Origin: Alphaproteobacteria bacterium CG11_big_fil_rev_8_21_14_0_20_39_49
GTDB taxonomy: Bacteria > Pseudomonadota > Alphaproteobacteria > Rickettsiales > UBA6187
Length of the DNA stretch: 64,000 nucleotides
NCBI GenBank assembly: GCA_002787635.1
Contig: PCXK01000024.1
Coordinates: 1 to 64,000 of the forward strand
Reading direction: 5' to 3'
Position numbers and translations under genes: made by a program. Below the pieces are notes generated by a model, which was not told the origin of the DNA, did no database searches, and saw only the letters and a list, made by a program, of their open reading frames with translations. Shown in pieces: positions 1-64,000 of the stretch; the stretch's first letter is position 1; each line of letters opens with the position of its first letter.

Positions 1-158
1 AGATGCGTTTTTATATCGACTGTTTTACCGCAATGTTGCCAGTTATTTACGCTGACTCTGGCGGCTTGACTCGTTGATGTTAACGCTAAGCTGAAAAGTC
101 CGGTATATAAAACGGTTTTAAAGTGAGAATTCACCTTACCATAAAGCCATGAAATCAT
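1..158 (-). CDS. N-terminus of a secreted protein, cut by the window edge
   Basis: A minus-strand reading frame opens with ATG at 158 and runs without a stop past the window edge (52 codons visible). An AGGAGA ribosome-binding site lies 7 nt upstream, which makes this start convincing. The N-terminus has a basic n-region, a hydrophobic core (VLYTGLFSLALTS) and a small-residue SQA site near residue 32, so it looks like a Sec signal peptide. The visible mature part contains a Cys (NNWQHCGKT). It lies on the same strand as the gene at 319-1503, with a terminator between them. No family can be assigned from 52 residues. Confidence 0.7.
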   Translation of the reverse strand, partial: MISWLYGKVNSHFKTVLYTGLFSLALTSTSQAARVSVNNWQHCGKTVDIKTH

Positions 159-272
159 TCGATTATCTCCTATGCAGACGTTGCCTTGTTATCCCTGACG
201 CATCTAATTAATAAATTAATAATTTTATTGTAAAGCACTCTCGCTAATAAAAAATAAGAAAAAGTATTTTAT

Positions 273-309
273 ACTAAAAAACCGCTCTGTTTACGGACGG
301 TTTTTTAGT
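273..309 (-). terminator. Intrinsic terminator downstream of the 319-1503 gene
   Basis: A perfect 12-bp inverted repeat (273-284 pairing with 298-309; core ACCG/CGGT) flanked by A and T runs. Read on the minus strand it gives a hairpin followed by a U tract just after the stop of the secreted-protein gene. The A/T symmetry could also stop plus-strand transcripts. Confidence 0.75.
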
Positions 310-318
310 TACGGATAA

Positions 319-1503
319 TTATTTATCTCTTATGATTAAAGATATAAGACCGTCCTTGCATGAGGAAGCCCCGCTTCCTGTAGTTGTCTGGCTACCGGTG
401 CTGCCGTCCTTAGTGATTGGCTTGGTGTATAGAAAGCCTGCCTCGTCAGAACCTGCAACATATCCGCGGGTTGTCGCTCCGCTAGGTGCTCCGAATTTAT
501 CTTTTGAAACTTTATCGTCAAATGATTGTGACATTACAAGTAAATCCCCTTTATTTGCGTTCACAGAAGGAAATTTGCTTTTATTTGTACGATCACAACC
601 TAACGTTTCAGAGTCCCTCATAGGATTATTCGTATCGGCATTTCTAAGCGTGGTTATCATTGCCCATGTAGGTTTACTACCGCTCATGTCAATATTGTAA
701 GTTTTTTCGCCGGAGAAATCCGCTTTTCTCCAAAATATAGTCTGACCAAGGTCGGTGTTTGTGCCGTTGTGATCGCAATGGGTGTCGTTTTGGTTAAAAT
801 TGGTCGGATGTTTCTCACATTTTACCAAAAACTTCCAGCCGTTAAAACTGTTTTTCAAAACAGGACCGTCCGTTCTGTGAACAAATAACAATAATAAGTC
901 ACCTTGACGAGTATTAGAATGAGCCTTGATAGAAATGTCGCCTTTATCATACTTTACATTTGTTCCAATATGCTGGATATTGCTTCCGCTTCCGCTTCCT
1001 CCGCCACTACTGCCGTCATCGTCATTACGGGTAATAGCTATATTTTCGATTTGCACTCTGACACCGTTTAGAACGAAGCAAAGCACTTTCTGGCTGGTTC
1101 TGTTTAATTTTACTTTTGAAGTCCATTGATAACTGCTGCGACTTATATCGGAAATGTTTACCGTTCCCAAAGTAGTACCGTTACTTGTAAGGCGTTTAAC
1201 TGAAATAGAACCGCTTTTGGATTCCAGCCTTTTTAGCTTTATACGAATCTCGGCATCATTACCCAATGATTTACCGATATCAATACAAAACCAGTCGCTC
1301 GGTTTGTAATTTACTATTTTTCCGTCTTTCCTTACATCTATCCCTGACGATCCGCTACCTTCACTTACTATGTCATCAAAATTAAGGAATGCTTCCGTAG
1401 CTGCAAAAGATGTTGTGGGTTTTCCGAATGATATAAATATAGCTAATAAAAATGTAAAAATTAGCTTTAAAGAACATAAAGGCTTTCTTGTATAAAATGC
1501 CAT
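319..1503 (-). CDS. Secreted protein of unknown function with a Gly/Ser linker
   Basis: I do not recognise this family. Translation from the ATG at 1503 gives a hydrophobic signal peptide (about residues 13-30, LIFTFLLAIFISFG) followed by SFAA. The mature protein has two parts: about 35-160, rich in beta-prone and polar residues, and about 180-394, with several Cys. They are joined by a Gly/Ser-rich linker (GSSGGGSGSGS). The second part ends in Gly/Ser/Thr-rich sequence. A GTG at 1518 could add five residues, but the GGGGG run upstream suits the ATG better. It is divergent from the phosphoketolase-family gene. An exported or surface protein with two sandwich-like domains is inference. Confidence 0.7.
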   Translation of the reverse strand: MAFYTRKPLCSLKLIFTFLLAIFISFGKPTTSFAATEAFLNFDDIVSEGSGSSGIDVRKDGKIVNYKPSDWFCIDIGKSLGNDAEIRIKLKRLESKSGSISVKRLTSNGTTLGTVNISDISRSSYQWTSKVKLNRTSQKVLCFVLNGVRVQIENIAITRNDDDGSSGGGSGSGSNIQHIGTNVKYDKGDISIKAHSNTRQGDLLLLFVHRTDGPVLKNSFNGWKFLVKCEKHPTNFNQNDTHCDHNGTNTDLGQTIFWRKADFSGEKTYNIDMSGSKPTWAMITTLRNADTNNPMRDSETLGCDRTNKSKFPSVNANKGDLLVMSQSFDDKVSKDKFGAPSGATTRGYVAGSDEAGFLYTKPITKDGSTGSQTTTGSGASSCKDGLISLIIRDK

Positions 1504-1545
1504 TACGGATACCCCCACTTTTTATTGAAAAAATTAACGTGTAAT

Positions 1546-1581
1546 AATATGTTACATTACTGTGTTAAAATGTAACATATT
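1546..1581. promoter_or_regulatory. Perfect 12-bp inverted repeat between divergent genes
   Basis: Arms AATATGTTACAT (1546-1557) and ATGTAACATATT (1570-1581) are separated by 12 nt, so half-site centres are about 24 bp apart. It lies between the starts of two divergent genes (1503 and 1705) and has no T tract. A dimeric-regulator operator is more likely than a terminator. The regulator is unknown. Confidence 0.5.
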
Positions 1582-1704
1582 TCAAGTTTTAGGTCAACTG
1601 CATAGTTAAAAAATTAACCATTTAGAATTTCGCAAATAAAAACATTTTTTTACCTGTTGTTAATAAAAACGTGCTATTATCAATAGATGTTTTAAGAAAG
1701 GTAT

Positions 1705-4101
1705 TTGGTAATATACGATATGATCGACGAAGATATGACTACAGAAGAAAGGACGTGGCTAAGCGGATACGGTGTTATCAAACACGAACAGATTACAAAG
1801 CTGCATATCAAGGAACTTCTTAAAGATATCAATATAGATAAACAGACATTTTATAAAATGCTTTCATCAGCGGATAAGGTCGCTAATGCTGCTATGTGGC
1901 TTAGTGTGCATCAGGTCTACGCAAAAAATGTCTACACCGACGGCAGGAAGTTAGCCTTAAGCGACTTTAAGAAAGACCCGCAGGGACATTTAGGCGGAAC
2001 ATTGAATATGATACCTGCTTATGTCGGATATATGCTGGCAAATGCCCTTTCTAATTTTACCAGAGCATGGGTTATGGAGCAGGGACACGCCGTATCTGCA
2101 ATTGATTCGGTCAACCTGCTGCTGGACAATATGACGGAAGCCCATAAAAAGCATTACTGCTATGACGATAAGGCATTATCAAAATTCTGCCGTGATTTTT
2201 ATTCATATAAGATAAATGACAGAGGAGTGCAGGAATCACCCCTTGGCAGCCACGTTAACGCAAATACGGGCGGCGGACACTTAGAAGGCGGATATCTTGG
2301 ATTTGCATCTTTACAATATGCCCATATGCCCCTTTTGGGTGAAAGGTTGGTAGCGTTTTTAAGTGACGGAGCATTCGAAGAACAAAAAGGTTCGGACTGG
2401 ACGTCAAGATGGTGGAGAGCCGAGGATTCAGGTCTTATATGCCCGATAATGATATCTAACGGCAGAAGGATAGACCAACGGTCGACAATGGAACAGGAAG
2501 GCGGTGCCGAGTGGTTCGCCGAATATCTGAAACTTCACGATTTCGAGCCTATTATTTTTGACGGACGTGATCCTGCCGCATTCGCATGGTGTATCTTGGA
2601 ACAGGAAAAACGTCTGCTCAAAAATGTCGCCAACCTTGATAACATAAACAAATATAAAATAAAAATACCATACGGTGTAGCAGTAGCTCCAAAAGGTGCG
2701 GGTTTTTATAATGAAGGTACGAATTTTGCCCATAACCTACCGTTGGTTAAAAATCCAAGATATGATGTAGTTGCCGCAGAAAGATTCAATATACATTGTT
2801 CCAAGCTATTTGTTGACTCAATGGAACTTAGTGAGGCTACAAGCTGCCTATCTAACCATAGAACAACCGGCAGGATTAAAGAAAAAGATAATCCTATAGC
2901 AAACCGTGATGTTTCATTGCAAAAATCGACCGTACTGCCATGGAAAAAAGTTGAGGCAGGTAAAAAAGCCAGCCCTATGGACGCTATCGACACCGCATTC
3001 GTACTTACCTTGCAGGATAATAAACATTTACGCCCAAGAGTCGGTAATCCCGATGAAATGTTGTCCAATAAAATGGACGATACTTTGGAAGAGCTGAAAT
3101 TCAGGGTAGTAGAGGCAGAAGGGGCTTCACATGAATCTACACTGGGTAATGTGATAACGGCATTGAACGAAGAAGCCGTTGCGGGTGCTGCCTTCGGTAA
3201 TAAGGGGGGTATAAATATTATAGTTACTTATGAAGCATTCGGTTCAAAGATGTTCGGTGAGGCAAGACAGGAAATCATTTTCTCAAAACATCTGAAAGAA
3301 CACGGCAAAAAAGCAAAATGGCTTTCAGTGCCTGTTGTTATGACATCAAACACATGGGAAAACAGCAAAAACGAACTATCGCACCAAGACCCGTCAATGA
3401 GTGAGTCTATGCTTGGTGAAACCTCCGATATCTCAAGGGTTATTTATCCTGCCGATTATAACAGTACACTGGCGGTTATGGACGAGGTATATAAAACTCA
3501 AGGACAGATATGGACGGTTGTTGCACCGAAACATGATCTGGAACTGGTTTTTTCCAAAGATGAGGCAAAACAGCTAATGCATGACGGCGGAATAAGTGTG
3601 AAACAGGCACAATTCCTTCCTGCAAAGGCAGAAGTTGCTCTTGTGGTAATGGGGGCATATCAGTTAAAAGAAGCAATAAAAGCTTCAAAAAGGCTGACAG
3701 AGAAAAAAATACCGCATGTTACAAGCTATATAATAGAACCGGGTAAGTTCAGAAAGCCCCGCAATAAAGGTGAAGAAAAGCATCAGGCACCCAAAAAGAT
3801 TGTAGACAGGCTTTTCCCGTTCTCTGCCAGAAAAGTTATAGTCATGACCCACAACAGACCCGAGCTTATAACCGGTATAATGCAACCGATGTTAAACGGG
3901 CGGAGTTTCTCAACAATGGGGTTTATAGGAGAAGGCGGAACTTTGGATATAGAAGGTATGCTGTTCGTTAATAAATGCTCATGGGCGCATGTAGTACAGG
4001 AATTTGCCATACATAACGATATCAACCCCGAAATGCTCCTTACACCACAGGAATATAGGGCGGTCAGGAATATAATGTCACCTTGCGGCGTGATATTCTA
4101 G
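1705..4101 (+). CDS. Phosphoketolase-family (XFP-like) ThDP enzyme
   Basis: Length (about 798 aa) and layout match the xylulose-5-P/fructose-6-P phosphoketolase family, which cleaves ketose phosphates with phosphate to acetyl phosphate using thiamine diphosphate. GHLGGTLNMIPAYVGY (94-109) corresponds to the N-terminal His/Gly active-site region and EGGYLGF (194-200) to the family signature. The ThDP/Mg motif is SDGAFEEQKGSDW (220-232), with N252 as probable metal ligand. Canonical enzymes read EGGELGY and GDGEAETGP there, so this is a divergent branch; some database entries call such proteins xylulose 5-phosphate 3-epimerase. The start is uncertain: TTG 1705 is only 3 nt from an AAGG, and ATG 1720 or 1735 are alternatives. 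Substrate unproven. Confidence 0.8.
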   Translation: MVIYDMIDEDMTTEERTWLSGYGVIKHEQITKLHIKELLKDINIDKQTFYKMLSSADKVANAAMWLSVHQVYAKNVYTDGRKLALSDFKKDPQGHLGGTLNMIPAYVGYMLANALSNFTRAWVMEQGHAVSAIDSVNLLLDNMTEAHKKHYCYDDKALSKFCRDFYSYKINDRGVQESPLGSHVNANTGGGHLEGGYLGFASLQYAHMPLLGERLVAFLSDGAFEEQKGSDWTSRWWRAEDSGLICPIMISNGRRIDQRSTMEQEGGAEWFAEYLKLHDFEPIIFDGRDPAAFAWCILEQEKRLLKNVANLDNINKYKIKIPYGVAVAPKGAGFYNEGTNFAHNLPLVKNPRYDVVAAERFNIHCSKLFVDSMELSEATSCLSNHRTTGRIKEKDNPIANRDVSLQKSTVLPWKKVEAGKKASPMDAIDTAFVLTLQDNKHLRPRVGNPDEMLSNKMDDTLEELKFRVVEAEGASHESTLGNVITALNEEAVAGAAFGNKGGINIIVTYEAFGSKMFGEARQEIIFSKHLKEHGKKAKWLSVPVVMTSNTWENSKNELSHQDPSMSESMLGETSDISRVIYPADYNSTLAVMDEVYKTQGQIWTVVAPKHDLELVFSKDEAKQLMHDGGISVKQAQFLPAKAEVALVVMGAYQLKEAIKASKRLTEKKIPHVTSYIIEPGKFRKPRNKGEEKHQAPKKIVDRLFPFSARKVIVMTHNRPELITGIMQPMLNGRSFSTMGFIGEGGTLDIEGMLFVNKCSWAHVVQEFAIHNDINPEMLLTPQEYRAVRNIMSPCGVIF

Positions 4102-4212
4102 GTCTTTTCCAAGTAAAAATAACGGATTATGGCTACTTCAATATTGTTTATCCTTGAATTTTTTAATAATTAATTGTAAAAATGTTCCGGAGATACAATT
4201 TTGGAGTGATAT

Positions 4213-5199
4213 ATGAATAAAACTTTGTTCATAATAGTTTTAGCTATCCTGTTACAAGCATGCAATACCGTTAAGCCGATAGATGTTTCGTCCGTACGAA
4301 AAAAAACGGTCGCTCACGATCCTTTTCTTGAAACTCTACGTATGGGATATCTTGAATTTTACGATTACGAGATAAGCAAAAAGAACTTTAAAAAAGCCAA
4401 TACCTATGGAAGAAAGGCTTTGGTAACTACTCAAAGCCTTGCTCCCGATATGGAAAATCTGTTCGATAAGGAAATACCGATTGCAAGGCTGAACGGGCTT
4501 CTGGGTTCAAAATATTTCCTTGAGGCGGCTTTTGTAAACGGCACTAAAGAAATGATTCCTGAAGAATCGGCAAGAGCGCAGCTTATGTTTGACTGCTGGT
4601 CCGACCAAGAGGAAGTAAGAGCACAGAAAGAAATAAAAGGACAGGACGTACTGCCGTGCCAAGATGAGTTCAATAAGGTTAGGGGGCGGATAAAGGACGC
4701 TTTGGCAGAGATAAGGCGTATTGAAAAACAAAAGGAAACGGCAAGGATAGAAGCTGAAAAAAGAAAAATGGAAGCATACCATAAGCTTGTACTTTCAAAG
4801 GCTCTTGCCGAACAGAAAAAAATGCTAAAACAACTGCCGGAATATTCACTGCTGTTCTTTAAATTCGATAGCACCAAGCTCGGTATAACCGCAAAAAGCA
4901 TCTTAGACAAAGTCGCAAAGGATATTGACCTGTTCAATCCGAGAAAGGTAATTTTAAGAGGAAATACCGATCTTGTCGGAAGTGACGAGTATAACATGAA
5001 ACTGGCTCTTGCCAGAGGACAAGCGGCTGCCGATTATCTTATAAAAGAACACGGAATTGATGCAAAACTGCTTGATGTTAAAGCATATGGTGAAAACAAA
5101 CCGCGCGAGAATCCGAGGCAGGTAAATAAAGATGTGCGTAACCGATATGTTCAAATAACCTTTGAATTTGATAATAAATTCTATCCGGGAATGAGGTAG
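4213..5199 (+). CDS. OmpA-family peptidoglycan-binding lipoprotein
   Basis: The N-terminus is a lipoprotein signal peptide with lipobox LLQAC (Cys17), and GGAG lies a few bases before the ATG. Residues about 25-150 are unassigned. About 150-200 is a Lys/Glu-rich probable coiled coil. Residues about 205-325 form an OmpA C-terminal domain: a FKFDSTKL strand, the RGNTDLVGSDEYNMKLALARG segment region with its conserved Asp and Arg that hold diaminopimelate, then YGENKPR. It probably tethers the outer membrane to peptidoglycan. It is monocistronic and convergent with the GNAT gene. OmpA domain is sure; exact role inferred. Confidence 0.85.
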   Translation: MNKTLFIIVLAILLQACNTVKPIDVSSVRKKTVAHDPFLETLRMGYLEFYDYEISKKNFKKANTYGRKALVTTQSLAPDMENLFDKEIPIARLNGLLGSKYFLEAAFVNGTKEMIPEESARAQLMFDCWSDQEEVRAQKEIKGQDVLPCQDEFNKVRGRIKDALAEIRRIEKQKETARIEAEKRKMEAYHKLVLSKALAEQKKMLKQLPEYSLLFFKFDSTKLGITAKSILDKVAKDIDLFNPRKVILRGNTDLVGSDEYNMKLALARGQAAADYLIKEHGIDAKLLDVKAYGENKPRENPRQVNKDVRNRYVQITFEFDNKFYPGMR

Positions 5200-5236
5200 T
5201 TTATATTCAATTATAGCGTTTTCGCCTGAATGGAAT

Positions 5237-5794
5237 TTATTTAATATCCTTATAATAATAATGTCCGGCGGTCATTTTACCGTCTATTATCTCGAACTTA
5301 TCCAGTGTACCCCAGCGTATAAAGCCGCATGATTCGTATAAATGAACAGCACTTTCCAATGTGGCGTTAACACGCAGACGCATAACGGTATGACCAAGTG
5401 CTTTAGCCTCTTTTTCAGCAGCTTTAAGCAGAGATTTTGCCAGTCCGTGTTCTCTTGCCCACGGGGCTACAAAATGCTGGTCTACCCAACATGTGAATCC
5501 GGAAGTCTGATTATTGGGACCGGGCTTTATAAGCTGTATCGAAGACGATATCGTACCGTCAAGACGACCGACAAAAAGCTCTCTTTGCGGTACAAGAAGC
5601 ACTCCCTTCCAATATTGCTCAAGACGCTCCCTGACAGGAGGTTCCGAACGCTTCAAACCGATATTGAAACTGCCTTTATTGTCTATAATGGTACTTTCGG
5701 TAGCATCGCAGATGTCTTCCAAGTCAGTGTTTTTAAACTCGCTAATCTTTTCAATTAGTATGATATTTGCGTCCTTTTTTATTGCATCTGCCAT
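5237..5794 (-). CDS. GNAT-family N-acetyltransferase
   Basis: The C-terminal half has the GNAT acetyl-CoA fold: a strand ending QHFVAPWAREHGLAKSLL, which is the motif A pyrophosphate loop region with a degenerate R/Q-x-x-G-x-A, then ALGHTVMRLRVNATLESAVHLY and the motif B YESCGFIRWG. The N-terminal third (ANIILIEKISEFKNTDLED) is the usual variable region. It sits 42 nt downstream of hisH on the same strand and could be the last gene of that transcript. Substrate unknown; small-molecule or protein acetylation are both possible. Confidence 0.85.
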   Translation of the reverse strand: MADAIKKDANIILIEKISEFKNTDLEDICDATESTIIDNKGSFNIGLKRSEPPVRERLEQYWKGVLLVPQRELFVGRLDGTISSSIQLIKPGPNNQTSGFTCWVDQHFVAPWAREHGLAKSLLKAAEKEAKALGHTVMRLRVNATLESAVHLYESCGFIRWGTLDKFEIIDGKMTAGHYYYKDIK

Positions 5795-5836
5795 ATAACC
5801 TCCTTCCGGTTTTACATTGCCTGTTCGGTTTCTCCA

Positions 5837-6469
5837 TTACATATTAAGAAAATTAGATATAAATTTCAGACCTACCTGCTGGCTTTTTTCAGGGTGGAAC
5901 TGTGCGGCAACAATGTTGTCATTAGCTATCACCGACACAACTCTTTGTCCGTAATCAACTGAGGCTAAAGCATTATTTTTGTTAGTGCAATCAAAATGAT
6001 ATGAATGCACGAAATAAACATGGTCACCCGAACTTATCCCTTCTAATACCGGATGTTCCTGCTCAATCCTTATTTCGTTCCAGCCCATATGCGGTATCTT
6101 TAAATTAGGGTCAGAAGGTTTAAGGGGTAAAACCTTGCCTGATATCCAGCCTAAACCCTTGTGAGAGCCGTTCTCCATTCCTTCATCGGCAAGCATCTGC
6201 ATACCGACACAAACGCCCATGAACGGTTTTTTCTTCAAACGTACATTCTCATGCAGGGAATCCATCATGCCTTCCAAACCCTGCAAACCCTTTATACAAT
6301 CGCCAAAAGCTCCCACTCCGGGCAGGACTATATGGCTTGCCTTATCAACATCATCTGCCTTGTCAGATATTACAACCTTCAGCTTATGCGAGCCTGCCTC
6401 TTTTTCAAAAGCCTTCGCTATAGAGTGAAGATTTCCGGAGCCATAATCAATTATAGTTATTTGTGACAT
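5837..6469 (-). CDS. hisH: Imidazole glycerol phosphate synthase, glutaminase subunit
   Basis: Class I glutamine amidotransferase that supplies ammonia to HisF for imidazole glycerol phosphate and AICAR formation in histidine synthesis. From the ATG at 6469 (AGGA 6 nt upstream) the protein has 210 residues. IIDYGSGNLHSI starts the fold, GVCVGMQ carries nucleophile Cys87, and FHPEKSQ carries His192 and Glu194, so the catalytic triad is complete. A TTG three bases earlier is a weaker start. It follows hisB and a DUF2628 gene on the same strand. The usual hisA and hisF neighbours are missing; a GNAT gene follows instead. Confidence 0.95.
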   Translation of the reverse strand: MSQITIIDYGSGNLHSIAKAFEKEAGSHKLKVVISDKADDVDKASHIVLPGVGAFGDCIKGLQGLEGMMDSLHENVRLKKKPFMGVCVGMQMLADEGMENGSHKGLGWISGKVLPLKPSDPNLKIPHMGWNEIRIEQEHPVLEGISSGDHVYFVHSYHFDCTNKNNALASVDYGQRVVSVIANDNIVAAQFHPEKSQQVGLKFISNFLNM

Positions 6470-6561
6470 CAATATTCCTAAAGACTAAATATTATTTATA
6501 TAAGAATTGTACACTATTTATACAAAAATTGCCAGTTTTGACATGATAAATGCACGAAAAG

Positions 6562-6939
6562 TTATTGTGCAACGCAAGATTCGGTGTATTTCTTCTGAGC
6601 CTTAATAACGGTTTCGGCAGATAATATATCAATTAAGACATAGCCGTCCTGTTCAGCTTTTTGACAAAGCCAGTCATTAGCAGAAAAACCGACCCATGCA
6701 AAGAACCCTATCCTCATAAATACAACGGCTTCATAGGCAAGGACATTCAATGTAGAGATATAAGCCATAGTTGCCATTATTATAAATAACACGGCAGCTA
6801 CAAACCACATTCTATTAAATAATGCCCATATAACATGGAGGATACCTGCCCATATATTAAAACCACGCTCCTGAATTATCTTAACGGATTCTGCCGGATT
6901 ATCCGAATCTTTCTTTAAATAAACATTATAAAGTTTCAT
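6562..6939 (-). CDS. DUF2628 small membrane protein
   Basis: A 125-residue protein matching DUF2628: a short cytoplasmic start (MKLYNVYLKK), then hydrophobic segments at about 30-45 (WAGILHVIWALFN), 46-65 (WFVAAVLFIIMATMAYI) and 70-88 (VVFMRIGFFAWVGFSANDW). The cytoplasmic tail ends near AETVIKAQKKY. Function unknown. In many Alphaproteobacteria a DUF2628 gene lies inside the his cluster, as here between hisB (17 nt upstream) and hisH. The gap to hisH is about 90 nt. Confidence 0.8.
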   Translation of the reverse strand: MKLYNVYLKKDSDNPAESVKIIQERGFNIWAGILHVIWALFNRMWFVAAVLFIIMATMAYISTLNVLAYEAVVFMRIGFFAWVGFSANDWLCQKAEQDGYVLIDILSAETVIKAQKKYTESCVAQ

Positions 6940-6956
6940 TTTGTATATCCTTTAAG

Positions 6957-7544
6957 TTATAAAACACCTTTTGTCGATGGAACTTCATCGGATTTACGGG
7001 GATCAATCTCAATAGCGGTTCTAATCGCTCTGGCAAGCCCTTTATAACATGATTCGATTATATGATGGTTATTGTCGCCGTACAAATTCTCAACATGCAG
7101 CGTAGCTCCGGCACTTTGTGAAAATGCCTGAAACCACTCACGGAATAGCTCGGTATCCATATCGCCTAGCTTATCCTTGCTAAAACCGACATTCCAGATA
7201 AGGTAAGGACGGTTGGAAAGGTCAAGTGCAACACGGCTTAATGTTTCGTCCATAGGGATATAAGCATGCCCATATCTGGTTATGCCTTTTTTATCTCCGA
7301 GAGCTTTAGAAAATGCCTCGCCGACTGCCCAGCCCGTATCTTCGGTCGTGTGGTGAAAGTCAATATGCAAATCGCCTTTTGCCTTAACCTTCAAATCCAT
7401 TAAGCTATGGCGTGAAAGCTGCTCAAGCATATGGTCAAGAAAGCCAATCCCTGTGGAAACTTCGTATTTACCTTTCCCGTCAAGGTTTATCTCAACTTCA
7501 ATCTGCGTTTCTTTTGTGTGTCTTTTTACAGAAGCGGTTCTCAA
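6957..7544 (-). CDS. hisB: Imidazoleglycerol-phosphate dehydratase
   Basis: Catalyses the manganese-dependent dehydration of imidazole glycerol phosphate to imidazole acetol phosphate. The 195-residue length matches the monofunctional form, without the fused phosphatase of E. coli HisB. Visible family motifs are [11 protein letters not shown], the metal-binding [14 protein letters not shown], and [17 protein letters not shown] near the C-terminus. It is the first gene of the minus-strand hisB-DUF2628-hisH group and is divergent from hslV, the two starts being about 190 nt apart. Confidence 0.96.
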
Positions 7545-7733
7545 AATGTCTATCCCTTTTCAACAATGAAATAAAATATAATTAATTATACTAAAGTTTA
7601 ACAATCTTATATATTAAATATTAAAAAATTACAACTATAACACATATTGTTTAATACGAAATATAGTTCAAACCTTGAAATTTATTTCAAAACCACTACA
7701 TATATAGTTCAAATAACAAAAAGGTATTCACTC

Positions 7734-8294
7734 ATGATTAATCATAAACCCGATACGATATACGGCACTACGATAGTTTCAGTGCGTAAAGGCAATAAAG
7801 TAGTAGTAGCAGGTGACGGACAGGTTTCACTGGGTAATACCGTTATGAAAAATTCCGCTAAAAAAGTACGTAAACTTGCTAACGGAAAAATAATAGCAGG
7901 TTTTGCAGGTGCTACCGCAGATGCTTTTACCCTGTTTGAAAGGCTTGAGCAAAAACTGGAGAAACACCCAGACCAGTTACAGCGTGCCTGTGTTGAGCTT
8001 GCCAAAGACTGGAGAACCGACAGGTATCTACGCAGGCTGGAAGCCATGATGATTGTGGTGGATTCCGAAGTTTCACTTATTATGTCGGGTACCGGTGACG
8101 TGATTGAACCCGATGACGGGTTGCTTGCTATAGGGTCGGGCGGAAATTACGCTATGGCGGCGGCAAGAGCATTAGTTGACATAAAAGATATGGACGCTGA
8201 AAAAATTGCAAAAAAAGCAATGAAAATAGCAGGTGATATATGTATATACACAAACCATAATGTCACTATTGAAAGTTTGAAAACAACAAAATAA
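7734..8294 (+). CDS. hslV: ATP-dependent protease subunit HslV
   Basis: Proteolytic subunit of the HslUV (ClpYQ) protease, a dodecamer with an N-terminal threonine nucleophile. The start at ATG 7734 follows AAAAAGG by 9 nt; reading further upstream only adds non-conserved sequence. The motif [21 protein letters not shown] places the catalytic Thr after a short propeptide, as in other Alphaproteobacteria. Also visible are [33 protein letters not shown], and the sodium-site region GDICIYTN. hslU follows 41 nt downstream in the same operon. Confidence 0.96.
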
Positions 8295-8335
8295 AACCCA
8301 TCGCAATATCCTAAAAATAAAGAAAGAGAAAATTA

Positions 8336-9652
8336 ATGAGCGACCTGAATTTAACTCCTAAAGAAATAGTAAAGGAACTTAACCGATACATCATCGGTCA
8401 GGACGACGCAAAAAAAGCCGTTGCCATAGCATTACGTAACCGTTGGCGTAGAAGAAAGGTGGAAGGGGCTTTGCAAGAAGAAATATTGCCGAAGAACATT
8501 CTTATGATAGGTCCTACAGGCGTGGGTAAAACCGAGATAGCAAGGCGTATTGCAAAGCTGTCCGGCTCACCGTTTTTAAAAGTAGAGGCAACCAAGTTCA
8601 CGGAAGTCGGCTATGTCGGGCGTGATGTGGATTCGATAATAAGGGACTTGGTAGAAAGTGCCGTTACTCTTATCCGTGACAAAATGCGTAAGGAAGTAAA
8701 GGAAAAAGCGCATTTTGCGGCAGAAGAGCGTATATTGGATTCGCTTGTAGGCGAAAATGCCTCCGAAGATACAAGGGAAAAATTCCGCAAGAAACTGCAT
8801 GAAGGCAAGCTAGGCGATAAGGAAGTCGAGATTAACGTTGCCGAAACACAATCCTCTGCAATGTCGTCTTTTGATATTCCCGGAATGCCCGGAAGCCAGA
8901 TGGGCGTATTGAATATCGGCGATTTGCTGGGGAAGGCAATGGGAGGGCGTACCGTTACTAAAAAAATGACCGTAGATGAGTCATATGAAATACTTATGAA
9001 TGAAGAAAGCGATAAACTTATCGATGAAGATAAGATTATCAAAGACGCATTGATATTGGCGGAGAATTACGGAATAGTGTTCATTGATGAAATGGACAAG
9101 ATAACGGCTCGTTCGGATTCAAGGGGTGGAGAAGTAAGCCGTGAAGGCGTACAGCGTGACCTGCTGCCTCTGATTGAAGGAACCACGGTATCTACCAAAT
9201 ACGGCTTGGTAAAGACCGACCATATATTGTTCGTAGCATCGGGTGCGTTCCACCTTTCAAGTCCGTCCGACCTGTTGCCCGAATTACAGGGAAGACTGCC
9301 TATCAGGGTTGAACTGAATGCCTTAACAGAAAAAGATATGGTGCGTATCCTAAAAGAACCGGAATCAAGCCTGTTAAAGCAATATGAGGCATTAATGGCT
9401 ACCGAAAATGTTAAATTGAGCTTTAGTAAGGAAGGCATTGAAAAGATTGCACGAATAGCTACGGAATCAAATAAGAACGTCGAAAATATAGGAGCAAGAA
9501 GGCTGCATACCGTAATGGAAAAATTATTGGAAGATATCAGCTATAACTGCGATAAATATGAAGGAAATGCCGTAGAGGTGGACGACAAATATGTCGAAAA
9601 ACAGCTTGGTGATCTTGTCAGGAACTCGGACCTTTCCAAGTTTATTTTATAA
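8336..9652 (+). CDS. hslU: ATP-dependent protease ATPase subunit HslU
   Basis: AAA+ unfoldase that feeds substrates to HslV. Walker A is GPTGVGKT (59-66), Walker B is [10 protein letters not shown] (about 245-254), and the GYVGRDV pore loop is present. The intermediate domain lies between about 110 and 235. Sensor and C-domain sequences ([31 protein letters not shown]) are intact. The C-terminal tail (DLSKFIL) is the peptide that docks into HslV. Length is normal. The small exported gene at 9663 begins 10 nt after the stop. Confidence 0.97.
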
Positions 9653-9662
9653 TGAGGCTAAA

Positions 9663-10118
9663 ATGAAAATAAAAGATATAATCATGGTTTTCTTATTGAG
9701 TGCAACTGTGTCCGTTTTGCCGTCGGTTAGCAACGCCAAAGAAAATGATAAAGAGCTATTTAATATAATGTCGGCATTAAATGAAAAATTAAACACTATT
9801 GAAGATAAGGAAAATATTAGCATAATTGCAGAAAAAGACGGCAAGTTTACTATCAAAACCCCTATAATCTCTTATTTTGACGATATCGGTAAAAAGAAAT
9901 ATCTCGGTATAATATTTTTAAAAAAAGATGCCGCAAAAATATTTGCCTCTGAAAGCCAAGGAATAAATTTCAGCAATACTAAAAATTCAAAATTTCATAA
10001 AAATGTAGTAGCTACAACAAATGATAGCTTTGAAATAGAGCTAAGATACCTAAAAAATCCCGAGGAGTCCGACGAAATAATGCTATGGGGTAAGCCGGTA
10101 ACTATAATTTACTACTAA
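9663..10118 (+). CDS. Small exported protein of unknown function
   Basis: Starting at ATG 9663 (GAGG five bases upstream, just after hslU) this is a 151-residue protein with a signal peptide (IKDIIMVFLLSATVSVLP, then SNA). The mature part is Lys/Asn-rich and mostly beta-prone: ISIIAEKDGKFTIKTPII, YLGIIFLKKDAAKIF, SFEIELRYLKNP. The spacing suggests cotranscription with hslVU, but its periplasmic address argues against a direct role in that protease. I do not recognise a family. Confidence 0.75.
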   Translation: MKIKDIIMVFLLSATVSVLPSVSNAKENDKELFNIMSALNEKLNTIEDKENISIIAEKDGKFTIKTPIISYFDDIGKKKYLGIIFLKKDAAKIFASESQGINFSNTKNSKFHKNVVATTNDSFEIELRYLKNPEESDEIMLWGKPVTIIYY

Positions 10119-10159
10119 AGTCGGCATTGTGTAATTTTTCGGAATATCCTATTAAAAAC

Positions 10160-10915
10160 CTAAGCTTTTCTGTAGTAATAAAAGATGCTGAAAGGAATTG
10201 TCGCAAGGTAGAATATTCCTATTAACGGTAATGTTATCCAAGGCTCTGTAACAAGTGCAATGATAAACAATCCCCCGAATGCCAGAAAGAGAGATGCGAA
10301 CCTTTTTTGTATAATAATTTTTTTTACTGAAATAGTAGGAACGCTACTTACCATTAAAATACCGATAATCGCCATATATATAATTACCTTCATCGGGGTA
10401 ATTTCAAATAAAGCCTGTCCGTCAAGATGGTCATTAAAGAAAAATGTTATAATCATGGGAAGCAAGCTTAAACCGGCACCGCAAGGTGCGGGTATGCCAT
10501 AAAAATAATTGTCGTTGTGGTTATCGTCATGCAGCGAAGTGTTAAAACGGGCAAGACGCAATGCTTGGGATATTATGAAGAATAAAGCTACAGCCCATCC
10601 CAGTCCTTTTATTTCATGCCCTATCCAGAAATATAGCACCAAAGCAGGGGCAACCCCGAAATTGAAGAAGTCCGACAAAGAGTCTAACTGAGCTCCAAAG
10701 TCACTGGACGCATTTAGCATTCTTGCTACACGACCGTCAATACCGTCAATAAATGTAGCTATAATTATTAACCCTACAGCTAACTCCCAGCGTTCAAGTA
10801 TGGCAAACTTCAGTGCAAATAAGCCGAAACACAATCCTACTATAGTCACCAGATTAGGCAAAAGTTTTACTATAGGATATTGTTCATTAGGATTAGACTT
10901 TTTCGAGCTTGGCAT
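10160..10915 (-). CDS. pssA: CDP-diacylglycerol-serine O-phosphatidyltransferase
   Basis: Membrane enzyme making phosphatidylserine from CDP-diacylglycerol and serine. The full CDP-alcohol phosphotransferase motif is present: D57, D60-G61, A64-R65, G74, D78 and D82. Several hydrophobic segments lie on both sides of it (LVTIVGLCFGLFALKFAIL; WAVALFFIISQAL; IIYMAIIGILMVSSVP). Length 251 is typical of the Bacillus-type PssA found in Alphaproteobacteria. It follows psd by 7 nt, so one transcript supplies the two steps to phosphatidylethanolamine. Confidence 0.95.
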   Translation of the reverse strand: MPSSKKSNPNEQYPIVKLLPNLVTIVGLCFGLFALKFAILERWELAVGLIIIATFIDGIDGRVARMLNASSDFGAQLDSLSDFFNFGVAPALVLYFWIGHEIKGLGWAVALFFIISQALRLARFNTSLHDDNHNDNYFYGIPAPCGAGLSLLPMIITFFFNDHLDGQALFEITPMKVIIYMAIIGILMVSSVPTISVKKIIIQKRFASLFLAFGGLFIIALVTEPWITLPLIGIFYLATIPFSIFYYYRKA

Positions 10916-10922
10916 AATATAT

Positions 10923-11639
10923 TTACCTTACTTCGCCTTTTCTGGCAGTAGCTTTGCTTTTCAGGTCGGCAATTATAGTCTCTCCTCCTATAGCAGTCTG
11001 TCCCTCAACCACTTTGGGGCTAACTCCCGCCGGAAGGTAAATATCGGCACGACTGCCGAAACGTATCAGACCGAAACGTTCCCCTGCCTGCATTTCCTGT
11101 TTTTCTTCCAGATAACATACGATACGACGTGCTATTAATCCTGCTATCTGCACACATACTACCGTATGACCGCCCTCTTTGGTCTTTATAACAACCGACT
11201 GGCGTTCATTTTCAACGCTTGCCTTATCAAGGTTGGCACTTAAAAATTTGCCGGGGTGATAGTTAAGTGCGGTAACCTCGCCTGTAACCGGAAAACGGTT
11301 AATGTGGACGTTAAAGATGTTCAAAAATACCGTTACCCTTATGACCTCCTCATTGCCTATACCAAGTTCCTCTGGAGGGGAGACGGTTTCTATTTTGGAA
11401 ATTATACCGTCTGCCGGACTGATAATAAAATTATCGCCTACAGGAACTACCCTTTGAGGATCACGGAAAAATAACGCACACCATATAGTAGCTACAATCC
11501 CTAAAAAACCGAAGAACGAAGGTGCTATAATTAAAAGAAGAAGCGTTGTAACCGCAAATATCGCAATAAAATTATAGCCTTCTTTGTGTATAGGAGGAAT
11601 TGAATCAAGTATCAGACTAAAAAGACTTTTAGAACCCAT
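10923..11639 (-). CDS. psd: Phosphatidylserine decarboxylase proenzyme
   Basis: Converts phosphatidylserine to phosphatidylethanolamine with a pyruvoyl group formed by self-cleavage. This is the short (238 aa) form: an N-terminal membrane segment (about 23-57), then the conserved FRDPQRVVP, ISPADGIISKIE and VFLNIFNVHINRFPVTG blocks. The cleavage site is FGSR with G195-S196, which would give a large beta and a small alpha chain. It is the promoter-proximal gene of psd-pssA. Confidence 0.95.
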   Translation of the reverse strand: MGSKSLFSLILDSIPPIHKEGYNFIAIFAVTTLLLLIIAPSFFGFLGIVATIWCALFFRDPQRVVPVGDNFIISPADGIISKIETVSPPEELGIGNEEVIRVTVFLNIFNVHINRFPVTGEVTALNYHPGKFLSANLDKASVENERQSVVIKTKEGGHTVVCVQIAGLIARRIVCYLEEKQEMQAGERFGLIRFGSRADIYLPAGVSPKVVEGQTAIGGETIIADLKSKATARKGEVR

Positions 11640-11789
11640 CTTTACATTATCTCAATAAGTTTTAAATCACTATAAAGAATAAAACTAATACTATATTAAT
11701 CCTGATAAGGAAATAAAATATTGCCAAAATCTTCAAATCATTATACCAATTCATCAATTAATATAAATTTTAAGTAGGTTTTTATAAAA

Positions 11790-12323
11790 ATGAAGAAGTC
11801 TGTATGTGTGTTTTGTGGGGCAAGTAATAATGTAAGTGGAGATTATATTGAAGAAGCAAGAAAAGTAGGTAAATTAATAGCAGATAAAGGATACCATATG
11901 GTGTTCGGAGCCGGCGACTGCGGGCTAATGGGGGCTACGGCAAATGCAGCTTTGGAAAATGAGGGTACGGTAACGGGTGTGTTCCCAAGAGTCCTAGACG
12001 GTCTGGAAAGAGAGCATATCGGTCTTACCGAGCTTATAACCGTTGATGATATGCATACCCGTAAAATGACCATGTTCAATAAATCAGATGCCTTTATTAT
12101 ATTGCCCGGCGGGTTCGGCACTATGGACGAAACCTTTGAGGTTATAACATGGAAACAACTGCATACTCACGATAAACCGATAGTACTTTACAACTATAAA
12201 GGGTATTGGGATAACTGGATAAAGCTTACCGAGCAGTTCATGGATCTTGGCTTTGCGGGGCAAAAAACACGCAGATTATATGACATTGTCGATAATATTG
12301 AAGATATATTTACTAAACTTTAA
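11790..12323 (+). CDS. LOG-family protein (TIGR00730 type)
   Basis: The 177-residue protein has the lysine-decarboxylase-like/LOG fold. Start VCVFCGAS, nucleotide-binding GAGDCGLMGATANAAL (41-56), MHTRK (88-92) and the hallmark PGGFGTMDE (106-114) are all present. Family members release free base from cytokinin riboside monophosphates or related nucleotides; the bacterial housekeeping role is often unclear. The older label 'lysine decarboxylase' should not be used. It is monocistronic, with about 150 nt upstream. Confidence 0.9.
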   Translation: MKKSVCVFCGASNNVSGDYIEEARKVGKLIADKGYHMVFGAGDCGLMGATANAALENEGTVTGVFPRVLDGLEREHIGLTELITVDDMHTRKMTMFNKSDAFIILPGGFGTMDETFEVITWKQLHTHDKPIVLYNYKGYWDNWIKLTEQFMDLGFAGQKTRRLYDIVDNIEDIFTKL

Positions 12324-12346
12324 GATTTAAGTGTCAGTGTGTTAAG

Positions 12347-12404
12347 TATCGGTGAAAAGTAATAAATTTTATAAAGCGTAGGTAGTTGAAACCAATCACC
12401 GATA
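12347..12404. promoter_or_regulatory. Spaced inverted repeat upstream of the IDH gene
   Basis: TATCGGTGA (12347-12355) and TCACCGATA (12396-12404) are perfect 9-base inverted arms 40 nt apart, in the 106-nt gap before the isocitrate dehydrogenase start. They could be two operator half-sites or close a leader stem. No T run follows the right arm. Confidence 0.35.
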
Positions 12405-12429
12405 TTGAAAACTAGTATAAGGCATAAAA

Positions 12430-13887
12430 ATGACTAGTACAAATATTACGGTAGCATATGGTGACGGTATAGGTCCTGAAATAATGGAAGCGACCATACT
12501 TATATTAAAAGAAGCGGGAGCGGCAATAACCATTGATGCCGTAGAAATCGGAGAAAGATCGCATAAAAGGGGCTTTAAATCGGGAATACCCGATGACTGC
12601 CTGAATATAATCCGAAGAAACAGGATATTATTAAAAGCACCGATAACAACCCCCCAAGGCGGAGGATATAAAAGCGTTAACGTCACCCTGCGGCGTGCTT
12701 TAGGTCTTTACGCCAATGTGCGTCCTTGCGTATCTTATGCCCCTTATGTGAACACTAAACACCCTAAGCTTGATGTTGTGGTTATACGTGAAAACGAAGA
12801 AGGGCTTTATGCGGGAATCGAATACAGGCAAACACAAAATACCTGTCAAAGCCAAAAGATAATAACCGGAAGAGGCTGTGAAAAGATAAATAAATTTGCC
12901 TTTGAATATGCAGTTGCCAACAAACGTAAGAAAGTAACCTGCTTTAGTAAGGATAATATACTTAAAATGACGGACGGTTTGTTCCGTAGGGTTTTTAACG
13001 AGGCTGCCGAATTCTTCCCCGATATTGAAAACGACCACCTTATTGTTGACACGGGTTCCGCCAGATTGTCTAGCCACCCTGAAGATTTTGACGTAATTGT
13101 AACAGGAAATATGTACGGGGATATAATATCCGATATTGTGGCGGAAATATCAGGTTCGGCAGGGCTGGCAGGAAGTGCAAATATCGGTGATGAATTTGCC
13201 ATGTTTGAAGCCGTACACGGCTCTGCACCCGATATAGCGGGTAAAGGCATAGCAAACCCTTCAGGTCTGTTAAATGCCGCCGTTATGATGCTTGTGCATA
13301 TAGGGCAGCCCAATGTTGCCGAGAAAATCAGAAATGCATTCCTCAGGACTATTGAAGACGGTATCCATACCGGTGATATTTATAATGAGGGTATAAGCTA
13401 CCGTAAGGTTAATACCGAGGAGTTTACAAAGGCGGTTATCGCACGTCTGGGCAAGAAACCTGAAAAGCTTGCTCCTGCAAATTATATGTATTCGGCTACA
13501 AATATTTCTAATGTAGAAGTTAAATTCAATAGAAATATAGAAGAGAAAAAACTGATAGGTGTCGATGTGTTTTTTGACTGGACGAAAGGCGATTCCGAAC
13601 AGCTTGCGGCAAGCCTTCTGAAAGTTGTGGAAAATACCGATCTAAAATTACAGATGATAGGCAGTAGGGGATTAAAAGTATGGCCTAATAATGACGGCTC
13701 CAAGCCTATAGTAGCCGAATTCTGGCGAGGACGCTTCTTCCCCGTAGGAGAGGTGAAAAAATGCTCGCATGTTCAGATAATACAGCTACTTGATGCATTA
13801 CGGGAAAACGGTTTTGATTTTATAAAAACCGAAAACCTGTACACATTTAACGATGTTCCGGGTTTCTCACTGTCACAGGGTGAGTAG
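12430..13887 (+). CDS. icd: NADP-type isocitrate dehydrogenase, long form
   Basis: TCA-cycle enzyme converting isocitrate to 2-oxoglutarate. AYGDGIGPEIMEA is the N-terminal family motif. The substrate-binding Arg region (LRRALGLYANVRPC) and IRENEEGLYAGIEY follow. The metal-site signature NMYGDIISDIVAEISGSAGLAGSANIG (about 227-253) and the nucleotide-site AVHGSAPDIAGKGIANPSG are complete. Length 485 with a C-terminal extension of about 150 residues resembles the long IDH of Rickettsia rather than the 400-residue form. An AAGG lies 7 nt upstream. NADP rather than NAD preference is inferred from that relationship. Confidence 0.9.
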   Translation: MTSTNITVAYGDGIGPEIMEATILILKEAGAAITIDAVEIGERSHKRGFKSGIPDDCLNIIRRNRILLKAPITTPQGGGYKSVNVTLRRALGLYANVRPCVSYAPYVNTKHPKLDVVVIRENEEGLYAGIEYRQTQNTCQSQKIITGRGCEKINKFAFEYAVANKRKKVTCFSKDNILKMTDGLFRRVFNEAAEFFPDIENDHLIVDTGSARLSSHPEDFDVIVTGNMYGDIISDIVAEISGSAGLAGSANIGDEFAMFEAVHGSAPDIAGKGIANPSGLLNAAVMMLVHIGQPNVAEKIRNAFLRTIEDGIHTGDIYNEGISYRKVNTEEFTKAVIARLGKKPEKLAPANYMYSATNISNVEVKFNRNIEEKKLIGVDVFFDWTKGDSEQLAASLLKVVENTDLKLQMIGSRGLKVWPNNDGSKPIVAEFWRGRFFPVGEVKKCSHVQIIQLLDALRENGFDFIKTENLYTFNDVPGFSLSQGE

Positions 13888-13910
13888 TATAAAAATAATT
13901 GGTAAATTTA

Positions 13911-14930
13911 TTATCCCCTAACGGCAAGCGGTAATACCAGTAATAATCTCTGACAAAGAAGCTCGGCGGGGTTGCCTGTGGTTTTGCAGTCTATTTCAAG
14001 TTCGATTAGCTGCTTTATTACTCGTGATATGTCATTACTACGCCAGCTATTTAGGTGCTGTTTGAATATCGGAACCTGCTTAAAAAACACAGGCGGACGC
14101 AAAGATGAAACTGCCTGTTGGTCGTTCATGCCCGAATCAATTTTGTTCCTTGCTTCTTGTAGACGCATAAAATAACGCAGCAGGCTGCGTATTATCATAA
14201 TTACCGCAATATCTTCGGATAAAGCTTTAGTCATGTGTAAATCCGTCTGACGCGGATTGCGGGAGGCAAAAGAATTACAAAGCTCGTCTAAAGAAAACTC
14301 GCTGCTGTCTTTTACGGAGTTTTGCACATCTTCAAGCTTTATATGCTTTTCTTCCCCCATATAGGTTATAAGTTTTTCCACTTCACTTAAGATTATCATG
14401 CGGTCACCGGCAAAACTTCCGCACAAATAAGGCACGACATCAGGGTCGCATTTTATCTTATACTTAGCAAATTTTTCATTAATTACCGCAGCTATAGAAC
14501 GGCTGTCATCTTTATAACAGGCAATAGCCGCCGCATTTTGTTCTTTTTCAAAGAACTTCCTTAAAGTAGATGTAACAGGCAGATCGCCCGCAGAAAAAAT
14601 AACCAGAGCCTCACTTTTTACCGACTGTAAAATGTCGGCATGTTCCTTCGGCAGGGAAGTTGATGTGGTAGTCACTTTTACCAGCCTTCTGCCTCCTATC
14701 ATACTTATAGCTGAAATTTCATCTGCCAAAATAGAAGGCTCGTCCTTCAGCCTGTCAAATGAAAGATCGGCAACACGAAACGGATCATTCAGGTCATCTA
14801 ACACGGTTTTTGCGATTGTTTTTGTATATTCGCTTACAAGACCGGCGTCAGGACCGTAAACCAATATATAATCAATTCCCTTATCGGGGTTTTTGACGAA
14901 TGATTGAATCTTTGCAGGTGGTATTTTCAT
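13911..14930 (-). CDS. holA: DNA polymerase III subunit delta
   Basis: Clamp-loader subunit that opens the beta sliding clamp. The 339 residues follow the HolA layout: KGIDYILVYGPDAGLVSEY at the start of the AAA-like domain, without a working Walker A as usual for delta; a central ALVIFSAGDLPVTSTLRKFFE; the FAGDRMIILSEVEKLITYMGE helix pair; and the C-terminal collar domain with AVIMIIRSLLRYFMRLQEAR. It lies directly after lptE (18-nt gap) in the leuS-lptE-holA group typical of Alphaproteobacteria. Confidence 0.93.
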   Translation of the reverse strand: MKIPPAKIQSFVKNPDKGIDYILVYGPDAGLVSEYTKTIAKTVLDDLNDPFRVADLSFDRLKDEPSILADEISAISMIGGRRLVKVTTTSTSLPKEHADILQSVKSEALVIFSAGDLPVTSTLRKFFEKEQNAAAIACYKDDSRSIAAVINEKFAKYKIKCDPDVVPYLCGSFAGDRMIILSEVEKLITYMGEEKHIKLEDVQNSVKDSSEFSLDELCNSFASRNPRQTDLHMTKALSEDIAVIMIIRSLLRYFMRLQEARNKIDSGMNDQQAVSSLRPPVFFKQVPIFKQHLNSWRSNDISRVIKQLIELEIDCKTTGNPAELLCQRLLLVLPLAVRG

Positions 14931-14948
14931 TTATAATACTTTGTTTTG

Positions 14949-15509
14949 TCATTCCACCAGAATTGCCATTATCCTTATACGGGTATCTTCAGCCAGTTCC
15001 TTTATAATACGCCTTGTGGTGTCCTCATCGGAGATATAAGTTGCATAATCGGAATCTACCTTGTCATAACCGCCTTCACGGCGTAAATTGCCTTCATCTA
15101 TTACCTTGCCGCTATTTATATCCACCAGTTTGTAATTAACCGCAACAACAATTTTATAGCGGGTAATCGTCCTGTCCTGCTGGATAGCAAGGGGTATCTT
15201 GTTCTTATTCAGAGTGGTTGTCATACGATATTGCGGCTCTACCTCGACAGCGGCAGGGTTAAGTAAGTCGGTCAGCCTGTTAGAATAAAACTGCCCCATC
15301 AGGTCATGCGACGATTCAACTTTTACAGCAGCAAGATTAATTGCCGCATTGCTGTTTTCGTCCACCGTCTTATATATGGGTGTAAAACCGCATGAGGCGG
15401 TTATAAATGCCGATAAAGTCATTGCAACTGCCCTAACCCTAACCATCTCCCGTAGAGAGATGGAATTAATATATGAATTTATTTTTTTAAAGTTTTTAAG
15501 CAACGACAT
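14949..15509 (-). CDS. lptE: LPS-assembly lipoprotein LptE
   Basis: Plug protein of the LptD/LptE translocon that delivers LPS to the outer leaflet. It has lipobox-like ITASC and the typical CGFTPIYK start of the mature protein, followed by beta-rich sequence ([19 protein letters not shown]-like blocks). Two starts are possible. ATG 15509 overlaps the leuS stop by 14 nt and implies translational coupling, but gives an unusually long leader (lipobox Cys at 40). ATG 15446 ([14 protein letters not shown]) gives a normal lipoprotein signal. The stretch between them overlaps a palindromic repeat. Confidence 0.88.
15431..15464. repeat. Palindromic repeat fragment overlapping the lptE start
   Basis: CCCTAACCCTAACC is followed by the hairpin CCATCTC-CCGTAGA-GAGATGG. 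The same TTAGGG plus CTCTCCCGT vocabulary occurs in the element at 29192-29360. The hairpin covers the second possible lptE start (15446), so a repeat seems to have landed between leuS and lptE or in the signal-peptide region. Confidence 0.45.
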
Positions 15510-18063
15510 TTACAATCCTGTTTGGTACTACGATTATTTTACGAATCTCTTTACCTGCCAAAGCTTCCCTTATCTTAGGGTTGTCCAAAGCAGTTTTTTC
15601 CGCACTTTCTTTGGACGCATCTTTTGCAAGTTCAATAGTGGCCTTTAGCTTGCCGTTTAATTGTACAGCAATAGTAACCGTATCATCAACAAGATATTTC
15701 TTATCCGCCACAGGCCAAGGGGTATCTATCGCCATTTTAGCGTTGCCCGGCAAGCTCCAAAGCTCTTCGGATAAATGCGGAATCATCGGGGCAAATAATA
15801 ATATTACCGCCTCCATTCCCTCTTTTAAGATAGCAAGAGACCGTTCATCATCAGATTTAATATCGCTTAAAGTATTCGTTAATTCACGGATTCTTGCAAC
15901 CGCTTTATTAAGGCGGAAATTATCAAGATCATCGGTAACACCTTCAATGGTCTTGTGAATCTGCTTTTTAACATCTAACAATTTTCCGTCAGGTTCAAAA
16001 TCGTTATTAATTTCCTTGCCGCGTAGCTCATTATTAAGGCTAGATGCCATTTTCCAAAGGCGGTTAATGTATTTATACGCACCCTCCACACCTGAATCAG
16101 ACCATTCAAGGTCACGCTCAGGAGGGCTGTCAGAAAGCATAAACAACCTTGCGGTGTCTGCTCCATAGGCATCAATTATAACGGTAGGGTCAACGACGTT
16201 TTTCTTCGATTTGCTCATTTTCTGTGAACGCCCGACAGTGACAGGCTCACCTGTTTTAATATGTGTTGCGTCACCCTTTTGTTTTAATACATCATCAGGC
16301 AATAACCACTTGCCGTTCTTATCCTGATAAGTTTCATGGCAGACCATGCCTTGCGTCAATAAGCCACGGAAAGGCTCTTTTACGCCTAAATATCCGCATT
16401 TATTAAGTGCTAATGTGAAATATCTGGCATATAGAAGGTGTAAAACGGCATGTTCAATACCGCCTATATATTGATCAACCGGTAGCCAGTAATCGCATAA
16501 ATTCTTGTCTAAGCCTGTTTCGGCAGTCGGGCTGCAATAGCGGGCAAAATACCATGAAGATTCAAAGAACGTATCGAACGTATCGGTTTCACGTAAAGCA
16601 TCTAAGCCGCATGCAGGGCATTTAACATGCTTCCATGTCGGGTGGTGGTCAAGCGGATTTCCCGGCTTGTCAAAGGTTACATCTTCAGGCAACTCAACGG
16701 GTAATTGCTCTTCAGGGACAGGCACGGTACCGCAATCACCGCAGTGAATCATAGGTATCGGACAGCCCCAATAACGCTGACGGGAAACTCCCCAGTCACG
16801 CAGGCGATAGTTTGTAGTACGCTTGCCCTGTTCTTTTTTCTCTATTTCATCAATTATACGGGATTTTGCATCGGCAACCTTCATACCGTTCAAAAACGAT
16901 GAGTTGATAAGTGTGCCATCGCCCGTATAGGCTTCATTTGCAACGGAAAAATCACTATTGCCGTCCGGAGATATTACCGCAGCTACAGGCAAATCATATT
17001 TGCGAGCAAAGTCAAGGTCACGCCGGTCATGGGCAGGACAACCGAATATTGCACCGGTGCCATATTCCATCAATACGAAGTTAGCGATATATAAAGGCAG
17101 CTTTATAGATTCATCAAACGGGTGGACTATCTTCAAACCCGTATCAAAACCAAGTTTCTCGGTTTTTTCTATTATTTCCTCAGCCATGCCCAACTTGTTA
17201 CATTCTTCCGCAAATTTCAGGGCATCAGGATTATTTTTTGCAATCTCCAAGGCAATAGGGTGGTTGGCTGCAATAGCACAAAATGCCGCACCGAATATAG
17301 TATCGGGGCGAGTGGTGTAAACTTCCAGTTTCTCGCTTTCACCCTCAATATCAAAGAAAATCCGCAATCCCTCTGATTTTCCTATCCAGCGTTCCTGCAT
17401 TATACGCACTTTCTCAGGCCAGCCTTCAAGGGTTTCTAGAGACTGCAACAACTCCTCCGCAGAATCAGAAATACGCAAGAACCACTGACGCAGTTTTTTA
17501 CGCTCGACAATCGCTCCCGAACGCCAGCCGCGACCGTCTACTACCTGCTCATTAGCAAGAACCGTGTTATCCACAGGATCCCAGTTGACCATCGCCTCTT
17601 TTTGATAAGCTAAATCATTTTTAACAAAATCAAGGAACATTTTTTGTTCGTGCTTGTAATAATCGGGCGTGCAGGTGGCAAACTCACGTGACCAGTCATA
17701 AGAAAAACCTATCTTCTTTAATTGGCTTCGCATGTAATCAATGTTTGATATCGTCCATTTTGCAGGGTGGACATTATTTTCAATAGCCGCATTTTCAGCA
17801 GGCAGACCGAATGCGTCCCAGCCCATAGGGTGCAGAACATTAAAGCCCTGTGCCTTTTTATAGCGGGCAATCACATCGCCTATAGTGTAATTGCGTAAAT
17901 GACCCATATGGATACGACCCGAAGGATAGGGGAACATTTCAAGAACATAATATTTAGGCTTATCCTTATCCTCCGATATACAAAAGGAATTTGCCTCGTC
18001 CCATTTTTGCTGCCACTTACTTTCGGTTATGCGTACATTATAATTTTCTATGGAATCAGCCAT
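15496..18063 (-). CDS. leuS: Leucyl-tRNA synthetase
   Basis: Class I synthetase charging tRNA-Leu. The HIGH motif is HMGH (52-55) inside [16 protein letters not shown], and KMSKS is at 615-619. The CP1 editing domain lies between ([35 protein letters not shown] follows), with a zinc-type CGDCG and CPAC pair. Length 855 is normal. The stop overlaps the first possible lptE start. The DUF3576 lipoprotein gene lies about 130 nt upstream on the same strand. Confidence 0.98.
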
Positions 18064-18085
18064 AGTTTTTGACCTTTCTTTTAGT

Positions 18086-18112
18086 TGTCATACCGAACTT
18101 ATTTCAGCATCT
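18086..18112. repeat. Family A palindromic repeat, left arm
   Basis: A diverged copy of the arm beginning TGTCATgCtGAACTT and ending TTTCAGCATCT, which recurs at 31545, 32755, 46658 and 48603. A degenerate partner may lie at about 18128-18156. It lies between leuS and the DUF3576 gene. Confidence 0.7.
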
Positions 18113-18192
18113 TAGTTTGTTTAAATAAGACACCTGAAACGGTGTTTGGTGTAACAATGTTTTTATTTGTGTGGAATGCGTATAGTTTTCAT

Positions 18193-18738
18193 TTAAGAAC
18201 CCTGAGATTCTTTCTCAACCTTATAATTCCTTGCACTTGTAAGTATTTTGTTTTCAAGGTCTATTATCAGTTTTTGATTAGGTTTTGCGTCACGCCATTC
18301 CCCGTTAACCCTGTTCTGCTTGAAAACCGACACTTTTAGTGCATTTGCGTGAAGCGTTTGGTCTAGGATAAGTACATTAACTTTAAACCTTTCGCCTTTA
18401 GCTTCAGAGTCCTCATACCAGTCCGTAGTCACTACTCCGCCAAAAGGATCGGCTATATCAAGAGGCATAAAAGACAATGTATCCAGCGTAGCACGCCATA
18501 GATAGCTATTAATGCCGATGCCGACATTAGGACCGGAACCGCTGCCGCCTTTATCATCAGACGACCCGCCAAACAGCTTTAAGCCGCCTTCACCGGTCAG
18601 CTTGCCGGAACGGGCACGTCTTTCATCTTCCTGTGACTTAGGATATTGTGCCTGAACATCAAGATCCTTTGAGCATCCGACCAAAATCGCTAAAATACTC
18701 AAAATGATAATTGTTTTTATTTCGTATAATTTTTTCAT
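18193..18738 (-). CDS. DUF3576 lipoprotein
   Basis: The real start is the ATG at 18738 (AAGAAG upstream), giving 181 residues with a clear lipobox (AILVGC). Upstream in-frame sequence has no signal-peptide logic and overlaps the pseudopilin gene. After a charged linker (QEDERRARSGKLTGEGGLKLFGG) comes the DUF3576 core: INSYLWRATLDTLSFMPLDIADPFGGVVTTDWYED, FKVNVLILDQTLHANALKVSVFKQ. In Alphaproteobacteria this family is commonly found beside leuS, as here. Function unknown; an envelope role is inferred from the lipobox and the lptE neighbourhood. Confidence 0.85.
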   Translation of the reverse strand: MKKLYEIKTIIILSILAILVGCSKDLDVQAQYPKSQEDERRARSGKLTGEGGLKLFGGSSDDKGGSGSGPNVGIGINSYLWRATLDTLSFMPLDIADPFGGVVTTDWYEDSEAKGERFKVNVLILDQTLHANALKVSVFKQNRVNGEWRDAKPNQKLIIDLENKILTSARNYKVEKESQGS

Positions 18739-18856
18739 AACAAACTTCTTATAATAATATTTAGCTTTTTTGTCATTATAATTTTTACGGCACGAATAAC
18801 AACAATATCTTTGCAAAATGTGTCGTTTTAGGGTATAATCTACAATAAGGCATTGT

Positions 18857-19645
18857 ATGTTAATAAAAAAATCAAATGGTTTTTCACTGGTCGAGCTATC
18901 TATCGTTATAGTGGTAGTAGCTATTATAACAGCAGGCATAATAAGCTCAAACATTATCGTTGAACAGGCAAAAATAAGAACACAGATATCCGAACTGGAA
19001 AAATATAAACTTGCCTACGAAGCATTTAAATATAGGTTCAATGCAATACCGGGTGATTTTAAAGACGCATCTAAGTATTGGGGGGCTGCCGTACCAAACG
19101 GCAACGGGAATTCGGCAATAGGGGATATTTCGGGATTTAATTCGATAGATAACTTACATTGCGTCAATAATAATGAAGATCTTATTTTCTTTTACCACCT
19201 ATATCTGGCAGGTTTGATAGATCGTAAATATGAACCCATACCGCAAATTGATATTGGTTACCCGTCTTTAATAACAGCCCCCAAGAAAGGCATGGGTGCA
19301 TCAGGTGGCTTGCCGGGTGGTGTTTTCGGAGGGGATAATTATACCGTTGAATTTCAAAATTCAGCCACTATCAGAGCCAGAGTTGCTTTGAATCTGCATG
19401 CGGGAAACCTTCATAATATGCCGCATTGTCATGATTTTAACGATGATGTGGGAACAGGAACGCCGGCACTATATCATGCTATAGATACAAAAATTGATGA
19501 CGGGATACCCCTTGAAGGCAGCTTTCTTGCCTATAGAGCGTGGAGCAGCAATTATGGCAACTGCCTGACAGCTGCCAACGGAGAATATTTACTTAGTAAC
19601 GAAAGAACCGCATGTCATGCCATGTATATTTTCGAAATTTACTAG
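18857..19645 (+). CDS. Orphan type IV pilin-like (pseudopilin) protein
   Basis: A class III prepilin signal is present: short basic leader MLIKKSNG, cleavage before F9, Glu13 at mature position +5, then a hydrophobic helix (IVIVVVAIITAGIISSNII). The next block (about 40-75) contains FNAIPGDFKDASKYWG, also seen in the protein at 41604. The C-terminal domain has several Cys and an IDDGIPLEGS motif. No prepilin peptidase, assembly ATPase or secretin gene is nearby, so it is an isolated paralogue. It is divergent from the DUF3576 gene. Pilus, type II secretion or DNA uptake cannot be told apart. Confidence 0.85.
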   Translation: MLIKKSNGFSLVELSIVIVVVAIITAGIISSNIIVEQAKIRTQISELEKYKLAYEAFKYRFNAIPGDFKDASKYWGAAVPNGNGNSAIGDISGFNSIDNLHCVNNNEDLIFFYHLYLAGLIDRKYEPIPQIDIGYPSLITAPKKGMGASGGLPGGVFGGDNYTVEFQNSATIRARVALNLHAGNLHNMPHCHDFNDDVGTGTPALYHAIDTKIDDGIPLEGSFLAYRAWSSNYGNCLTAANGEYLLSNERTACHAMYIFEIY

Positions 19646-19742
19646 TTGGCAATATCCGTAATAATTTTTATGTTAATTACTTGCAATTATTAACTACAAG
19701 ATGTACATGCTTTGTAAAAATAATGTAAATTTCTAAAGAAAT

Positions 19743-20699
19743 ATGAAACAACCGTCTTTCTGGAAAGAAGTGTCACTTTATAACTTTCTACTCTTTCCAT
19801 TTAGTATTATATATCAGTTGATAAGCTGCATAAAAAATGCGGTTAGTAGACCGTATAAGCCTTCCAAGCCTGTTATCTGCATAGGTAACGTGACGGTTGG
19901 CGGTGCCGGAAAAACTCCTACTGCCATAGCAATCGCCAAGATAATAACCGATATGGGGAAGAAACCCGTATTTTTAACTCGTGGGTACGGAGGTTCCCTA
20001 AGGGTTACTACAATCGTGAATCCCGATATACATAAAGCAAAGGATACGGGCGATGAGCCTATATTGCTCAGTCGTGTTGCTACAACCATAGTTTCAAAAA
20101 ACCGTGTAACAGGGGCAAAACTTGCCTGCGAAAAGGATTTTGACGTAATAATAATGGATGACGGATTGCAAAACCCTACAATTGAAAAAACTATTTCATT
20201 ACTGGTAATTGACGGTAGTTACGGTATCGGCAGCGGCTATATTATTCCGGCAGGTCCTTTGAGGGAAAGCCTAAAAAGCGGTCTTAGTAAGGTTGAGGCA
20301 GTGGTGTTCATCGGTGATGATAAAAAATATATTTTATCGAAGCTTGAAGATAAAAAAATAATCAAAGCCAAGATAAAAGCAAAAAAACATGATAAAAAAA
20401 CCGATAAATATGTTGCATTCTGCGGACTTGGCAATCCGGATAAATTCTTCAATACGCTCGTGGAGAACGGCTATAATGTCAGGGAGAAAAAAGAGTTTCC
20501 CGACCATTATAACTATAAACAGCAGGATATTGATGATTTAAGGAATCTGGCAAAAAGCTGGAACGCTAAACTTATAACTACCGAAAAAGACTATGTCCGC
20601 CTTTCTAACGTCCACAAAAAGGACATTGAAACTCTGCCTATATCTATTGAGTTTGAAAAAGAGCAGGAAATAAGGAAAATTGTAGAAAGTATCTTTTAA
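19743..20699 (+). CDS. lpxK: Tetraacyldisaccharide 4'-kinase
   Basis: Phosphorylates the 4' position of the lipid A disaccharide. N-terminal amphipathic and membrane-associated segment (FLLFPFSIIYQLISCI), then CIGNVTVGGAGKTPTAIAIA with P-loop GGAGKT (53-58). Further LpxK marks are FLTRGYGG, GDEPILLSR, VIIMDDGLQNP and a C-terminal TTEKDYVRL. Length 318 is normal. lpxL follows 168 nt later on the same strand, so two Raetz-pathway steps are neighbours here. Confidence 0.95.
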   Translation: MKQPSFWKEVSLYNFLLFPFSIIYQLISCIKNAVSRPYKPSKPVICIGNVTVGGAGKTPTAIAIAKIITDMGKKPVFLTRGYGGSLRVTTIVNPDIHKAKDTGDEPILLSRVATTIVSKNRVTGAKLACEKDFDVIIMDDGLQNPTIEKTISLLVIDGSYGIGSGYIIPAGPLRESLKSGLSKVEAVVFIGDDKKYILSKLEDKKIIKAKIKAKKHDKKTDKYVAFCGLGNPDKFFNTLVENGYNVREKKEFPDHYNYKQQDIDDLRNLAKSWNAKLITTEKDYVRLSNVHKKDIETLPISIEFEKEQEIRKIVESIF

Positions 20700-20780
20700 T
20701 TTCTATAGTATTTGCAAGTAATGGTTGTTATTGCTTTCATTAGACTTCTTGATCGGCGAATGATGTTAAAAAAACATAAT

Positions 20781-20802
20781 ATAGTAAATTTGAATTTACT
20801 AT
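20781..20802. promoter_or_regulatory. 22-bp palindrome upstream of lpxL
   Basis: ATAGTAAATT-TG-AATTTACTAT, perfect apart from the two central bases, in the 168-nt gap between lpxK and lpxL. The 2-nt spacer and AT-rich arms suit a protein-binding dyad better than a terminator. Confidence 0.35.
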
Positions 20803-20867
20803 AAACCAAGCGTTATATATCTTAGATATTACCGTTAAATATATAATAGCTTCAGCAATCAAACCAA

Positions 20868-21755
20868 GTGAGAAATTTTTTGAAGATAAAACACCTGTTA
20901 CAATACCGTATAGTAAAACTATTATACGGCTTCTTTAAGATATTTCCTATCGGTACAGCGTCCTCAATAGGAGGCTTTATAGGCAGGAATCTGGGTAAGC
21001 TGTTAAAAGTAAACAGGGTTGCAAGGCGTAATATTAAAAATGCCTTCCCCGATTTTACCGATGAACAGGTTGAAGATACCGTACTAAAAATGTGGGATAA
21101 TCTGGGGCGTGTGGCAGGCGAGTTTCCGCACATGACGGCGTTTAAGGGAGATGATTTTGCAAAAATAGTTGAGGTAGAAGGAGCCGAGTACATTAAGCAA
21201 GCCGGTGAGTCAGGTAAAACCGCTATATTTTTCTCAGGACATTTTGCAAACTGGGAAATAGTACCTAAAACTATATTCGAAAAAGGCTGCCCGTCAGTTA
21301 ATCTTGTATATAGAAAATCCAATAATCCGTATCTGGACAAGCTTATTTTAGACGTGAGAAGCAATTATCAGCAAGGTTGTATGCCTAAAGGTACTAAAGG
21401 TGCAAGAATGATAATAAAAGCCATAAAAGAGAGCAAGCATATAGGCATGTTGGTTGACCAGAAACAAAATGACGGTATTCCCGTGCCGTTCTTCGGACGA
21501 GACGCAATGACGGCTCCTGCAATAGCAAGCCTTGCACTTAAATATGACTGTCAACTAATTCCTGTGCAGGTTAGAAGGGTAGGCGGTGCAAAGTTCAAAG
21601 TTAAAGTCTACGAGCCGTTTAAATTCGATCATACGGGTAATGAACATAAAGATATCCGGCTTGCCATGATAAGGATAAATTCTATTTTTGAAGGCTGGAT
21701 AAAACAAGAACCGAGCCAATGGTTCTGGGTGCATAACAGATGGCCTAAAGAATAA
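20868..21755 (+). CDS. lpxL: Lipid A late acyltransferase (LpxL/HtrB family)
   Basis: Adds a secondary acyl chain to Kdo2-lipid IVA or a related precursor. The catalytic HX4E is HFANWE (His125, Glu130), preceded by TAIFFSG. Later motifs are VYRKSNNPYLD, MLVDQKQNDGIPVPFFG and the C-terminal EPSQWFWVHNRWPKE. An N-terminal hydrophobic segment (ILYGFFKIFPIG-like, about 18-38) anchors it. The start is a GTG with no clear ribosome-binding site; a TTG 12 nt later is an alternative. Which LpxL/LpxM-type acyl position it serves is not decidable. Confidence 0.92.
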   Translation: MRNFLKIKHLLQYRIVKLLYGFFKIFPIGTASSIGGFIGRNLGKLLKVNRVARRNIKNAFPDFTDEQVEDTVLKMWDNLGRVAGEFPHMTAFKGDDFAKIVEVEGAEYIKQAGESGKTAIFFSGHFANWEIVPKTIFEKGCPSVNLVYRKSNNPYLDKLILDVRSNYQQGCMPKGTKGARMIIKAIKESKHIGMLVDQKQNDGIPVPFFGRDAMTAPAIASLALKYDCQLIPVQVRRVGGAKFKVKVYEPFKFDHTGNEHKDIRLAMIRINSIFEGWIKQEPSQWFWVHNRWPKE

Positions 21756-21852
21756 GTTTTAAGAACATTAACAAATCCATTCAAAAGAGCTTGCATAAAA
21801 TATAGCTATCTGTTAAAAGCAGCTTTCCTTTTTATTTTGATAGCCATTTTCC

Positions 21853-21942
21853 GGTGAGGTGTCCGAGTGGTTTAAGGAACCGGTCTTGAAAACCGGCGTG
21901 CGAGCAATCGTACCGTGGGTTCGAATCCCACCCTCACCGCCA
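21853..21942 (+). tRNA. tRNA-Ser(UGA)
   Basis: The 7-bp acceptor stem GGTGAGG/CCTCACC closes the molecule, followed by G73 and an encoded CCA. The anticodon stem-loop CCGGT-CTTGAAA-ACCGG gives anticodon UGA. The long variable arm and GGTTCGAATCC T-loop are those of a class II serine tRNA. An integrase remnant lies 165 nt downstream in the same orientation. Confidence 0.97.
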
Positions 21943-22044
21943 TCATTTGGTTTTTTACAGTCCTATAAAGTCCGAATTTCCTTGATATATAAAGACATTA
22001 TCCTTATCTTTAGTTCTATATAGTTTTATATTGTCCTAGCACAT

Positions 22045-22105
22045 ATGCCCCCAAGTGGGGATATATGTGGGGGCATAAATTCAAGCGAAATAGGAGATGC
22101 CCCCA
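22045..22105. promoter_or_regulatory. Three ATGCCCCCA motifs before the integrase remnant
   Basis: ATGCCCCCA occurs at 22045-22053 and 22097-22105, and inverted at 22068-22076, between the tRNA and the integrase start. They resemble arm-type binding sites of P4-like integrases. The first and the inverted copy can also form a hairpin. Confidence 0.45.
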
Positions 22106-22106
22106 A

Positions 22107-22535
22107 ATGCCATTAAATGATATTGCTTGCAAAGGGTTTAAGCCAGAAAGTAAATCGTATAAAAAGAGCGATGAGAAAGGACTTTATCTTGAAATAATGC
22201 CTAACGGTAGTAAATACTGGCATTTGAAATACCGCTTTAACAAAAAGGAAAACCGCCTTTCCTTTGGTGTATATCCAGAAATATCATTAAAAGAAGCCCG
22301 TGAAAAAAGAGATGAAGCCAGAAAGCTGATAAGAGAGGGTATTGACCCAGCGAAAAAGAAAAAAGTTGAAAAGCTAACTCAATATATTAATGCAGAGAAC
22401 TCTTTTGAAAATGTTGCACGTGAATGGCATAACAATCAAAAATCAGGTTGTACAGAAAGGCATGCTAATTACGTGCTTAAGAGGTTACGCTATAACCTTT
22501 TAAATTATAGTATTTACACTTTTGGACACTCATGA
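22107..22535 (+). pseudogene. Truncated P4-type tyrosine integrase (DUF4102 N-terminus)
   Basis: ATG 22107 has AGGAGA about 10 nt upstream. The first 90 residues match the arm-binding DUF4102 domain of P4-like integrases (MPLNDIACKGFKPESKSYK; LKYRFNKKENRLSFGVYPEISLKEAREKRDEAR segments; REGIDPAKKKK). It then enters the core-binding domain (FENVAREWHNNQ, HANYVLKRL). The frame breaks at about 22497, where a dispersed palindromic element begins and supplies the last 12 codons and the stop. The catalytic domain (R...H-x-x-R...Y) is absent, so it is dead. Its position after tRNA-Ser fits an old integrative element. Confidence 0.9.
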
Positions 22536-22567
22536 TTGTCCCCCCGCTTTATGCGGGGATCTACTAT
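22497..22567. repeat. Family C palindromic element, half copy
   Basis: Begins CTTTTAAATTATAG and continues through the hairpin CCCCGC-TTTATGC-GGGG to GATCTAC. It matches the reverse complement of the right half of the element at 29022-29180 over about 70 nt with few changes. It replaces the 3' part of the integrase gene. Confidence 0.85.
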
Positions 22568-22686
22568 CGATTTTGGGGTATATGGAGGGATAAATAGGGG
22601 TACAATTATACCCCTAAAATATAAAAATTGAATGTGATCGGTTAACCGGAAAGATGAGGGTTATTTAGTATTTTTCACAAGCAATC

Positions 22687-22712
22687 GGTGCTGAAACGAG
22701 TTCAAAATGACA
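22687..22712. repeat. Family A palindromic repeat, right arm only
   Basis: GGTGCTGAAACGAGTTCAAA followed by ATGACA corresponds to the right arm of the family A elements. It lies just downstream of lptB. Confidence 0.65.
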
Positions 22713-22725
22713 AAAAGCATAAAAC

Positions 22726-24066
22726 TTAAAGGCTGAATTTATCGCCAAGATATACCCTGCGTACTTCCTTGTTGCCTACAATCTCCGCAGGAGTGCCTTC
22801 CATCAACACCTTACCGTCATGGATAATATAAGCACGGTTGATAAGGTCTAGTGCCTCACGGACATTATGGTCGGTGATAAGAACCCCTATTCCCCTGTTC
22901 TTCAAGTGCGATATCAACTCTTTGATATCGGCTACGGCAACCGGATCAATGCCGGCTAACGGCTCGTCAAGAAGTATAAATGAAGGGTTGCTCGCAAGTG
23001 CCCTTGCAATCTCGACACGGCGACGCTCACCGCCTGATAAGGCAATTGCCGGAGAGCGGCGAAGATGCGTTATCGAAAATTCACCAAGTAGCGAGTCAAG
23101 CTCGGCAGACCTTTTTTCTGAAACCGGCTCGGATATCTCCAGAACCGAAAGTATGTTTTCTTCAACCGTCATACCACGGAATATAGACGCTTCCTGTGGA
23201 AGATAGCCTATACCCATTCTTGCCCTGCGGTAAACGGGAAGGTTGGTTATATCGGTTCCGTCAAGTGATATAGTGCCGTAATCAGGGCGGATAAGACCCA
23301 TTATCATATAAAATGATGTAGTTTTACCTGCACCGTTAGGACCTAATAAGCCGACTGCCTCGCCACGGTTTAATACCATAGACACATCACGCACGGCAGG
23401 CTTGTCACCATATGACTTACCTAAATTGCAAATATGCAGACCTTTTTTAGGATTTGTTGCAATTAACTTAGGTTTTTTGGGTTTTTTCTTTTCTTCGGAT
23501 TTTTTCCCCATAGAATAAACATTTTCTTTTGAAGAGTCTTGCTTTTTCAGGCTCTCGAACTTGATTATCTGCGGCGGCTCATCATGCGTTTCTTCCGGTT
23601 TTTCATTTTTAGGAGTATCCTCTTTTTCTTCAGAGGTTATTGAGGTTACTGCCTTTAAGAACGGCTTTTTCTCTTGTTTTTTTACTTCCTTTGCAACCTG
23701 CTCGTCATTAATAGCCTCAATAAAAGACTCTTGAACATTATTTTCTTTCGTAACTGCATCTTTAGCCGATTTCTCTATTGCAGGGGCAGCGGAGGTAACA
23801 TTCTTATTATCCGCTGTTATATCATTAGCAGGAGGTTGAGTAACGGGCTTTTGTGCCACAGCTTCTTCAAAAAGGGATTTTTGACCGGCTACAGGCTTTT
23901 TTTTAGTAATCTTATCTATAGCCGCCTTATTAAGTGCTTCAAAATCCACTTGCTTCTTATCGGCTGTTTTTTTTATTTTCGGCGTATTGCCGGATGTTAT
24001 CTTTTTCAATGTTTCAGCACTTTCCCTCACCGAGAGTGATTTCTTATCCATAAATCTCTTAATCAT
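22726..24066 (-). CDS. lptB: LPS export ATPase LptB with a long N-terminal extension
   Basis: The C-terminal 240 residues are a standard LptB: Walker [10 protein letters not shown] (242-250), Q-loop YLPQEASIF, signature LSGGE (343-347), Walker B FILLDEP (363-369), H-loop ITDHN. LptB powers LPS extraction with LptFG. The first about 205 residues are unusual: low-complexity Lys/Glu/Ala/Pro-rich sequence with no fold I recognise. LptB is usually about 240 residues. ATG codons near residues 6 and 186 could be alternative starts; if M186 is used, the product is nearer the normal length. lptA lies 28 nt upstream on the same strand. Confidence 0.92.
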
Positions 24067-24094
24067 AGACTACCTGTATCTTAAAAGAGAAAAA

Positions 24095-24616
24095 CTATTG
24101 TTCGGGAATAAAAATCCCCTTAACACGTCCTTTTTTCTCCGTCCCGTTCGCTTCTTGCTTCGTATCACTAACGATACTACTTTTACCCGTGTTCAAATTA
24201 TAAACAAACTTTTCGCCCTTTACCACATTTTTTCCACTTTTTAATGAAACATTACCTAATAAAGTAATGAGTTTTTTATCTACATCGAAAACGCCCTTAT
24301 TACTGCTTGCAGTTTCTTTAGGGGTTTTTAACGTGACATTGCCTACGGTTTCAACCTTCGATACCGAGTTTTGGGACTCACCTCCACCTGACTTATAATG
24401 AACAAGCATCTCATCGGATTTGATAGTAATATTGCTTTGTATAGCCTCAACATTGCCCTTAAATACGGCTTTTTGCTTATTTTGCTCTATTTCCAGAGTA
24501 TCCGATGTTATCTCGACAGGAGCCTTGGAATCATAGCCCTGATAGCCATCTGTCGATGCATATGAGCCAAATGCATAAAAAGCAGATAATGTACAAATTA
24601 GTATTTTCTTAATCAT
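24095..24616 (-). CDS. lptA: LPS transport periplasmic protein LptA
   Basis: Bridge protein carrying LPS across the periplasm. Signal peptide (IKKILICTLSAFYAFGSYAS), then the OstA-like repeat fold: PVEITSDTLEIEQNKQKAVFKGNVEA, ITIKSDEMLVHYKSG, KVETVGNVTLKTPKETASSN and NVVKGEKFVYNLNTG. The C-terminus (KGRVKGIFIPEQ) is like alphaproteobacterial LptA. It precedes lptB on one transcript. lptC, often upstream, is not here; pyrF takes that place, about 80 nt away. Confidence 0.92.
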   Translation of the reverse strand: MIKKILICTLSAFYAFGSYASTDGYQGYDSKAPVEITSDTLEIEQNKQKAVFKGNVEAIQSNITIKSDEMLVHYKSGGGESQNSVSKVETVGNVTLKTPKETASSNKGVFDVDKKLITLLGNVSLKSGKNVVKGEKFVYNLNTGKSSIVSDTKQEANGTEKKGRVKGIFIPEQ

Positions 24617-24695
24617 ATTTTATAAAGAAATTATAGTTAACATAAGGTTGGGGCGGAAATCATAACAATAATATGTCACAAAATCCAGTAAAGAA

Positions 24696-25400
24696 TTATT
24701 TTATGCTATTAAAAATATCATGCGCAGTCTTTGCAGGATTTTTCGAACGTGTTATCGGTCTGCCGATTACAATATAATCAGCTCCTTCATTTACCGCCTG
24801 TTTTGGTGTCATAACACGCCTCTGGTCGTCATTGGTGCCTGAGTCTGGGCGTATGCCCGGTACTACCGTTACAAAATCCTTGCCGCATATCGATTTTACC
24901 GATTTTATTTCATGCGGCGAGCAGACAATTCCGTCCAGTCCGGATTCCTTTGCCAGTTTTGCTAATATTTCCACCTGTTCAAAAGCCGTTCTATCTATCC
25001 CTATACCGTTTAGTTCGTTGTCGTCCATGCTAGTCAGAACCGTAACCCCCACTATCAGCGGTTTTTGTTTTCCAAGCTTTGCCGCCTCTTCTTTTGCCGC
25101 ATAAGATGCGGCCTGCATCATCGCCTTGCCGCCGAGCGCATGGATAGTTATTATGCTAACATCAAGGCTAACGGCACTTTTTACGGCCTCGGCAACCGTA
25201 TTGGGAATATCGTGGAACTTCAGGTCAAGGAATATGTCGATTCCGGTTGAAGCAACCTCTTTTATACCTTCCGCACCATGTGCCGTAAAGAACTCAAGAC
25301 CGCATTTAACCATTGCCACGCTGTCCTTTACCGCAAGAGCAAGCTCTTTTGCCTGTTTGATGTCTTTAGTATCAATGGCACAAATAATAATGTTTGTCAT
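24696..25400 (-). CDS. pyrF: Orotidine 5'-phosphate decarboxylase
   Basis: Last step of UMP synthesis. The active-site signature DLKFHDIPNT (59-68) carries the Asp/Lys/Asp catalytic residues (Asp59, Lys61, Asp64). Other family marks are IICAIDTKD at the start, VKCGLEFF, TVVPGIRPDSG with the phosphate-binding Arg, and DYIVIGRPITRS near the C-terminus. The 234-residue length is normal. Confidence 0.96.
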   Translation of the reverse strand: MTNIIICAIDTKDIKQAKELALAVKDSVAMVKCGLEFFTAHGAEGIKEVASTGIDIFLDLKFHDIPNTVAEAVKSAVSLDVSIITIHALGGKAMMQAASYAAKEEAAKLGKQKPLIVGVTVLTSMDDNELNGIGIDRTAFEQVEILAKLAKESGLDGIVCSPHEIKSVKSICGKDFVTVVPGIRPDSGTNDDQRRVMTPKQAVNEGADYIVIGRPITRSKNPAKTAHDIFNSIK

Positions 25401-25477
25401 AATAAAATTATAGTATAATTATATGTATAACATGATAATATAATATATTATATTTTCTACTAAAAAGGGGACAAATA

Positions 25478-25801
25478 ATGAATAAAAAATATATTAGTGC
25501 CGTTGCCGTTACTTTTATTTTAACAGCGGGTACGGCTTATGCGGGATTTAATAATAAGTCCACAAGTGCAGTTGATGACAGAACTGCTATTGTTGCAGAA
25601 AATACCGAACAAACAAAATTGTTAAAAGAAATTCTGGCAGAAACTAAAAAAACCAATGAATTGCTTATAAAACATATAGGAGCCGGTGAAGCTGAAAGGC
25701 GACAAAGAGGAGCGTTACCTGAGGACGGTAAAATGGAAAAAGACGCACTTCCTCCGGTTGGCACAGAACCTGAAAGCAGTCGAAGAGAACGAATCAGATA
25801 G
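25478..25801 (+). CDS. Small exported coiled-coil-like protein
   Basis: A 107-residue protein with a signal peptide (ISAVAVTFILTAGTAYA, cleavage after AYA). An AAGGGG lies about 9 nt before the ATG. Residues about 35-70 (ENTEQTKLLKEILAETKKTN) form a predicted amphipathic helix; the C-terminus is charged and Pro/Arg-rich. No family recognised. It is divergent from pyrF and upstream of putA by about 150 nt. Confidence 0.7.
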   Translation: MNKKYISAVAVTFILTAGTAYAGFNNKSTSAVDDRTAIVAENTEQTKLLKEILAETKKTNELLIKHIGAGEAERRQRGALPEDGKMEKDALPPVGTEPESSRRERIR

Positions 25802-25955
25802 TTATAGTATTTTCACTTTTCATTAATAATTTGTCGACACTACCCGAGTCTCAACAATATATAAATCCTGCTTAAGAAGCTCAGGTTAATTGACTATATA
25901 AATATATTATGTCAAAAATAGTCTTGTTATTTAACAGGGAATTTAATGTTATTTT

Positions 25956-28900
25956 ATGGATAAAAAATTAGGTAAATTATTATTTGAGGTCAGTTCACAA
26001 GCAAAATGCTCCGAAGATAAAACCGTTCTTAAATTAAAGAAAATCGTAAAAGATAAACGTGGCAGCTTTGCCCCGATAAAGACTGCCGCAAATAGTTATA
26101 TTGCACATATAAGGAGTAATGTCGATTCAATAGGTATTGAAGCTTTTTTCAGGCAGTACGGTCTTGATACGGACGAAGGTATAGCGATACTTTCCCTTTG
26201 TGAAGCATTGCTTAGGGTTCCCGATAGTTCGACTGCAAACGCCCTTATATATGACAAGCTACAGGGTGTAAAATGGGACGAGTTTGAAGGCAAGGGAAAC
26301 TCAAAGGTCATGAAAGCCTCGGCTTTGGGCATGAAAATAGTAGGCAAATTCCTGAATCGGGAAAAACCTGTTAAATCTGCTGCAACACCCTTTATACGCT
26401 CTTCTATAAAACAGTCTATGAAGCTGCTGGGCGGGCATTTTGTTACGGGGCAGGATATTAACGATGCAATAAGCCGTGCAAAAAAATATGAGAAGAAAGG
26501 CTATGTCATGTCTTACGATATGCTTGGCGAGGCGGCACGCTCACCCGAGCAGGCAGAGAGATATATAAACAAATATAAAACCGCTATTGAGAAGATACAA
26601 AATGCGGTTGACCTGACGCAAAGCAGATATAAAAGACCGGCTATATCTATAAAGCTTTCTGCCTTCCACCCCCATTTTCATTATACAAATATTGAAAAAG
26701 TAAAAGCCGAGCTTCTGCCTAAATTAAAAGAAGTTGTTATGCAGGCCCTTGATGCCGGAATGTCAATAACTATAGATGCCGAAGAATACGAAAGACTAGA
26801 CCTTACACTGGAAATTTTTACCGAACTTTTATGCGATAACGACCTAAAAGAAGCGGAGGGCATAGGGCTGGCGGTACAGGCTTATCAAAGGCACGCTTAT
26901 GCGGTTATAGACTATATTGAGGCTCTGGCAAAACATATCGGAAAACAGATACCCGTAAGGCTGGTAAAAGGTGCTTACTGGGACGCTGAAATAAAAAAGT
27001 CACAAATTGCCTCACATGAGGATTATCCGGTATTTACGCATAAAGAACACACCGATATATCATATCTGGCATGTGCATATAAAATGCTGGAAACAGAAGC
27101 CCACATATATCCTCAGTTTGCTACGCATAACGCCGTTACTATCGCCGAAATAGAAAAGGCCGCAAAAGGTAAACAATTCGAGTTCCAGCTAATACACGGC
27201 ATGGGCGGCTCTATATATGACGAGGTGGTCAAAAAATATCCTTGTCGTGTATATGCACCCGTAGGAAGCTATAAGGAGCTATTGCCCTATTTGATAAGAA
27301 GGCTGCTTGAAAACTCGGCTAACAGCTCTTTTGTAAAAAATGTATCCGATGATAAAATAGCACCTAATAACCTTTCGTCAGATATTGTTGAATATAAGGC
27401 TGAAAAAAATAAAATCCCTTTACCGTCGGATATTTATGAGGATAGAAAAAACTCAAAAGGCTTGGATACGGGTAATAAGGCAGATATCGAAAAGTTCCTG
27501 AGTGAACTGGATAAATTCAAGAGTCATAAATGGCTCGCGAATTCATTTATCGGCAATAAAGAAGTTTCAGGGCAGGTTCAGGATGTTTACAGTCCTTATA
27601 ACAATAAGGACAAGGTCGGTAAGGTAAGTAATATAAAACAAACACAGGTTTTAGAAGCTGTGGAGGTAAGCCATAAGGCATTTGAAAAATGGAACAAGAC
27701 CCCGGTAGACCAAAGGGCGGAAATTCTTGAGAAAATGGCTGACCTTCTGGAAAAGAACAGTCTTGAGGTAATCTCGTTATGTATGAGGGAGGCCGGCAAG
27801 ACAATAGCAGATTCCATAGCGGAATTGCGTGAGGCAGTGGATTTTTGCAGATATTACGCAATACAGGCAAGGAAACTGCTGGGGGAAGAAGTTATATTGC
27901 AAGGTCCTACAGGTGAGAAGAACGTACTTTCTTATACCGGCAGAGGGGTTTTTGTATGCATAAGCCCGTGGAATTTTCCGCTTGCGATTTTTTTGGGGCA
28001 GGTATCTGCCGCACTTGTGACGGGTAATACGGTAATTGCAAAGCCTTCCGAACAGACCCCTCTTATTGCCGCATATGCCGTCAGGTTATTGCGTGAGGCG
28101 GGCGTGCCTAAGGGTGTGATAAACCTGCTGCTTGGTGACGGCGAGGCTATCGGTAAAAAATTGCTCAATGACCATAGAGTTGAAGGAGTTGTGTTCACAG
28201 GCTCTAATCAAACCGCTAATATTATCAATAATAATCTTGCGGCAAGAGGGGGGGCTATAATTCCTTTTATCGCAGAAACAGGCGGTCAGAACATTATGAT
28301 AGTTGATTCTACGGCACTGGTTGAACAGACTGTTGACGATATAATCCAATCGGCGTTCATGAGTGCAGGACAAAGATGCTCGGCTTTGAGAGTTCTATAT
28401 GTGCAAAATGATATTGCAGATGAGTTGCTGCAAGTGCTATCGGGAGCTATGCAAACACTTAATATCGGCTCTCCCCAAATGTTGGAAACCGATATTTCAA
28501 GCGTTATTGATATTGACGCAAAAAAGAAACTTGATACGCATATAAGGAGTATGAAAAGCAAGCACAAGCAGGTGGCAAAAGCCGATATAAAAAGTGAAAT
28601 TGCCGATGCAGGATATTTTGTAGTTCCGCATGTGTTTGAGATAAATTCTATTGCCGATTTGAAAGAGGAAGTGTTTGGTCCTGTCCTGCATGTTGTACGC
28701 TATAGCGGGAAGAATCTTGATAATGTTATTGCAGAAGTTAACTCTACAGGCTACGGGCTGACGCTTGGCATTCAAAGCAGGATAGAATCAAGAGCCGAAT
28801 ATATCAGGCAAAGGGTCAATGTGGGTAACTTATATGTTAACCGTAATATGATAGGTGCAACGGTAGGCGTGCAGCCCTTTGGCGGTGAGGGGCTTTCAGG

Positions 28901-29009
28901 TACGGGACCTAAAGCCGGAGGACCTAACTATCTTTTAAGATTCGTAACCGAAAAGACATATACGGTAAACACAACGGCAATTGGCGGAAATCGGGATTTG
29001 TTGGTTTAA
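25956..29009 (+). CDS. putA: Bifunctional proline dehydrogenase / P5C dehydrogenase
   Basis: Oxidises proline to glutamate in two steps. The N-terminal half is the FAD-linked proline dehydrogenase barrel: SYDMLGEAARSPEQAERY, AISIKLSAFHPH, ITIDAEEYERLD, VQAYQRHAY, RLVKGAYWDAE. The C-terminal half is an aldehyde dehydrogenase: SPWNFPLAIFLGQV, ETGGQN with Glu774 and GQRCS with catalytic Cys808, and FGPVLHVVRY. At 1017 residues it has no N-terminal ribbon-helix-helix DNA-binding domain and no long C-terminal domain, so it is the purely enzymatic short form and cannot autoregulate the way E. coli PutA does. Confidence 0.97.
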   Translation: MDKKLGKLLFEVSSQAKCSEDKTVLKLKKIVKDKRGSFAPIKTAANSYIAHIRSNVDSIGIEAFFRQYGLDTDEGIAILSLCEALLRVPDSSTANALIYDKLQGVKWDEFEGKGNSKVMKASALGMKIVGKFLNREKPVKSAATPFIRSSIKQSMKLLGGHFVTGQDINDAISRAKKYEKKGYVMSYDMLGEAARSPEQAERYINKYKTAIEKIQNAVDLTQSRYKRPAISIKLSAFHPHFHYTNIEKVKAELLPKLKEVVMQALDAGMSITIDAEEYERLDLTLEIFTELLCDNDLKEAEGIGLAVQAYQRHAYAVIDYIEALAKHIGKQIPVRLVKGAYWDAEIKKSQIASHEDYPVFTHKEHTDISYLACAYKMLETEAHIYPQFATHNAVTIAEIEKAAKGKQFEFQLIHGMGGSIYDEVVKKYPCRVYAPVGSYKELLPYLIRRLLENSANSSFVKNVSDDKIAPNNLSSDIVEYKAEKNKIPLPSDIYEDRKNSKGLDTGNKADIEKFLSELDKFKSHKWLANSFIGNKEVSGQVQDVYSPYNNKDKVGKVSNIKQTQVLEAVEVSHKAFEKWNKTPVDQRAEILEKMADLLEKNSLEVISLCMREAGKTIADSIAELREAVDFCRYYAIQARKLLGEEVILQGPTGEKNVLSYTGRGVFVCISPWNFPLAIFLGQVSAALVTGNTVIAKPSEQTPLIAAYAVRLLREAGVPKGVINLLLGDGEAIGKKLLNDHRVEGVVFTGSNQTANIINNNLAARGGAIIPFIAETGGQNIMIVDSTALVEQTVDDIIQSAFMSAGQRCSALRVLYVQNDIADELLQVLSGAMQTLNIGSPQMLETDISSVIDIDAKKKLDTHIRSMKSKHKQVAKADIKSEIADAGYFVVPHVFEINSIADLKEEVFGPVLHVVRYSGKNLDNVIAEVNSTGYGLTLGIQSRIESRAEYIRQRVNVGNLYVNRNMIGATVGVQPFGGEGLSGTGPKAGGPNYLLRFVTEKTYTVNTTAIGGNRDLLV

Positions 29010-29021
29010 TTATATATAGTC

Positions 29022-29180
29022 CTTTAAATTATAGTATTTACACTTTTGGATACTGCTGTCACCCCCCGAATTGCCGTAGGCAATTATAGGGGGATCTAAT
29101 TTAAATTGACGGTAGATCCCCACATAAAGCGGGGATTGACAATCATAAGTGTCAAAAAGTGTAAATACTATAATTTAAAG
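29022..29180. repeat. Family C palindromic element, full copy
   Basis: Outer arms 29022-29054 and 29148-29180 are inverted repeats matching at about 31 of 33 positions (start CTTTAAATTATAGTATTTAC). Inside is a core running from GTCACCCCCC to GGGGATTGAC that holds two smaller hairpins (ATTGCC-GTA-GGCAAT; ATCCCC...GGGGAT). It recurs as a half copy at 22497 and as a diverged full copy at 41427. Confidence 0.85.
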
Positions 29181-29191
29181 TGCTATAGAAT

Positions 29192-29360
29192 CCTCTGCAA
29201 AAGGTTGTAAAGTTGAAATTTGAGTTCTTTTTATCCCCTCTCCCGTTTACGGGGAAAGGTTAGGTGTTAGGGAGGGGGCGACGCATGCAGGTATAACAAA
29301 CACTTCGTGTTTTTAACTCTCCCTCAAGGGGAGAGTAATTTTTTTAGACTTTTGCAGAGG
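29192..29360. repeat. Family D palindromic element
   Basis: Terminal inverted repeat CCTCTGCAAAAG (29192-29203) / CTTTTGCAGAGG (29349-29360). The interior contains CCTCTCCCGTTTACGGGG, GGTTAGGTGTTAGGGAGGGG, an ACACTTCGTGT hairpin and CTCTCCCTCAAGGGGAGAG. A second, interrupted copy is at 39464-39915. Together with the family C element it fills the 417-nt gap between putA and the porin gene. Confidence 0.85.
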
Positions 29361-29377
29361 TAGTAACTTTCAACAAA

Positions 29378-29405
29378 AAAAGGCGGATCGTATGATCCGC
29401 CTTTT
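29378..29405 (-). terminator. Strong intrinsic terminator of the porin gene
   Basis: A 12-bp stem AAAAGGCGGATC/GATCCGCCTTTT with loop GTAT, followed on the minus strand by a run of seven T. It lies 22 nt past the porin stop. Confidence 0.93.
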
Positions 29406-29426
29406 AATATTCTAATACTAGTAAAC

Positions 29427-30644
29427 TTAGAAGTTTAACTCAGTACCTACGATAAATATAGTGCCTTCGTTGTCAACGGAAGTTCCGGCAACGTCAGCTA
29501 TGTTGTTATCGGTTTCAAAGAAAGAAACTTCAACATAAGGAACAAGTCCCGGAGCTAATTGATAATCGGCACCAACTACTATGTTCTGGAATTCAGAATC
29601 ATTTGTACCGGTTTGGTTTTCAATAGTTGAATCCATGTAAGATACCGAAGTACCGAATGGTCCGAATACATAAGCAGCACCTAACGTCCAGTAATCGGTT
29701 TCAGTGTTCAATGTAGCTGTGTTTGAAGACTCATCAATAATTCCGTATGAACCACCTAGAGTGAAACCTGCATAGCTACCGGCTAAACCGAAAGCATAAG
29801 CTTGAAGGTCATCACGAGTAGTAGCAACAAGACCTGCATTTTCAGTGTTGCCCCACTCAGCCTGAGCAGAAGCCTCAATTCCGAAGCCGCTGAACTCACC
29901 GTCATAGTTTAAACCGACATTCCATGCATTTTCTATACCTGTAACAGCACCGGCAGCACCGTTTGAATCACTGCTGAAACCTGATGCAGTACCACGCTCA
30001 TCTTGGTCGGGAGTGTAGCTTACGCCAAGTTGTAAACCTTGGATACGCGGAGAGTAGTAGCTGATTTTGTTAGCAGTAGCACGAGCAGTTTTAACACCGC
30101 CATCAGCTTCACCTGTTAGACCGACAGCAGTCGGAAGACCCGGAAGTATATAAAAATCGCTAACACTTACAGGAGTTTGAGAGTTTCCTAGGTCGGCATA
30201 TTTGTAGAAATCACCACCGATACCGCCTGTTGCACGAGCAAATGTGCTTGCGTCAACACGTAATGCATCACCTGCATCACCCGTAGCACCCACTTCAACA
30301 CGTCCGAATCCGCTTTCTACGTATATATAAGCTCTTTCGGCATTGTTGTTAGCACCCGTATCATCATCAGCACTTACATCGGCTTCAAGCTCAATTAAAG
30401 CACCATAGCCAAGACCGTTATCGGTTTTACCGTCAACTTTAATGTAAATTTCAGTATCCGTTCTTGTGTGTAAGTCTTTAGAGAATGCGTTAGTCGCAGG
30501 ACTAGCTTCAAATAAAGATTCCTGATCAGATGAACCGACCTGGAAATCAGCATAACCACCAACAGTCACAGTTGGACCTGATGCATTTGCCGAAGCAGCC
30601 GCAAATAGACCGACAGCAGTTGTAGCAAGTAAGATTTTTTTCAT
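29427..30644 (-). CDS. Gram-negative porin
   Basis: Outer-membrane general diffusion porin. From ATG 30644: signal peptide KKILLATTAVGLFAAASANAS, then VTVGGYADFQVGSS as first strand and alternating amphipathic strands to a terminal Phe (FIVGTELNF), the C-terminal signal read by the BAM machinery. Typical porin blocks are YIKVDGKTDNGLGYGALIELEAD and AYIYVESGFGRVEVGATGDA. Composition is Gly/Ala/Asn-rich and acidic. An ATG four codons earlier (30656) is possible. A strong terminator follows, consistent with a highly expressed single-gene unit. Confidence 0.93.
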   Translation of the reverse strand: MKKILLATTAVGLFAAASANASGPTVTVGGYADFQVGSSDQESLFEASPATNAFSKDLHTRTDTEIYIKVDGKTDNGLGYGALIELEADVSADDDTGANNNAERAYIYVESGFGRVEVGATGDAGDALRVDASTFARATGGIGGDFYKYADLGNSQTPVSVSDFYILPGLPTAVGLTGEADGGVKTARATANKISYYSPRIQGLQLGVSYTPDQDERGTASGFSSDSNGAAGAVTGIENAWNVGLNYDGEFSGFGIEASAQAEWGNTENAGLVATTRDDLQAYAFGLAGSYAGFTLGGSYGIIDESSNTATLNTETDYWTLGAAYVFGPFGTSVSYMDSTIENQTGTNDSEFQNIVVGADYQLAPGLVPYVEVSFFETDNNIADVAGTSVDNEGTIFIVGTELNF

Positions 30645-30852
30645 TTTGTTATCCATATTTTAAATTTAATAGTAAAAAACTAAATTCAGTCGTACTTGAA
30701 AATAATATTTCAAATAACCTTTGAACAAGATAGTATCGTGGCTCAAGATAACAACAGATAATGTTTTAATAATGCTACCTGCACCCCTTTTTATGCATTA
30801 GTGTTGTAAAAATACATCTTAAATTGCCCTTAAACTTAAAAAAACTACATTT

Positions 30853-31488
30853 ATGATACAGATTAAACGAAATTTATTAAAAATATCTTATCAAATTAAC
30901 GAAAGAGCGAAATTAGTAGCGGTAAGTAAATATAGATCTGCAGGTGAAATATTGCAGGCTATTGAGGCAGGACACAAAATATTCGGTGAGAATAAGGTTC
31001 AGGAAGCCGTGCAGAAATGGTCTGAAATTCGTAAAAAACACTCTGATGTGGAGCTTCATCTAATAGGAGCATTGCAAACAAATAAGGTAAAAGAGGCAAT
31101 AATGACATTTGATGTTATAGAGGTGGTGGACAGGGAAAAGCTTGCAAACGCACTTATAAAAGAAATGAAAAAACAAAATAAATACCCCGCTTGCCTTATT
31201 CAGGTAAATACGGGTGAAGAACCGCAAAAAGCCGGAGTGCTACCAAAAGATGCCGATATGTTTATCAAAGATTGCATAGAAAAAGAATTGCCCGTAAGAG
31301 GATTAATGTGTATCCCGCCTGCAAACGAAGACCCTCAGCCGCATTTTAAAATGCTACGGGACTTATGTAATAAACATAATCTTGATATTTGCAGTATGGG
31401 TATGAGCGGCGATTATATGCAGGCAATTGATTGCGGTGCTACCCATGTTAGGATAGGTACGGCTATTTTTGGTGAAAGGGCTGAGTAA
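30853..31488 (+). CDS. YggS/PLPBP-family pyridoxal phosphate homeostasis protein
   Basis: A single-domain PLP-binding barrel protein that buffers the cofactor; no enzymatic activity is established for the family. LVAVSKYRSAGEILQAIEAG contains PLP-binding Lys26. The IFGENKVQEAVQKW, LHLIGALQTNKVKEA and SMGMSGDYMQAIDCGATHVRIGTAIFG motifs are conserved. The 211-residue length is slightly short but complete. Monocistronic, divergent from the porin. Confidence 0.92.
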   Translation: MIQIKRNLLKISYQINERAKLVAVSKYRSAGEILQAIEAGHKIFGENKVQEAVQKWSEIRKKHSDVELHLIGALQTNKVKEAIMTFDVIEVVDREKLANALIKEMKKQNKYPACLIQVNTGEEPQKAGVLPKDADMFIKDCIEKELPVRGLMCIPPANEDPQPHFKMLRDLCNKHNLDICSMGMSGDYMQAIDCGATHVRIGTAIFGERAE

Positions 31489-31544
31489 TAAGAGTTTTCG
31501 ATAAGGATAGATTTTGTAAAAATTGTACTACAACTTTTAATTGA

Positions 31545-31622
31545 TGTCATGCTGAACTTGTTTCAGCATCTAGTAGCATTGCACATTACACAAGAAGATA
31601 CTGAAACAAGTTCAGCATGACA
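31545..31622. repeat. Family A palindromic element, full copy
   Basis: Left arm 31545-31571 (TGTCATGCTGAACTTGTTTC, then AGCATCT) and right arm 31596-31622 are inverted repeats matching at 26 of 27 positions, with 24 nt between. Its left flank (ATTTTGTAAAAATTGTACT) is shared with the copy at 32755. It lies between two convergent genes and could act as a bidirectional stop. Confidence 0.9.
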
Positions 31623-31699
31623 AAATGCCAAGGCAAGCTCGCCCGTTATATTTAAGATTAGTCACTTCTTCACAAATCCTCCGCCGGAGTCTTTCCCTT

Positions 31700-32422
31700 T
31701 CAGGCTCCTTGCTCGGCAGGAACGGCAGCCTCCACATCTTCGGACGCATTCTCTTTTAAGATATAACCTCTGCCCCAGACGGTGTCTATATAGTTAAACC
31801 CACCTGTAATCTTAGCCAACTTCTTGCGTAATTTACATACGAATACGTCGATAATCTTAAGGTCGGGCTCATCAATGCCGCCATATAAGTGGTTCAGGAA
31901 CATTTCTTTGGTAATTAAGGAGCCGCGGCGAAGAACAAGAAGTTCTAATATGCCGTATTCTTTTGAAGTAAGGTGAACAGGCGATTTATCAATTTCAACG
32001 GTACGGCTGTCAAGGTTCATAACAATGCGGTCGTCAATCTGTATTACCGAATCGGAGTAACCTTTAGAACGCCTTACTATAGCCTGAATACGAGCGACTA
32101 ACTCGCCACGGTTGAAAGGCTTGGTCAGATAATCATCGGCACCGAAGCTTAAACCTTTAATTTTCTGGTCACTGCCGGATAAACCCGACAATATAAGAAT
32201 AGGAACCTGTATTTTTGCAGAGCGAAGACGCAATAGAACTTCATATCCGTCTATATCAGGTAGCATTAAATCAAGAATGATTATATCGTAATCGTAGATT
32301 TTGCCGATTTCTAAACCTTCTTCCCCTAAATTTGCAATATCACAGACTATACCCTCTGAAGCTAAAGCCAACTCAATTGACCTTGCCGTTGCAGAATCAT
32401 CCTCAACTAATAATACTCGCAT
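31700..32422 (-). CDS. ctrA: Cell-cycle response regulator CtrA
   Basis: OmpR-type regulator that in Alphaproteobacteria times replication, division and flagellar genes by binding TTAA-N7-TTAA. From ATG 32422 (AGGAG about 10 nt upstream): receiver domain 1-120 with acidic pocket EDD, phospho-acceptor Asp51 ([17 protein letters not shown]), LSGL switch Ser and TKPF Lys. The winged-helix domain carries the CtrA-specific [32 protein letters not shown] and [10 protein letters not shown]. The tail is longer and more acidic/Ala-rich than in Caulobacter and lacks an obvious AA degradation signal. Two CtrA boxes lie 180-230 nt upstream. Confidence 0.97.
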
Positions 32423-32603
32423 TCTCAAAAGCTCCTACGGAAAAATTTAAACATACATTGTTATAAAGTTATTATTATAAAAAATTAATGTTAAAAACAC
32501 TTTTCAATGTTGACTACTTACTTTCACATTAAAAGTTTTATTTTTCAAGGAAAATATAACTATTAATATCATTTTAGCAGTAGTGACAAAAAAATGCGTC
32601 AAA

Positions 32604-32618
32604 TTAACTAAGCGTTAA
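32604..32618. promoter_or_regulatory. CtrA box 1 upstream of ctrA
   Basis: TTAA-CTAAGCG-TTAA, an exact match to TTAA-N7-TTAA, 182 nt upstream of the ctrA start codon. It suggests autoregulation as in Caulobacter. Confidence 0.75.
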
Positions 32619-32637
32619 CTAAAATGCACCCAAATGG

Positions 32638-32658
32638 TTAACAAATGGTTAACGAATC
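32638..32658. promoter_or_regulatory. CtrA box 2 with adjoining GANTC site
   Basis: TTAA-CAAATGG-TTAA at 32638-32652 is a second exact CtrA box. GAATC (32654-32658), a CcrM-type GANTC methylation site, follows one base later. Caulobacter ctrA also combines CtrA boxes and GANTC in its promoter. Confidence 0.75.
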
Positions 32659-32705
32659 CTAAAAAAATATAAACAAGTCCTTTTTTTATGATGAAAAGCG
32701 GGAGT

Positions 32706-32842
32706 GTTCAATAAACATAGCTTTTGTAAAAATTGTACTGAAATTTTGAATTTTTGTCATGCTGAACTCGTTTCAGCATCTACTGTGTCATGTTAGAGAT
32801 GCTGAAATAAATTCAGCATGACAAAGGCTATGTTTATTGAAC
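32706..32842. repeat. Family A element nested inside another inverted repeat
   Basis: Outer arms GTTCAATAAACATAGC (32706-32721) and GCTATGTTTATTGAAC (32827-32842) are a perfect 16-bp inverted repeat. Between them lies a complete family A element, arms 32755-32781 and 32797-32823. The outer element shares its left flank with 31505-31530. A 15-base fragment of the outer end recurs inverted at 61332-61346. The whole lies in the 514-nt gap between ctrA and mutL. Confidence 0.85.
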
Positions 32843-32936
32843 GCCCCCTAAAAAGTTAATAAAATACATAGTTTGAATTTAACGATTCCGATGTATATAA
32901 TAACATATAAAAAAATGAAATAATTAAAATATTTTT

Positions 32937-34799
32937 ATGAAACTACACATACTATCACCCACTACAATAAACAGAATCGCCGCCGGAGAAGTAATAGAAA
33001 GACCTGCGTCGGTGGTTAAAGAACTGGTCGAAAATGCTATAGATGCAGGCTCAACACAAATTGATGTCGTTATAAATAACGGCGGACGCAATCTGGTTTC
33101 GGTTGCCGATAACGGTAAGGGCATGACTGCCGATGAGCTTGACTTATGCCTTGAAAGACACGCTACATCAAAACTTTCCGATGATGATTTGTTCGACATA
33201 AACTTCTTAGGGTTCAGGGGGGAGGCTCTGCCTTCTATCGGTTCGGTATCACGTATGACCATAACCAGCCGTCATGAAGGAGAAAATGACGCATGGGCAA
33301 TAAAAGTAGATGGCGGTGAAAAGTCCGAAGTTTTCCCTGCACAGATAAGCAAAGGTACAAAAATAGAGGTGCGTGACTTGTTCTTTGCAACTCCTGCCAG
33401 ATTGAAATTTTTAAAGACCGAAAAAACAGAGACTATATATATACAGGAAGTCATTACTAAACTTGCAATGGCTAACCCGCATGTCGGTTTTACACTGAAA
33501 AACGAGAAGAAAGAACTTATAAACACATCTAAAGGCGGCAAACTTAATGAACGCTTAAATGACCTGATATCCCGTGATTTTGACGCAAACTCCATTGAGG
33601 TTGACACAGCCAGAGAGGGAATCAGGCTACACGGTCATGTTTGTCTGCCGACATATTCTAAGGGTACGGCATCTTCACAATATATATTCGTAAATAACCG
33701 TCCGGTTAAGGACAAGCTGCTTTTAGGCTCTATCCGAGCCGCATATCAGGACTTCCTTGCCCGTGACAGATATCCTGTCGTGGCATTATTTTTTGAACTT
33801 GCCAACGGGGAGGTTGATGTCAATGTACACCCTACCAAAGCAGAAGTGCGTTTCCGTGATAACGGTCTGGTGCGTGGTTTGATAGTCAGCACGTTGAAAA
33901 ACGCCCTGTCTACCGCAGGACACAGGGCATCTTCAACCGTATCTGCACATGCACTAAGTGCGTTCAAGCCTTCATCTGAGTCGCAAAATGCAGGCAGAAT
34001 AGCCGCATTTCCAAGACCTTCATACAGCGATGTTAACAGGAATTTCGGTGCGTATTTCCCTAATAAGGAGGGAGAGGTCAGACCGGCACTAAATGAAAAA
34101 ATCGCTGAATTCAGACAGCCTTCGGTTGCCGTGAACGCTCCTCAGGAACAGCTTTTTAATAAAGAGCAACAGCTTGTGTCGGTAAGGCAGGAGCAGACGG
34201 AAGAAGGGGCGGTAAATGATAATCCGCTCGGGGTTTCACGCTGTCAGTTGCATGAAACTTACATAGTTGCACAAACCAAGGACGGTATAGTTATTGTTGA
34301 CCAGCATGCAGCACATGAAAGGCTGGTATATGAACGCATGAAAGAGGCGATGCAAGGCAAGTGCGTAGCATCACAAAGATTGCTGATACCGGAGGTCGTA
34401 GAACTAAGCCCTATCGAAGCGATGAGGGTTTTTGAGCAAAAAGAAGCTTTACAGAAAATGGGGCTGATTATCGATAAGTTCGGCGATAGTGCGATAGTAG
34501 TGCGTGAAACTCCCGCATTGCTCGGTGAGGTTGATGCACAGGGATTAATAAAAAACCTTGCAAATGACTTAGAAGAACATGGCGAGATATTGAACGTTCA
34601 GGAGGGGTTTGAGCATGTTTGCGGCACTATGGCTTGTCACGGTTCTGTCAGGAGCGGACGTAGGCTTAATATACATGAGATGAACGCCATACTTCGTGAT
34701 ATGGAAAAAACTCCATATTCGGGGCAGTGTAATCACGGTCGCCCTACTTATGTTGAACTGAAATTAAACGATATCGAAAAGCTTTTCGGTCGTAGGTGA
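32937..34799 (+). CDS. mutL: DNA mismatch repair protein MutL
   Basis: GHKL ATPase of mismatch repair. The N-terminal half has VKELVENAIDAG (catalytic Glu32, Asn33), VADNGKGM, GFRGEALPSIGSV and KGTKIEVRDLFFATPARLKF. A variable linker (about 340-430) follows. The C-terminal dimerisation domain has DQHAAHERLVYE, which fits the DQHA(X)2E(X)4E metal-binding endonuclease motif, so this should be a nicking MutL as in organisms without MutH. Length 620 is normal. recA follows 79 nt downstream. Confidence 0.96.
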   Translation: MKLHILSPTTINRIAAGEVIERPASVVKELVENAIDAGSTQIDVVINNGGRNLVSVADNGKGMTADELDLCLERHATSKLSDDDLFDINFLGFRGEALPSIGSVSRMTITSRHEGENDAWAIKVDGGEKSEVFPAQISKGTKIEVRDLFFATPARLKFLKTEKTETIYIQEVITKLAMANPHVGFTLKNEKKELINTSKGGKLNERLNDLISRDFDANSIEVDTAREGIRLHGHVCLPTYSKGTASSQYIFVNNRPVKDKLLLGSIRAAYQDFLARDRYPVVALFFELANGEVDVNVHPTKAEVRFRDNGLVRGLIVSTLKNALSTAGHRASSTVSAHALSAFKPSSESQNAGRIAAFPRPSYSDVNRNFGAYFPNKEGEVRPALNEKIAEFRQPSVAVNAPQEQLFNKEQQLVSVRQEQTEEGAVNDNPLGVSRCQLHETYIVAQTKDGIVIVDQHAAHERLVYERMKEAMQGKCVASQRLLIPEVVELSPIEAMRVFEQKEALQKMGLIIDKFGDSAIVVRETPALLGEVDAQGLIKNLANDLEEHGEILNVQEGFEHVCGTMACHGSVRSGRRLNIHEMNAILRDMEKTPYSGQCNHGRPTYVELKLNDIEKLFGRR

Positions 34800-34809
34800 T
34801 ATAAATATT

Positions 34810-34838
34810 TTGCAAACTATCGCTAACTTTAGTATAGC
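34810..34838 (+). promoter_or_regulatory. Possible sigma-70 promoter of recA
   Basis: TTGCAA and TATAGC separated by 17 nt, 41 nt before the recA start. Each hexamer matches the consensus at four of six positions. I see no GAAC/GTTC-type LexA box around it. Confidence 0.35.
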
Positions 34839-34878
34839 TGATTGTTATCAATAAAACTCGTAAAAACAGGTAATATAA

Positions 34879-35916
34879 ATGGACGATAATAAACAAAAGG
34901 CATTAGATACTGCTCTTGCACAAATAGAAAAAGCATTCGGTAAAGGCTCCGCCATGAAGCTTGGTCAGAGGGAAACGATGAAAGTTGCCGCCATTCCTAC
35001 AGGTTCACTTGGGCTTGATATGGCTTTGGGTGTGGGCGGAGTGCCAAAGGGGCGTGTTATAGAGATATTCGGCCCTGAAAGTTCGGGCAAGACCACCCTT
35101 ACATTACATATAGTAGCCGAGTCCCAGAAGAAAGGCGGAACATGTGCTTTTGTCGATGCAGAACATGCTCTTGACCCCGAATATGCGAAAAAGCTCGGAG
35201 TTGATATTGATAATCTGGTGATATCACAGCCGGATAACGGTGAGCAGGCTTTAGAGATAACCGATACGCTGGTACGCTCCGGTGCGGTTGATGTTGTTGT
35301 TGTTGACTCGGTAGCCGCCCTTACTCCTAAGGCGGAGATAGAAGGAGATATGGGGGATTCACATATGGGCTTGCAGGCACGCCTTATGAGTCAGGCACTC
35401 AGGAAACTGACCGGTTCCGTTTCAAGGACGGGCTGTACGGTTATCTTCATTAACCAGATTCGTATGAAAATAGGTGTTATGTTCGGCAGCCCTGAAACTA
35501 CTACCGGCGGTAATGCGTTAAAGTTCTATGCTTCCGTTCGTCTTGACATACGTCGCATAGGCTCTTTGAAAGATAAGGAAGATGTTGTAGGCAGCCAGAC
35601 AAGAGTTAAGGTAGTTAAGAACAAGGTTGCCCCTCCGTTTAAACAGGTTGAGTTCGACATAATTTATGGTGAGGGTATTTCCAAGCTTGGCGAGATAATC
35701 GACCTTGGTGTGCAGGCAGGTATTGTTGAAAAAGCCGGTTCGTGGTTCTCATATGAAAGTACCCGTATAGGTCAGGGGAAAGAAAACGCCCGTAAATTCC
35801 TTTTTGAAAATCCTGAGATGGCAAATGAGATTGAGAAGAAAATACTTACTAAAGCCGGAATATTAAAAACAAGTGACGCTGATTCTGTAACCGAAGAAGA
35901 AGCTGTTCCGGCTTAA
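34879..35916 (+). CDS. recA: Recombinase RecA
   Basis: Strand-exchange protein of homologous recombination. Walker A is GPESSGKTT (65-73). [41 protein letters not shown] (Walker B and loop L1 start), [32 protein letters not shown] and the loop L2 segment [20 protein letters not shown] are all intact. Length 345 with an acidic C-terminal tail is typical. AGG lies about 9 nt upstream of the ATG. An LexA-type operator is not evident. Confidence 0.98.
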
Positions 35917-35953
35917 GCTGTATAATTAACCAAGGAATTTTGAAGAGTTAGAA

Positions 35954-35984
35954 TTGATATCCCCGACTTGTTCGGGGATATCAA
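35954..35984. terminator. 13-bp hairpin after recA
   Basis: TTGATATCCCCGA pairs with TCGGGGATATCAA around loop CTTGT, 38 nt past the recA stop. No T tract follows, so it may be a 3'-end stabiliser or a member of the local palindromic repeats rather than a classical terminator. The remainder of 35985-36180 shows no gene. Confidence 0.55.
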
Positions 35985-36201
35985 CAAGTTTAAACGCCAA
36001 CTTTTCGTGACAAAAGCTCTTGTCTTTACACCATTTGTTGCATTTTCTTTACATTGGTGCCTATTTTTATTTCAGTTAATTTACAAAAATAAAGTTTTTT
36101 ATAAAACGCCCCACATTGAAACGTTTTTGCAACAAAAGATTGTTATATTTAGATATCAATAGAATATTAACAGATATGTAAGGACTAAGAGGGGCAAGGC
36201 A

Positions 36202-36402
36202 ATGGAAAAAATTATTGATAATAAAAAGGATATTTTAAAACAAACGGGGCAACCCGTTTCTGAGCATAACGAGGAACATGTGGAAAATGAAGTATCTCAG
36301 ATTAACATAACCATGAGAGTGACGCATATATACGCAAACGGTATCTTACAGGGAATAGAGATAAAAGAAAAAACACAAAATCAATGGTTAAACAAGCATT
36401 GA
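36202..36402 (+). CDS. Possible small hydrophilic protein (66 aa)
   Basis: ATG 36202 is preceded by GAGGGG and AAGG within 15 nt. The 66 residues are acidic at the N-terminus (about 20-32, SEHNEEHVENEVSQ) and then beta-prone (INITMRVTHIYANGILQGIEI). It has no signal peptide or known motif. It lies alone between recA and the convergent gloB, preceded by 285 nt without another gene. It could be real or a chance frame; the ribosome-binding site is the main support. Confidence 0.45.
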   Translation: MEKIIDNKKDILKQTGQPVSEHNEEHVENEVSQINITMRVTHIYANGILQGIEIKEKTQNQWLNKH

Positions 36403-36429
36403 TATAACGTTGAATTTTTTCACTCCCTG

Positions 36430-37152
36430 CTAGAATCTATCCCTTGCTTTTCGTATTTTCTCGAATTCAAACACATTCTTAGCCCTGACAAAAGGATTGG
36501 TTTTTAGTTCGATTTCCACAGTTGTGGGTATAGTCGGAATATTTTGTTCCCGTAATTTTTCAGTAATCTGCATTCTTGTTTTTATATCTTCATTTTCAGC
36601 GTCGATTTTCTGTGCGAATTTACCGTTAGTTAGCGTATATTCATGTGCGCAGTAAATTTTGGTATGTAGTGGCAGTGACGCTATTGTTTGCAAACTTTCA
36701 TATGCTTGCTCGTAAGTTCCTTCAAATAGTCTGCCACAACCCATTGCGAAAATAACATCTCCTGAGAAAAGTATATCTAATTCTTCAAAATAATAGGCGA
36801 TATGAGCCGTAGTATGACCGGGCAGAAACATTATCCGAGCTTTTTCACCGCATATTTGTATTTCATCTCCTTCATTTAACGGAATATCGATGCCGGGGAT
36901 TCTATGGGCATCTTGCGAAAATCCTATTACCTTTGCGTTATAGAATTCCTTTAACTCCATATTGCCGTCAGTATGGTCCCAGTGGTGATGTGTGTTGATT
37001 ATTTTATCCGCACGCCACCCTTTTTCTTTGAGTACATCTATAATGGGAGCGGATAAAGACGGGTCTACGATTACGGTTTCCCCTCCCCCGTGCAGTATAT
37101 AGTTATAATTTGCATTATGCGGTAAAACGGCAATTTGTATTATCTCGAACAT
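36430..37152 (-). CDS. gloB: Hydroxyacylglutathione hydrolase (glyoxalase II)
   Basis: Hydrolyses S-lactoylglutathione to D-lactate and glutathione. The binuclear metal site is visible: THHHWDHTDGN, the LPGHTTAHIAYY histidine, the SGDVIFAMGCGRLFEG aspartate and CAHEYTLTN. The C-terminal helical domain ends in NPFVRAKN. Start at ATG 37152 gives the usual FEIIQIAVLPHNANYNYI; a TTG 39 nt upstream would run into the stop of the preceding gene. It is second in a two-gene minus-strand unit. Confidence 0.93.
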   Translation of the reverse strand: MFEIIQIAVLPHNANYNYILHGGGETVIVDPSLSAPIIDVLKEKGWRADKIINTHHHWDHTDGNMELKEFYNAKVIGFSQDAHRIPGIDIPLNEGDEIQICGEKARIMFLPGHTTAHIAYYFEELDILFSGDVIFAMGCGRLFEGTYEQAYESLQTIASLPLHTKIYCAHEYTLTNGKFAQKIDAENEDIKTRMQITEKLREQNIPTIPTTVEIELKTNPFVRAKNVFEFEKIRKARDRF

Positions 37153-37191
37153 AAGTTGTTCATACTTCTTTTTATTTTTTGGATTCCACAA

Positions 37192-37929
37192 TTATTCCAA
37201 TTTGATAGGCGGTTCAAGTCTTCTTAGACCGGTTACATAAACTATTTCGCTTGAACCTCGCCCTATATCGGCTCTTGTTCTTGAGCTATTCCACACATAT
37301 TCTTTTTCTACCCCTCTTACATCTACCAGATACCCTTCCATTTCAAATACGTCATATTTTTTTATAGTAGATAATGTCTGCATAACTTTACTATTTGCAG
37401 GTATAATATGCATATTAGTAAAGTTCATTGAAATTCTCGGGTCATCAGGTGCCCATGTGTCCCACGGGTCGGTGTATAACCTCCTATCACCCTGCGAGAA
37501 CCTAAGATTTCTTATAAGCTCCACCCTAGACATATCCAACCACCCCGATGCCATGTCATAAGGAGATATTTCAGCTTTATCGTCTATTCGATATCTTATT
37601 ATTGATAAAACCCTGCCATAAAACTGAATTGTTGAATGTGCTACATACCTGTATTTTTTATCCTTACTCGTAAAATCTTTATTTGTTTTAAGTCTTTTTT
37701 GCAATGGGGCATCAGGTATATAAGTCTCAACTTCATTTAATTTATAGCCGTTTAAAAAAAGGTAAAAATTCATTTCGTCAGGCAAAAAAGGCAAATCATA
37801 TTTGTTAATATACCCCTTTCCCATAAAATATAACCCTCCATATGCAACAATACCGCTTATGGTTAATAGCATAATTGTGTTCTTTATTTTCTTTTTAAGC
37901 TGGTGAACCTGCCTACGTGTAACTAGCAT
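37192..37929 (-). CDS. Membrane-anchored conserved protein of unknown function
   Basis: 245 residues with one N-terminal transmembrane segment (about 19-36, IMLLTISGIVAYGGLYFM) and a soluble domain, presumably periplasmic. Recognisable conserved blocks are STIQFYGRVLSIIRYRID, ISPYDMASGWLDMS, MNFTNMHIIPANSKV, DVFEMEGYLVDVRG, VWNSSRTRADIGRG and EIVYVTGLRRL. I recall a family with this pattern (gYLV, SSlxRxDtG, CEviyV) in other proteobacteria but know no function. The Cys often seen before the last strand is replaced by Ser. gloB follows; its ATG is 39 nt after this stop. Confidence 0.75.
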   Translation of the reverse strand: MLVTRRQVHQLKKKIKNTIMLLTISGIVAYGGLYFMGKGYINKYDLPFLPDEMNFYLFLNGYKLNEVETYIPDAPLQKRLKTNKDFTSKDKKYRYVAHSTIQFYGRVLSIIRYRIDDKAEISPYDMASGWLDMSRVELIRNLRFSQGDRRLYTDPWDTWAPDDPRISMNFTNMHIIPANSKVMQTLSTIKKYDVFEMEGYLVDVRGVEKEYVWNSSRTRADIGRGSSEIVYVTGLRRLEPPIKLE

Positions 37930-38159
37930 AATTACCTATATATTTATACCGAATACATTTCCCTTTAGTTATTAATATAAAACAATATTTAACAAATGTC
38001 ATTCTTTAACTGCATGGTTAATTCGGCATTGCCGTTAACTTTTATAGATTTATATAAATATAGTATTATTTAAAAAACACTTGCACGTTTAGAAAAAATT
38101 AGGTATTTGTTGCACGAAACGCAATTAAGAATCATTATTACTTTACATTGAGGATTATT

Positions 38160-38486
38160 ATGAAATCATTATTTTTAGGCACTATGGCCGTATTATTTTC
38201 TGCTAACATAGCGTCTGCTGAAATTAAAGAGTTTAAGATTATAATTAAAGACCACCTTTTCATTCCTGCCGAAACAAAGATACCCGCCGGTGAAAAGGTT
38301 AAGCTTGTAATTGATAATCAGGATTCTTCACCTGAAGAATTTGAAAGTCACGACCTTAACCGTGAGAAAATCATCAGCGGTAATAGTCAGGCTATAGTTT
38401 TTGTCGGACCTGTAGAAGCCGGCAGCTATAAATATTTCGGTGAATTCAACGAGGCAACCGCACAAGGTGTAATTATCGCCGAGTAG
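38160..38486 (+). CDS. Periplasmic cupredoxin-like protein of the FTR1 iron system
   Basis: ATG 38160 has GAGG six bases upstream. It has a signal peptide (SLFLGTMAVLFSANIASA) and a small beta-sandwich: IIIKDHLFIPAETKIPAG, VKLVIDNQDSSPEEFESHDLN, GPVEAGSYKYFGEFNEATAQGVIIAE. The DSSPEEFESHDL and YFGEFNE blocks are those of cupredoxin-fold proteins encoded beside FTR1 permeases. The type 1 copper Cys is absent, so electron transfer of the plastocyanin kind is unlikely; metal capture through Glu/His/Asp is inferred. The permease gene follows 36 nt later. Confidence 0.9.
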   Translation: MKSLFLGTMAVLFSANIASAEIKEFKIIIKDHLFIPAETKIPAGEKVKLVIDNQDSSPEEFESHDLNREKIISGNSQAIVFVGPVEAGSYKYFGEFNEATAQGVIIAE

Positions 38487-38521
38487 TCTATCTAAAAGAT
38501 TATTTATTAAGGAAGGTTAAA

Positions 38522-39382
38522 ATGCTTGAATACTTAAATTCAGATGTAATACCTGTTTTTATAGTTATTTTCCGTGAAATACTGGAAATAGCGATAATAT
38601 TAGGGGTTGTTATGGTTGCGGCAAAAGAGCTTGAGCAGCGTAACAAATGGATATTGATAGGTTTAGGTGCGGGTGTTTTCGGCTCACTTGTCGTTGCATT
38701 CTTTGCACAGGCAATATCCAATGCCGCCGAAGGGCTGGGACAGGAATTGTTTAATGCAATTATATTGCTATCCGCATCAGCGGTTATAGGTGCTACGGCA
38801 CTTTGGATGAGCAAGCACGCCGGAGAGCTAACAGCACATCTAAGGCATGTAAGCAACGAAGTTATTGAAGGCAACCTTCCTTTATATACTATAGCGGTAG
38901 TTATAGCTCTGGCTGTTTTGAGAGAGGGTGCGGAGATAGTATTGTTTACGCACGGTATGATGGCATCGGGAAAGGAAATGTCCAGCATTATATCGGGTGC
39001 GGTACTGGGTCTTTTTGCCGGTACGATTCTTGGCGGTGCTATGTATTTCGGACTATTGAAGATATCTCCTAAACATGTTTTCGGTGTTACCACGTGGTTA
39101 TTGATGTTCTTATGTGCAGGAATGTCTGCCTCTGCCGCTAAATATCTTGCAAGTGCGGGTTGGTTTGAGTCAATGGCGTTCACGGTATGGGATTCGTCCT
39201 TTATACTAAGCAATGAGAGCTTATTGGGTCAGATAATACACGCCCTTTTCGGCTATACCGCCAAGCCATATGCGATACAATTGGTGTTTTATATAGGCAC
39301 GCTGGTAATACTTTTTGCGGCAAAGCAGTTTATCAACCGCAAGAGTGCGGAAGACAAGAATGCCGTTACCGGCACTGCCTAA
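38522..39382 (+). CDS. FTR1-family high-affinity iron permease
   Basis: Inner-membrane iron importer. Both signature REXXE motifs are present: REILE (18-22) in the first helix and REGAE (134-138) in the fourth. Seven or so hydrophobic segments can be traced (IAIILGVVMVAA; WILIGLGAGVFGSLVVAFFA; AIILLSASAVIGATALW; TIAVVIALAVL; ISGAVLGLFAGTILGGAMYFG; WLLMFLCAGMSASAA; LVFYIGTLVILFAA). AAGGAAGG lies just before the ATG. With the cupredoxin it makes a compact two-gene uptake unit; no EfeB-type peroxidase is present. Confidence 0.93.
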   Translation: MLEYLNSDVIPVFIVIFREILEIAIILGVVMVAAKELEQRNKWILIGLGAGVFGSLVVAFFAQAISNAAEGLGQELFNAIILLSASAVIGATALWMSKHAGELTAHLRHVSNEVIEGNLPLYTIAVVIALAVLREGAEIVLFTHGMMASGKEMSSIISGAVLGLFAGTILGGAMYFGLLKISPKHVFGVTTWLLMFLCAGMSASAAKYLASAGWFESMAFTVWDSSFILSNESLLGQIIHALFGYTAKPYAIQLVFYIGTLVILFAAKQFINRKSAEDKNAVTGTA

Positions 39383-39400
39383 GTTAGTTGTGTTAGTTTA

Positions 39401-39438
39401 TTGAGGCATCTTATATGCAGTTATATGAGATGCCTCAA
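39401..39438 (+). terminator. Hairpin terminator after the iron permease
   Basis: TTGAGGCATCT (39401-39411) pairs with AGATGCCTCAA (39428-39438), the stem being extendable inward by TATA/TATA; ACTATTTT follows. It lies 18 nt past the permease stop. Confidence 0.7.
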
Positions 39439-39463
39439 ACTATTTTCATATTACAAAATGCAG

Positions 39464-39915
39464 CTATAGAAGCCTCTGTAAAAGGGGTATTCTTGTCGGT
39501 ATATGGCTTAAAAAGTCCCCTCACCCGCTGAGGGTAGGGAGGGGGCGATAACCTTAGGTAATCCCAACTATTCATAAGTCGTTATCTAACTATGATTTTT
39601 TTAATTGCACTGTAAACAGTCATTCCGGCGAAAGCCGGAATCTAAGCATAACAAAGAAGTACACACGAAGTGTGTGCATTATTTTTAAGCTTGGATACTA
39701 TGGTCAAGCCATAGTATGACGGATTTTTTATTTTTACAAACTCCTTATACGTAAACGAGCTTATCGTATATTACTTCAATCGGTTACGGCAGTTCTTGTC
39801 CATAGTTAGGGTTAGGTAAAACAAATAGTTGTAAGTGCAGAATCCCCTCACAAAACACTGCCGTGTTTTAACTCCCCCTCAAGAGGAGAGTAGTTTTTTA
39901 GGACTTTTGCAGAGG
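39464..39915. repeat. Family D element interrupted by another palindrome
   Basis: Left end CTATAGAAGCCTCTGTAAAA (39464-39483) and right end CTTTTGCAGAGG (39904-39915) match the ends of the copy at 29192-29360. The interior shares GGGTAGGGAGGGGGCGA and CTCCCCCTCAAGAGGAGAG with it. At 452 nt it is nearly three times longer, because it contains a separate family B element (39619-39720) and further unassigned sequence. It fills much of the 842-nt gap between FTR1 and the LpxR-like gene. Confidence 0.8.
39619..39720. repeat. Family B three-hairpin element
   Basis: Bounded by GTCAT and ATGAC. It holds three hairpins in order: ATTCCGGCGAAAGCCGGAAT (39622-39641), ACACAC-GAA-GTGTGT (39661-39675) and ATACTATGG-TCAAG-CCATAGTAT (39695-39717). 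ATCTAAGC and GCTTGGAT pair across the middle. The element at 50167-50269 has the same plan and length but different stem sequences. Confidence 0.8.
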
Positions 39916-39950
39916 TTCCTGTGGTATTTCTAAAATTCTTTGATTTTCAA

Positions 39951-40033
39951 GAAAAGGGAGGCTTCCGGTTAGAACTTTGAACGCAAGGGAGATACATAAG
40001 GAGTGCAAAGTAGGATAACAACCGAAAGCCTAT
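39951..40033 (-). ncRNA. Candidate small RNA with an anti-Shine-Dalgarno-like loop
   Basis: A consensus promoter at 40040-40068 would start transcription at about 40033 on the minus strand. Two bases later begins a 12-position stem, AGGCTTTCGGTT (40031-40020) with AACCGGAAGCCT (39970-39959), one mismatch. A second stem ACTTTG/CAAAGT (40011-40006 with 39979-39974) encloses a 26-nt loop containing CACTCCTTA and ATCTCCC, complementary to ribosome-binding sites (UAAGGAG, GGGAG). The closing stem is followed by CCCTTTTCTTG, a weak U tract. Alphaproteobacteria have small RNAs with such C/U-rich loops, but I do not recognise this one. It is divergent from the LpxR-like gene. Confidence 0.6.
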
Positions 40034-40039
40034 GCACAT

Positions 40040-40068
40040 ATAGTATAAGCTGGTGTTATACATGTCAA
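40040..40068 (-). promoter_or_regulatory. Consensus sigma-70 promoter of the small RNA
   Basis: On the minus strand: TTGACA (40068-40063), exactly 17 nt, then TACTAT (40045-40040). The -35 box is a perfect consensus. The predicted start lies next to the first base of the small RNA stem. No protein-coding gene follows on this strand before the FTR1 region. Confidence 0.65.
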
Positions 40069-40224
40069 CATCTAGTGTAGAAAATTTATACTTTTTCAAC
40101 AAAAGGATGTGGATAACTTTTTTAAAACCACCATATTTAGTAGTTTTCAGCCAAAAATCCGCCCTCTTACGGCAAGTTTAAATATTGCTATTATTTACAG
40201 CCAAAATATAGAGGGTTTCGTACT

Positions 40225-41316
40225 GTGGTTAAAAATTATATTTGTTTCCTGTGTAAATTAGATTATAAACAGGGTATGAAATTCATACAAACATTCCTAG
40301 TATTAAATGTATTGAGCGTATTTGCGTATTCAAACGCATTTGCACAGGACAACTCCAGCCTTGAAGAGGTTGTAAATAATAACATAAAATCTAAAAAAGA
40401 CCGCAGCTATTTTACTTTAACGGTAGAAAACGACCTGTTCGGAGCCGGAACGGACCAAAACTATACTTCGGGAATCCGGCTTAGTTGGTTTGAACTCGGT
40501 AAGAAGCCGCCCGGTGTTACGGAAAATCTGGAGAAAATATTTCCATGGCTTGAAATTAATGATGTTACATCGGTTTCTTATTCTATAGGGCAAGGTATGT
40601 ACACACCCGATAGAATAGATAAGGTAGCTCAGGACGATTCCGACCGTCCTTGGGCGGCGTTCCTTTACGGCTCTATGGCAATGGTAACCATTAAAGACAA
40701 TTATGTTGATGATTATGAGGTTACCCTAGGTGTAATAGGACCGTTAGCATTAGGAGAAGAAGGGCAAAAAGGCGTTCATAAGCTTATAGAAAGTCCTGAG
40801 CCGAAGGGGTGGGATAATCAGCTTAAAAATGAGCCGGGCTTAATACTTGCGTGGCAGCGTAGATGGCCGGAAGCTTTATCTGCCGAGCTTGGCAATTATG
40901 TTGCCGCTATTGAGCCTCATTTCGGGTTTTCATTGGGGAATGTATATACCTATGCCAACACAGGAGGTATAGTAAAATTTTCTCATAAAAATAATAGATT
41001 GCAGGATAAGCCGTTGCTTGTAAAACCGTCAATGCCGGGAACCGGATATTTCCCGACTCCTGCCAAATTTGACTGGCAGCTTTTCGCAGGATTAGAAGGG
41101 CGTGCTATCGCAAGAAATATATTCCTAGACGGTAATACATTTGCCGACTCACACAGCATCGACAAAGAATATTTTGTACTCGATGCAAGTGCAGGTGTTT
41201 CTTTCACCGTAGGGAATGCCCGTATCAGCTATACCACCGTTTACCGCACTAAAGAGTTTGAAGATCAGAATAAGGACTCGATATTCGGAGCCGTAAGCGT
41301 AGGGTATAACTTTTGA
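40225..41316 (+). CDS. LpxR-like lipid A deacylase family outer-membrane protein
   Basis: SYFTLTVENDLFGAGTDQNYTSGIRLSWF (segments about 53-80) is the hallmark start of the LpxR barrel: the N-D-x-F and T-D-x-x-Y-T-x-G motifs line the active site of the 3'-O-deacylase. Further barrel blocks are YSIGQGMYTPDRID, DRPWAAFLYGSMAM and WDNQLKNEPGLILAWQRRW. The C-terminus ends in Phe (GAVSVGYNF) for BAM recognition. The start is either GTG 40225 (AGGG nine bases upstream) or ATG 40276, which begins the signal peptide KFIQTFLVLNVLSVFAYSNA directly. It probably trims acyl chains from lipid A; enzymatic activity is inferred. Confidence 0.88.
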   Translation: MVKNYICFLCKLDYKQGMKFIQTFLVLNVLSVFAYSNAFAQDNSSLEEVVNNNIKSKKDRSYFTLTVENDLFGAGTDQNYTSGIRLSWFELGKKPPGVTENLEKIFPWLEINDVTSVSYSIGQGMYTPDRIDKVAQDDSDRPWAAFLYGSMAMVTIKDNYVDDYEVTLGVIGPLALGEEGQKGVHKLIESPEPKGWDNQLKNEPGLILAWQRRWPEALSAELGNYVAAIEPHFGFSLGNVYTYANTGGIVKFSHKNNRLQDKPLLVKPSMPGTGYFPTPAKFDWQLFAGLEGRAIARNIFLDGNTFADSHSIDKEYFVLDASAGVSFTVGNARISYTTVYRTKEFEDQNKDSIFGAVSVGYNF

Positions 41317-41426
41317 TGGGAAGGAAACGCAAAAACCTTTCAATGGCAAAAAGAACTTTAGTGTTCTTATGTATAAACTTTAATAAACATTTCAAAAAAT
41401 CTTGTAGTATTTACATGGTTTAGAAG

Positions 41427-41595
41427 ATAGTATTTGCACTTTTGAACAATGCTTTCATCCCTATGAATTTACGAAGCAAATTATAGGGGAATCTTATTTA
41501 AATTTATAGAGATCTCCGAACAAGTTGCGGATGACAATTTTAACTCTTAAAAAGTAAAAATACTATATAATGAAAAGTAAAAATACTATATAATG
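41427..41595. repeat. Diverged family C element with a duplicated end
   Basis: The left end ATAGTATTTGCACTTTTGAA and the right end AAAGTAAAAATACTAT correspond to the ends of 29022-29180, and the interior keeps AATTATAGGGG and GATCTCCGAACAAGTTGCGG. The last 23 nt are duplicated exactly in tandem (41550-41572 and 41573-41595). It lies directly upstream of the pseudopilin start at 41604, so its right end may supply promoter sequence (TACTATATAATG). Confidence 0.75.
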
Positions 41596-41603
41596 GACAA
41601 ATT

Positions 41604-42440
41604 ATGCATGTTAGTTATCTTCAGAGACGGATGATAAAATGCCGGAATATAAGAGTTGAGGAAGGCTTTACTCTGATTGAGTTGTCTGTAGTTATTGTAA
41701 TTATAGGGCTTATTGTAGCCGGTGTTGTTGGGGGTGGAAAATTAGTTGAACAGACAAAACTTCGCTCGATAATATCTGATGTTGAGAAATTTGATACTGC
41801 ATATAATACTTTTAGATTGGAATATAACGCTCTCCCCGGCGATATGAGTAATGCTAGTAATTATTGGTCGGGCATTCAAAATGGTAACGGGGACAAAAAT
41901 ATCGTTTCACCAAATAATTCAGGTAATGGTCATGATGGTGAGTGCTGGAATTTTTGGGTGCATTTAGGACAAAATGCCGGCGAGTTATTACCTGCACCAT
42001 ATACTACCGTCGGAGTTAGTGCTAATATGACCGAGACTGAAAGAGAACGGGTGTTACCGCTTAGTGATATGGGTTCTCATTGGGGGGTGTATAACAGGTT
42101 GCGGTGGCAGGGGCATCAATATGTTCTGGGAGCTTCAGATTCATCTTGGGGACATTATGGGGTTGCTCCTTCATTGACTCCTAAACAGACATTTTCTGTT
42201 GACAATAAAATTGATGATGGAATACCCGCTACAGGTTGGGTGATAGTTGAAGGCTATGTTGGAGTCAATAATACGCTGCACTGGCATAGTTCCCTACCCC
42301 ACAATCCGTCTTATGCACAAATCCCAACCTCAGGTAATTGTACGGCAAGTGGTGCTGCATCATATGATGATACGGCACAATATAACGTGGGATTTGATGA
42401 AGTTACATGTGTGCCTGTTTTTAGGTATAGGGGTTATTAG
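41604..42440 (+). CDS. Second orphan pseudopilin, paralogue of the 18857 gene
   Basis: Class III prepilin signal: cleavage after G21, then FTLIELSVVIVIIGLIVAGVVGG with Glu26 at mature +5. EKFDTAYNTFRLEYNALPGDMSNASNYWSG matches the corresponding block of the protein at 18857, as does a later IDDGIPATG. The C-terminal domain is rich in Ser/Asn/Trp/His with two Cys near the end (GNCTASGA, VTCVPVFR). Start at ATG 41604 or ATG 41631 (AGAGACGG upstream); the latter gives a more usual leader. No pilus genes are adjacent. Confidence 0.85.
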   Translation: MHVSYLQRRMIKCRNIRVEEGFTLIELSVVIVIIGLIVAGVVGGGKLVEQTKLRSIISDVEKFDTAYNTFRLEYNALPGDMSNASNYWSGIQNGNGDKNIVSPNNSGNGHDGECWNFWVHLGQNAGELLPAPYTTVGVSANMTETERERVLPLSDMGSHWGVYNRLRWQGHQYVLGASDSSWGHYGVAPSLTPKQTFSVDNKIDDGIPATGWVIVEGYVGVNNTLHWHSSLPHNPSYAQIPTSGNCTASGAASYDDTAQYNVGFDEVTCVPVFRYRGY

Positions 42441-42443
42441 TAA

Positions 42444-42474
42444 AAAAAGCCCCTATTTATCATAGGGGCTTTTT
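42444..42474. terminator. Bidirectional intrinsic terminator between convergent genes
   Basis: A 13-bp stem AAAAAGCCCCTAT/ATAGGGGCTTTTT with loop TTATC, having a T run on either strand. It serves both the pseudopilin (ends 42440) and the RTX gene (ends 42495). Confidence 0.95.
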
Positions 42475-42494
42475 CCTTAGAAAAATAAAAGTCG

Positions 42495-44102
42495 TTATAC
42501 GATAAAGTCCGAATTATCTAAAGCAACATTGCCGTCTAAGATAAAGGCGAAGCTACCCGTAGATAATACTGCGGTAATATCATTAACGCCGTCATAATAG
42601 AACGCTAACTGAGTACCGAAAGGTACTACGTTATTAATACCGGTAAACCCTAAACCGCTAACGTCGATTAAGTCTTCACCCTTAGTAAAGTCGGATATGA
42701 AGTCAAATGAACCTGCTCCTGAATCGGATAATGAGGTAAATTTGAATATATCATCTCCCGCACCACCTGAAAGTATGTCGGAACCCAAACCGCCGACAAG
42801 TATGTCGTTGCCGTTTTCTCCAAGCAATACGTCGTCAACGTCTTGCCCGAAGATGGAATCGTTGCCTTCTCCACCTAAAAGTATGTTGTTATCAGAATTG
42901 CCTGTGATATTGTCATTACCGCCTGAGCCTACAACGTTCTCAATACTTACAAGAGTATCAACACCTGTCGGGGAAGCGTCATTAGGAAAATCGGTAATGC
43001 CCGTAGTAAGGTTTGTGTCAACACCGCCGTTATAATAGCTGTAGTCAACAGTGTCGTTACCCGTACCGCCGTCAATATGCTCAAAGCCGAAACCGCCCTG
43101 AATCCAGTCGTCACCTGCACCGCCTAATAACGTATCATTACCGCCTTCGCCTAAAATGATATCATTGCCGTCAAGACCCTGAATGACGTTGTCACCGTTA
43201 TCACCCTGAAGAATGTCATCACCCAAAGAGCCGTTCAGATTTTCGATTCCTATAAGTATATCAACGCCCGTAGGGGAAGCATCATTAGGGAAGTCAGTCC
43301 CTCCTGCCGTTAAGCTGGAACTTATACCGCCGTTATAATAACTGTAATCAACCGTATCAATGCCGTTACCGCCATCGATATATTCAAAACCGTAACCGCC
43401 CTGAATCCAATCATTGCCTTCACCGCCTATCAGGATATCGTCACCGTTGCCACCAAATAATTGATCGTCACCGACATCACCTATAAGTGCATTATTGCCC
43501 GAATTACCTTTTATGATATCATTACCCGTTGAACCTATAACATTTTCAATGCTTACAAGAGTGTCAACACCTGTAGGGGAAGCATCGGTAGGGAAGTCGG
43601 TAACTCCTGTGGTTAGGTCTGTTACTATACCGCCGTTATAGTAGGTGTAGTCAACAGTATCGTTGCCGTTACCGCCGTCGATATACTCAAAGCCGTAACC
43701 GCCCCTTATAATATCGTCACCGTCACCGCCTAGCAATGTGTCGTTGCCGCCTTCTCCCAATATTATGTCGTTACCGTCAAGACCCATGATAATGTTATCA
43801 CCGTCATCACCCTGAAGTACGTCATCACCCAAAGAACCCGTAAGGTTCTCTATATTTACAAGAACATCAATGCCCGTAGGTGATGCATCGTTAGGGAAGT
43901 CAGTGCCGCCAGATGTAAGGCTTGAGGTTATACCTCCGTTATAATAACTATAGTCGGCAGTGTCGTTGCCGTTACCGCCATCGATATATTCAAAGCCGAA
44001 CTGACCTAATATTAAGTCGTCACCGTCTAACCCAAGTATGATATCATCATCATTGGTTCCGTTTAAAACATCATTACCGTTTGTACCTGGAATAAATGCC
44101 AT
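42495..44102 (-). CDS. RTX-type calcium-binding repeat protein
   Basis: 535 residues dominated by hemolysin-type nonapeptides (GGxGxDxxx; for example LLGGDGDDIIRGG, GEGNDWIQGG). They are arranged in four long repeats of about 100 residues, each containing GFEYIDGGNGNDT, DYSYYNGG, TDFPNDASPTG and IENxxGS. The C-terminal 90 residues (DDIFKFTSLSDSGAGSFDFISDFTKGEDLIDVSGL...) are the peptidase M10 serralysin-C-like end typical of type I secretion substrates. There is no signal peptide and no catalytic domain, so it is probably a secreted structural or adhesive protein folded by calcium. No type I transporter gene is in the window. Confidence 0.92.
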   Translation of the reverse strand: MAFIPGTNGNDVLNGTNDDDIILGLDGDDLILGQFGFEYIDGGNGNDTADYSYYNGGITSSLTSGGTDFPNDASPTGIDVLVNIENLTGSLGDDVLQGDDGDNIIMGLDGNDIILGEGGNDTLLGGDGDDIIRGGYGFEYIDGGNGNDTVDYTYYNGGIVTDLTTGVTDFPTDASPTGVDTLVSIENVIGSTGNDIIKGNSGNNALIGDVGDDQLFGGNGDDILIGGEGNDWIQGGYGFEYIDGGNGIDTVDYSYYNGGISSSLTAGGTDFPNDASPTGVDILIGIENLNGSLGDDILQGDNGDNVIQGLDGNDIILGEGGNDTLLGGAGDDWIQGGFGFEHIDGGTGNDTVDYSYYNGGVDTNLTTGITDFPNDASPTGVDTLVSIENVVGSGGNDNITGNSDNNILLGGEGNDSIFGQDVDDVLLGENGNDILVGGLGSDILSGGAGDDIFKFTSLSDSGAGSFDFISDFTKGEDLIDVSGLGFTGINNVVPFGTQLAFYYDGVNDITAVLSTGSFAFILDGNVALDNSDFIV

Positions 44103-44386
44103 ATAAAATTACCTATATTAAAATTAAAAATCCCTCAGACTAACATGACCTAGGGGCTGATAAATTAATCGTATATATTTATGATTGCAATAATTAATAT
44201 ATTTACAGTTTTTAATTGGTATTTATTTAGTTATGTACGATATAAGTAGCATTGAACTCCTGAAAATATGAACAAAACTGTAAAAAATGTATTATTTTGT
44301 GACATTGGTTGTTGACAGATGTGAGGTAAATGTGCTATAAAGCTTCCAATAATTTTTTACTATATAGAAATTATGCCTTTGTTAAT
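44103..44386. other. Intergenic region with no identified gene
   Basis: AT-rich upstream region of the RTX gene, on the other side leading to trhO. Both reading directions have frequent stops, and I found no convincing promoter or operator here. Confidence 0.5.
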
Positions 44387-44421
44387 GTCATCCTCGTTCC
44401 CCCCCAATTTTCGAGGATGAC
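44387..44421. repeat. Short GTCAT...ATGAC palindrome
   Basis: GTCATCCTCG (44387-44396) and CGAGGATGAC (44412-44421), perfect 10-base arms with a 15-nt C-rich loop. It has the same GTCAT/ATGAC ends as the longer family A and B elements. Confidence 0.7.
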
Positions 44422-44526
44422 ATGTCCTTCCCAAAAAACTAGACAAATTGATTCGATAATGTTATAAGGCGGTCGTTTAAAGCTCTGGATTTACGTTCCG
44501 GATTTCGCTATATAAGGATTATTATT

Positions 44527-45501
44527 ATGTCAAAATATGTCGTTTCGGCAATGTATCACTTTGCCACTCTAACCGATTTTGAAGATCTTAAAGAGCCGCT
44601 CCTGAAGGCTATGCAAGATAATAACGTAAAAGGAAGCCTGCTGCTTGCCCGTGAGGGTATCAACGGAACGGTTGCATCTACCGAACAAGGTATAAAGGCA
44701 CTGCACCTATATATCAAATCAGACCCAAGACTTGCAGCCATAGTTACCAAAGAATCATATGCCGATAAAATACCGTTTGCCCGTGCTAAAGTACGCTTGA
44801 AAAAAGAAATAGTGACTATGGGTGTTGAGGATATAGACCCTCAACATATAGTCGGAACATATGTAAAACCAAAAGACTGGAACGCACTTATCAGCAACCC
44901 TGATGTGGTTACTATCGATACCAGAAATAAGTATGAAACCGCTATCGGTACTTTTAAAAACGCAGTTGACCCGCAAACCGAGATGTTCCGCCAGTTCCCT
45001 AAATACGCACAGGATAACTTTGATAAGCTCAAAGGCAAGAAGGTTGCCATGTTCTGTACCGGCGGTATAAGGTGTGAAAAATCTACGGCATACCTAAAGC
45101 AGCTCGGTGTTAAAGATGTCTACCATTTAGAGGGCGGTATCCTAAAATATCTGGAAGAAGTAGATGAAGATGAATCTTTATGGGAAGGTGAATGCTTTGT
45201 TTTCGATTCACGTGTTGCGGTAAAACACAGGCTGGAACAGGGGCGGTATGACCAGTGCTTTGCATGTCGTATGCCTGTTACGCAAGAAGATAAACAACAC
45301 GAACACTACACCGAAGGTGTAAGCTGTCACCATTGCTACGATGAAAAATCAGATGAACAAAGAAAACGCTATGCCCAAAGACAAAAGCAGATAGCCATAG
45401 CAAAAGAATACGGCGAAGAACATATCGGCGGTGAAATGGCTTCTTTAATAGCAAAAAGAAGATTGATAAAAAAACAAAGGAAGCAGGAGGGGGTACGCTA
45501 A
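44527..45501 (+). CDS. trhO: tRNA uridine(34) hydroxylase, rhodanese type
   Basis: Member of the YceA/TrhO family, which makes 5-hydroxyuridine at tRNA position 34 with molecular oxygen. An N-terminal acylphosphatase-like domain ([21 protein letters not shown]) leads to the rhodanese domain: [15 protein letters not shown], then the catalytic loop [17 protein letters not shown] with Cys177, and [17 protein letters not shown]-terminal Cys-rich part ([15 protein letters not shown]) may bind metal. Length 324 is normal. Confidence 0.94.
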
Positions 45502-45511
45502 TTAAGGCTTA

Positions 45512-46489
45512 CTAGCGTTCCATTATTTTATTTACGCTTCCTGTTGATTGGGTAAGTGACCGATTATATCGCCCGTGTAGTTCCTCCACTTTTTTTGCGA
45601 TAGCCGGAAAGGTCGCTTTTGTGCCTTCAGGGTCAATTGCCATTTCCTCAACAAATTGTGCGTGTATCTCACATGCTTTTTTTACATTAGGGCTGCTAGG
45701 CTGATTTGCATTGCGTGCGGAGGATATTTTGCTAGCAAATTTCTCTAATTGAGGATTGCCATTATTGTTAAAATAATCCCTTTCGAAAGCCCTGATTAGT
45801 GCATTACTATCAAATATGCCTTGGGTTTTTTCGCCACTCATCAAATCATGCTGAAAAGCGTAGGCAGATGAGTGTATAAATGATCTTAACGTATCTTGTA
45901 TGGGTACAGCTTCATTGACATTGTAGACCAATGCGGCTTTTGCAGGAGGAGCATACATTGAATCGTTATTAGTAAGTGGAATACGGGGATCTTCGATAAA
46001 AAACACTTTGTTTACCGAATTGCTTTTTGACGTTGAACGAAGTACGTCACGCACAAGAGGGTAAGTGGAACTGCTTTTTATGAGATTCCCGATAGCTCCG
46101 ACTACTTTTTTCCGATGCGTAGGTGAAATATTTTTATCAAACGTTATCTTGCCTACAATACCCTTTTGTATAATAGCAGACTCTTGGCTAAAGCTTAGTT
46201 GTGGAGCGGCTTTTTTTTGTAGGGAAAAACTCTCTAAGCCTAATCTTTCTAAAACCCCCCCCTGCCCGAATGAAGCAAAGTCCTGCTTTTGTAGAAGTTC
46301 ATTACGTATCCCCTGAGGTTTTGCGGCGATAGGAAAATTCTTTTCAATATGTGATTCGATATGCAACGTTATATTTGCATTATTTTTATCATCACCTGCC
46401 GCTTGTGTGTTAGATGGATCAAGCCTGTTCCTTACAGATGAAAAAATTTTTGCTATATCTTTGCTTTGCAAGGGTGGTTTTGGCGGCAT
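45512..46489 (-). CDS. Uncharacterised 325-residue soluble protein
   Basis: No signal peptide, membrane segment or family that I recognise. The N-terminal third is polar and Gln/Lys-rich (probably flexible). The region about 110-240 looks folded, with KVFFIEDPRIPLTNNDSMYAPPAKAALVYNV and DTLRSFIHSSAYAFQHDL. The last spaced His pair recalls zinc-metallopeptidase helices (HExxH...) but the Glu is missing, so I do not call a peptidase. The C-terminus (FVEEMAIDPEGTKATFP, YNRSLTQSTGS) is helical. It is separated by a large inverted repeat from another unknown gene on the same strand. Confidence 0.65.
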   Translation of the reverse strand: MPPKPPLQSKDIAKIFSSVRNRLDPSNTQAAGDDKNNANITLHIESHIEKNFPIAAKPQGIRNELLQKQDFASFGQGGVLERLGLESFSLQKKAAPQLSFSQESAIIQKGIVGKITFDKNISPTHRKKVVGAIGNLIKSSSTYPLVRDVLRSTSKSNSVNKVFFIEDPRIPLTNNDSMYAPPAKAALVYNVNEAVPIQDTLRSFIHSSAYAFQHDLMSGEKTQGIFDSNALIRAFERDYFNNNGNPQLEKFASKISSARNANQPSSPNVKKACEIHAQFVEEMAIDPEGTKATFPAIAKKVEELHGRYNRSLTQSTGSVNKIMER

Positions 46490-46603
46490 AAATCACTTTC
46501 TCATAATTTTGGAAATTGGAAGTCTAGCATAAAAAATTAGCTTCCTGCAAGAGGATAGTAAATTATGATAAGTATATTGTTCGAAAATATTTATATAAAG
46601 AGT

Positions 46604-46732
46604 AAAACCGTTTCGGAATTGTACGTTTAATGTTTGAGTAATTAGAACTAGTTGTTTTGTCATGCTGAATTTATTTCAGCATCTCATTTTACTTTGAAAA
46701 GACCATTAAACGTACAATTCCGAAACGGTTTT
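46604..46732. repeat. 29-bp perfect inverted repeat enclosing a family A arm
   Basis: Arms 46604-46632 and 46704-46732 (ends AAAACCGTTTCGG and CCGAAACGGTTTT) are perfectly complementary over 29 bases. The 71-nt interval contains one family A arm (46658-46684, beginning TGTCATGCTGAATTTATTTC). It lies between two minus-strand unknown genes and would also terminate transcription. Confidence 0.9.
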
Positions 46733-46767
46733 TAGTGAACAATGCCTATAATAAAATTCAACGATTC

Positions 46768-47634
46768 TCAACTCAGGCGTTTTTCTCTTGTTCCTATACG
46801 TTCTACCCATAACTGTTCGGCGAGGGCTTTTTTGCCCTTTATACGCTCTCTAAGGTCAAGTGTCCTTGATCGCCAGCCGGTTTGCTGTCCTTGCGGCGAT
46901 ACCGTTCTCCGCCATTTTTCAGGGCCAAGCTGTAACGCCTTTTCCTTCTTTCTGCGTAATTGCCTTATCTTGTTGTTCTCACGCTTATATTTTTCAATGG
47001 GACCGTCTGACGCACCTTTTACAAGACCCATTTTACGCACATGGTTCATTATAAGCTGAAGGCGTTTTTGTTTCTGTCTGGAAAGTTTTCTGCGTAGCTG
47101 ACGGCGGGTGCTTGCCGTAATTAACACGCCGCCGAATGAAACTGCATATACTTTATCGGTTTTGTCCCAAAGGCTTTCTACGCCTTCAAAAAAGTCGCCA
47201 AGCACTAATGAGGCGGCTGCTATACCCGCCTCGACATAACGCCCTGCAACTAACGCCATACCTCCGGTTACAACATCAATAGCGGTTAAGCCTCTTGACG
47301 CACTTAGCCGGTTAGCCTCACTTGCGTCTATCCTATGGACGGTTTCTCCGCCCATGCTGCGACCGCCGCTACCCCTTGAACGCCCGCTCGATACCTGTTC
47401 TTGGAATGATTTTTTCTTAGTGACCTCTTTTTGCATAAGGCGGTATTCTTCCTGAAGAAGACGATCCATCTCATATGTAACTTCGGCTCTGTTAGGTCCT
47501 TCAATTAGATATTCACCTCTGGCAGAAGCAAATTTACCTATATATAGTTGCTTGCTATTGTCGTACGAGATTTGCATCTCTGAAGCGAAAAGCTGAGTTG
47601 ATTTTAGCGTCGACAGTAAATAATCTTCTCTCAT
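46768..47634 (-). CDS. Uncharacterised basic protein with a central hydrophobic segment
   Basis: 288 residues of no family that I recognise. Residues about 1-75 are mixed (IGKFASARGEYLIEGPNRAE...), 80-100 is a Ser/Gly/Arg linker (SSGRSRGSGGRSMGGE), and 115-150 is hydrophobic and small-residue-rich (LTAIDVVTGGMALVAGRYVE, AGIAAASLVLGDFF), possibly membrane-inserting. The C-terminal 110 residues are strongly basic (RRQLRRKLSRQKQKRL; KRENNKIRQLRRKKEKAL). A basic tail on a membrane or glycine-zipper-like segment may mean nucleic-acid or membrane binding; this is inference only. Confidence 0.65.
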   Translation of the reverse strand: MREDYLLSTLKSTQLFASEMQISYDNSKQLYIGKFASARGEYLIEGPNRAEVTYEMDRLLQEEYRLMQKEVTKKKSFQEQVSSGRSRGSGGRSMGGETVHRIDASEANRLSASRGLTAIDVVTGGMALVAGRYVEAGIAAASLVLGDFFEGVESLWDKTDKVYAVSFGGVLITASTRRQLRRKLSRQKQKRLQLIMNHVRKMGLVKGASDGPIEKYKRENNKIRQLRRKKEKALQLGPEKWRRTVSPQGQQTGWRSRTLDLRERIKGKKALAEQLWVERIGTREKRLS

Positions 47635-47784
47635 GCGACAATTTATATAGCGTTATTTAAAACTTACGTTTGTGTTACCGATAAAACATAAAACGATATT
47701 GTAGCATAAAAAAGCAGAAATATCTTGAGTTTTCACTTTAGGGGTCATTAAAAAATATAAATGTTTTATTAGGGAGGGTGATTT

Positions 47785-48240
47785 TTATTTTGTTTCAATA
47801 GCCGACTGCAAGATAATACTTGCCGCTACCTTATCATCAAGACTCTGACGTTTTTTGCGGGTCATGCCGGTTTCCGATAACGCACGTGTTGCCGCCGCAG
47901 TTGACATACGTTCATCTTTGAGCAATATAGGAAGCCCTGTTTTTTTATTCAGTTTATCGGCAAAATTACGCACCGATTCGCAGTTCTCATTTTCCGAACC
48001 GTCCATCTCCAACGGCAGACCGATAACTATTGCAACAATGCAGTTATCCTTGCAAAGCTTGCCTAAATGCCCCATATCCTTGCTTATATTGCGACGCTGA
48101 TATATCTCCATCGGGCTTGAGATAATACGTTCGGCATCGCATATAGCAATCCCTATCTTGGCTTTCCCCATGTCCAGACCCAACAAAGCACCGCTTGTTT
48201 GAATATACTCAAAGAACTCTTTTGTGTTAACAGTTATCAT
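47785..48240 (-). CDS. ruvX: YqgF/RuvX-type putative pre-16S rRNA nuclease
   Basis: RNase H-like nuclease family member involved in 16S rRNA 5'-end maturation and first described as a Holliday-junction resolvase homologue. GLDMGKAKIGIAICD (first catalytic Asp), VAIVIGLPLEMDGSENENC, then ILLKDERMSTAAATRAL and a late SLDDKVAASIILQS with the last Asp. Length 151 is normal. It is divergent from gatC, with about 70 nt between starts. Confidence 0.92.
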   Translation of the reverse strand: MITVNTKEFFEYIQTSGALLGLDMGKAKIGIAICDAERIISSPMEIYQRRNISKDMGHLGKLCKDNCIVAIVIGLPLEMDGSENENCESVRNFADKLNKKTGLPILLKDERMSTAAATRALSETGMTRKKRQSLDDKVAASIILQSAIETK

Positions 48241-48310
48241 TTACTTGATTTTATCGCCCATAAGTATTAATAAATACTACACTTATTATTGTAAAAACAG
48301 AGAAAATAGC

Positions 48311-48598
48311 ATGTCTTTATCAGAAAAAGAAGTAAGAAAGATAGCAAAACTATCACGAATCAAATTAACAGATGAAAAAGTAGTACATTTTCAAGAAGAG
48401 CTTTCCAAAATACTAAAATGGGTAGAGCAGTTACAGGAAGTCAATACCGATAAAGTTCCGCCTATGGCATCGGTAGTAAATATGCAGTCACCCAGCCGTG
48501 AAGATAAGGTAACTGACGGCGGTTGCCGTGATGATATTCTCGCAAATGCTCCGGACAGCCAATACGGCTATTTCGTAGTACCCAAGGTGGTGGAGTAG
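48311..48598 (+). CDS. gatC: Asp/Glu-tRNA amidotransferase subunit C
   Basis: Small structural subunit of GatCAB, which converts misacylated Glu-tRNA(Gln) and/or Asp-tRNA(Asn). The conserved start SLSEKEVRKIAKLSRIKL comes directly after ATG 48311. FQEELSKILKWVEQLQEVNTD and the C-terminal VPKVVE are typical. Upstream in-frame sequence is not conserved, so the 95-residue form is right. A family A palindrome lies in the 90-nt gap before gatA. Confidence 0.95.
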   Translation: MSLSEKEVRKIAKLSRIKLTDEKVVHFQEELSKILKWVEQLQEVNTDKVPPMASVVNMQSPSREDKVTDGGCRDDILANAPDSQYGYFVVPKVVE

Positions 48599-48602
48599 TA
48601 AT

Positions 48603-48671
48603 TGTCATGCTGAACTTGTTTCAGCATCTAATGAAATAAAAAGTAGATACTGAAATAAATTCAGTATGACA
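48603..48671. repeat. Family A palindromic element between gatC and gatA
   Basis: Arms 48603-48629 (TGTCATGCTGAACTTGTTTC...) and 48645-48671 (AGATACTGAAATAAATTCAG...) are near-perfect inverted repeats. The element begins 4 nt after the gatC stop and ends 17 nt before gatA, inside an operon. Confidence 0.9.
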
Positions 48672-48688
48672 CAAGAAGGAAGAAAATA

Positions 48689-50146
48689 ATGACACAACTA
48701 AACAGACTTACAATAACAGAAGCATTGGCAGGATTAAAAAACGGGGATTTTAACTCCGAGGAATTAACGAAAGCTCATATTGATGCGGTGGAAAAAGAAG
48801 AACTGAATGCTTTCGTGGTAAAAACACCCGAAATAGCCTTACAGCAGGCGAAGGATTCCGATAAAAGGCGTAAAGAGGGTAAGGTAGGTAAATTGGAGGG
48901 CATACCTGTCGGTGTAAAAGACCTGTTCTGCACCAAAGGAGTTAGGTCAACATCATGCTCGCACATCTTGGACGGATTCACTCCTACTTATGAATCAACC
49001 GTTACCTCTAATTTGTTTTCGCAAGGTGCGGTGATGCTCGGTAAGACTAATATGGACGAGTTTGCCATGGGTTCGGGCAACCTTAACAGCTATTACGGTT
49101 CTGTAAAAAATCCATGGAAAAGAAAAGGTGATGATACTGCCCTTGTGCCGGGTGGTTCGTCGGGCGGTTCGGCTGCAGCCGTTTCGGCTCACTTATGCAT
49201 GGGTGCGTTAGGAAGTGATACGGGCGGTTCTATCCGTCAGCCTGCGGCATTTTGCGGTAATGTGGGAATTAAGCCTACATACGGACGCTGTTCACGTTGG
49301 GGCATGATAGCTTTTGCAAGCTCACTTGATCAGGCAGGCGTGTTTACCCGTTCTGTAAAAGATGCTGCCATAATGCTGGAAGCTATTTGCGGATATGATG
49401 AAAAAGATTCCACCTCAACCCCTATGGAAACTCCGGGCTTTTCAAAAGCCGTCGGCAAAGATATAAAAGGTCTGAAGATAGGTATCCCCAAAGAATACCA
49501 TCAGGACGGCATGTCACCTGAAATAGAGAAATTATGGGAAAACGGCAAGAATATGCTAAAAGCAGCAGGTGCAAAAATTGTGGATATATCATTGCCGCAT
49601 ACAAAATACGCCCTGCCTACCTATTATATTATCGCCCCTGCGGAAGCCTCTGCCAACCTGTCACGTTATGACGGCGTGCGTTATGGTTTGCGTGTGCTTG
49701 AAAAAGGTATGTCACTAGATGAAATGTATGAGGCGACACGCTCCGAGGGTTTCGGTGATGAGGTAAAACGCCGTATCATGATAGGTACATATGTGCTATC
49801 GGCAGGATATTATGATGCCTATTATAAGAAGGCTCAAAAAATACGTACACTGATAGCAAGGGATTTTGACGAAGCTTATAAAAAATGCGATGTGATATTA
49901 ACCCCTGCAACCCCTACGGCAGCTTTTGCAGCAGGTGAGAAGATGGATCCTGTAACTATGTATTTAAATGACGTTTTCACCGTTCCTGCATCTTTGGCAG
50001 GATTACCGGGAATGTCAATCCCTACAGGCTTGAACAACGAAGGTCTGCCGCTTGGATTACAATTAATCGGAAGGTCGTTTGATGAGGAAACGCTGTTCAA
50101 GGTAGCAGGTGCGTTAGAAAAGGCTGCGGGGTTTAAGGGGCTGTAG
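48689..50146 (+). CDS. gatA: Asp/Glu-tRNA amidotransferase subunit A
   Basis: Amidase that hydrolyses glutamine and passes ammonia to GatB. The amidase-signature Ser-cisSer-Lys triad is visible: Lys in IPVGVKDLF, the cis-Ser and nucleophile Ser in [16 protein letters not shown] and [41 protein letters not shown] and the C-terminal [18 protein letters not shown] are standard. 485 residues, normal. AGGAAG lies close before the ATG. Confidence 0.97.
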
Positions 50147-50166
50147 GTAATATTACTTCTATAAAC

Positions 50167-50269
50167 GTCATCCTATGGCTTGACCATAGGATCCAAGAAA
50201 TATACGAATGCATGCACTTTGTGCATACTTATTTATGCTTCTTGGATTCCAAATCAAGTTTGGAATGAC
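50167..50269. repeat. Family B three-hairpin element between gatA and gatB
   Basis: Bounded by GTCAT and ATGAC. Hairpins: ATCCTATGG...CCATAGGAT (50170-50192), ATGCAC-TTT-GTGCAT (50212-50226) and ATTCCAAA...TTTGGAAT (50246-50266). ATCCAAGAA pairs with TTCTTGGAT across the centre. It has the same architecture as 39619-39720. Confidence 0.85.
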
Positions 50270-50359
50270 AATAGATCCTCCTAGCATAAAGCGGGGGAGT
50301 GACATGTGGGACTATTTTAACAAACGAATGACTAACAACTAATAACCAGAAAAAATATT

Positions 50360-51817
50360 ATGACACAGATTATTAAAGGAAATACGGGCGATTGGGAAAT
50401 TGTAATAGGACTTGAAGTACATGCCCAGATAACCTCGGAATCAAAATTATTCTCAGGCTCATCAACTTTTTTCGGAGCGGAGCCGAACACGCAGGTGTCA
50501 CTAGTAGATACTGCCATGCCCGGAATGTTACCGGTGTTAAACAAGGAATGTGTGCGTCAGGCTGTACGTACCGGTTTGGGCTTAAAGGCAAAAATAAATT
50601 TACGCTCCATATTTGACAGGAAAAACTATTTTTATGCCGACCTGCCGCAAGGATATCAGATATCGCAATTTTCCGACCCCATAGTGGGCGAGGGAACGGT
50701 TGTACTTGATATGAAAGACGGCTCCACACGTGAAGTGGGCGTTGAGCGTATCCATATTGAGCAGGACGCAGGCAAATCAATGCACGACCAGTCACCCGAC
50801 AGCTCGTTTATAGACCTTAACCGTTCGGGCATCGCTTTAATGGAGATAGTCTCAAAACCCGATATGCGTTCGGGCGAGGAAGCTGCCGAATATATGAAAA
50901 AACTACGCACCATTCTTCGTTATCTGGGAACTTGTGACGGTGATATGGAAAAAGGTTCTATGCGTTGTGATGCTAACGTTTCGGTGCGTCCCGTAGGTTC
51001 CGATGAACTGCGTACCAGATGCGAGATAAAAAACCTAAACTCGGTGCGTTTCTTACAGCAGGCTATAGCATACGAGGCAAACCGCCATGTGGAAGTATAT
51101 GAAACGGGCGGCAAGATAGATCAGGAAACACGTCTTTTTGATTCGGTAAAGGGGGAAACAAGAACAATGAGGAGCAAGGAAGATGCTCATGACTACCGCT
51201 ACTTCCCCGACCCTGATTTACTTCCTTTAGAGCTTACTGAAGAATATGTACAAAAATTGCGTGATACGCTGCCTGAATTGCCGGACGAGAAAAAAGAACG
51301 TTACGTTATACATATGGGGCTTTCAGCATATGATGCTTCTGTTATCGTAGCTGATAAGACAACCGCCGAATATTTCGAGGAAGTGGCAAAAGGACACGAC
51401 CCTAAACTTGCCGCTAACTGGGTGACTGGGGAGTTGTTCGGTGCTTTGAAAAAAGGCGGTCATGATATTGAGGACTCACCTGTTTCAGCTACGCAATTAG
51501 GCGGTCTTCTTGATCTTATTAAGGATAATACGATATCCGGCAAGATGGCAAAGGAAGTATTTGCCATCATGTATGAAACCGGTAAGGACGCAGATGCTAT
51601 AGTTGAGGAAAAAGGTCTAAAACAAGTGACCGATACGGGTGCTATAGAACAAATGATAGACGAGATATTAGACTCAAATCAGGATAAAGTTGAACAATAC
51701 CGTTCGGGTAAGGATAAATTATTCGGGTTTTTTGTAGGGCAAACTATGAAAGCTTCGCAAGGAAAAGCCAATCCGCAGGTAGTGAACGAAATATTAAAGA
51801 AAAAGCTGGCAGCCTAG
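50360..51817 (+). CDS. gatB: Asp/Glu-tRNA amidotransferase subunit B
   Basis: Kinase/transamidase subunit that activates the misacylated tRNA carboxylate. [23 protein letters not shown], the [19 protein letters not shown] signature and [23 protein letters not shown] are present, as is the C-terminal YqeY/tail domain ([37 protein letters not shown]). 485 residues, normal. Separated from gatA by 213 nt that contain a palindromic element. Confidence 0.97.
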
Positions 51818-51840
51818 GCTTGCAAACAGAGTATTATATT

Positions 51841-52224
51841 ATGACATATCCTGAAGTTTTTTTTGACTGTGACAAAGTGTGTTCCTTTGAGGATTCTAAG
51901 GAACAACCAAAGCATCTTGTCCTCAGGCAAAAAAGTGAGCCTGCTAGGTTGCATATTGAAAATTTAAAAAACGTTAACCTGACCGCAAAAGAAAGTGATT
52001 TTGACCAGTTTGTCGATATTGAATCTACCGATTATGATAAATCCATCTATGAAAAAGGCGGTGAAGTTAATATGAAAGAGGCACATTCTTCATTATCTAA
52101 ATTAAAAAACCGTATTGACTATTCTTATGCAGAAAGTTATGCACCGCAACTTGCCAAAAGATATTGGCAGGAACTGGAAGATGAAAGAAGAGAAATCGAA
52201 AGTTGGCAACATTCGGGGCGATAA
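51841..52224 (+). CDS. Small uncharacterised acidic protein after gatB
   Basis: From ATG 51841 this is a 127-residue soluble protein; a TTG at 51820 is an alternative start. It is rich in Glu/Asp/Lys/Tyr, with SEPARLHIENLKNVNLTAKE, FDQFVDIESTDYDK and a C-terminal helix LAKRYWQELEDERREIESW. I recognise no family. It starts 24 nt after gatB and probably shares its transcript. Its stop directly abuts the stop of bdhA on the other strand. Confidence 0.7.
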   Translation: MTYPEVFFDCDKVCSFEDSKEQPKHLVLRQKSEPARLHIENLKNVNLTAKESDFDQFVDIESTDYDKSIYEKGGEVNMKEAHSSLSKLKNRIDYSYAESYAPQLAKRYWQELEDERREIESWQHSGR

Positions 52225-53004
52225 TTATTTTGCCGTCCAGCCGCCATCTATCGATATTGAAGAGCCTGTTATAGTTCCGGCTTCTTGGGTACATAAAAAG
52301 TTAACCATGTTACCTATCTGGTGAACCTGAACAAATTTCTTTGCAGGCTGTTTTTCCGAGAGAAGTTTTATTTCCGCCTCTTTTATGGATATATTTTCAT
52401 TTGCGGCAATTGCATCTATCTGTTTTTGTACAAGCGGGGTTAATACCCAGCCCGGACAAATAGCATTGCAGGTGATTTCAGATTCCGCATTTTCAAGTGC
52501 AACTACCTTTGTAAGACCGATAATTCCATGTTTTGCGGCAACATAAGCGGCTTTTTTCGGTGAGGCCACTAAGCCGTGTGCAGAAGCTATATTCACTATG
52601 CGACCGAACTTCTGCTTTTGCATATAAGGAACTGCCGCCTTTATAGTATGAAAAGATGAAGAAAGGTTTATCGCAATTATAGAGTCCCATTTCTCATTAG
52701 GGAAATCTTCAATATTGTCTACATGCTGTATGCCTGCATTATTTACAAGCAGATCAATCGAACCGAACTTATTGACCGTATCATCAACCATTTTATGAAT
52801 CTGCTCAGGCTTGGTCATATCGGCATCGGAATATGATGTGGATATTCCGCTTTGTTCCAGATATCTTTGCAGTTCTTTGATTTCCTCCGCATTGCCAAAA
52901 CCGTTTATAACAATGTTATATCCGTTTTGAGCCATAACTTCCGCTATTCCCCTTCCGATACCGCTTGTTGAACCGGTAATCAATGCAGTTTTGTTTTGTG
53001 CCAT
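52225..53004 (-). CDS. bdhA: 3-hydroxybutyrate dehydrogenase (SDR family)
   Basis: Short-chain dehydrogenase oxidising D-3-hydroxybutyrate to acetoacetate with NAD. TGSTSGIGRG (10-19) binds NAD, NNAG follows, and the catalytic Ser-Tyr-Lys is seen in IVNIASAHGLVASPKKAAYVAAKHG. The bdhA-like ICPGWVLTPLVQKQIDAIA, EKQPAKKFVQVHQIGNMVNFLC and terminal GSSISIDGGWTAK support this SDR subgroup. 259 residues, normal. It suggests use of polyhydroxybutyrate or ketone bodies. Confidence 0.9.
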   Translation of the reverse strand: MAQNKTALITGSTSGIGRGIAEVMAQNGYNIVINGFGNAEEIKELQRYLEQSGISTSYSDADMTKPEQIHKMVDDTVNKFGSIDLLVNNAGIQHVDNIEDFPNEKWDSIIAINLSSSFHTIKAAVPYMQKQKFGRIVNIASAHGLVASPKKAAYVAAKHGIIGLTKVVALENAESEITCNAICPGWVLTPLVQKQIDAIAANENISIKEAEIKLLSEKQPAKKFVQVHQIGNMVNFLCTQEAGTITGSSISIDGGWTAK

Positions 53005-53008
53005 ATCA

Positions 53009-54832
53009 TTAATTAAGTTTCGGTTTTACTTTAGTCCGTACAATTATCTGCTCAAGGCTGTTCTTTGTAATACCTCTAACGTCCTTTAAAGTAGCTTTAT
53101 ATAGGATAGCTCCGCTGGTATCGGTTCTGTGCATACGAGTGTTTACAAATTGTGCCTTATATAAATTGCTCTGTATCAGGTTAGTACCCTCAAGGTTGGT
53201 GTTCGTAAAATTCGCTCCGACAAGGCTTGAACGCCATAATTCGGCTCCCCTCAGGTCGGCGTTAGTAAAATTTGCTTTGTCCAGCTTAGAACCGCGCATG
53301 TAGGTTCTGTTTAGTATGGCATCCTCAAAATTAGCCATTTGTATGGTTGCCTTTTCCAGATTAGCTCTGGAAAGATCCGCACCTTTGAAATTAACCTGAT
53401 TTAAGATAGCGTCCGTAAAATTGGTTTTCTCAAATAATCCGTAAGAAAGATTAGCACCGCTTAAATTTATACCCGTTAAGTCAAGATCTTCCATATTCAT
53501 ATAAGACAGATCCTTCTTTTCTTGTAAGGCTTTCTCTATATCTTTTACAGAGGTGAATACGCCAAGTTCCTGCAACTCTTTGATTCTGGTCTCAAGACCC
53601 ATAGTACTAAACAATAACATATTCTTAAGATTAGAGTTTGAAATATCTGTTTTTGCAAAGTTAGAATAGCGTACGTTCGCTCCCTGAAGGTTAGAGTTAT
53701 CAAACTTTGCTCCTATAAGGTCGGAGTTCCATATTGCAGCTTGCCTCAAGTCACTGTCCTTTAAATTGACCGACCTTAAATCGGTCTTGTCAAAATTTAC
53801 CGCTTTTAAATTCGCATTTGTAAGATCGGAAAGACGTAAAATAGTTTCATAAAATGAAGACTTCTCAAGATTAGCTCCGGCAAGCTTTGTTCTGGTCATG
53901 TTTGCACTTTTAAACTCAGACTCGACTGCCTGTAAAAAAAGTAAATTTGAATCCTCAAGGTTAGCACCTGTAAAATCGGTTTTGTTAGCGATAGCTTTAC
54001 GTAAATTCACAGACTTTATATTAGAGCCGGAAAAATTTGATCTGCTTAAGTCACTTTCAGACATGTCGGAGCTTTGGAAAATAGAATAATACGCAATCGT
54101 ATCGGTAATCTGAGTATTACTTAAATTTGCCTTGTAGAACTTTGCCCTCGATATCAAAGCTCCCGTCATATCGGCTGATTTAAAGTTAGTATAAAATGCC
54201 CTTGCTCCCTGAAAGTCCGAACTTTCCAAATACGCATCGGCAAAATTAGCCCTCTCCAGATTGGATTCTTTTAGGTCGGCTCCGTACATGTTTGCCTCAT
54301 TAAAGTTAACTCCCTTTAATTCGGAACCATGAAGCTTTATATTTTCAAGGTTTGCCTTATAAAAATCAGCCTTGTTCAGCTTACTGTTAAAAAATGATAC
54401 GTTCTTTAACTTTGAATGCCGGAAGTTAGTATTCTCTGCAGTGGATTCTCGGATATCACAATTGGTAAGGTCGGTATATGAAAAGTCCGCACCATTAAGA
54501 TTAGCGGATGTGAGGTCGGATTCGATAAGGTTCACCTTTGATAAATTAGCATTACTAAGGTTAGCTCCGTATAAACTTGCCTCACGCAAATTGGCTCCGC
54601 TTAAATTAACTCCGCTAAGATCCGTGCTGGATAAGAAAAGTTCGGTAAAATCAGTACCGAACTTTTTAATGAGGTCAGGGGTCTTATTTAGTTTACGCTG
54701 CTCGAAAATAAATTCCTCTATTTCCTCAACAGTAGGACGGGCATATGAGAAGTCCGGCTTAAAAAGAATAACCGCAAAACTAAAAAATAAAATTCTGATA
54801 TATACATTCATACTCTTTTGTCCAAATAACAT
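53009..54832 (-). CDS. Large exported pentapeptide-repeat protein
   Basis: 607 residues, nearly all A(D/N)LXX-type pentapeptides (SGANLREASLYGANLSNANL and similar) from about 68 to 590, which fold as a right-handed four-sided beta helix. The N-terminus is a signal peptide, best read from M8 (54811; NVYIRILFFSFAVILFKPDFSYA). A short helical region (about 30-65, EEIEEFIFEQRKLNKTP) precedes the repeats. The helix is broken by a non-repeat insert about 410-445 (ETRIKELQELGVFTSVKDIE), making two blocks. Cytoplasmic relatives such as gyrase-protecting Qnr are much shorter; an exported one of this length is more likely structural. The bdhA start is 4 nt beyond the stop. Confidence 0.92.
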   Translation of the reverse strand: MLFGQKSMNVYIRILFFSFAVILFKPDFSYARPTVEEIEEFIFEQRKLNKTPDLIKKFGTDFTELFLSSTDLSGVNLSGANLREASLYGANLSNANLSKVNLIESDLTSANLNGADFSYTDLTNCDIRESTAENTNFRHSKLKNVSFFNSKLNKADFYKANLENIKLHGSELKGVNFNEANMYGADLKESNLERANFADAYLESSDFQGARAFYTNFKSADMTGALISRAKFYKANLSNTQITDTIAYYSIFQSSDMSESDLSRSNFSGSNIKSVNLRKAIANKTDFTGANLEDSNLLFLQAVESEFKSANMTRTKLAGANLEKSSFYETILRLSDLTNANLKAVNFDKTDLRSVNLKDSDLRQAAIWNSDLIGAKFDNSNLQGANVRYSNFAKTDISNSNLKNMLLFSTMGLETRIKELQELGVFTSVKDIEKALQEKKDLSYMNMEDLDLTGINLSGANLSYGLFEKTNFTDAILNQVNFKGADLSRANLEKATIQMANFEDAILNRTYMRGSKLDKANFTNADLRGAELWRSSLVGANFTNTNLEGTNLIQSNLYKAQFVNTRMHRTDTSGAILYKATLKDVRGITKNSLEQIIVRTKVKPKLN

Positions 54833-54874
54833 TATGTGGCGTTTTCGTTAAATGCACTTTAGAGTTTATATATA

Positions 54875-55888
54875 TTATAAATAACTTTCTATAAGTTTTT
54901 CCGCTATCTGTACGGCATTTAACGCAGCCCCTTTTCTTACATTATCAGAAACTACCCAAATGTTAAGACCATTTTCAACTGTTTTGTCTTTTCTTATACG
55001 AGAAACAAAAACATCATCTTCCCTTGCACACTCTATAGGGGTTGCATAATGACCTTCAATAGGGTTGTCAATAACGGTTACACCGCTTGCCTCACGCAGG
55101 ATATCCCTAGCCTGTCCGACTTCCATAGGGCTTTCAAACTCTATATTTATCGATTCGGCATGGCAGTTAAATACGGGAACTCTCACACAAGTAACGCTGA
55201 CACCTATATTAGGGTCAAGTATCTTGTGGGTCTCATTAACCATTTTTAATTCTTCCTTCGTATAGTCATCATCGGCAAAAACATCAATTTGCGGAATTAC
55301 GTTAAATGCCATCTGGCGTGCAAAATTGATCGGAGGTAATTTTTGGTTCATGTAAATACCTTTGGTCTGGTTGAACAACTCGTCCATCGCAGCCTTGCCC
55401 GCACCGGAGACCGATTGATATGTAGACACCACTATCCTTTTTATCCTTGATACGTCATGTAACGGCTTCAACGCAACAAGCATCTGTATGGTAGAGCAGT
55501 TAGGGTTTGCTATTATGTTTTTTTTCTTATAATCGGCAATAGCATCAGGGTTAACCTCAGGCACAACCAAAGGCACGTCCGGATCCATACGGAAATATGA
55601 AGTATTGTCTATCACTACACAGCCTGCCTTGGCAGCGCGAGGAGCATGAACGGCAGATACCGCACCGCCGGGTGAAAATAACGCAATGTCGGTACCGGTA
55701 AAATCATAGTCATCAAGCACCTGAGCTTTTAATATCTTCGTATCACCAAAGCTGACATTCTTGCCTTTTGAATTCTTTGAGGCAAGTGCAACTACTTCGG
55801 AAACAGGGAATTTACGTTCCCATAAAATGCTTAATATTTCCCTTCCGACATTACCCGTAGCACCGGCTACCGCTATTTTGTATGACAT
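54875..55888 (-). CDS. asd: Aspartate-semialdehyde dehydrogenase
   Basis: Makes aspartate semialdehyde for lysine/diaminopimelate, threonine and methionine. NADP-binding VAGATGNVGREIL at the N-terminus, catalytic Cys131 in NPNCSTIQM, STYQSVSGAGKAAMDEL, and VRVPVFNCHAESINIEFE with the active-site His. Length 337 matches the non-E. coli class. It stands alone on the minus strand, next to the restriction-modification insertion. Confidence 0.96.
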   Translation of the reverse strand: MSYKIAVAGATGNVGREILSILWERKFPVSEVVALASKNSKGKNVSFGDTKILKAQVLDDYDFTGTDIALFSPGGAVSAVHAPRAAKAGCVVIDNTSYFRMDPDVPLVVPEVNPDAIADYKKKNIIANPNCSTIQMLVALKPLHDVSRIKRIVVSTYQSVSGAGKAAMDELFNQTKGIYMNQKLPPINFARQMAFNVIPQIDVFADDDYTKEELKMVNETHKILDPNIGVSVTCVRVPVFNCHAESINIEFESPMEVGQARDILREASGVTVIDNPIEGHYATPIECAREDDVFVSRIRKDKTVENGLNIWVVSDNVRKGAALNAVQIAEKLIESYL

Positions 55889-56006
55889 TTGTAAATCCTT
55901 ATATTTTTAAGTAGTGCCTGTATATTGTTTTTTGTCATATTTTGCAAGAATTATAACAAAAAAACAGAGCGTTTTATACATGGTTTAGAGTGTCCTTTCT
56001 AATAAT

Positions 56007-56034
56007 TGTCATTCAGAACTTGCTTTGTTCATCT
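56007..56034. repeat. Degenerate family A arm
   Basis: TGTCATTCAGAACTTGCTTT followed by GTTCATCT resembles the left arm of the family A element with several changes; no right arm is visible. The rest of 55889-56127 shows nothing recognisable. Confidence 0.45.
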
Positions 56035-56127
56035 TTTTCGTAATATCGCTACAACGCCGGAAAAGTTGAAAACACCTTGTTTTTAAAAATCCGGTTGGTA
56101 GAATGTCTTCTAAATAAGTTATCACTG

Positions 56128-56163
56128 ACATATACACTAAAAAATATTATTTAGTGTATATGT
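56128..56163. promoter_or_regulatory. 14-bp inverted repeat upstream of the methyltransferase
   Basis: ACATATACACTAAA (56128-56141) and TTTAGTGTATATGT (56150-56163), perfect arms with an 8-nt AT spacer, ending 40 nt before the methyltransferase ATG. It resembles an operator overlapping the promoter. No controller (C) protein gene is seen beside it. Confidence 0.55.
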
Positions 56164-56203
56164 GTTTAAATATTTTGATATTAACTAATGTGTAATATGT
56201 TCA

Positions 56204-57205
56204 ATGTCTCGTAATAATAGCCTTACATTTATTGACTTATTTGCCGGCATTGGTGGAATCCGAATCGGATTTGAGGAGGTTTTTGGCGAATGCTTATTTT
56301 CTTCAGAATTTGATAAACACGCTCAGATTACTTATAAAGAAAATTTCGGACATATTCCTCAAGGAGATATAACTCTCATAGATGAAAAATCTATACCGAA
56401 TTTTGATATATTATTAGCCGGTTTTCCATGCCAGCCTTTCTCAAATGCAGGTTTAAAATTGGGCTTTGAAGATACAAGGGGAACTTTATTCTTTCATATA
56501 GCAAAAATTCTGGATTATCATCGCCCTGAAATCGTTTTTCTTGAAAATGTTAAAGGACTGAAAAGCCATAACAAAGGTCAAACATATAAAATTATAGAAA
56601 AAACATTAGAGGATATGGGCTATAATGTTTATTCCAAAGTCTTAAATGCTAAAGATTTTGGAGTTCCTCAAAACAGAGAACGAATATATATTATAGGGTT
56701 TAAACAAAATGTGAACTTTTCATTTCCTAAGCCCTGCTACACAGAAACACGGCTAGGAAATATACTAGAACCTGAGGTTAATGAAAAATATACAATATCT
56801 GATAGACTGTGGGCCGGGCATCAAAGGCGAAAAAAAGAACACCTTGCTAAAGGAAATGGTTTTGGTTATTCATTATTTAACCATGACTCTAAGTACACAA
56901 GTACAATTTCAGCAAGGTACTATAAAGACGGCTCTGAAATCTTAATTGAACAGGATAATAAAAACCCGAGAAAAATTACTCCTAGAGAAGCGGCGAGGTT
57001 ACAAGGATTTCCCGAGTGGTTTAAAATACCGGTTAGCGATACGCAGGCATATAAACAATTTGGCAACAGTGTTTGCGTCCCTGTAATAAATGCGATAGCA
57101 AACCAGATAAAATCTGCACTAGAAAAACCAAGAATTCATTATAAACCAAAAGAAATTGACTTATTTAATTATAGTTATGAAAATAGAAAAATTGCATATT
57201 ACTAA
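56204..57205 (+). CDS. DNA (cytosine-5-)-methyltransferase, type II
   Basis: All main m5C motifs are in order: I DLFAGIGGIRIGFEE (11-25), IV GFPCQPFSNAG with catalytic Cys76, VI FLENVKGL (112-119), VIII QNRERIYIIGF (156-166), IX PREAARLQGFPEWF, and X QFGNSVCVPV. The target-recognition region between VIII and IX (about 170-265) is short and contains WAGHQRRKKEHLAKGNGFGY and TSTISARYYKDGSEI, reminiscent of enzymes for GGNCC/GGWCC-like sites; that specificity is a guess. The endonuclease gene overlaps its end by 29 nt. The pair is more AT-rich than its neighbours. Confidence 0.95.
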   Translation: MSRNNSLTFIDLFAGIGGIRIGFEEVFGECLFSSEFDKHAQITYKENFGHIPQGDITLIDEKSIPNFDILLAGFPCQPFSNAGLKLGFEDTRGTLFFHIAKILDYHRPEIVFLENVKGLKSHNKGQTYKIIEKTLEDMGYNVYSKVLNAKDFGVPQNRERIYIIGFKQNVNFSFPKPCYTETRLGNILEPEVNEKYTISDRLWAGHQRRKKEHLAKGNGFGYSLFNHDSKYTSTISARYYKDGSEILIEQDNKNPRKITPREAARLQGFPEWFKIPVSDTQAYKQFGNSVCVPVINAIANQIKSALEKPRIHYKPKEIDLFNYSYENRKIAYY

Positions 57206-58187
57206 AGAAAAAACTGACATTAATTTAAACTTTTACTTCTTTTTAAAACTTATAGTAAAACTTAAAGCTACAAACAACCAAGTTTTACAAGTATTGGAAA
57301 CCATAAACTTATTTAAAAATGATATTGACGAATTAATCGAAAGTTTCAATGATATTTTTGCTAAATCACAAAATAAGCTTGCATTAATTCAAGAAATCAG
57401 TCTGCGATTAACAAAACAACAAGATATTGAAATATTTGATTTCAGTTTAAGGCTATGCCAGATAAAAGACTTGTTACTCCAAGAGGCTAAAATTTCAGAA
57501 ACACTAGACCTTAATAGCCTTTCTAAGCTAGACCCTCTTTCATTAGAATGTGATAAGATATCTGTTTTAAAACCCTATAAAACTAGAGTTAGCGGAGCAT
57601 TGCTATCATTGTTGTTTTTTGAAAAAATAAATGAAGGCAATATAAATTTGTTATCAGTAGATGCAATTGGTGTATTAAAACAACTTTCCAAACAGGTACA
57701 GAAACTTCAAAAACAAGGATTAGAATCTAATCAAATATTCATGTTAATGTTTAGTGAGTCGATAAATCAATCAATTATTTCCGATTCAGGTTCAAACTAT
57801 GAAAGTAGAATATTGTCCGTTCTTAATACGAGCGGAATTAAAAACATTACAAAAGTACATGACAAAGGAGATAAAAGCACTGAATACGACTTTTTCTTTG
57901 AAATTGATAATAAAACCTATGGTATCGGAGCAAAACGCACCTTAAGAGAGCGTTATAAGCAATTTATCAAAACAGCTCATACAAGCAAAATTGACGTTTC
58001 TATTGAAATAACGATAGGCTGGGATTTAAACGAAGAAAAAGCAAAAACAATTGTTCAACATGATACGTATATTTTTGTTGCAGATGAAGTTTATAATTCA
58101 AGAAAATATTTAAAAAATATGGATAAGGTTTACTCTGCTAAGAATTTGAATATCGAAACACTAAAAAAAATAGGTTCCGGTTCCTAA
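57177..58187 (+). CDS. Putative type II restriction endonuclease partner
   Basis: From ATG 57177 the protein has 336 residues. The N-terminal 200 are helical and Lys/Leu/Gln-rich with no recognised domain. The C-terminal part has a PD-(D/E)xK-like core: SNYESRILSVLNTSGI (helix with Glu), STEYDFFFEIDNKTYGIGAKRTLRERYKQF (Asp, then A-K and the T-L-R-E-R-x-K-Q helix seen in several type II enzymes), followed by DVSIEITIGWDL. Overlap with the methyltransferase supports the assignment as its cognate enzyme. The stop lies 3 nt before the pabB start. Marked AT-richness suggests transfer. Confidence 0.75.
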   Translation: MKIEKLHITKEKTDINLNFYFFLKLIVKLKATNNQVLQVLETINLFKNDIDELIESFNDIFAKSQNKLALIQEISLRLTKQQDIEIFDFSLRLCQIKDLLLQEAKISETLDLNSLSKLDPLSLECDKISVLKPYKTRVSGALLSLLFFEKINEGNINLLSVDAIGVLKQLSKQVQKLQKQGLESNQIFMLMFSESINQSIISDSGSNYESRILSVLNTSGIKNITKVHDKGDKSTEYDFFFEIDNKTYGIGAKRTLRERYKQFIKTAHTSKIDVSIEITIGWDLNEEKAKTIVQHDTYIFVADEVYNSRKYLKNMDKVYSAKNLNIETLKKIGSGS

Positions 58188-58190
58188 GCT

Positions 58191-59480
58191 ATGCGTCTTT
58201 TAAAAACAATATCATGGCAAGAGCCGTTAGACATAGTTTCATCATTGAAAAATGAACAAGAAAACTGGATTATGCTATATTCCGGTTTGAAAAATGATTT
58301 TACAGGCACACGCTCAATTCTGGCAATGAAACCGCAAAGACAAATAACATCATCGGATTTTAGTGAGCTTGAAAAAGCCCTATCAAGCGATAAGCATGAG
58401 CAGGACAATGCATGGATTGGTTATCTTGGTTACGGGCTGAAAAACTCTCTGGAAGAATTAACTCAAGATGAAGAGTTCTTCATCAATATGCCTGATATGT
58501 GGATGATTAATTTCGGGCTTTTACTTATATTCGACCATAAAAAGAAACGCATAGACATATGGGGGCAGTCCGAGGAGATGTTAAATTATGTACCGGTTCC
58601 GTCAAAGACCGCTATATTGAATCATACGATAGTTAATACCGCTTCCAACATGACTAAAGGTCAATATCTGGAAAAGGTAAATTATATAAAAGACGCAATA
58701 TATAGAGGCGATCTTTATCAGGCTAACCTGACCAGAAAATTCTATGGTGAAATTAAAAACGCACAGCCTGCCGATATTTTTGTGGAACTGTGTAAAGTAA
58801 GCCCCGCTCCATATTCTGCCATATTAAAACTGGATAACAGGTTTGTTATTTCCTCAAGTCCTGAAAGATTCGTGCATGTAAGTGCCGAGGGTAATGTTGA
58901 CACAAGACCGATAAAAGGCTCCGCTCCACGCTTTGATGACGCAGAAAAAGACATGAAGTCTAAAGAACAACTACAGATGAGCGAAAAAGACAGAGCTGAA
59001 AACCTGATGATAGTAGACTTGAGCCGCAACGATATCTCACGCCACTGCGAAGAAGGTTCGGTAAAGGTTGAAGGATTATTCGAGGTGACATCTTATGCTA
59101 CCGTACATCACATGGCATCAACGGTAAAAGGCATAAAAAAGCAGGGTTGCAGCACATCGGATTTGATAAAAGGTTGCTTCCCTCCGGGTTCTATGACGGG
59201 TGCACCGAAAATAAAAGCCATGCAGCTATGCTCAAAGCTTGAAAAAGTAAGAAGAGGTGTTTATTCAGGGGCGATAGGCATTTTTGGCGGGGACGGCAGT
59301 GCCGACCTGTCCGTAGTGATAAGAACTATCATCATTGACGATAATAAATTCGAGTTTCAGGTAGGAGGAGCAATTGTTGCCGATTCTTGTGCTGAAAAAG
59401 AGTTCGATGAATCTATTTTAAAAGCTAAAGCAATGGCAAGGGTGCTGGGCATAGATATTGAAAAATTAAAAGTAATTTAA
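58191..59480 (+). CDS. pabB: Aminodeoxychorismate synthase component I
   Basis: Chorismate-using enzyme for p-aminobenzoate and folate. The chorismate-binding fold covers about 130-425: YQANLTRKF, SSSPERFV, the nucleophile-Lys motif PIKGSAPR, AENLMIVDLSRNDISRHCEEGSV, CFPPGSMTGAPKIKAM, RGVYSGAIGIFG and VGGAIVADSCAEKEFDE. PIKG (Lys rather than Ala at the third position) favours PabB over anthranilate synthase TrpE. It begins 3 nt after the endonuclease stop, so it may be co-transcribed with the restriction genes. Confidence 0.9.
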   Translation: MRLLKTISWQEPLDIVSSLKNEQENWIMLYSGLKNDFTGTRSILAMKPQRQITSSDFSELEKALSSDKHEQDNAWIGYLGYGLKNSLEELTQDEEFFINMPDMWMINFGLLLIFDHKKKRIDIWGQSEEMLNYVPVPSKTAILNHTIVNTASNMTKGQYLEKVNYIKDAIYRGDLYQANLTRKFYGEIKNAQPADIFVELCKVSPAPYSAILKLDNRFVISSSPERFVHVSAEGNVDTRPIKGSAPRFDDAEKDMKSKEQLQMSEKDRAENLMIVDLSRNDISRHCEEGSVKVEGLFEVTSYATVHHMASTVKGIKKQGCSTSDLIKGCFPPGSMTGAPKIKAMQLCSKLEKVRRGVYSGAIGIFGGDGSADLSVVIRTIIIDDNKFEFQVGGAIVADSCAEKEFDESILKAKAMARVLGIDIEKLKVI

Positions 59481-59500
59481 TTTCTAAAAATTATAAAAAA

Positions 59501-59529
59501 ACACCTCCCTTTTGAGGAGGTGTATTTTT
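59501..59529 (+). terminator. Intrinsic terminator after pabB
   Basis: ACACCTCC pairs with GGAGGTGT around CTTTTGA, followed by ATTTTT; 20 nt beyond the pabB stop. Confidence 0.9.
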
Positions 59530-59908
59530 CGAACTGAAGGAATTGGAGTATTGTTATTTTTTTATCTTTTTAATTAAGGCTAGGATAAAATCTAAGAATA
59601 ACTTAAACCGAACATTATTTACTAAGGATTTCTCTGAAATTTTTTATCGGGAGCTTCCCTAGTTTTTATCATAGCCCTAATAATTTTATTGTATCAATAA
59701 AGGGCATTGATTGCAAGAGAAATATTAAAGTTTTATTACAAATTTTAATAAGCCTTACTTTTCAAGGGCTTGCTCTTAAGCGGGTTCGTAAAAAGCCTCG
59801 ATATTTGAGATTTAAATAATTCTTCACGATTTTTTATAAACAATCCTGCCTCGGCTATCATAGGACTGATAGCTATTACAGCGTTTATGATAGATAGATT
59901 TTATCACT
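59530..59908. other. Intergenic region with no identified gene
   Basis: About 380 nt of AT-rich sequence between pabB and the HemY-like gene. The longest frame I could follow is a minus-strand stretch of roughly 38-50 codons near 59760-59900 with no ribosome-binding site. No strong hairpin, promoter or known repeat arm was found. Confidence 0.5.
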
Positions 59909-61249
59909 TTAGGATTCTATAGAGAGTTGCTCTTTAGGGGTTAATATATTTATCGCAGATTTGTTATCGCTCCATTTCAAACTATCAAATGAACCGCAAT
60001 TATCACAGTTGGCATTCCATATGGTTTGTGATGCACTGCATTTTTTACAGTGCCAACCTGTATCAGGCGGGCATATTTTGGCACGGCTAACCCATTTTTT
60101 TACAGCCTCGTCATCAGCCTCTTCGATTCGCTCAACTTCAGCCATTAAAAGGCATATCTGAGCCGTTTCTTTGATATTTAGTGATACTTTCAGATGGTTT
60201 CTGGCTTTTGAGGTATTATCTGCCGCAATTGCCGCCTTGGCCACAATGATATGTGAATTTACATCATTAGGTTTTAATTTTAGCAGTCTTTCGGCGTATT
60301 TAAGCCTTTTTTCAGGCGTTTCGCCGCTGTAAATTTCCATATACTCATCGGCTATCAGGGGATTTGGATTAATTTTCCAGCATTTTTCAAGCACATTGAC
60401 GGCTTTTCGCTTATTGTTCTTATTGGCTTCAACTAATAACTTTGCGTAAATAACGGCGGAAGGGGGAAATCCTGTCAATTCCTTACAGGCTTTTTGTGCA
60501 TATTCTATTGCCGTTTGTATATTTCCTTTTTCTTTAGCCTCAATGCTTAATGCGACATCCATCACAGCTATATCACGTTTTGCTTGCTCTTTGGTTATAA
60601 GTTTAAGCTTTGCGGCACGTTCGGTTAAATTCCTCGCCTCTCTCCAGCGTTTGGTTATTTTATAAAGACGAAGCAATACTTTATTTGCCCAGTCCGAGTT
60701 AGGCTGTGCCTGAATAGCTTTGCCTGCAAGGGTTATGGCTTCCTCCGTATCACCGTCTTTTTCTGCTTGCAAAAGCAGCCCTTTTATAGCTATCATTTCT
60801 GTTTCTTTATTTTCGAGCATTGCACTATAATGCACTTTAGCCTCACCGAAATTACCCTCAAGCTGTGCGGATTGGGCGGCAAGCAGTTTTGTAACCGGTG
60901 CGTTACCCAGACATCCGACTGCCTGTTTAGTAAGTTTTTTTGCCTGTTTCACATCTCCTGCGGCTATTGCGGCAAAACCCTCCGTTAATGCTATAAGCCC
61001 TTTTTCTTTCTTTTTATCTTTTACTGATTTTTGATAGTTCTTAGGAGCATTTTTTATAGCTGACAAAACCTGCAAAATAACGAACAGCAGAAAGAACAGA
61101 ACTACGATAGAAAATACCGTGAACATGACGGAAGTTTGAATCCGGTATCCCATCCACTCAACCACTATCGATCCGTCATTTTCAATAAACCATACGGCAG
61201 AAACTGAGATAAGGGTTAATATGAGTATAAAAGTCAGGAATTTAAACAT
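59909..61249 (-). CDS. HemY-like membrane TPR protein with a C-terminal zinc ribbon
   Basis: The N-terminal HemY domain has two membrane segments (about 4-22, FLTFILILTLISVSAVWFI; 39-65, VMFTVFSIVVLFFLLFVILQ) with the typical IENDGSIVVEWMGY loop. TPR-like helices fill about 85-385 (GFAAIAAGDVKQAKKL; AKVHYSAMLENKETEMIAIKG). The C-terminus has WHCKKCSAS...NCDNCGSFDSLKW, two CxxC pairs that could bind zinc, similar to other alphaproteobacterial HemY proteins. HemY in this sense is not the protoporphyrinogen oxidase of Bacillus; its role in haem synthesis is unproven. hemC/hemD-type genes are not adjacent. Confidence 0.88.
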   Translation of the reverse strand: MFKFLTFILILTLISVSAVWFIENDGSIVVEWMGYRIQTSVMFTVFSIVVLFFLLFVILQVLSAIKNAPKNYQKSVKDKKKEKGLIALTEGFAAIAAGDVKQAKKLTKQAVGCLGNAPVTKLLAAQSAQLEGNFGEAKVHYSAMLENKETEMIAIKGLLLQAEKDGDTEEAITLAGKAIQAQPNSDWANKVLLRLYKITKRWREARNLTERAAKLKLITKEQAKRDIAVMDVALSIEAKEKGNIQTAIEYAQKACKELTGFPPSAVIYAKLLVEANKNNKRKAVNVLEKCWKINPNPLIADEYMEIYSGETPEKRLKYAERLLKLKPNDVNSHIIVAKAAIAADNTSKARNHLKVSLNIKETAQICLLMAEVERIEEADDEAVKKWVSRAKICPPDTGWHCKKCSASQTIWNANCDNCGSFDSLKWSDNKSAINILTPKEQLSIES

Positions 61250-61420
61250 TTACTTCTTTTTTTTGGTTAGGTTTTTTAATATAATGCCGTTTTTAAACAA
61301 TATCAAACCTATATTCTAAACGGCTTATATTTTTATTGAACACTCCTCAAATTTACGCATCTTGATTTTCAACAGTTTATAACTATAGTGTTTCCAAATA
61401 ACTTCCGTATTTTTATTTTG

Positions 61421-61503
61421 TCACCCCGTCGAATGACTGGGTCTGGAGCCACAAGGGGAAATCTCTCTTTTTAAACCGGACCCCGTCATTCGACGGGGTG
61501 ACA
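61421..61503. repeat. Large GTCAcccc...ggggTGAC palindrome
   Basis: GTCACCCCGTCGAATGAC (61421-61438) and GTCATTCGACGGGGTGAC (61486-61503) are perfect 18-bp arms, extendable inward by GGGTC/GACCC with two mismatches. It lies in the 324-nt gap between the HemY-like gene and ubiD. A 15-base fragment at 61332-61346 matches the outer end of the 32706 element. Confidence 0.9.
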
Positions 61504-61573
61504 GAAATAATAGCGTGTAAATTGTTTGGAATAATTATAATTCTGTAAAAAACTTAAATATTCATAAAAAATA

Positions 61574-63076
61574 ATGCCGTATAAATCGCTAAGGGATTTT
61601 ATCGCCAAACTTGAAAAGGACGGTGATTTAATAAGGATAAAACACCCCGTATCCACCGAACTTGAAATGACCGAGATACAAACCCGTGTTCTGGCGGAAA
61701 AAGGACCTGCTTTATTATTTGAAAATGTTATAACACCAAGTGGAAAATCCGATATACCCGTACTTGTAAACTTATTCGGTACTGTAGAGCGTGTGGCAAA
61801 GGGCATGGACTGCAAACCTGAAAATCTGAGGGAAATAGGCGAGACTTTAGCATTTTTGAGGCAGCCTGAACCGCCTGCCGGAATTAAAGAGGCATGGGAC
61901 ATGCTGCCTATTGTTAAAAAGGCTTTGAATATGTCGCCTAAAACCGTCAGGAAAGCTCCTTGTCAGGAGGTTGTTATAAAAGGTGATGATATCGATCTGA
62001 ACAAACTGCCTGTACAGATATGCTGGCCCAATGAACCCTCCCCGCTTATAACATGGCCTTTAGTTGTTACACAAGGGATAACAAAGAAAGGGCAGGACGG
62101 CTTTAACCTAGGCATTTACCGCATGCAGCTTACCGGAACAAACACCACCTTAATGCGTTGGTTAAAGCACAGAGGCGGAGCGCAGCAGCATAAAAGATGG
62201 TCTAAGGAAAAAAATGAGCCGTTCCCTGTAGCGGCGGTTATAGGTGCAGACCCCGGCACGATACTGGCGGCGGTAACGCCGGTTCCAGATACCTTGTCCG
62301 AATATCAGTTTAGCGGATTACTACGGGGAAAGAGCGTTGAACTGGTTGAATGCAAGACCGTTCCGCTCAAAGTGCCTGCCGAGGCTGAAATAGTGCTGGA
62401 AGGATATGTAAGCCTTGATAATTATGAAGATGAAGGACCTTATGGCGATCATACGGGATATTATAATCAGGTTGAAAAGTTCCCCGTATTTACCGTTTCT
62501 GCCATAACCATGCGTAAAAACCCTATTTATCTTAGTACGTTTACGGGAAGACCGCCTGATGAACCTTCGGTATTGGGTGAAGCACTGAACGAGGTTTTTG
62601 TGCCTTTGCTAAAACAGCAATTCCCTGAAATAGTTGATTTCTGGCTACCGCCTGAGGGCTGTTCTTACCGTGTTGCGGTGGTTTCCATGAAAAAGGCTTA
62701 TGCAGGACATGCCAAGCGTGTAATGATGGGCGTGTGGTCATTTTTGCGGCAGTTCATGTACACAAAATTCGTGATAGTGGTAGATGATGATATAAATGTA
62801 AGGGACTGGACAGACGTTATATGGGCAATATCCACCCGTATGGATCCTGCCCGTGATATGACCTTTATAGAAAATACCCCGATTGATTATCTTGATTTTG
62901 CCTCTCCCGAACCGAGCTTAGGCAGTAAAGTCGGTTTTGACGCTACCAATAAAATAGGTGCGGAAACCAAACGTGAATGGGGCAAGAAAATACAGATGGA
63001 TAAAAATGTTGTAGATAAGGTAACGAAAATGTGGGACGAACTTGGAATAGGCGGTAGCGGTAAACCTATATGGTAG
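61574..63076 (+). CDS. ubiD: UbiD-family decarboxylase of ubiquinone synthesis
   Basis: Decarboxylates 3-polyprenyl-4-hydroxybenzoate with prenylated FMN. The start [20 protein letters not shown] is typical. The prFMN/Mn region [28 protein letters not shown] and the catalytic E-x-P-x-G-D-H region [16 protein letters not shown] follow. The C-terminal [12 protein letters not shown] and [15 protein letters not shown] are conserved. Length 500 is normal. The partner ubiX, which makes the cofactor, is not in the window. Confidence 0.95.
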
Positions 63077-63417
63077 ATTAGTCGTTTAGTCCCAAGATGT
63101 GCCGCCCCTATGAACCCTAAATAACCATGCTCCGGCGGTTTAAGTGCTGAGGAAGAGACTATAATAGTTGCTTTCCGCAAGCATACTTTACTTCCACTTG
63201 ATGATTGCCTGTATTCTTTGCAAAACACATGAATCTGACTCTAACCTACCAAAGCAAAACTCTTCTGCCCTTTGCTTAACCATGCGGTCTAAAAAATAAG
63301 ATATGGCAATAACTTCCTAAACTAAAAGGCAATTTTTACCTCTTTTTATATATTGTAATCATAAGCAGAACTCCGCTCATATCGGCAAAGTCATTTAAAT
63401 ACAGGGCGTTAAAAGAC
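63077..63417. other. Intergenic region with no identified gene
   Basis: No open frame with a supporting ribosome-binding site on either strand. A minus-strand frame at 63336-63524 overlaps the sigma-54 site and the next start codon and is unlikely to be real. Confidence 0.5.
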
Positions 63418-63434
63418 TTGGCACATCTATTGCT
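63418..63434 (+). promoter_or_regulatory. Sigma-54 (-24/-12) promoter
   Basis: TTGGCAC-ATCTA-TTGCT matches the consensus TTGGCACRNNNNTTGCW at every fixed position, with GG and GC 10 nt apart. Transcription would start at about 63445, some 55 nt before the next start codon, which suits flagellar class genes. Confidence 0.8.
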
Positions 63435-63498
63435 TATATTTGGCTGGAATGAATTTTCCATATCGCAAAGAAGCGGTATCATAAAAAATATAAGTAAT

Positions 63499-64000
63499 AT
63501 GATGAATCTCGGGTTACTAGACATTTTAACGGCACAGCAGGTAGAAAAGCCTGATACCGGAAGGAACGGTGATAATTCCCCGTCCGCCCGTTATGCTGAA
63601 AGTGACAGGAATTTCAAAGATTATGTAGATAATGACAAAAAACCCGATGCGGATTATCGCATAAATTCGAAAAAAAACGATAATGATGTTAACTATGATG
63701 AAAACGCACTGTTAGCATTTATCAATAATAACATTGATACCAAAAAACTACCGTCGGGCATAAGTAACGACGATATAATCAATATATTAAAATCCCTAAA
63801 ATCACAGAATATAGACCTTGGCAAGATAGATTTCTCGGACGACACTTCTTTAGGACGGTTGATAGGTAACTTAAAGAATTCAGGCACAAATAACACTTTA
63901 TTGCAACAATCGGGTAATAAGCAAAATTTAGGCAACCACATACCGGAAGGCTTGCTTTCATTGCAGGAAGCCGAGGGTTTAAATACACAGATAACACCTG
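63499..64000 (+). CDS. Start of a putative flagellar hook-length control protein
   Basis: An open frame runs from ATG 63499 (or 63502) to the window edge: 167 codons without a stop. The protein starts NLGLLDILTAQQVEKPDTG and is rich in Asp, Asn, Lys and Ser. It has RNFKDYVDNDKKPD and later short helices (NALLAFINNNIDTKKL, DIINILKSLKSQ, LGRLIGNLKNSG). Low-complexity polar N-termini with a FxDYL/FKDYV-like motif are usual for FliK, whose conserved domain is C-terminal and out of view. The sigma-54 promoter supports a flagellar role. CDS is likely; fliK is inference. Confidence 0.6.
   Translation, partial: MMNLGLLDILTAQQVEKPDTGRNGDNSPSARYAESDRNFKDYVDNDKKPDADYRINSKKNDNDVNYDENALLAFINNNIDTKKLPSGISNDDIINILKSLKSQNIDLGKIDFSDDTSLGRLIGNLKNSGTNNTLLQQSGNKQNLGNHIPEGLLSLQEAEGLNTQITP

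Follow-up and report, generated by a model that had tools for sequence, protein, structure and literature searches.

A small-RNA family with its own predicted promoter and a C-rich hairpin loop in Alphaproteobacteria, and a copy of the hairpin in a phage contig

The minus strand of the window (the whole 64,000-nucleotide stretch of DNA analyzed here) almost certainly carries a member of a genuine small-RNA family that is previously uncatalogued and has a narrow known distribution. Structured, promoter-bearing, and found in five genera, the RNA combines strong covariation with a near-invariant loop yet appears in no RNA library, and it would add a new RNA family to an alphaproteobacterial branch that is Hfq-less and little studied. 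Its most interesting side is a phage-borne copy. An earlier note made from the sequence had proposed a small RNA, so far undescribed, that has a promoter of its own, and that proposal is now well supported by a promoter conserved in five genomes, by covariation, and by the absence of any Rfam match. The phage copy, the absence of Hfq, and the narrow distribution are features that the note did not foresee.

The features of the element in the window are as follows.

40063..40068, minus strand: −35 box TTGACA, the same hexamer in all five bacterial copies
40040..40045, minus strand: −10 box TACTAT, separated from TTGACA by a 17-nt spacer
40033, minus strand: predicted transcription start A, 7 nt past the −10 box, placed from the promoter position
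39951..40031, minus strand: small-RNA gene as modelled, 81 positions (covariance model, 106-109 bits)
40020..40031, minus strand: closing stem, 5′ arm, AGGCUUUCGGUU; 7 of 12 pairs changed on both sides among relatives
40006..40011, minus strand: inner stem, 5′ arm, ACUUUG, from the fold; varies little, so offers little covariation evidence
39980..40005, minus strand: 26-nt loop within the inner stem
39998..40005, minus strand: CACUCCUU, first anti-Shine-Dalgarno (anti-SD)-like segment, mostly unpaired by unpaired probability
39993..39997, minus strand: weak apical helix, 5′ side, AUGUA (p ≈ 0.5 in the window copy)
39986..39992, minus strand: UCUCCCU, apical loop and second anti-SD-like segment; invariant across the six copies
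39981..39985, minus strand: weak apical helix, 3′ side, UGCGU (p ≈ 0.5 in the window copy)
39974..39979, minus strand: inner stem, 3′ arm, CAAAGU; one pair broken in the G003 copy
39959..39970, minus strand: closing stem, 3′ arm, AACCGGAAGCCU, from the fold and the covariation of relatives
directly 3′ of the closing-stem 3′ arm, minus strand: pyrimidine-rich tail CCCUUUUCUU

The promoter, TTGACA-N17-TACTAT, matches 10 of 12 consensus positions and is the top minus-strand site of the region, and the predicted start A at 40033 lies two bases ahead of the closing stem, which begins at 40031. This stem comprises 12 pairs in the window copy (11 Watson-Crick and one U-G), and none of 3000 shuffles of the flanks gave a stem of equal quality. 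The minus strand folds with an energy of −21.8 kcal/mol (z −4.0; 0 of 200 shuffles equally good), versus a z of just −1.9 for the plus strand at the same place. The promoter, the predicted start, the 12-position closing stem, the 6-bp inner stem, and the 26-nt loop all lie where the earlier note had put them. Within the 26-nt loop there is probably one more helix, a weak apical one (AUGUA/UGCGU) that would display UCUCCCU at its tip; in G028, a genome from another family of the same order, this helix is ACA/UGU, with one change on both sides. In the predicted folds, UCUCCCU has an unpaired probability of 0.98-1.0 in all six copies, and that of CACUCCUU is 0.71-0.81 in the family and phage copies and 0.25 in G028. 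Because promoter-like matches are frequent in this region (12 found versus 7.8 expected), the case depends on comparison with relatives.

Bacterial copies occur in four genera of one family, the window's own among them, and in a single genus that belongs to a different family within the same order. Among five genomes of the family, four genera were positive (its own, G002, G003, and G004), and the fifth genome, G001, which is 77% complete, gave no match to the element. A first covariance model built from three family copies independently found both the G003 copy (65.7 bits) and a phage copy (56.3 bits). A second model found the G028 copy at 27.8 bits (E 8e-4 per genome), a weak score that is backed by facts outside the model: an upstream TTGACA-N16-TATGCT, a closing stem of nine pairs that only 1 of 3000 shuffles matches, and an intergenic place between csrA and tolB. 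G028 scores 65 bits with model R3, which contains it, so that this score is not independent. At this locus (L137, 1501-1883), csrA immediately precedes the RNA gene and shares its strand, tolB follows, and flgB/flgC-like genes adjoin. In G003 (L004, 1575-1596), the 3′ arm of the RNA overlaps the end of the prepilin peptidase frame in antisense, so that the arm is coding and yet pairs.

Strictly filtered covariance-model searches, covering 344 genomes from the order and 385 from the class, gave no further convincing members, although distant members may escape such filters. No convincing homologue was seen in the Rickettsia-like genomes searched, the Rfam 15 models matched nothing at the element, even with E values as high as 5 allowed, and plasmid and phage databases returned either 29-nt matches inside an efflux gene alone or nothing. 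Several candidate matches were set aside as chance: L136 and L142, which are distant model matches antisense within one protein family; L145/L146, L116, L117, L138-L141, L143, L144, and L147-L150, in which the promoter or the core is missing; and the viral contig L292, a loose-pattern match that the model does not score and that overlaps the start of a coding frame.

Although the promoter lay outside the search models, TTGACA is present in all five bacterial copies with a −10 box at a distance of 16-17 nt, reading TACTAT or TACCAT in the family copies and TATGCT in G028. The neighborhood is different in every copy read (FTR1/lpxR-like genes in the window, then ispH, pgk, prepilin peptidase, and csrA/tolB in G028), and the RNA is therefore not the leader of one gene. 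In the closing stem, seven pairs show changes on both sides with 97.6% of cells paired, which none of 500 shuffles and none of the slid registers attain, and adding G028 brings the count to eight; the alignment was made via the covariance model and fitted to its structure, which somewhat favors covariation. We used this alignment because MAFFT placed the G003 3′ arm off by one base. Five of six copies contain G-U pairs in the closing stem on the minus strand whose plus-strand equivalents are A-C mismatches, so that these pairs are sensible on the minus strand only. The 38-nt hairpin within it, ACUUUGCACUCCUUAUGUAUCUCCCUUGCGUUCAAAGU, shows 0-2 changes within the family, and with the inner stem nearly invariant, covariation speaks neither for nor against that stem. 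The earlier note had set missing conservation of the stems in relatives as a refuting outcome, and this check came out in favor of the RNA: the stems are conserved, the closing stem by compensatory change. The tail, at most a putative terminator, is U-rich in G004 (UCUUUUU) and not in every copy, and the copies show no terminator in common.

These comparisons make it scarcely credible that something resembling a promoter and a hairpin merely arose here by chance in intergenic DNA rich in repeats, an explanation that the abundance of promoter-like matches would otherwise favor. The promoter and the covariation are conserved in five genera and four further neighborhoods, and the element occurs once in its own genome (2,302,289 of 2,303,631 bases covered), so it is not one of the surrounding repeats. 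Homologues that keep the promoter, the compensated stem, and the loop bear out the earlier argument that the agreement of these features exceeds chance. The intergenic repeats adjoining the RNA gene (window 39600-39716) include TGGATACTATGGTC, present 36 times in the genome, and CATTCCGGCGAAAGCCGG, present eight times. On the other side, the plus strand of 40225-41316 encodes an outer-membrane protein whose relatives in alphaproteobacterial MAGs reach at most 59% identity and which we take to resemble LpxR/DUF2219.

Comparison of frames across the copies revealed no conserved protein frame. It is very improbable that the locus encodes a short peptide starting at a UUG in the loop (LHSLCISLAFKV...), even though such a frame stays open across the core in the phage copy and in those of the family, and one two-base change in G002 is synonymous. 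The frame, the one open in most copies, lacks a ribosome-binding site, differs in length and C terminus between copies, and is shifted in G028, and coding would leave the compensatory changes in the stem unexplained.

An exact scan of IMG/VR identified a single contig with the hairpin, IMGVR_UViG_3300021425_000262 (19.6 kb; L119), which encodes terminase subunits, a major head protein, and a helicase. The copy lies on the phage coding strand, preceded by another gene and followed by that for the small terminase subunit. Its 38-nt inner hairpin is identical to that of the window, and its closing stem, AACAGCCUU/GGGGCUGUU, has nine pairs, is unrelated in sequence to the bacterial stems, and is equaled by 32 of 3000 flank shuffles (≈1%). 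We did not find the bacterial promoter at the phage copy, which would therefore come from a phage transcript, and the RNA was not found in phages with related terminases.

RNA genes are common integration sites for phages, and the ≈40-48 nt that are identical between phage and window could be read as DNA rather than RNA, namely as the core of an attachment site in a small-RNA gene into which the phage integrates. We consider this highly unlikely. The phage copy flanks the core with its own complementary closing stem, the identity stops short of both ends of the gene, none of the five bacteria has an interrupted gene, and the covariation of the stem includes G-U pairs; no tyrosine integrase is encoded on the 19.6-kb record, which could be incomplete. 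That the hairpin recurs in the phage within an unrelated stem is enough to point to the active part of the RNA and suggests that phages gain from imitating it. It is possible, though less likely than not, that phages carry the working hairpin of the small RNA of a lineage without detectable Hfq on a stem of their own, imitating the host riboregulator or seizing its protein or ribosome partner during infection.

A search for Hfq in the five family genomes, two of which are more than 90% complete, found none, whereas the control search worked. Given this absence and the likeness of the hairpin to anti-SD and UCCC loops, we judge an Hfq-less block of translation to be the likeliest mechanism, and we hold it about as likely as not that the loop of this free-standing, structured small RNA of ≈80 nt with its own promoter leads such a block at translation starts. 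A minus-strand transcript of ≈80 nt would start from the RNA's own promoter, of the sigma-70 type, and the closing stem would hold out and stabilize the hairpin. The unpaired, C-rich UCUCCCU and CACUCCUU segments would first touch the purine-rich ribosome-binding sites of several mRNAs and, without Hfq, block their translation; during infection, this active hairpin would also come from the phage copy.

The notion of an anti-SD loop, put forward in the earlier note, is plausible as to shape and composition: the C-rich segments, apart from CACUCCUU in G028, are predicted to be mostly unpaired and able to pair with SD sequences, the end of the host 16S rRNA being CUGGAUUACCUCCUUUC. It fares less well in complementarity. 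Over 2,056 start regions predicted in the host genome, complementarity to the core was not above that of dinucleotide-shuffled cores, which reached the real core in 30 of 60 cases for the best score, 7 of 60 for the top-20 mean, and 23 of 60 for the overall mean. The start-region calls are crude and seeds of 6-8 nt would escape this comparison, so the null result weakens the anti-SD idea rather than excluding it. No standout site complementary to the core emerged genome-wide. The best-looking candidate targets, cheR and cydB, were rejected since their complementarity is lost in orthologues, and the suggestion that the RNA regulates translation of membrane proteins found no support. Two further points speak against anti-SD action: CACUCCUU is mostly base-paired in the fold predicted for G028, and the near-total invariance of 38 nt exceeds what short seed pairing usually needs.

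Because these 38 nt are so nearly frozen, the main rival to pairing with mRNAs is an interaction with a protein or the ribosome. The RNA would then be real, with a frozen hairpin that binds a conserved protein, the ribosome, or RNA polymerase as a decoy or scaffold, and the phage copy would titrate the partner. We regard this as a serious but less probable alternative. In its favor, the core is the same in window and phage and almost unchanged from genus to genus, whereas the closing stem drifts freely, neither mRNAs nor other genomic sites show complementarity above shuffles, and the copying of the active hairpin by a phage suits a decoy. Against it, we recognized no known protein motif, and the single-stranded C-rich segments suit base-pairing RNAs at least equally. 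Nor is the element 6S RNA: the 6S model (RF00013) has no match there, and 6S-like sequences sit elsewhere in three genomes (G000, G002, and G003). These Rfam matches (L132 at G000:C7:63739-63897, L130, and L131), at 27-41 bits, are below the gathering threshold and are probably divergent 6S RNA. The covariance model and exact coordinates make the RNA directly testable.

Among known small RNAs, the closest likeness is to AbcR1 and AbcR2 of rhizobia (alpha-r15), which use two unpaired anti-SD motifs, CUCCUCCC and UUCCCCUC, one of them in a hairpin loop (PMC8844928). Like these alphaproteobacterial RNAs, the present one has two unpaired, C-rich, anti-SD-like segments. It differs from them in sequence, in its one long closing stem around a single hairpin within ≈80 nt, and in having no Rfam match, no Hfq found, and no target shown. 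Anti-SD-type motifs in loops are also shared with NfeR1 (alpha-r14) of Sinorhizobium meliloti (PMC8844928) and BbsR14 of Bartonella, but NfeR1, at 115 nt, repeats an identical motif three times, BbsR14 has two TTCCTCCTAA loops, and we found no sequence relation to either. The lack of an Rfam match indicates no homology to alpha-r15 or alpha-r14, assuming that both families are in the library.

The accessible UCUCCCU loop also resembles the UCCC hairpin loops with which staphylococcal Rsa RNAs and RNAIII contact SD sequences without needing Hfq (PMC3861533); those RNAs are from Firmicutes, are non-homologous, and have known targets. Rickettsia small RNAs may share the order of the present family, and one of them, Rc_sR42, acts on cytochrome bd oxidase mRNA (PMC9960880). 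A site in cydB was also a candidate here, but it is not conserved. Finally, AgvB, a phage-encoded anti-small RNA of Escherichia coli O157 (PMC4104026), is an earlier case in which a phage-borne RNA is linked to a small RNA of the host. AgvB mimics a target and sponges the host RNA, whereas the phage copy described here shares both strand and core with the host RNA and so would mimic it rather than sponge it.
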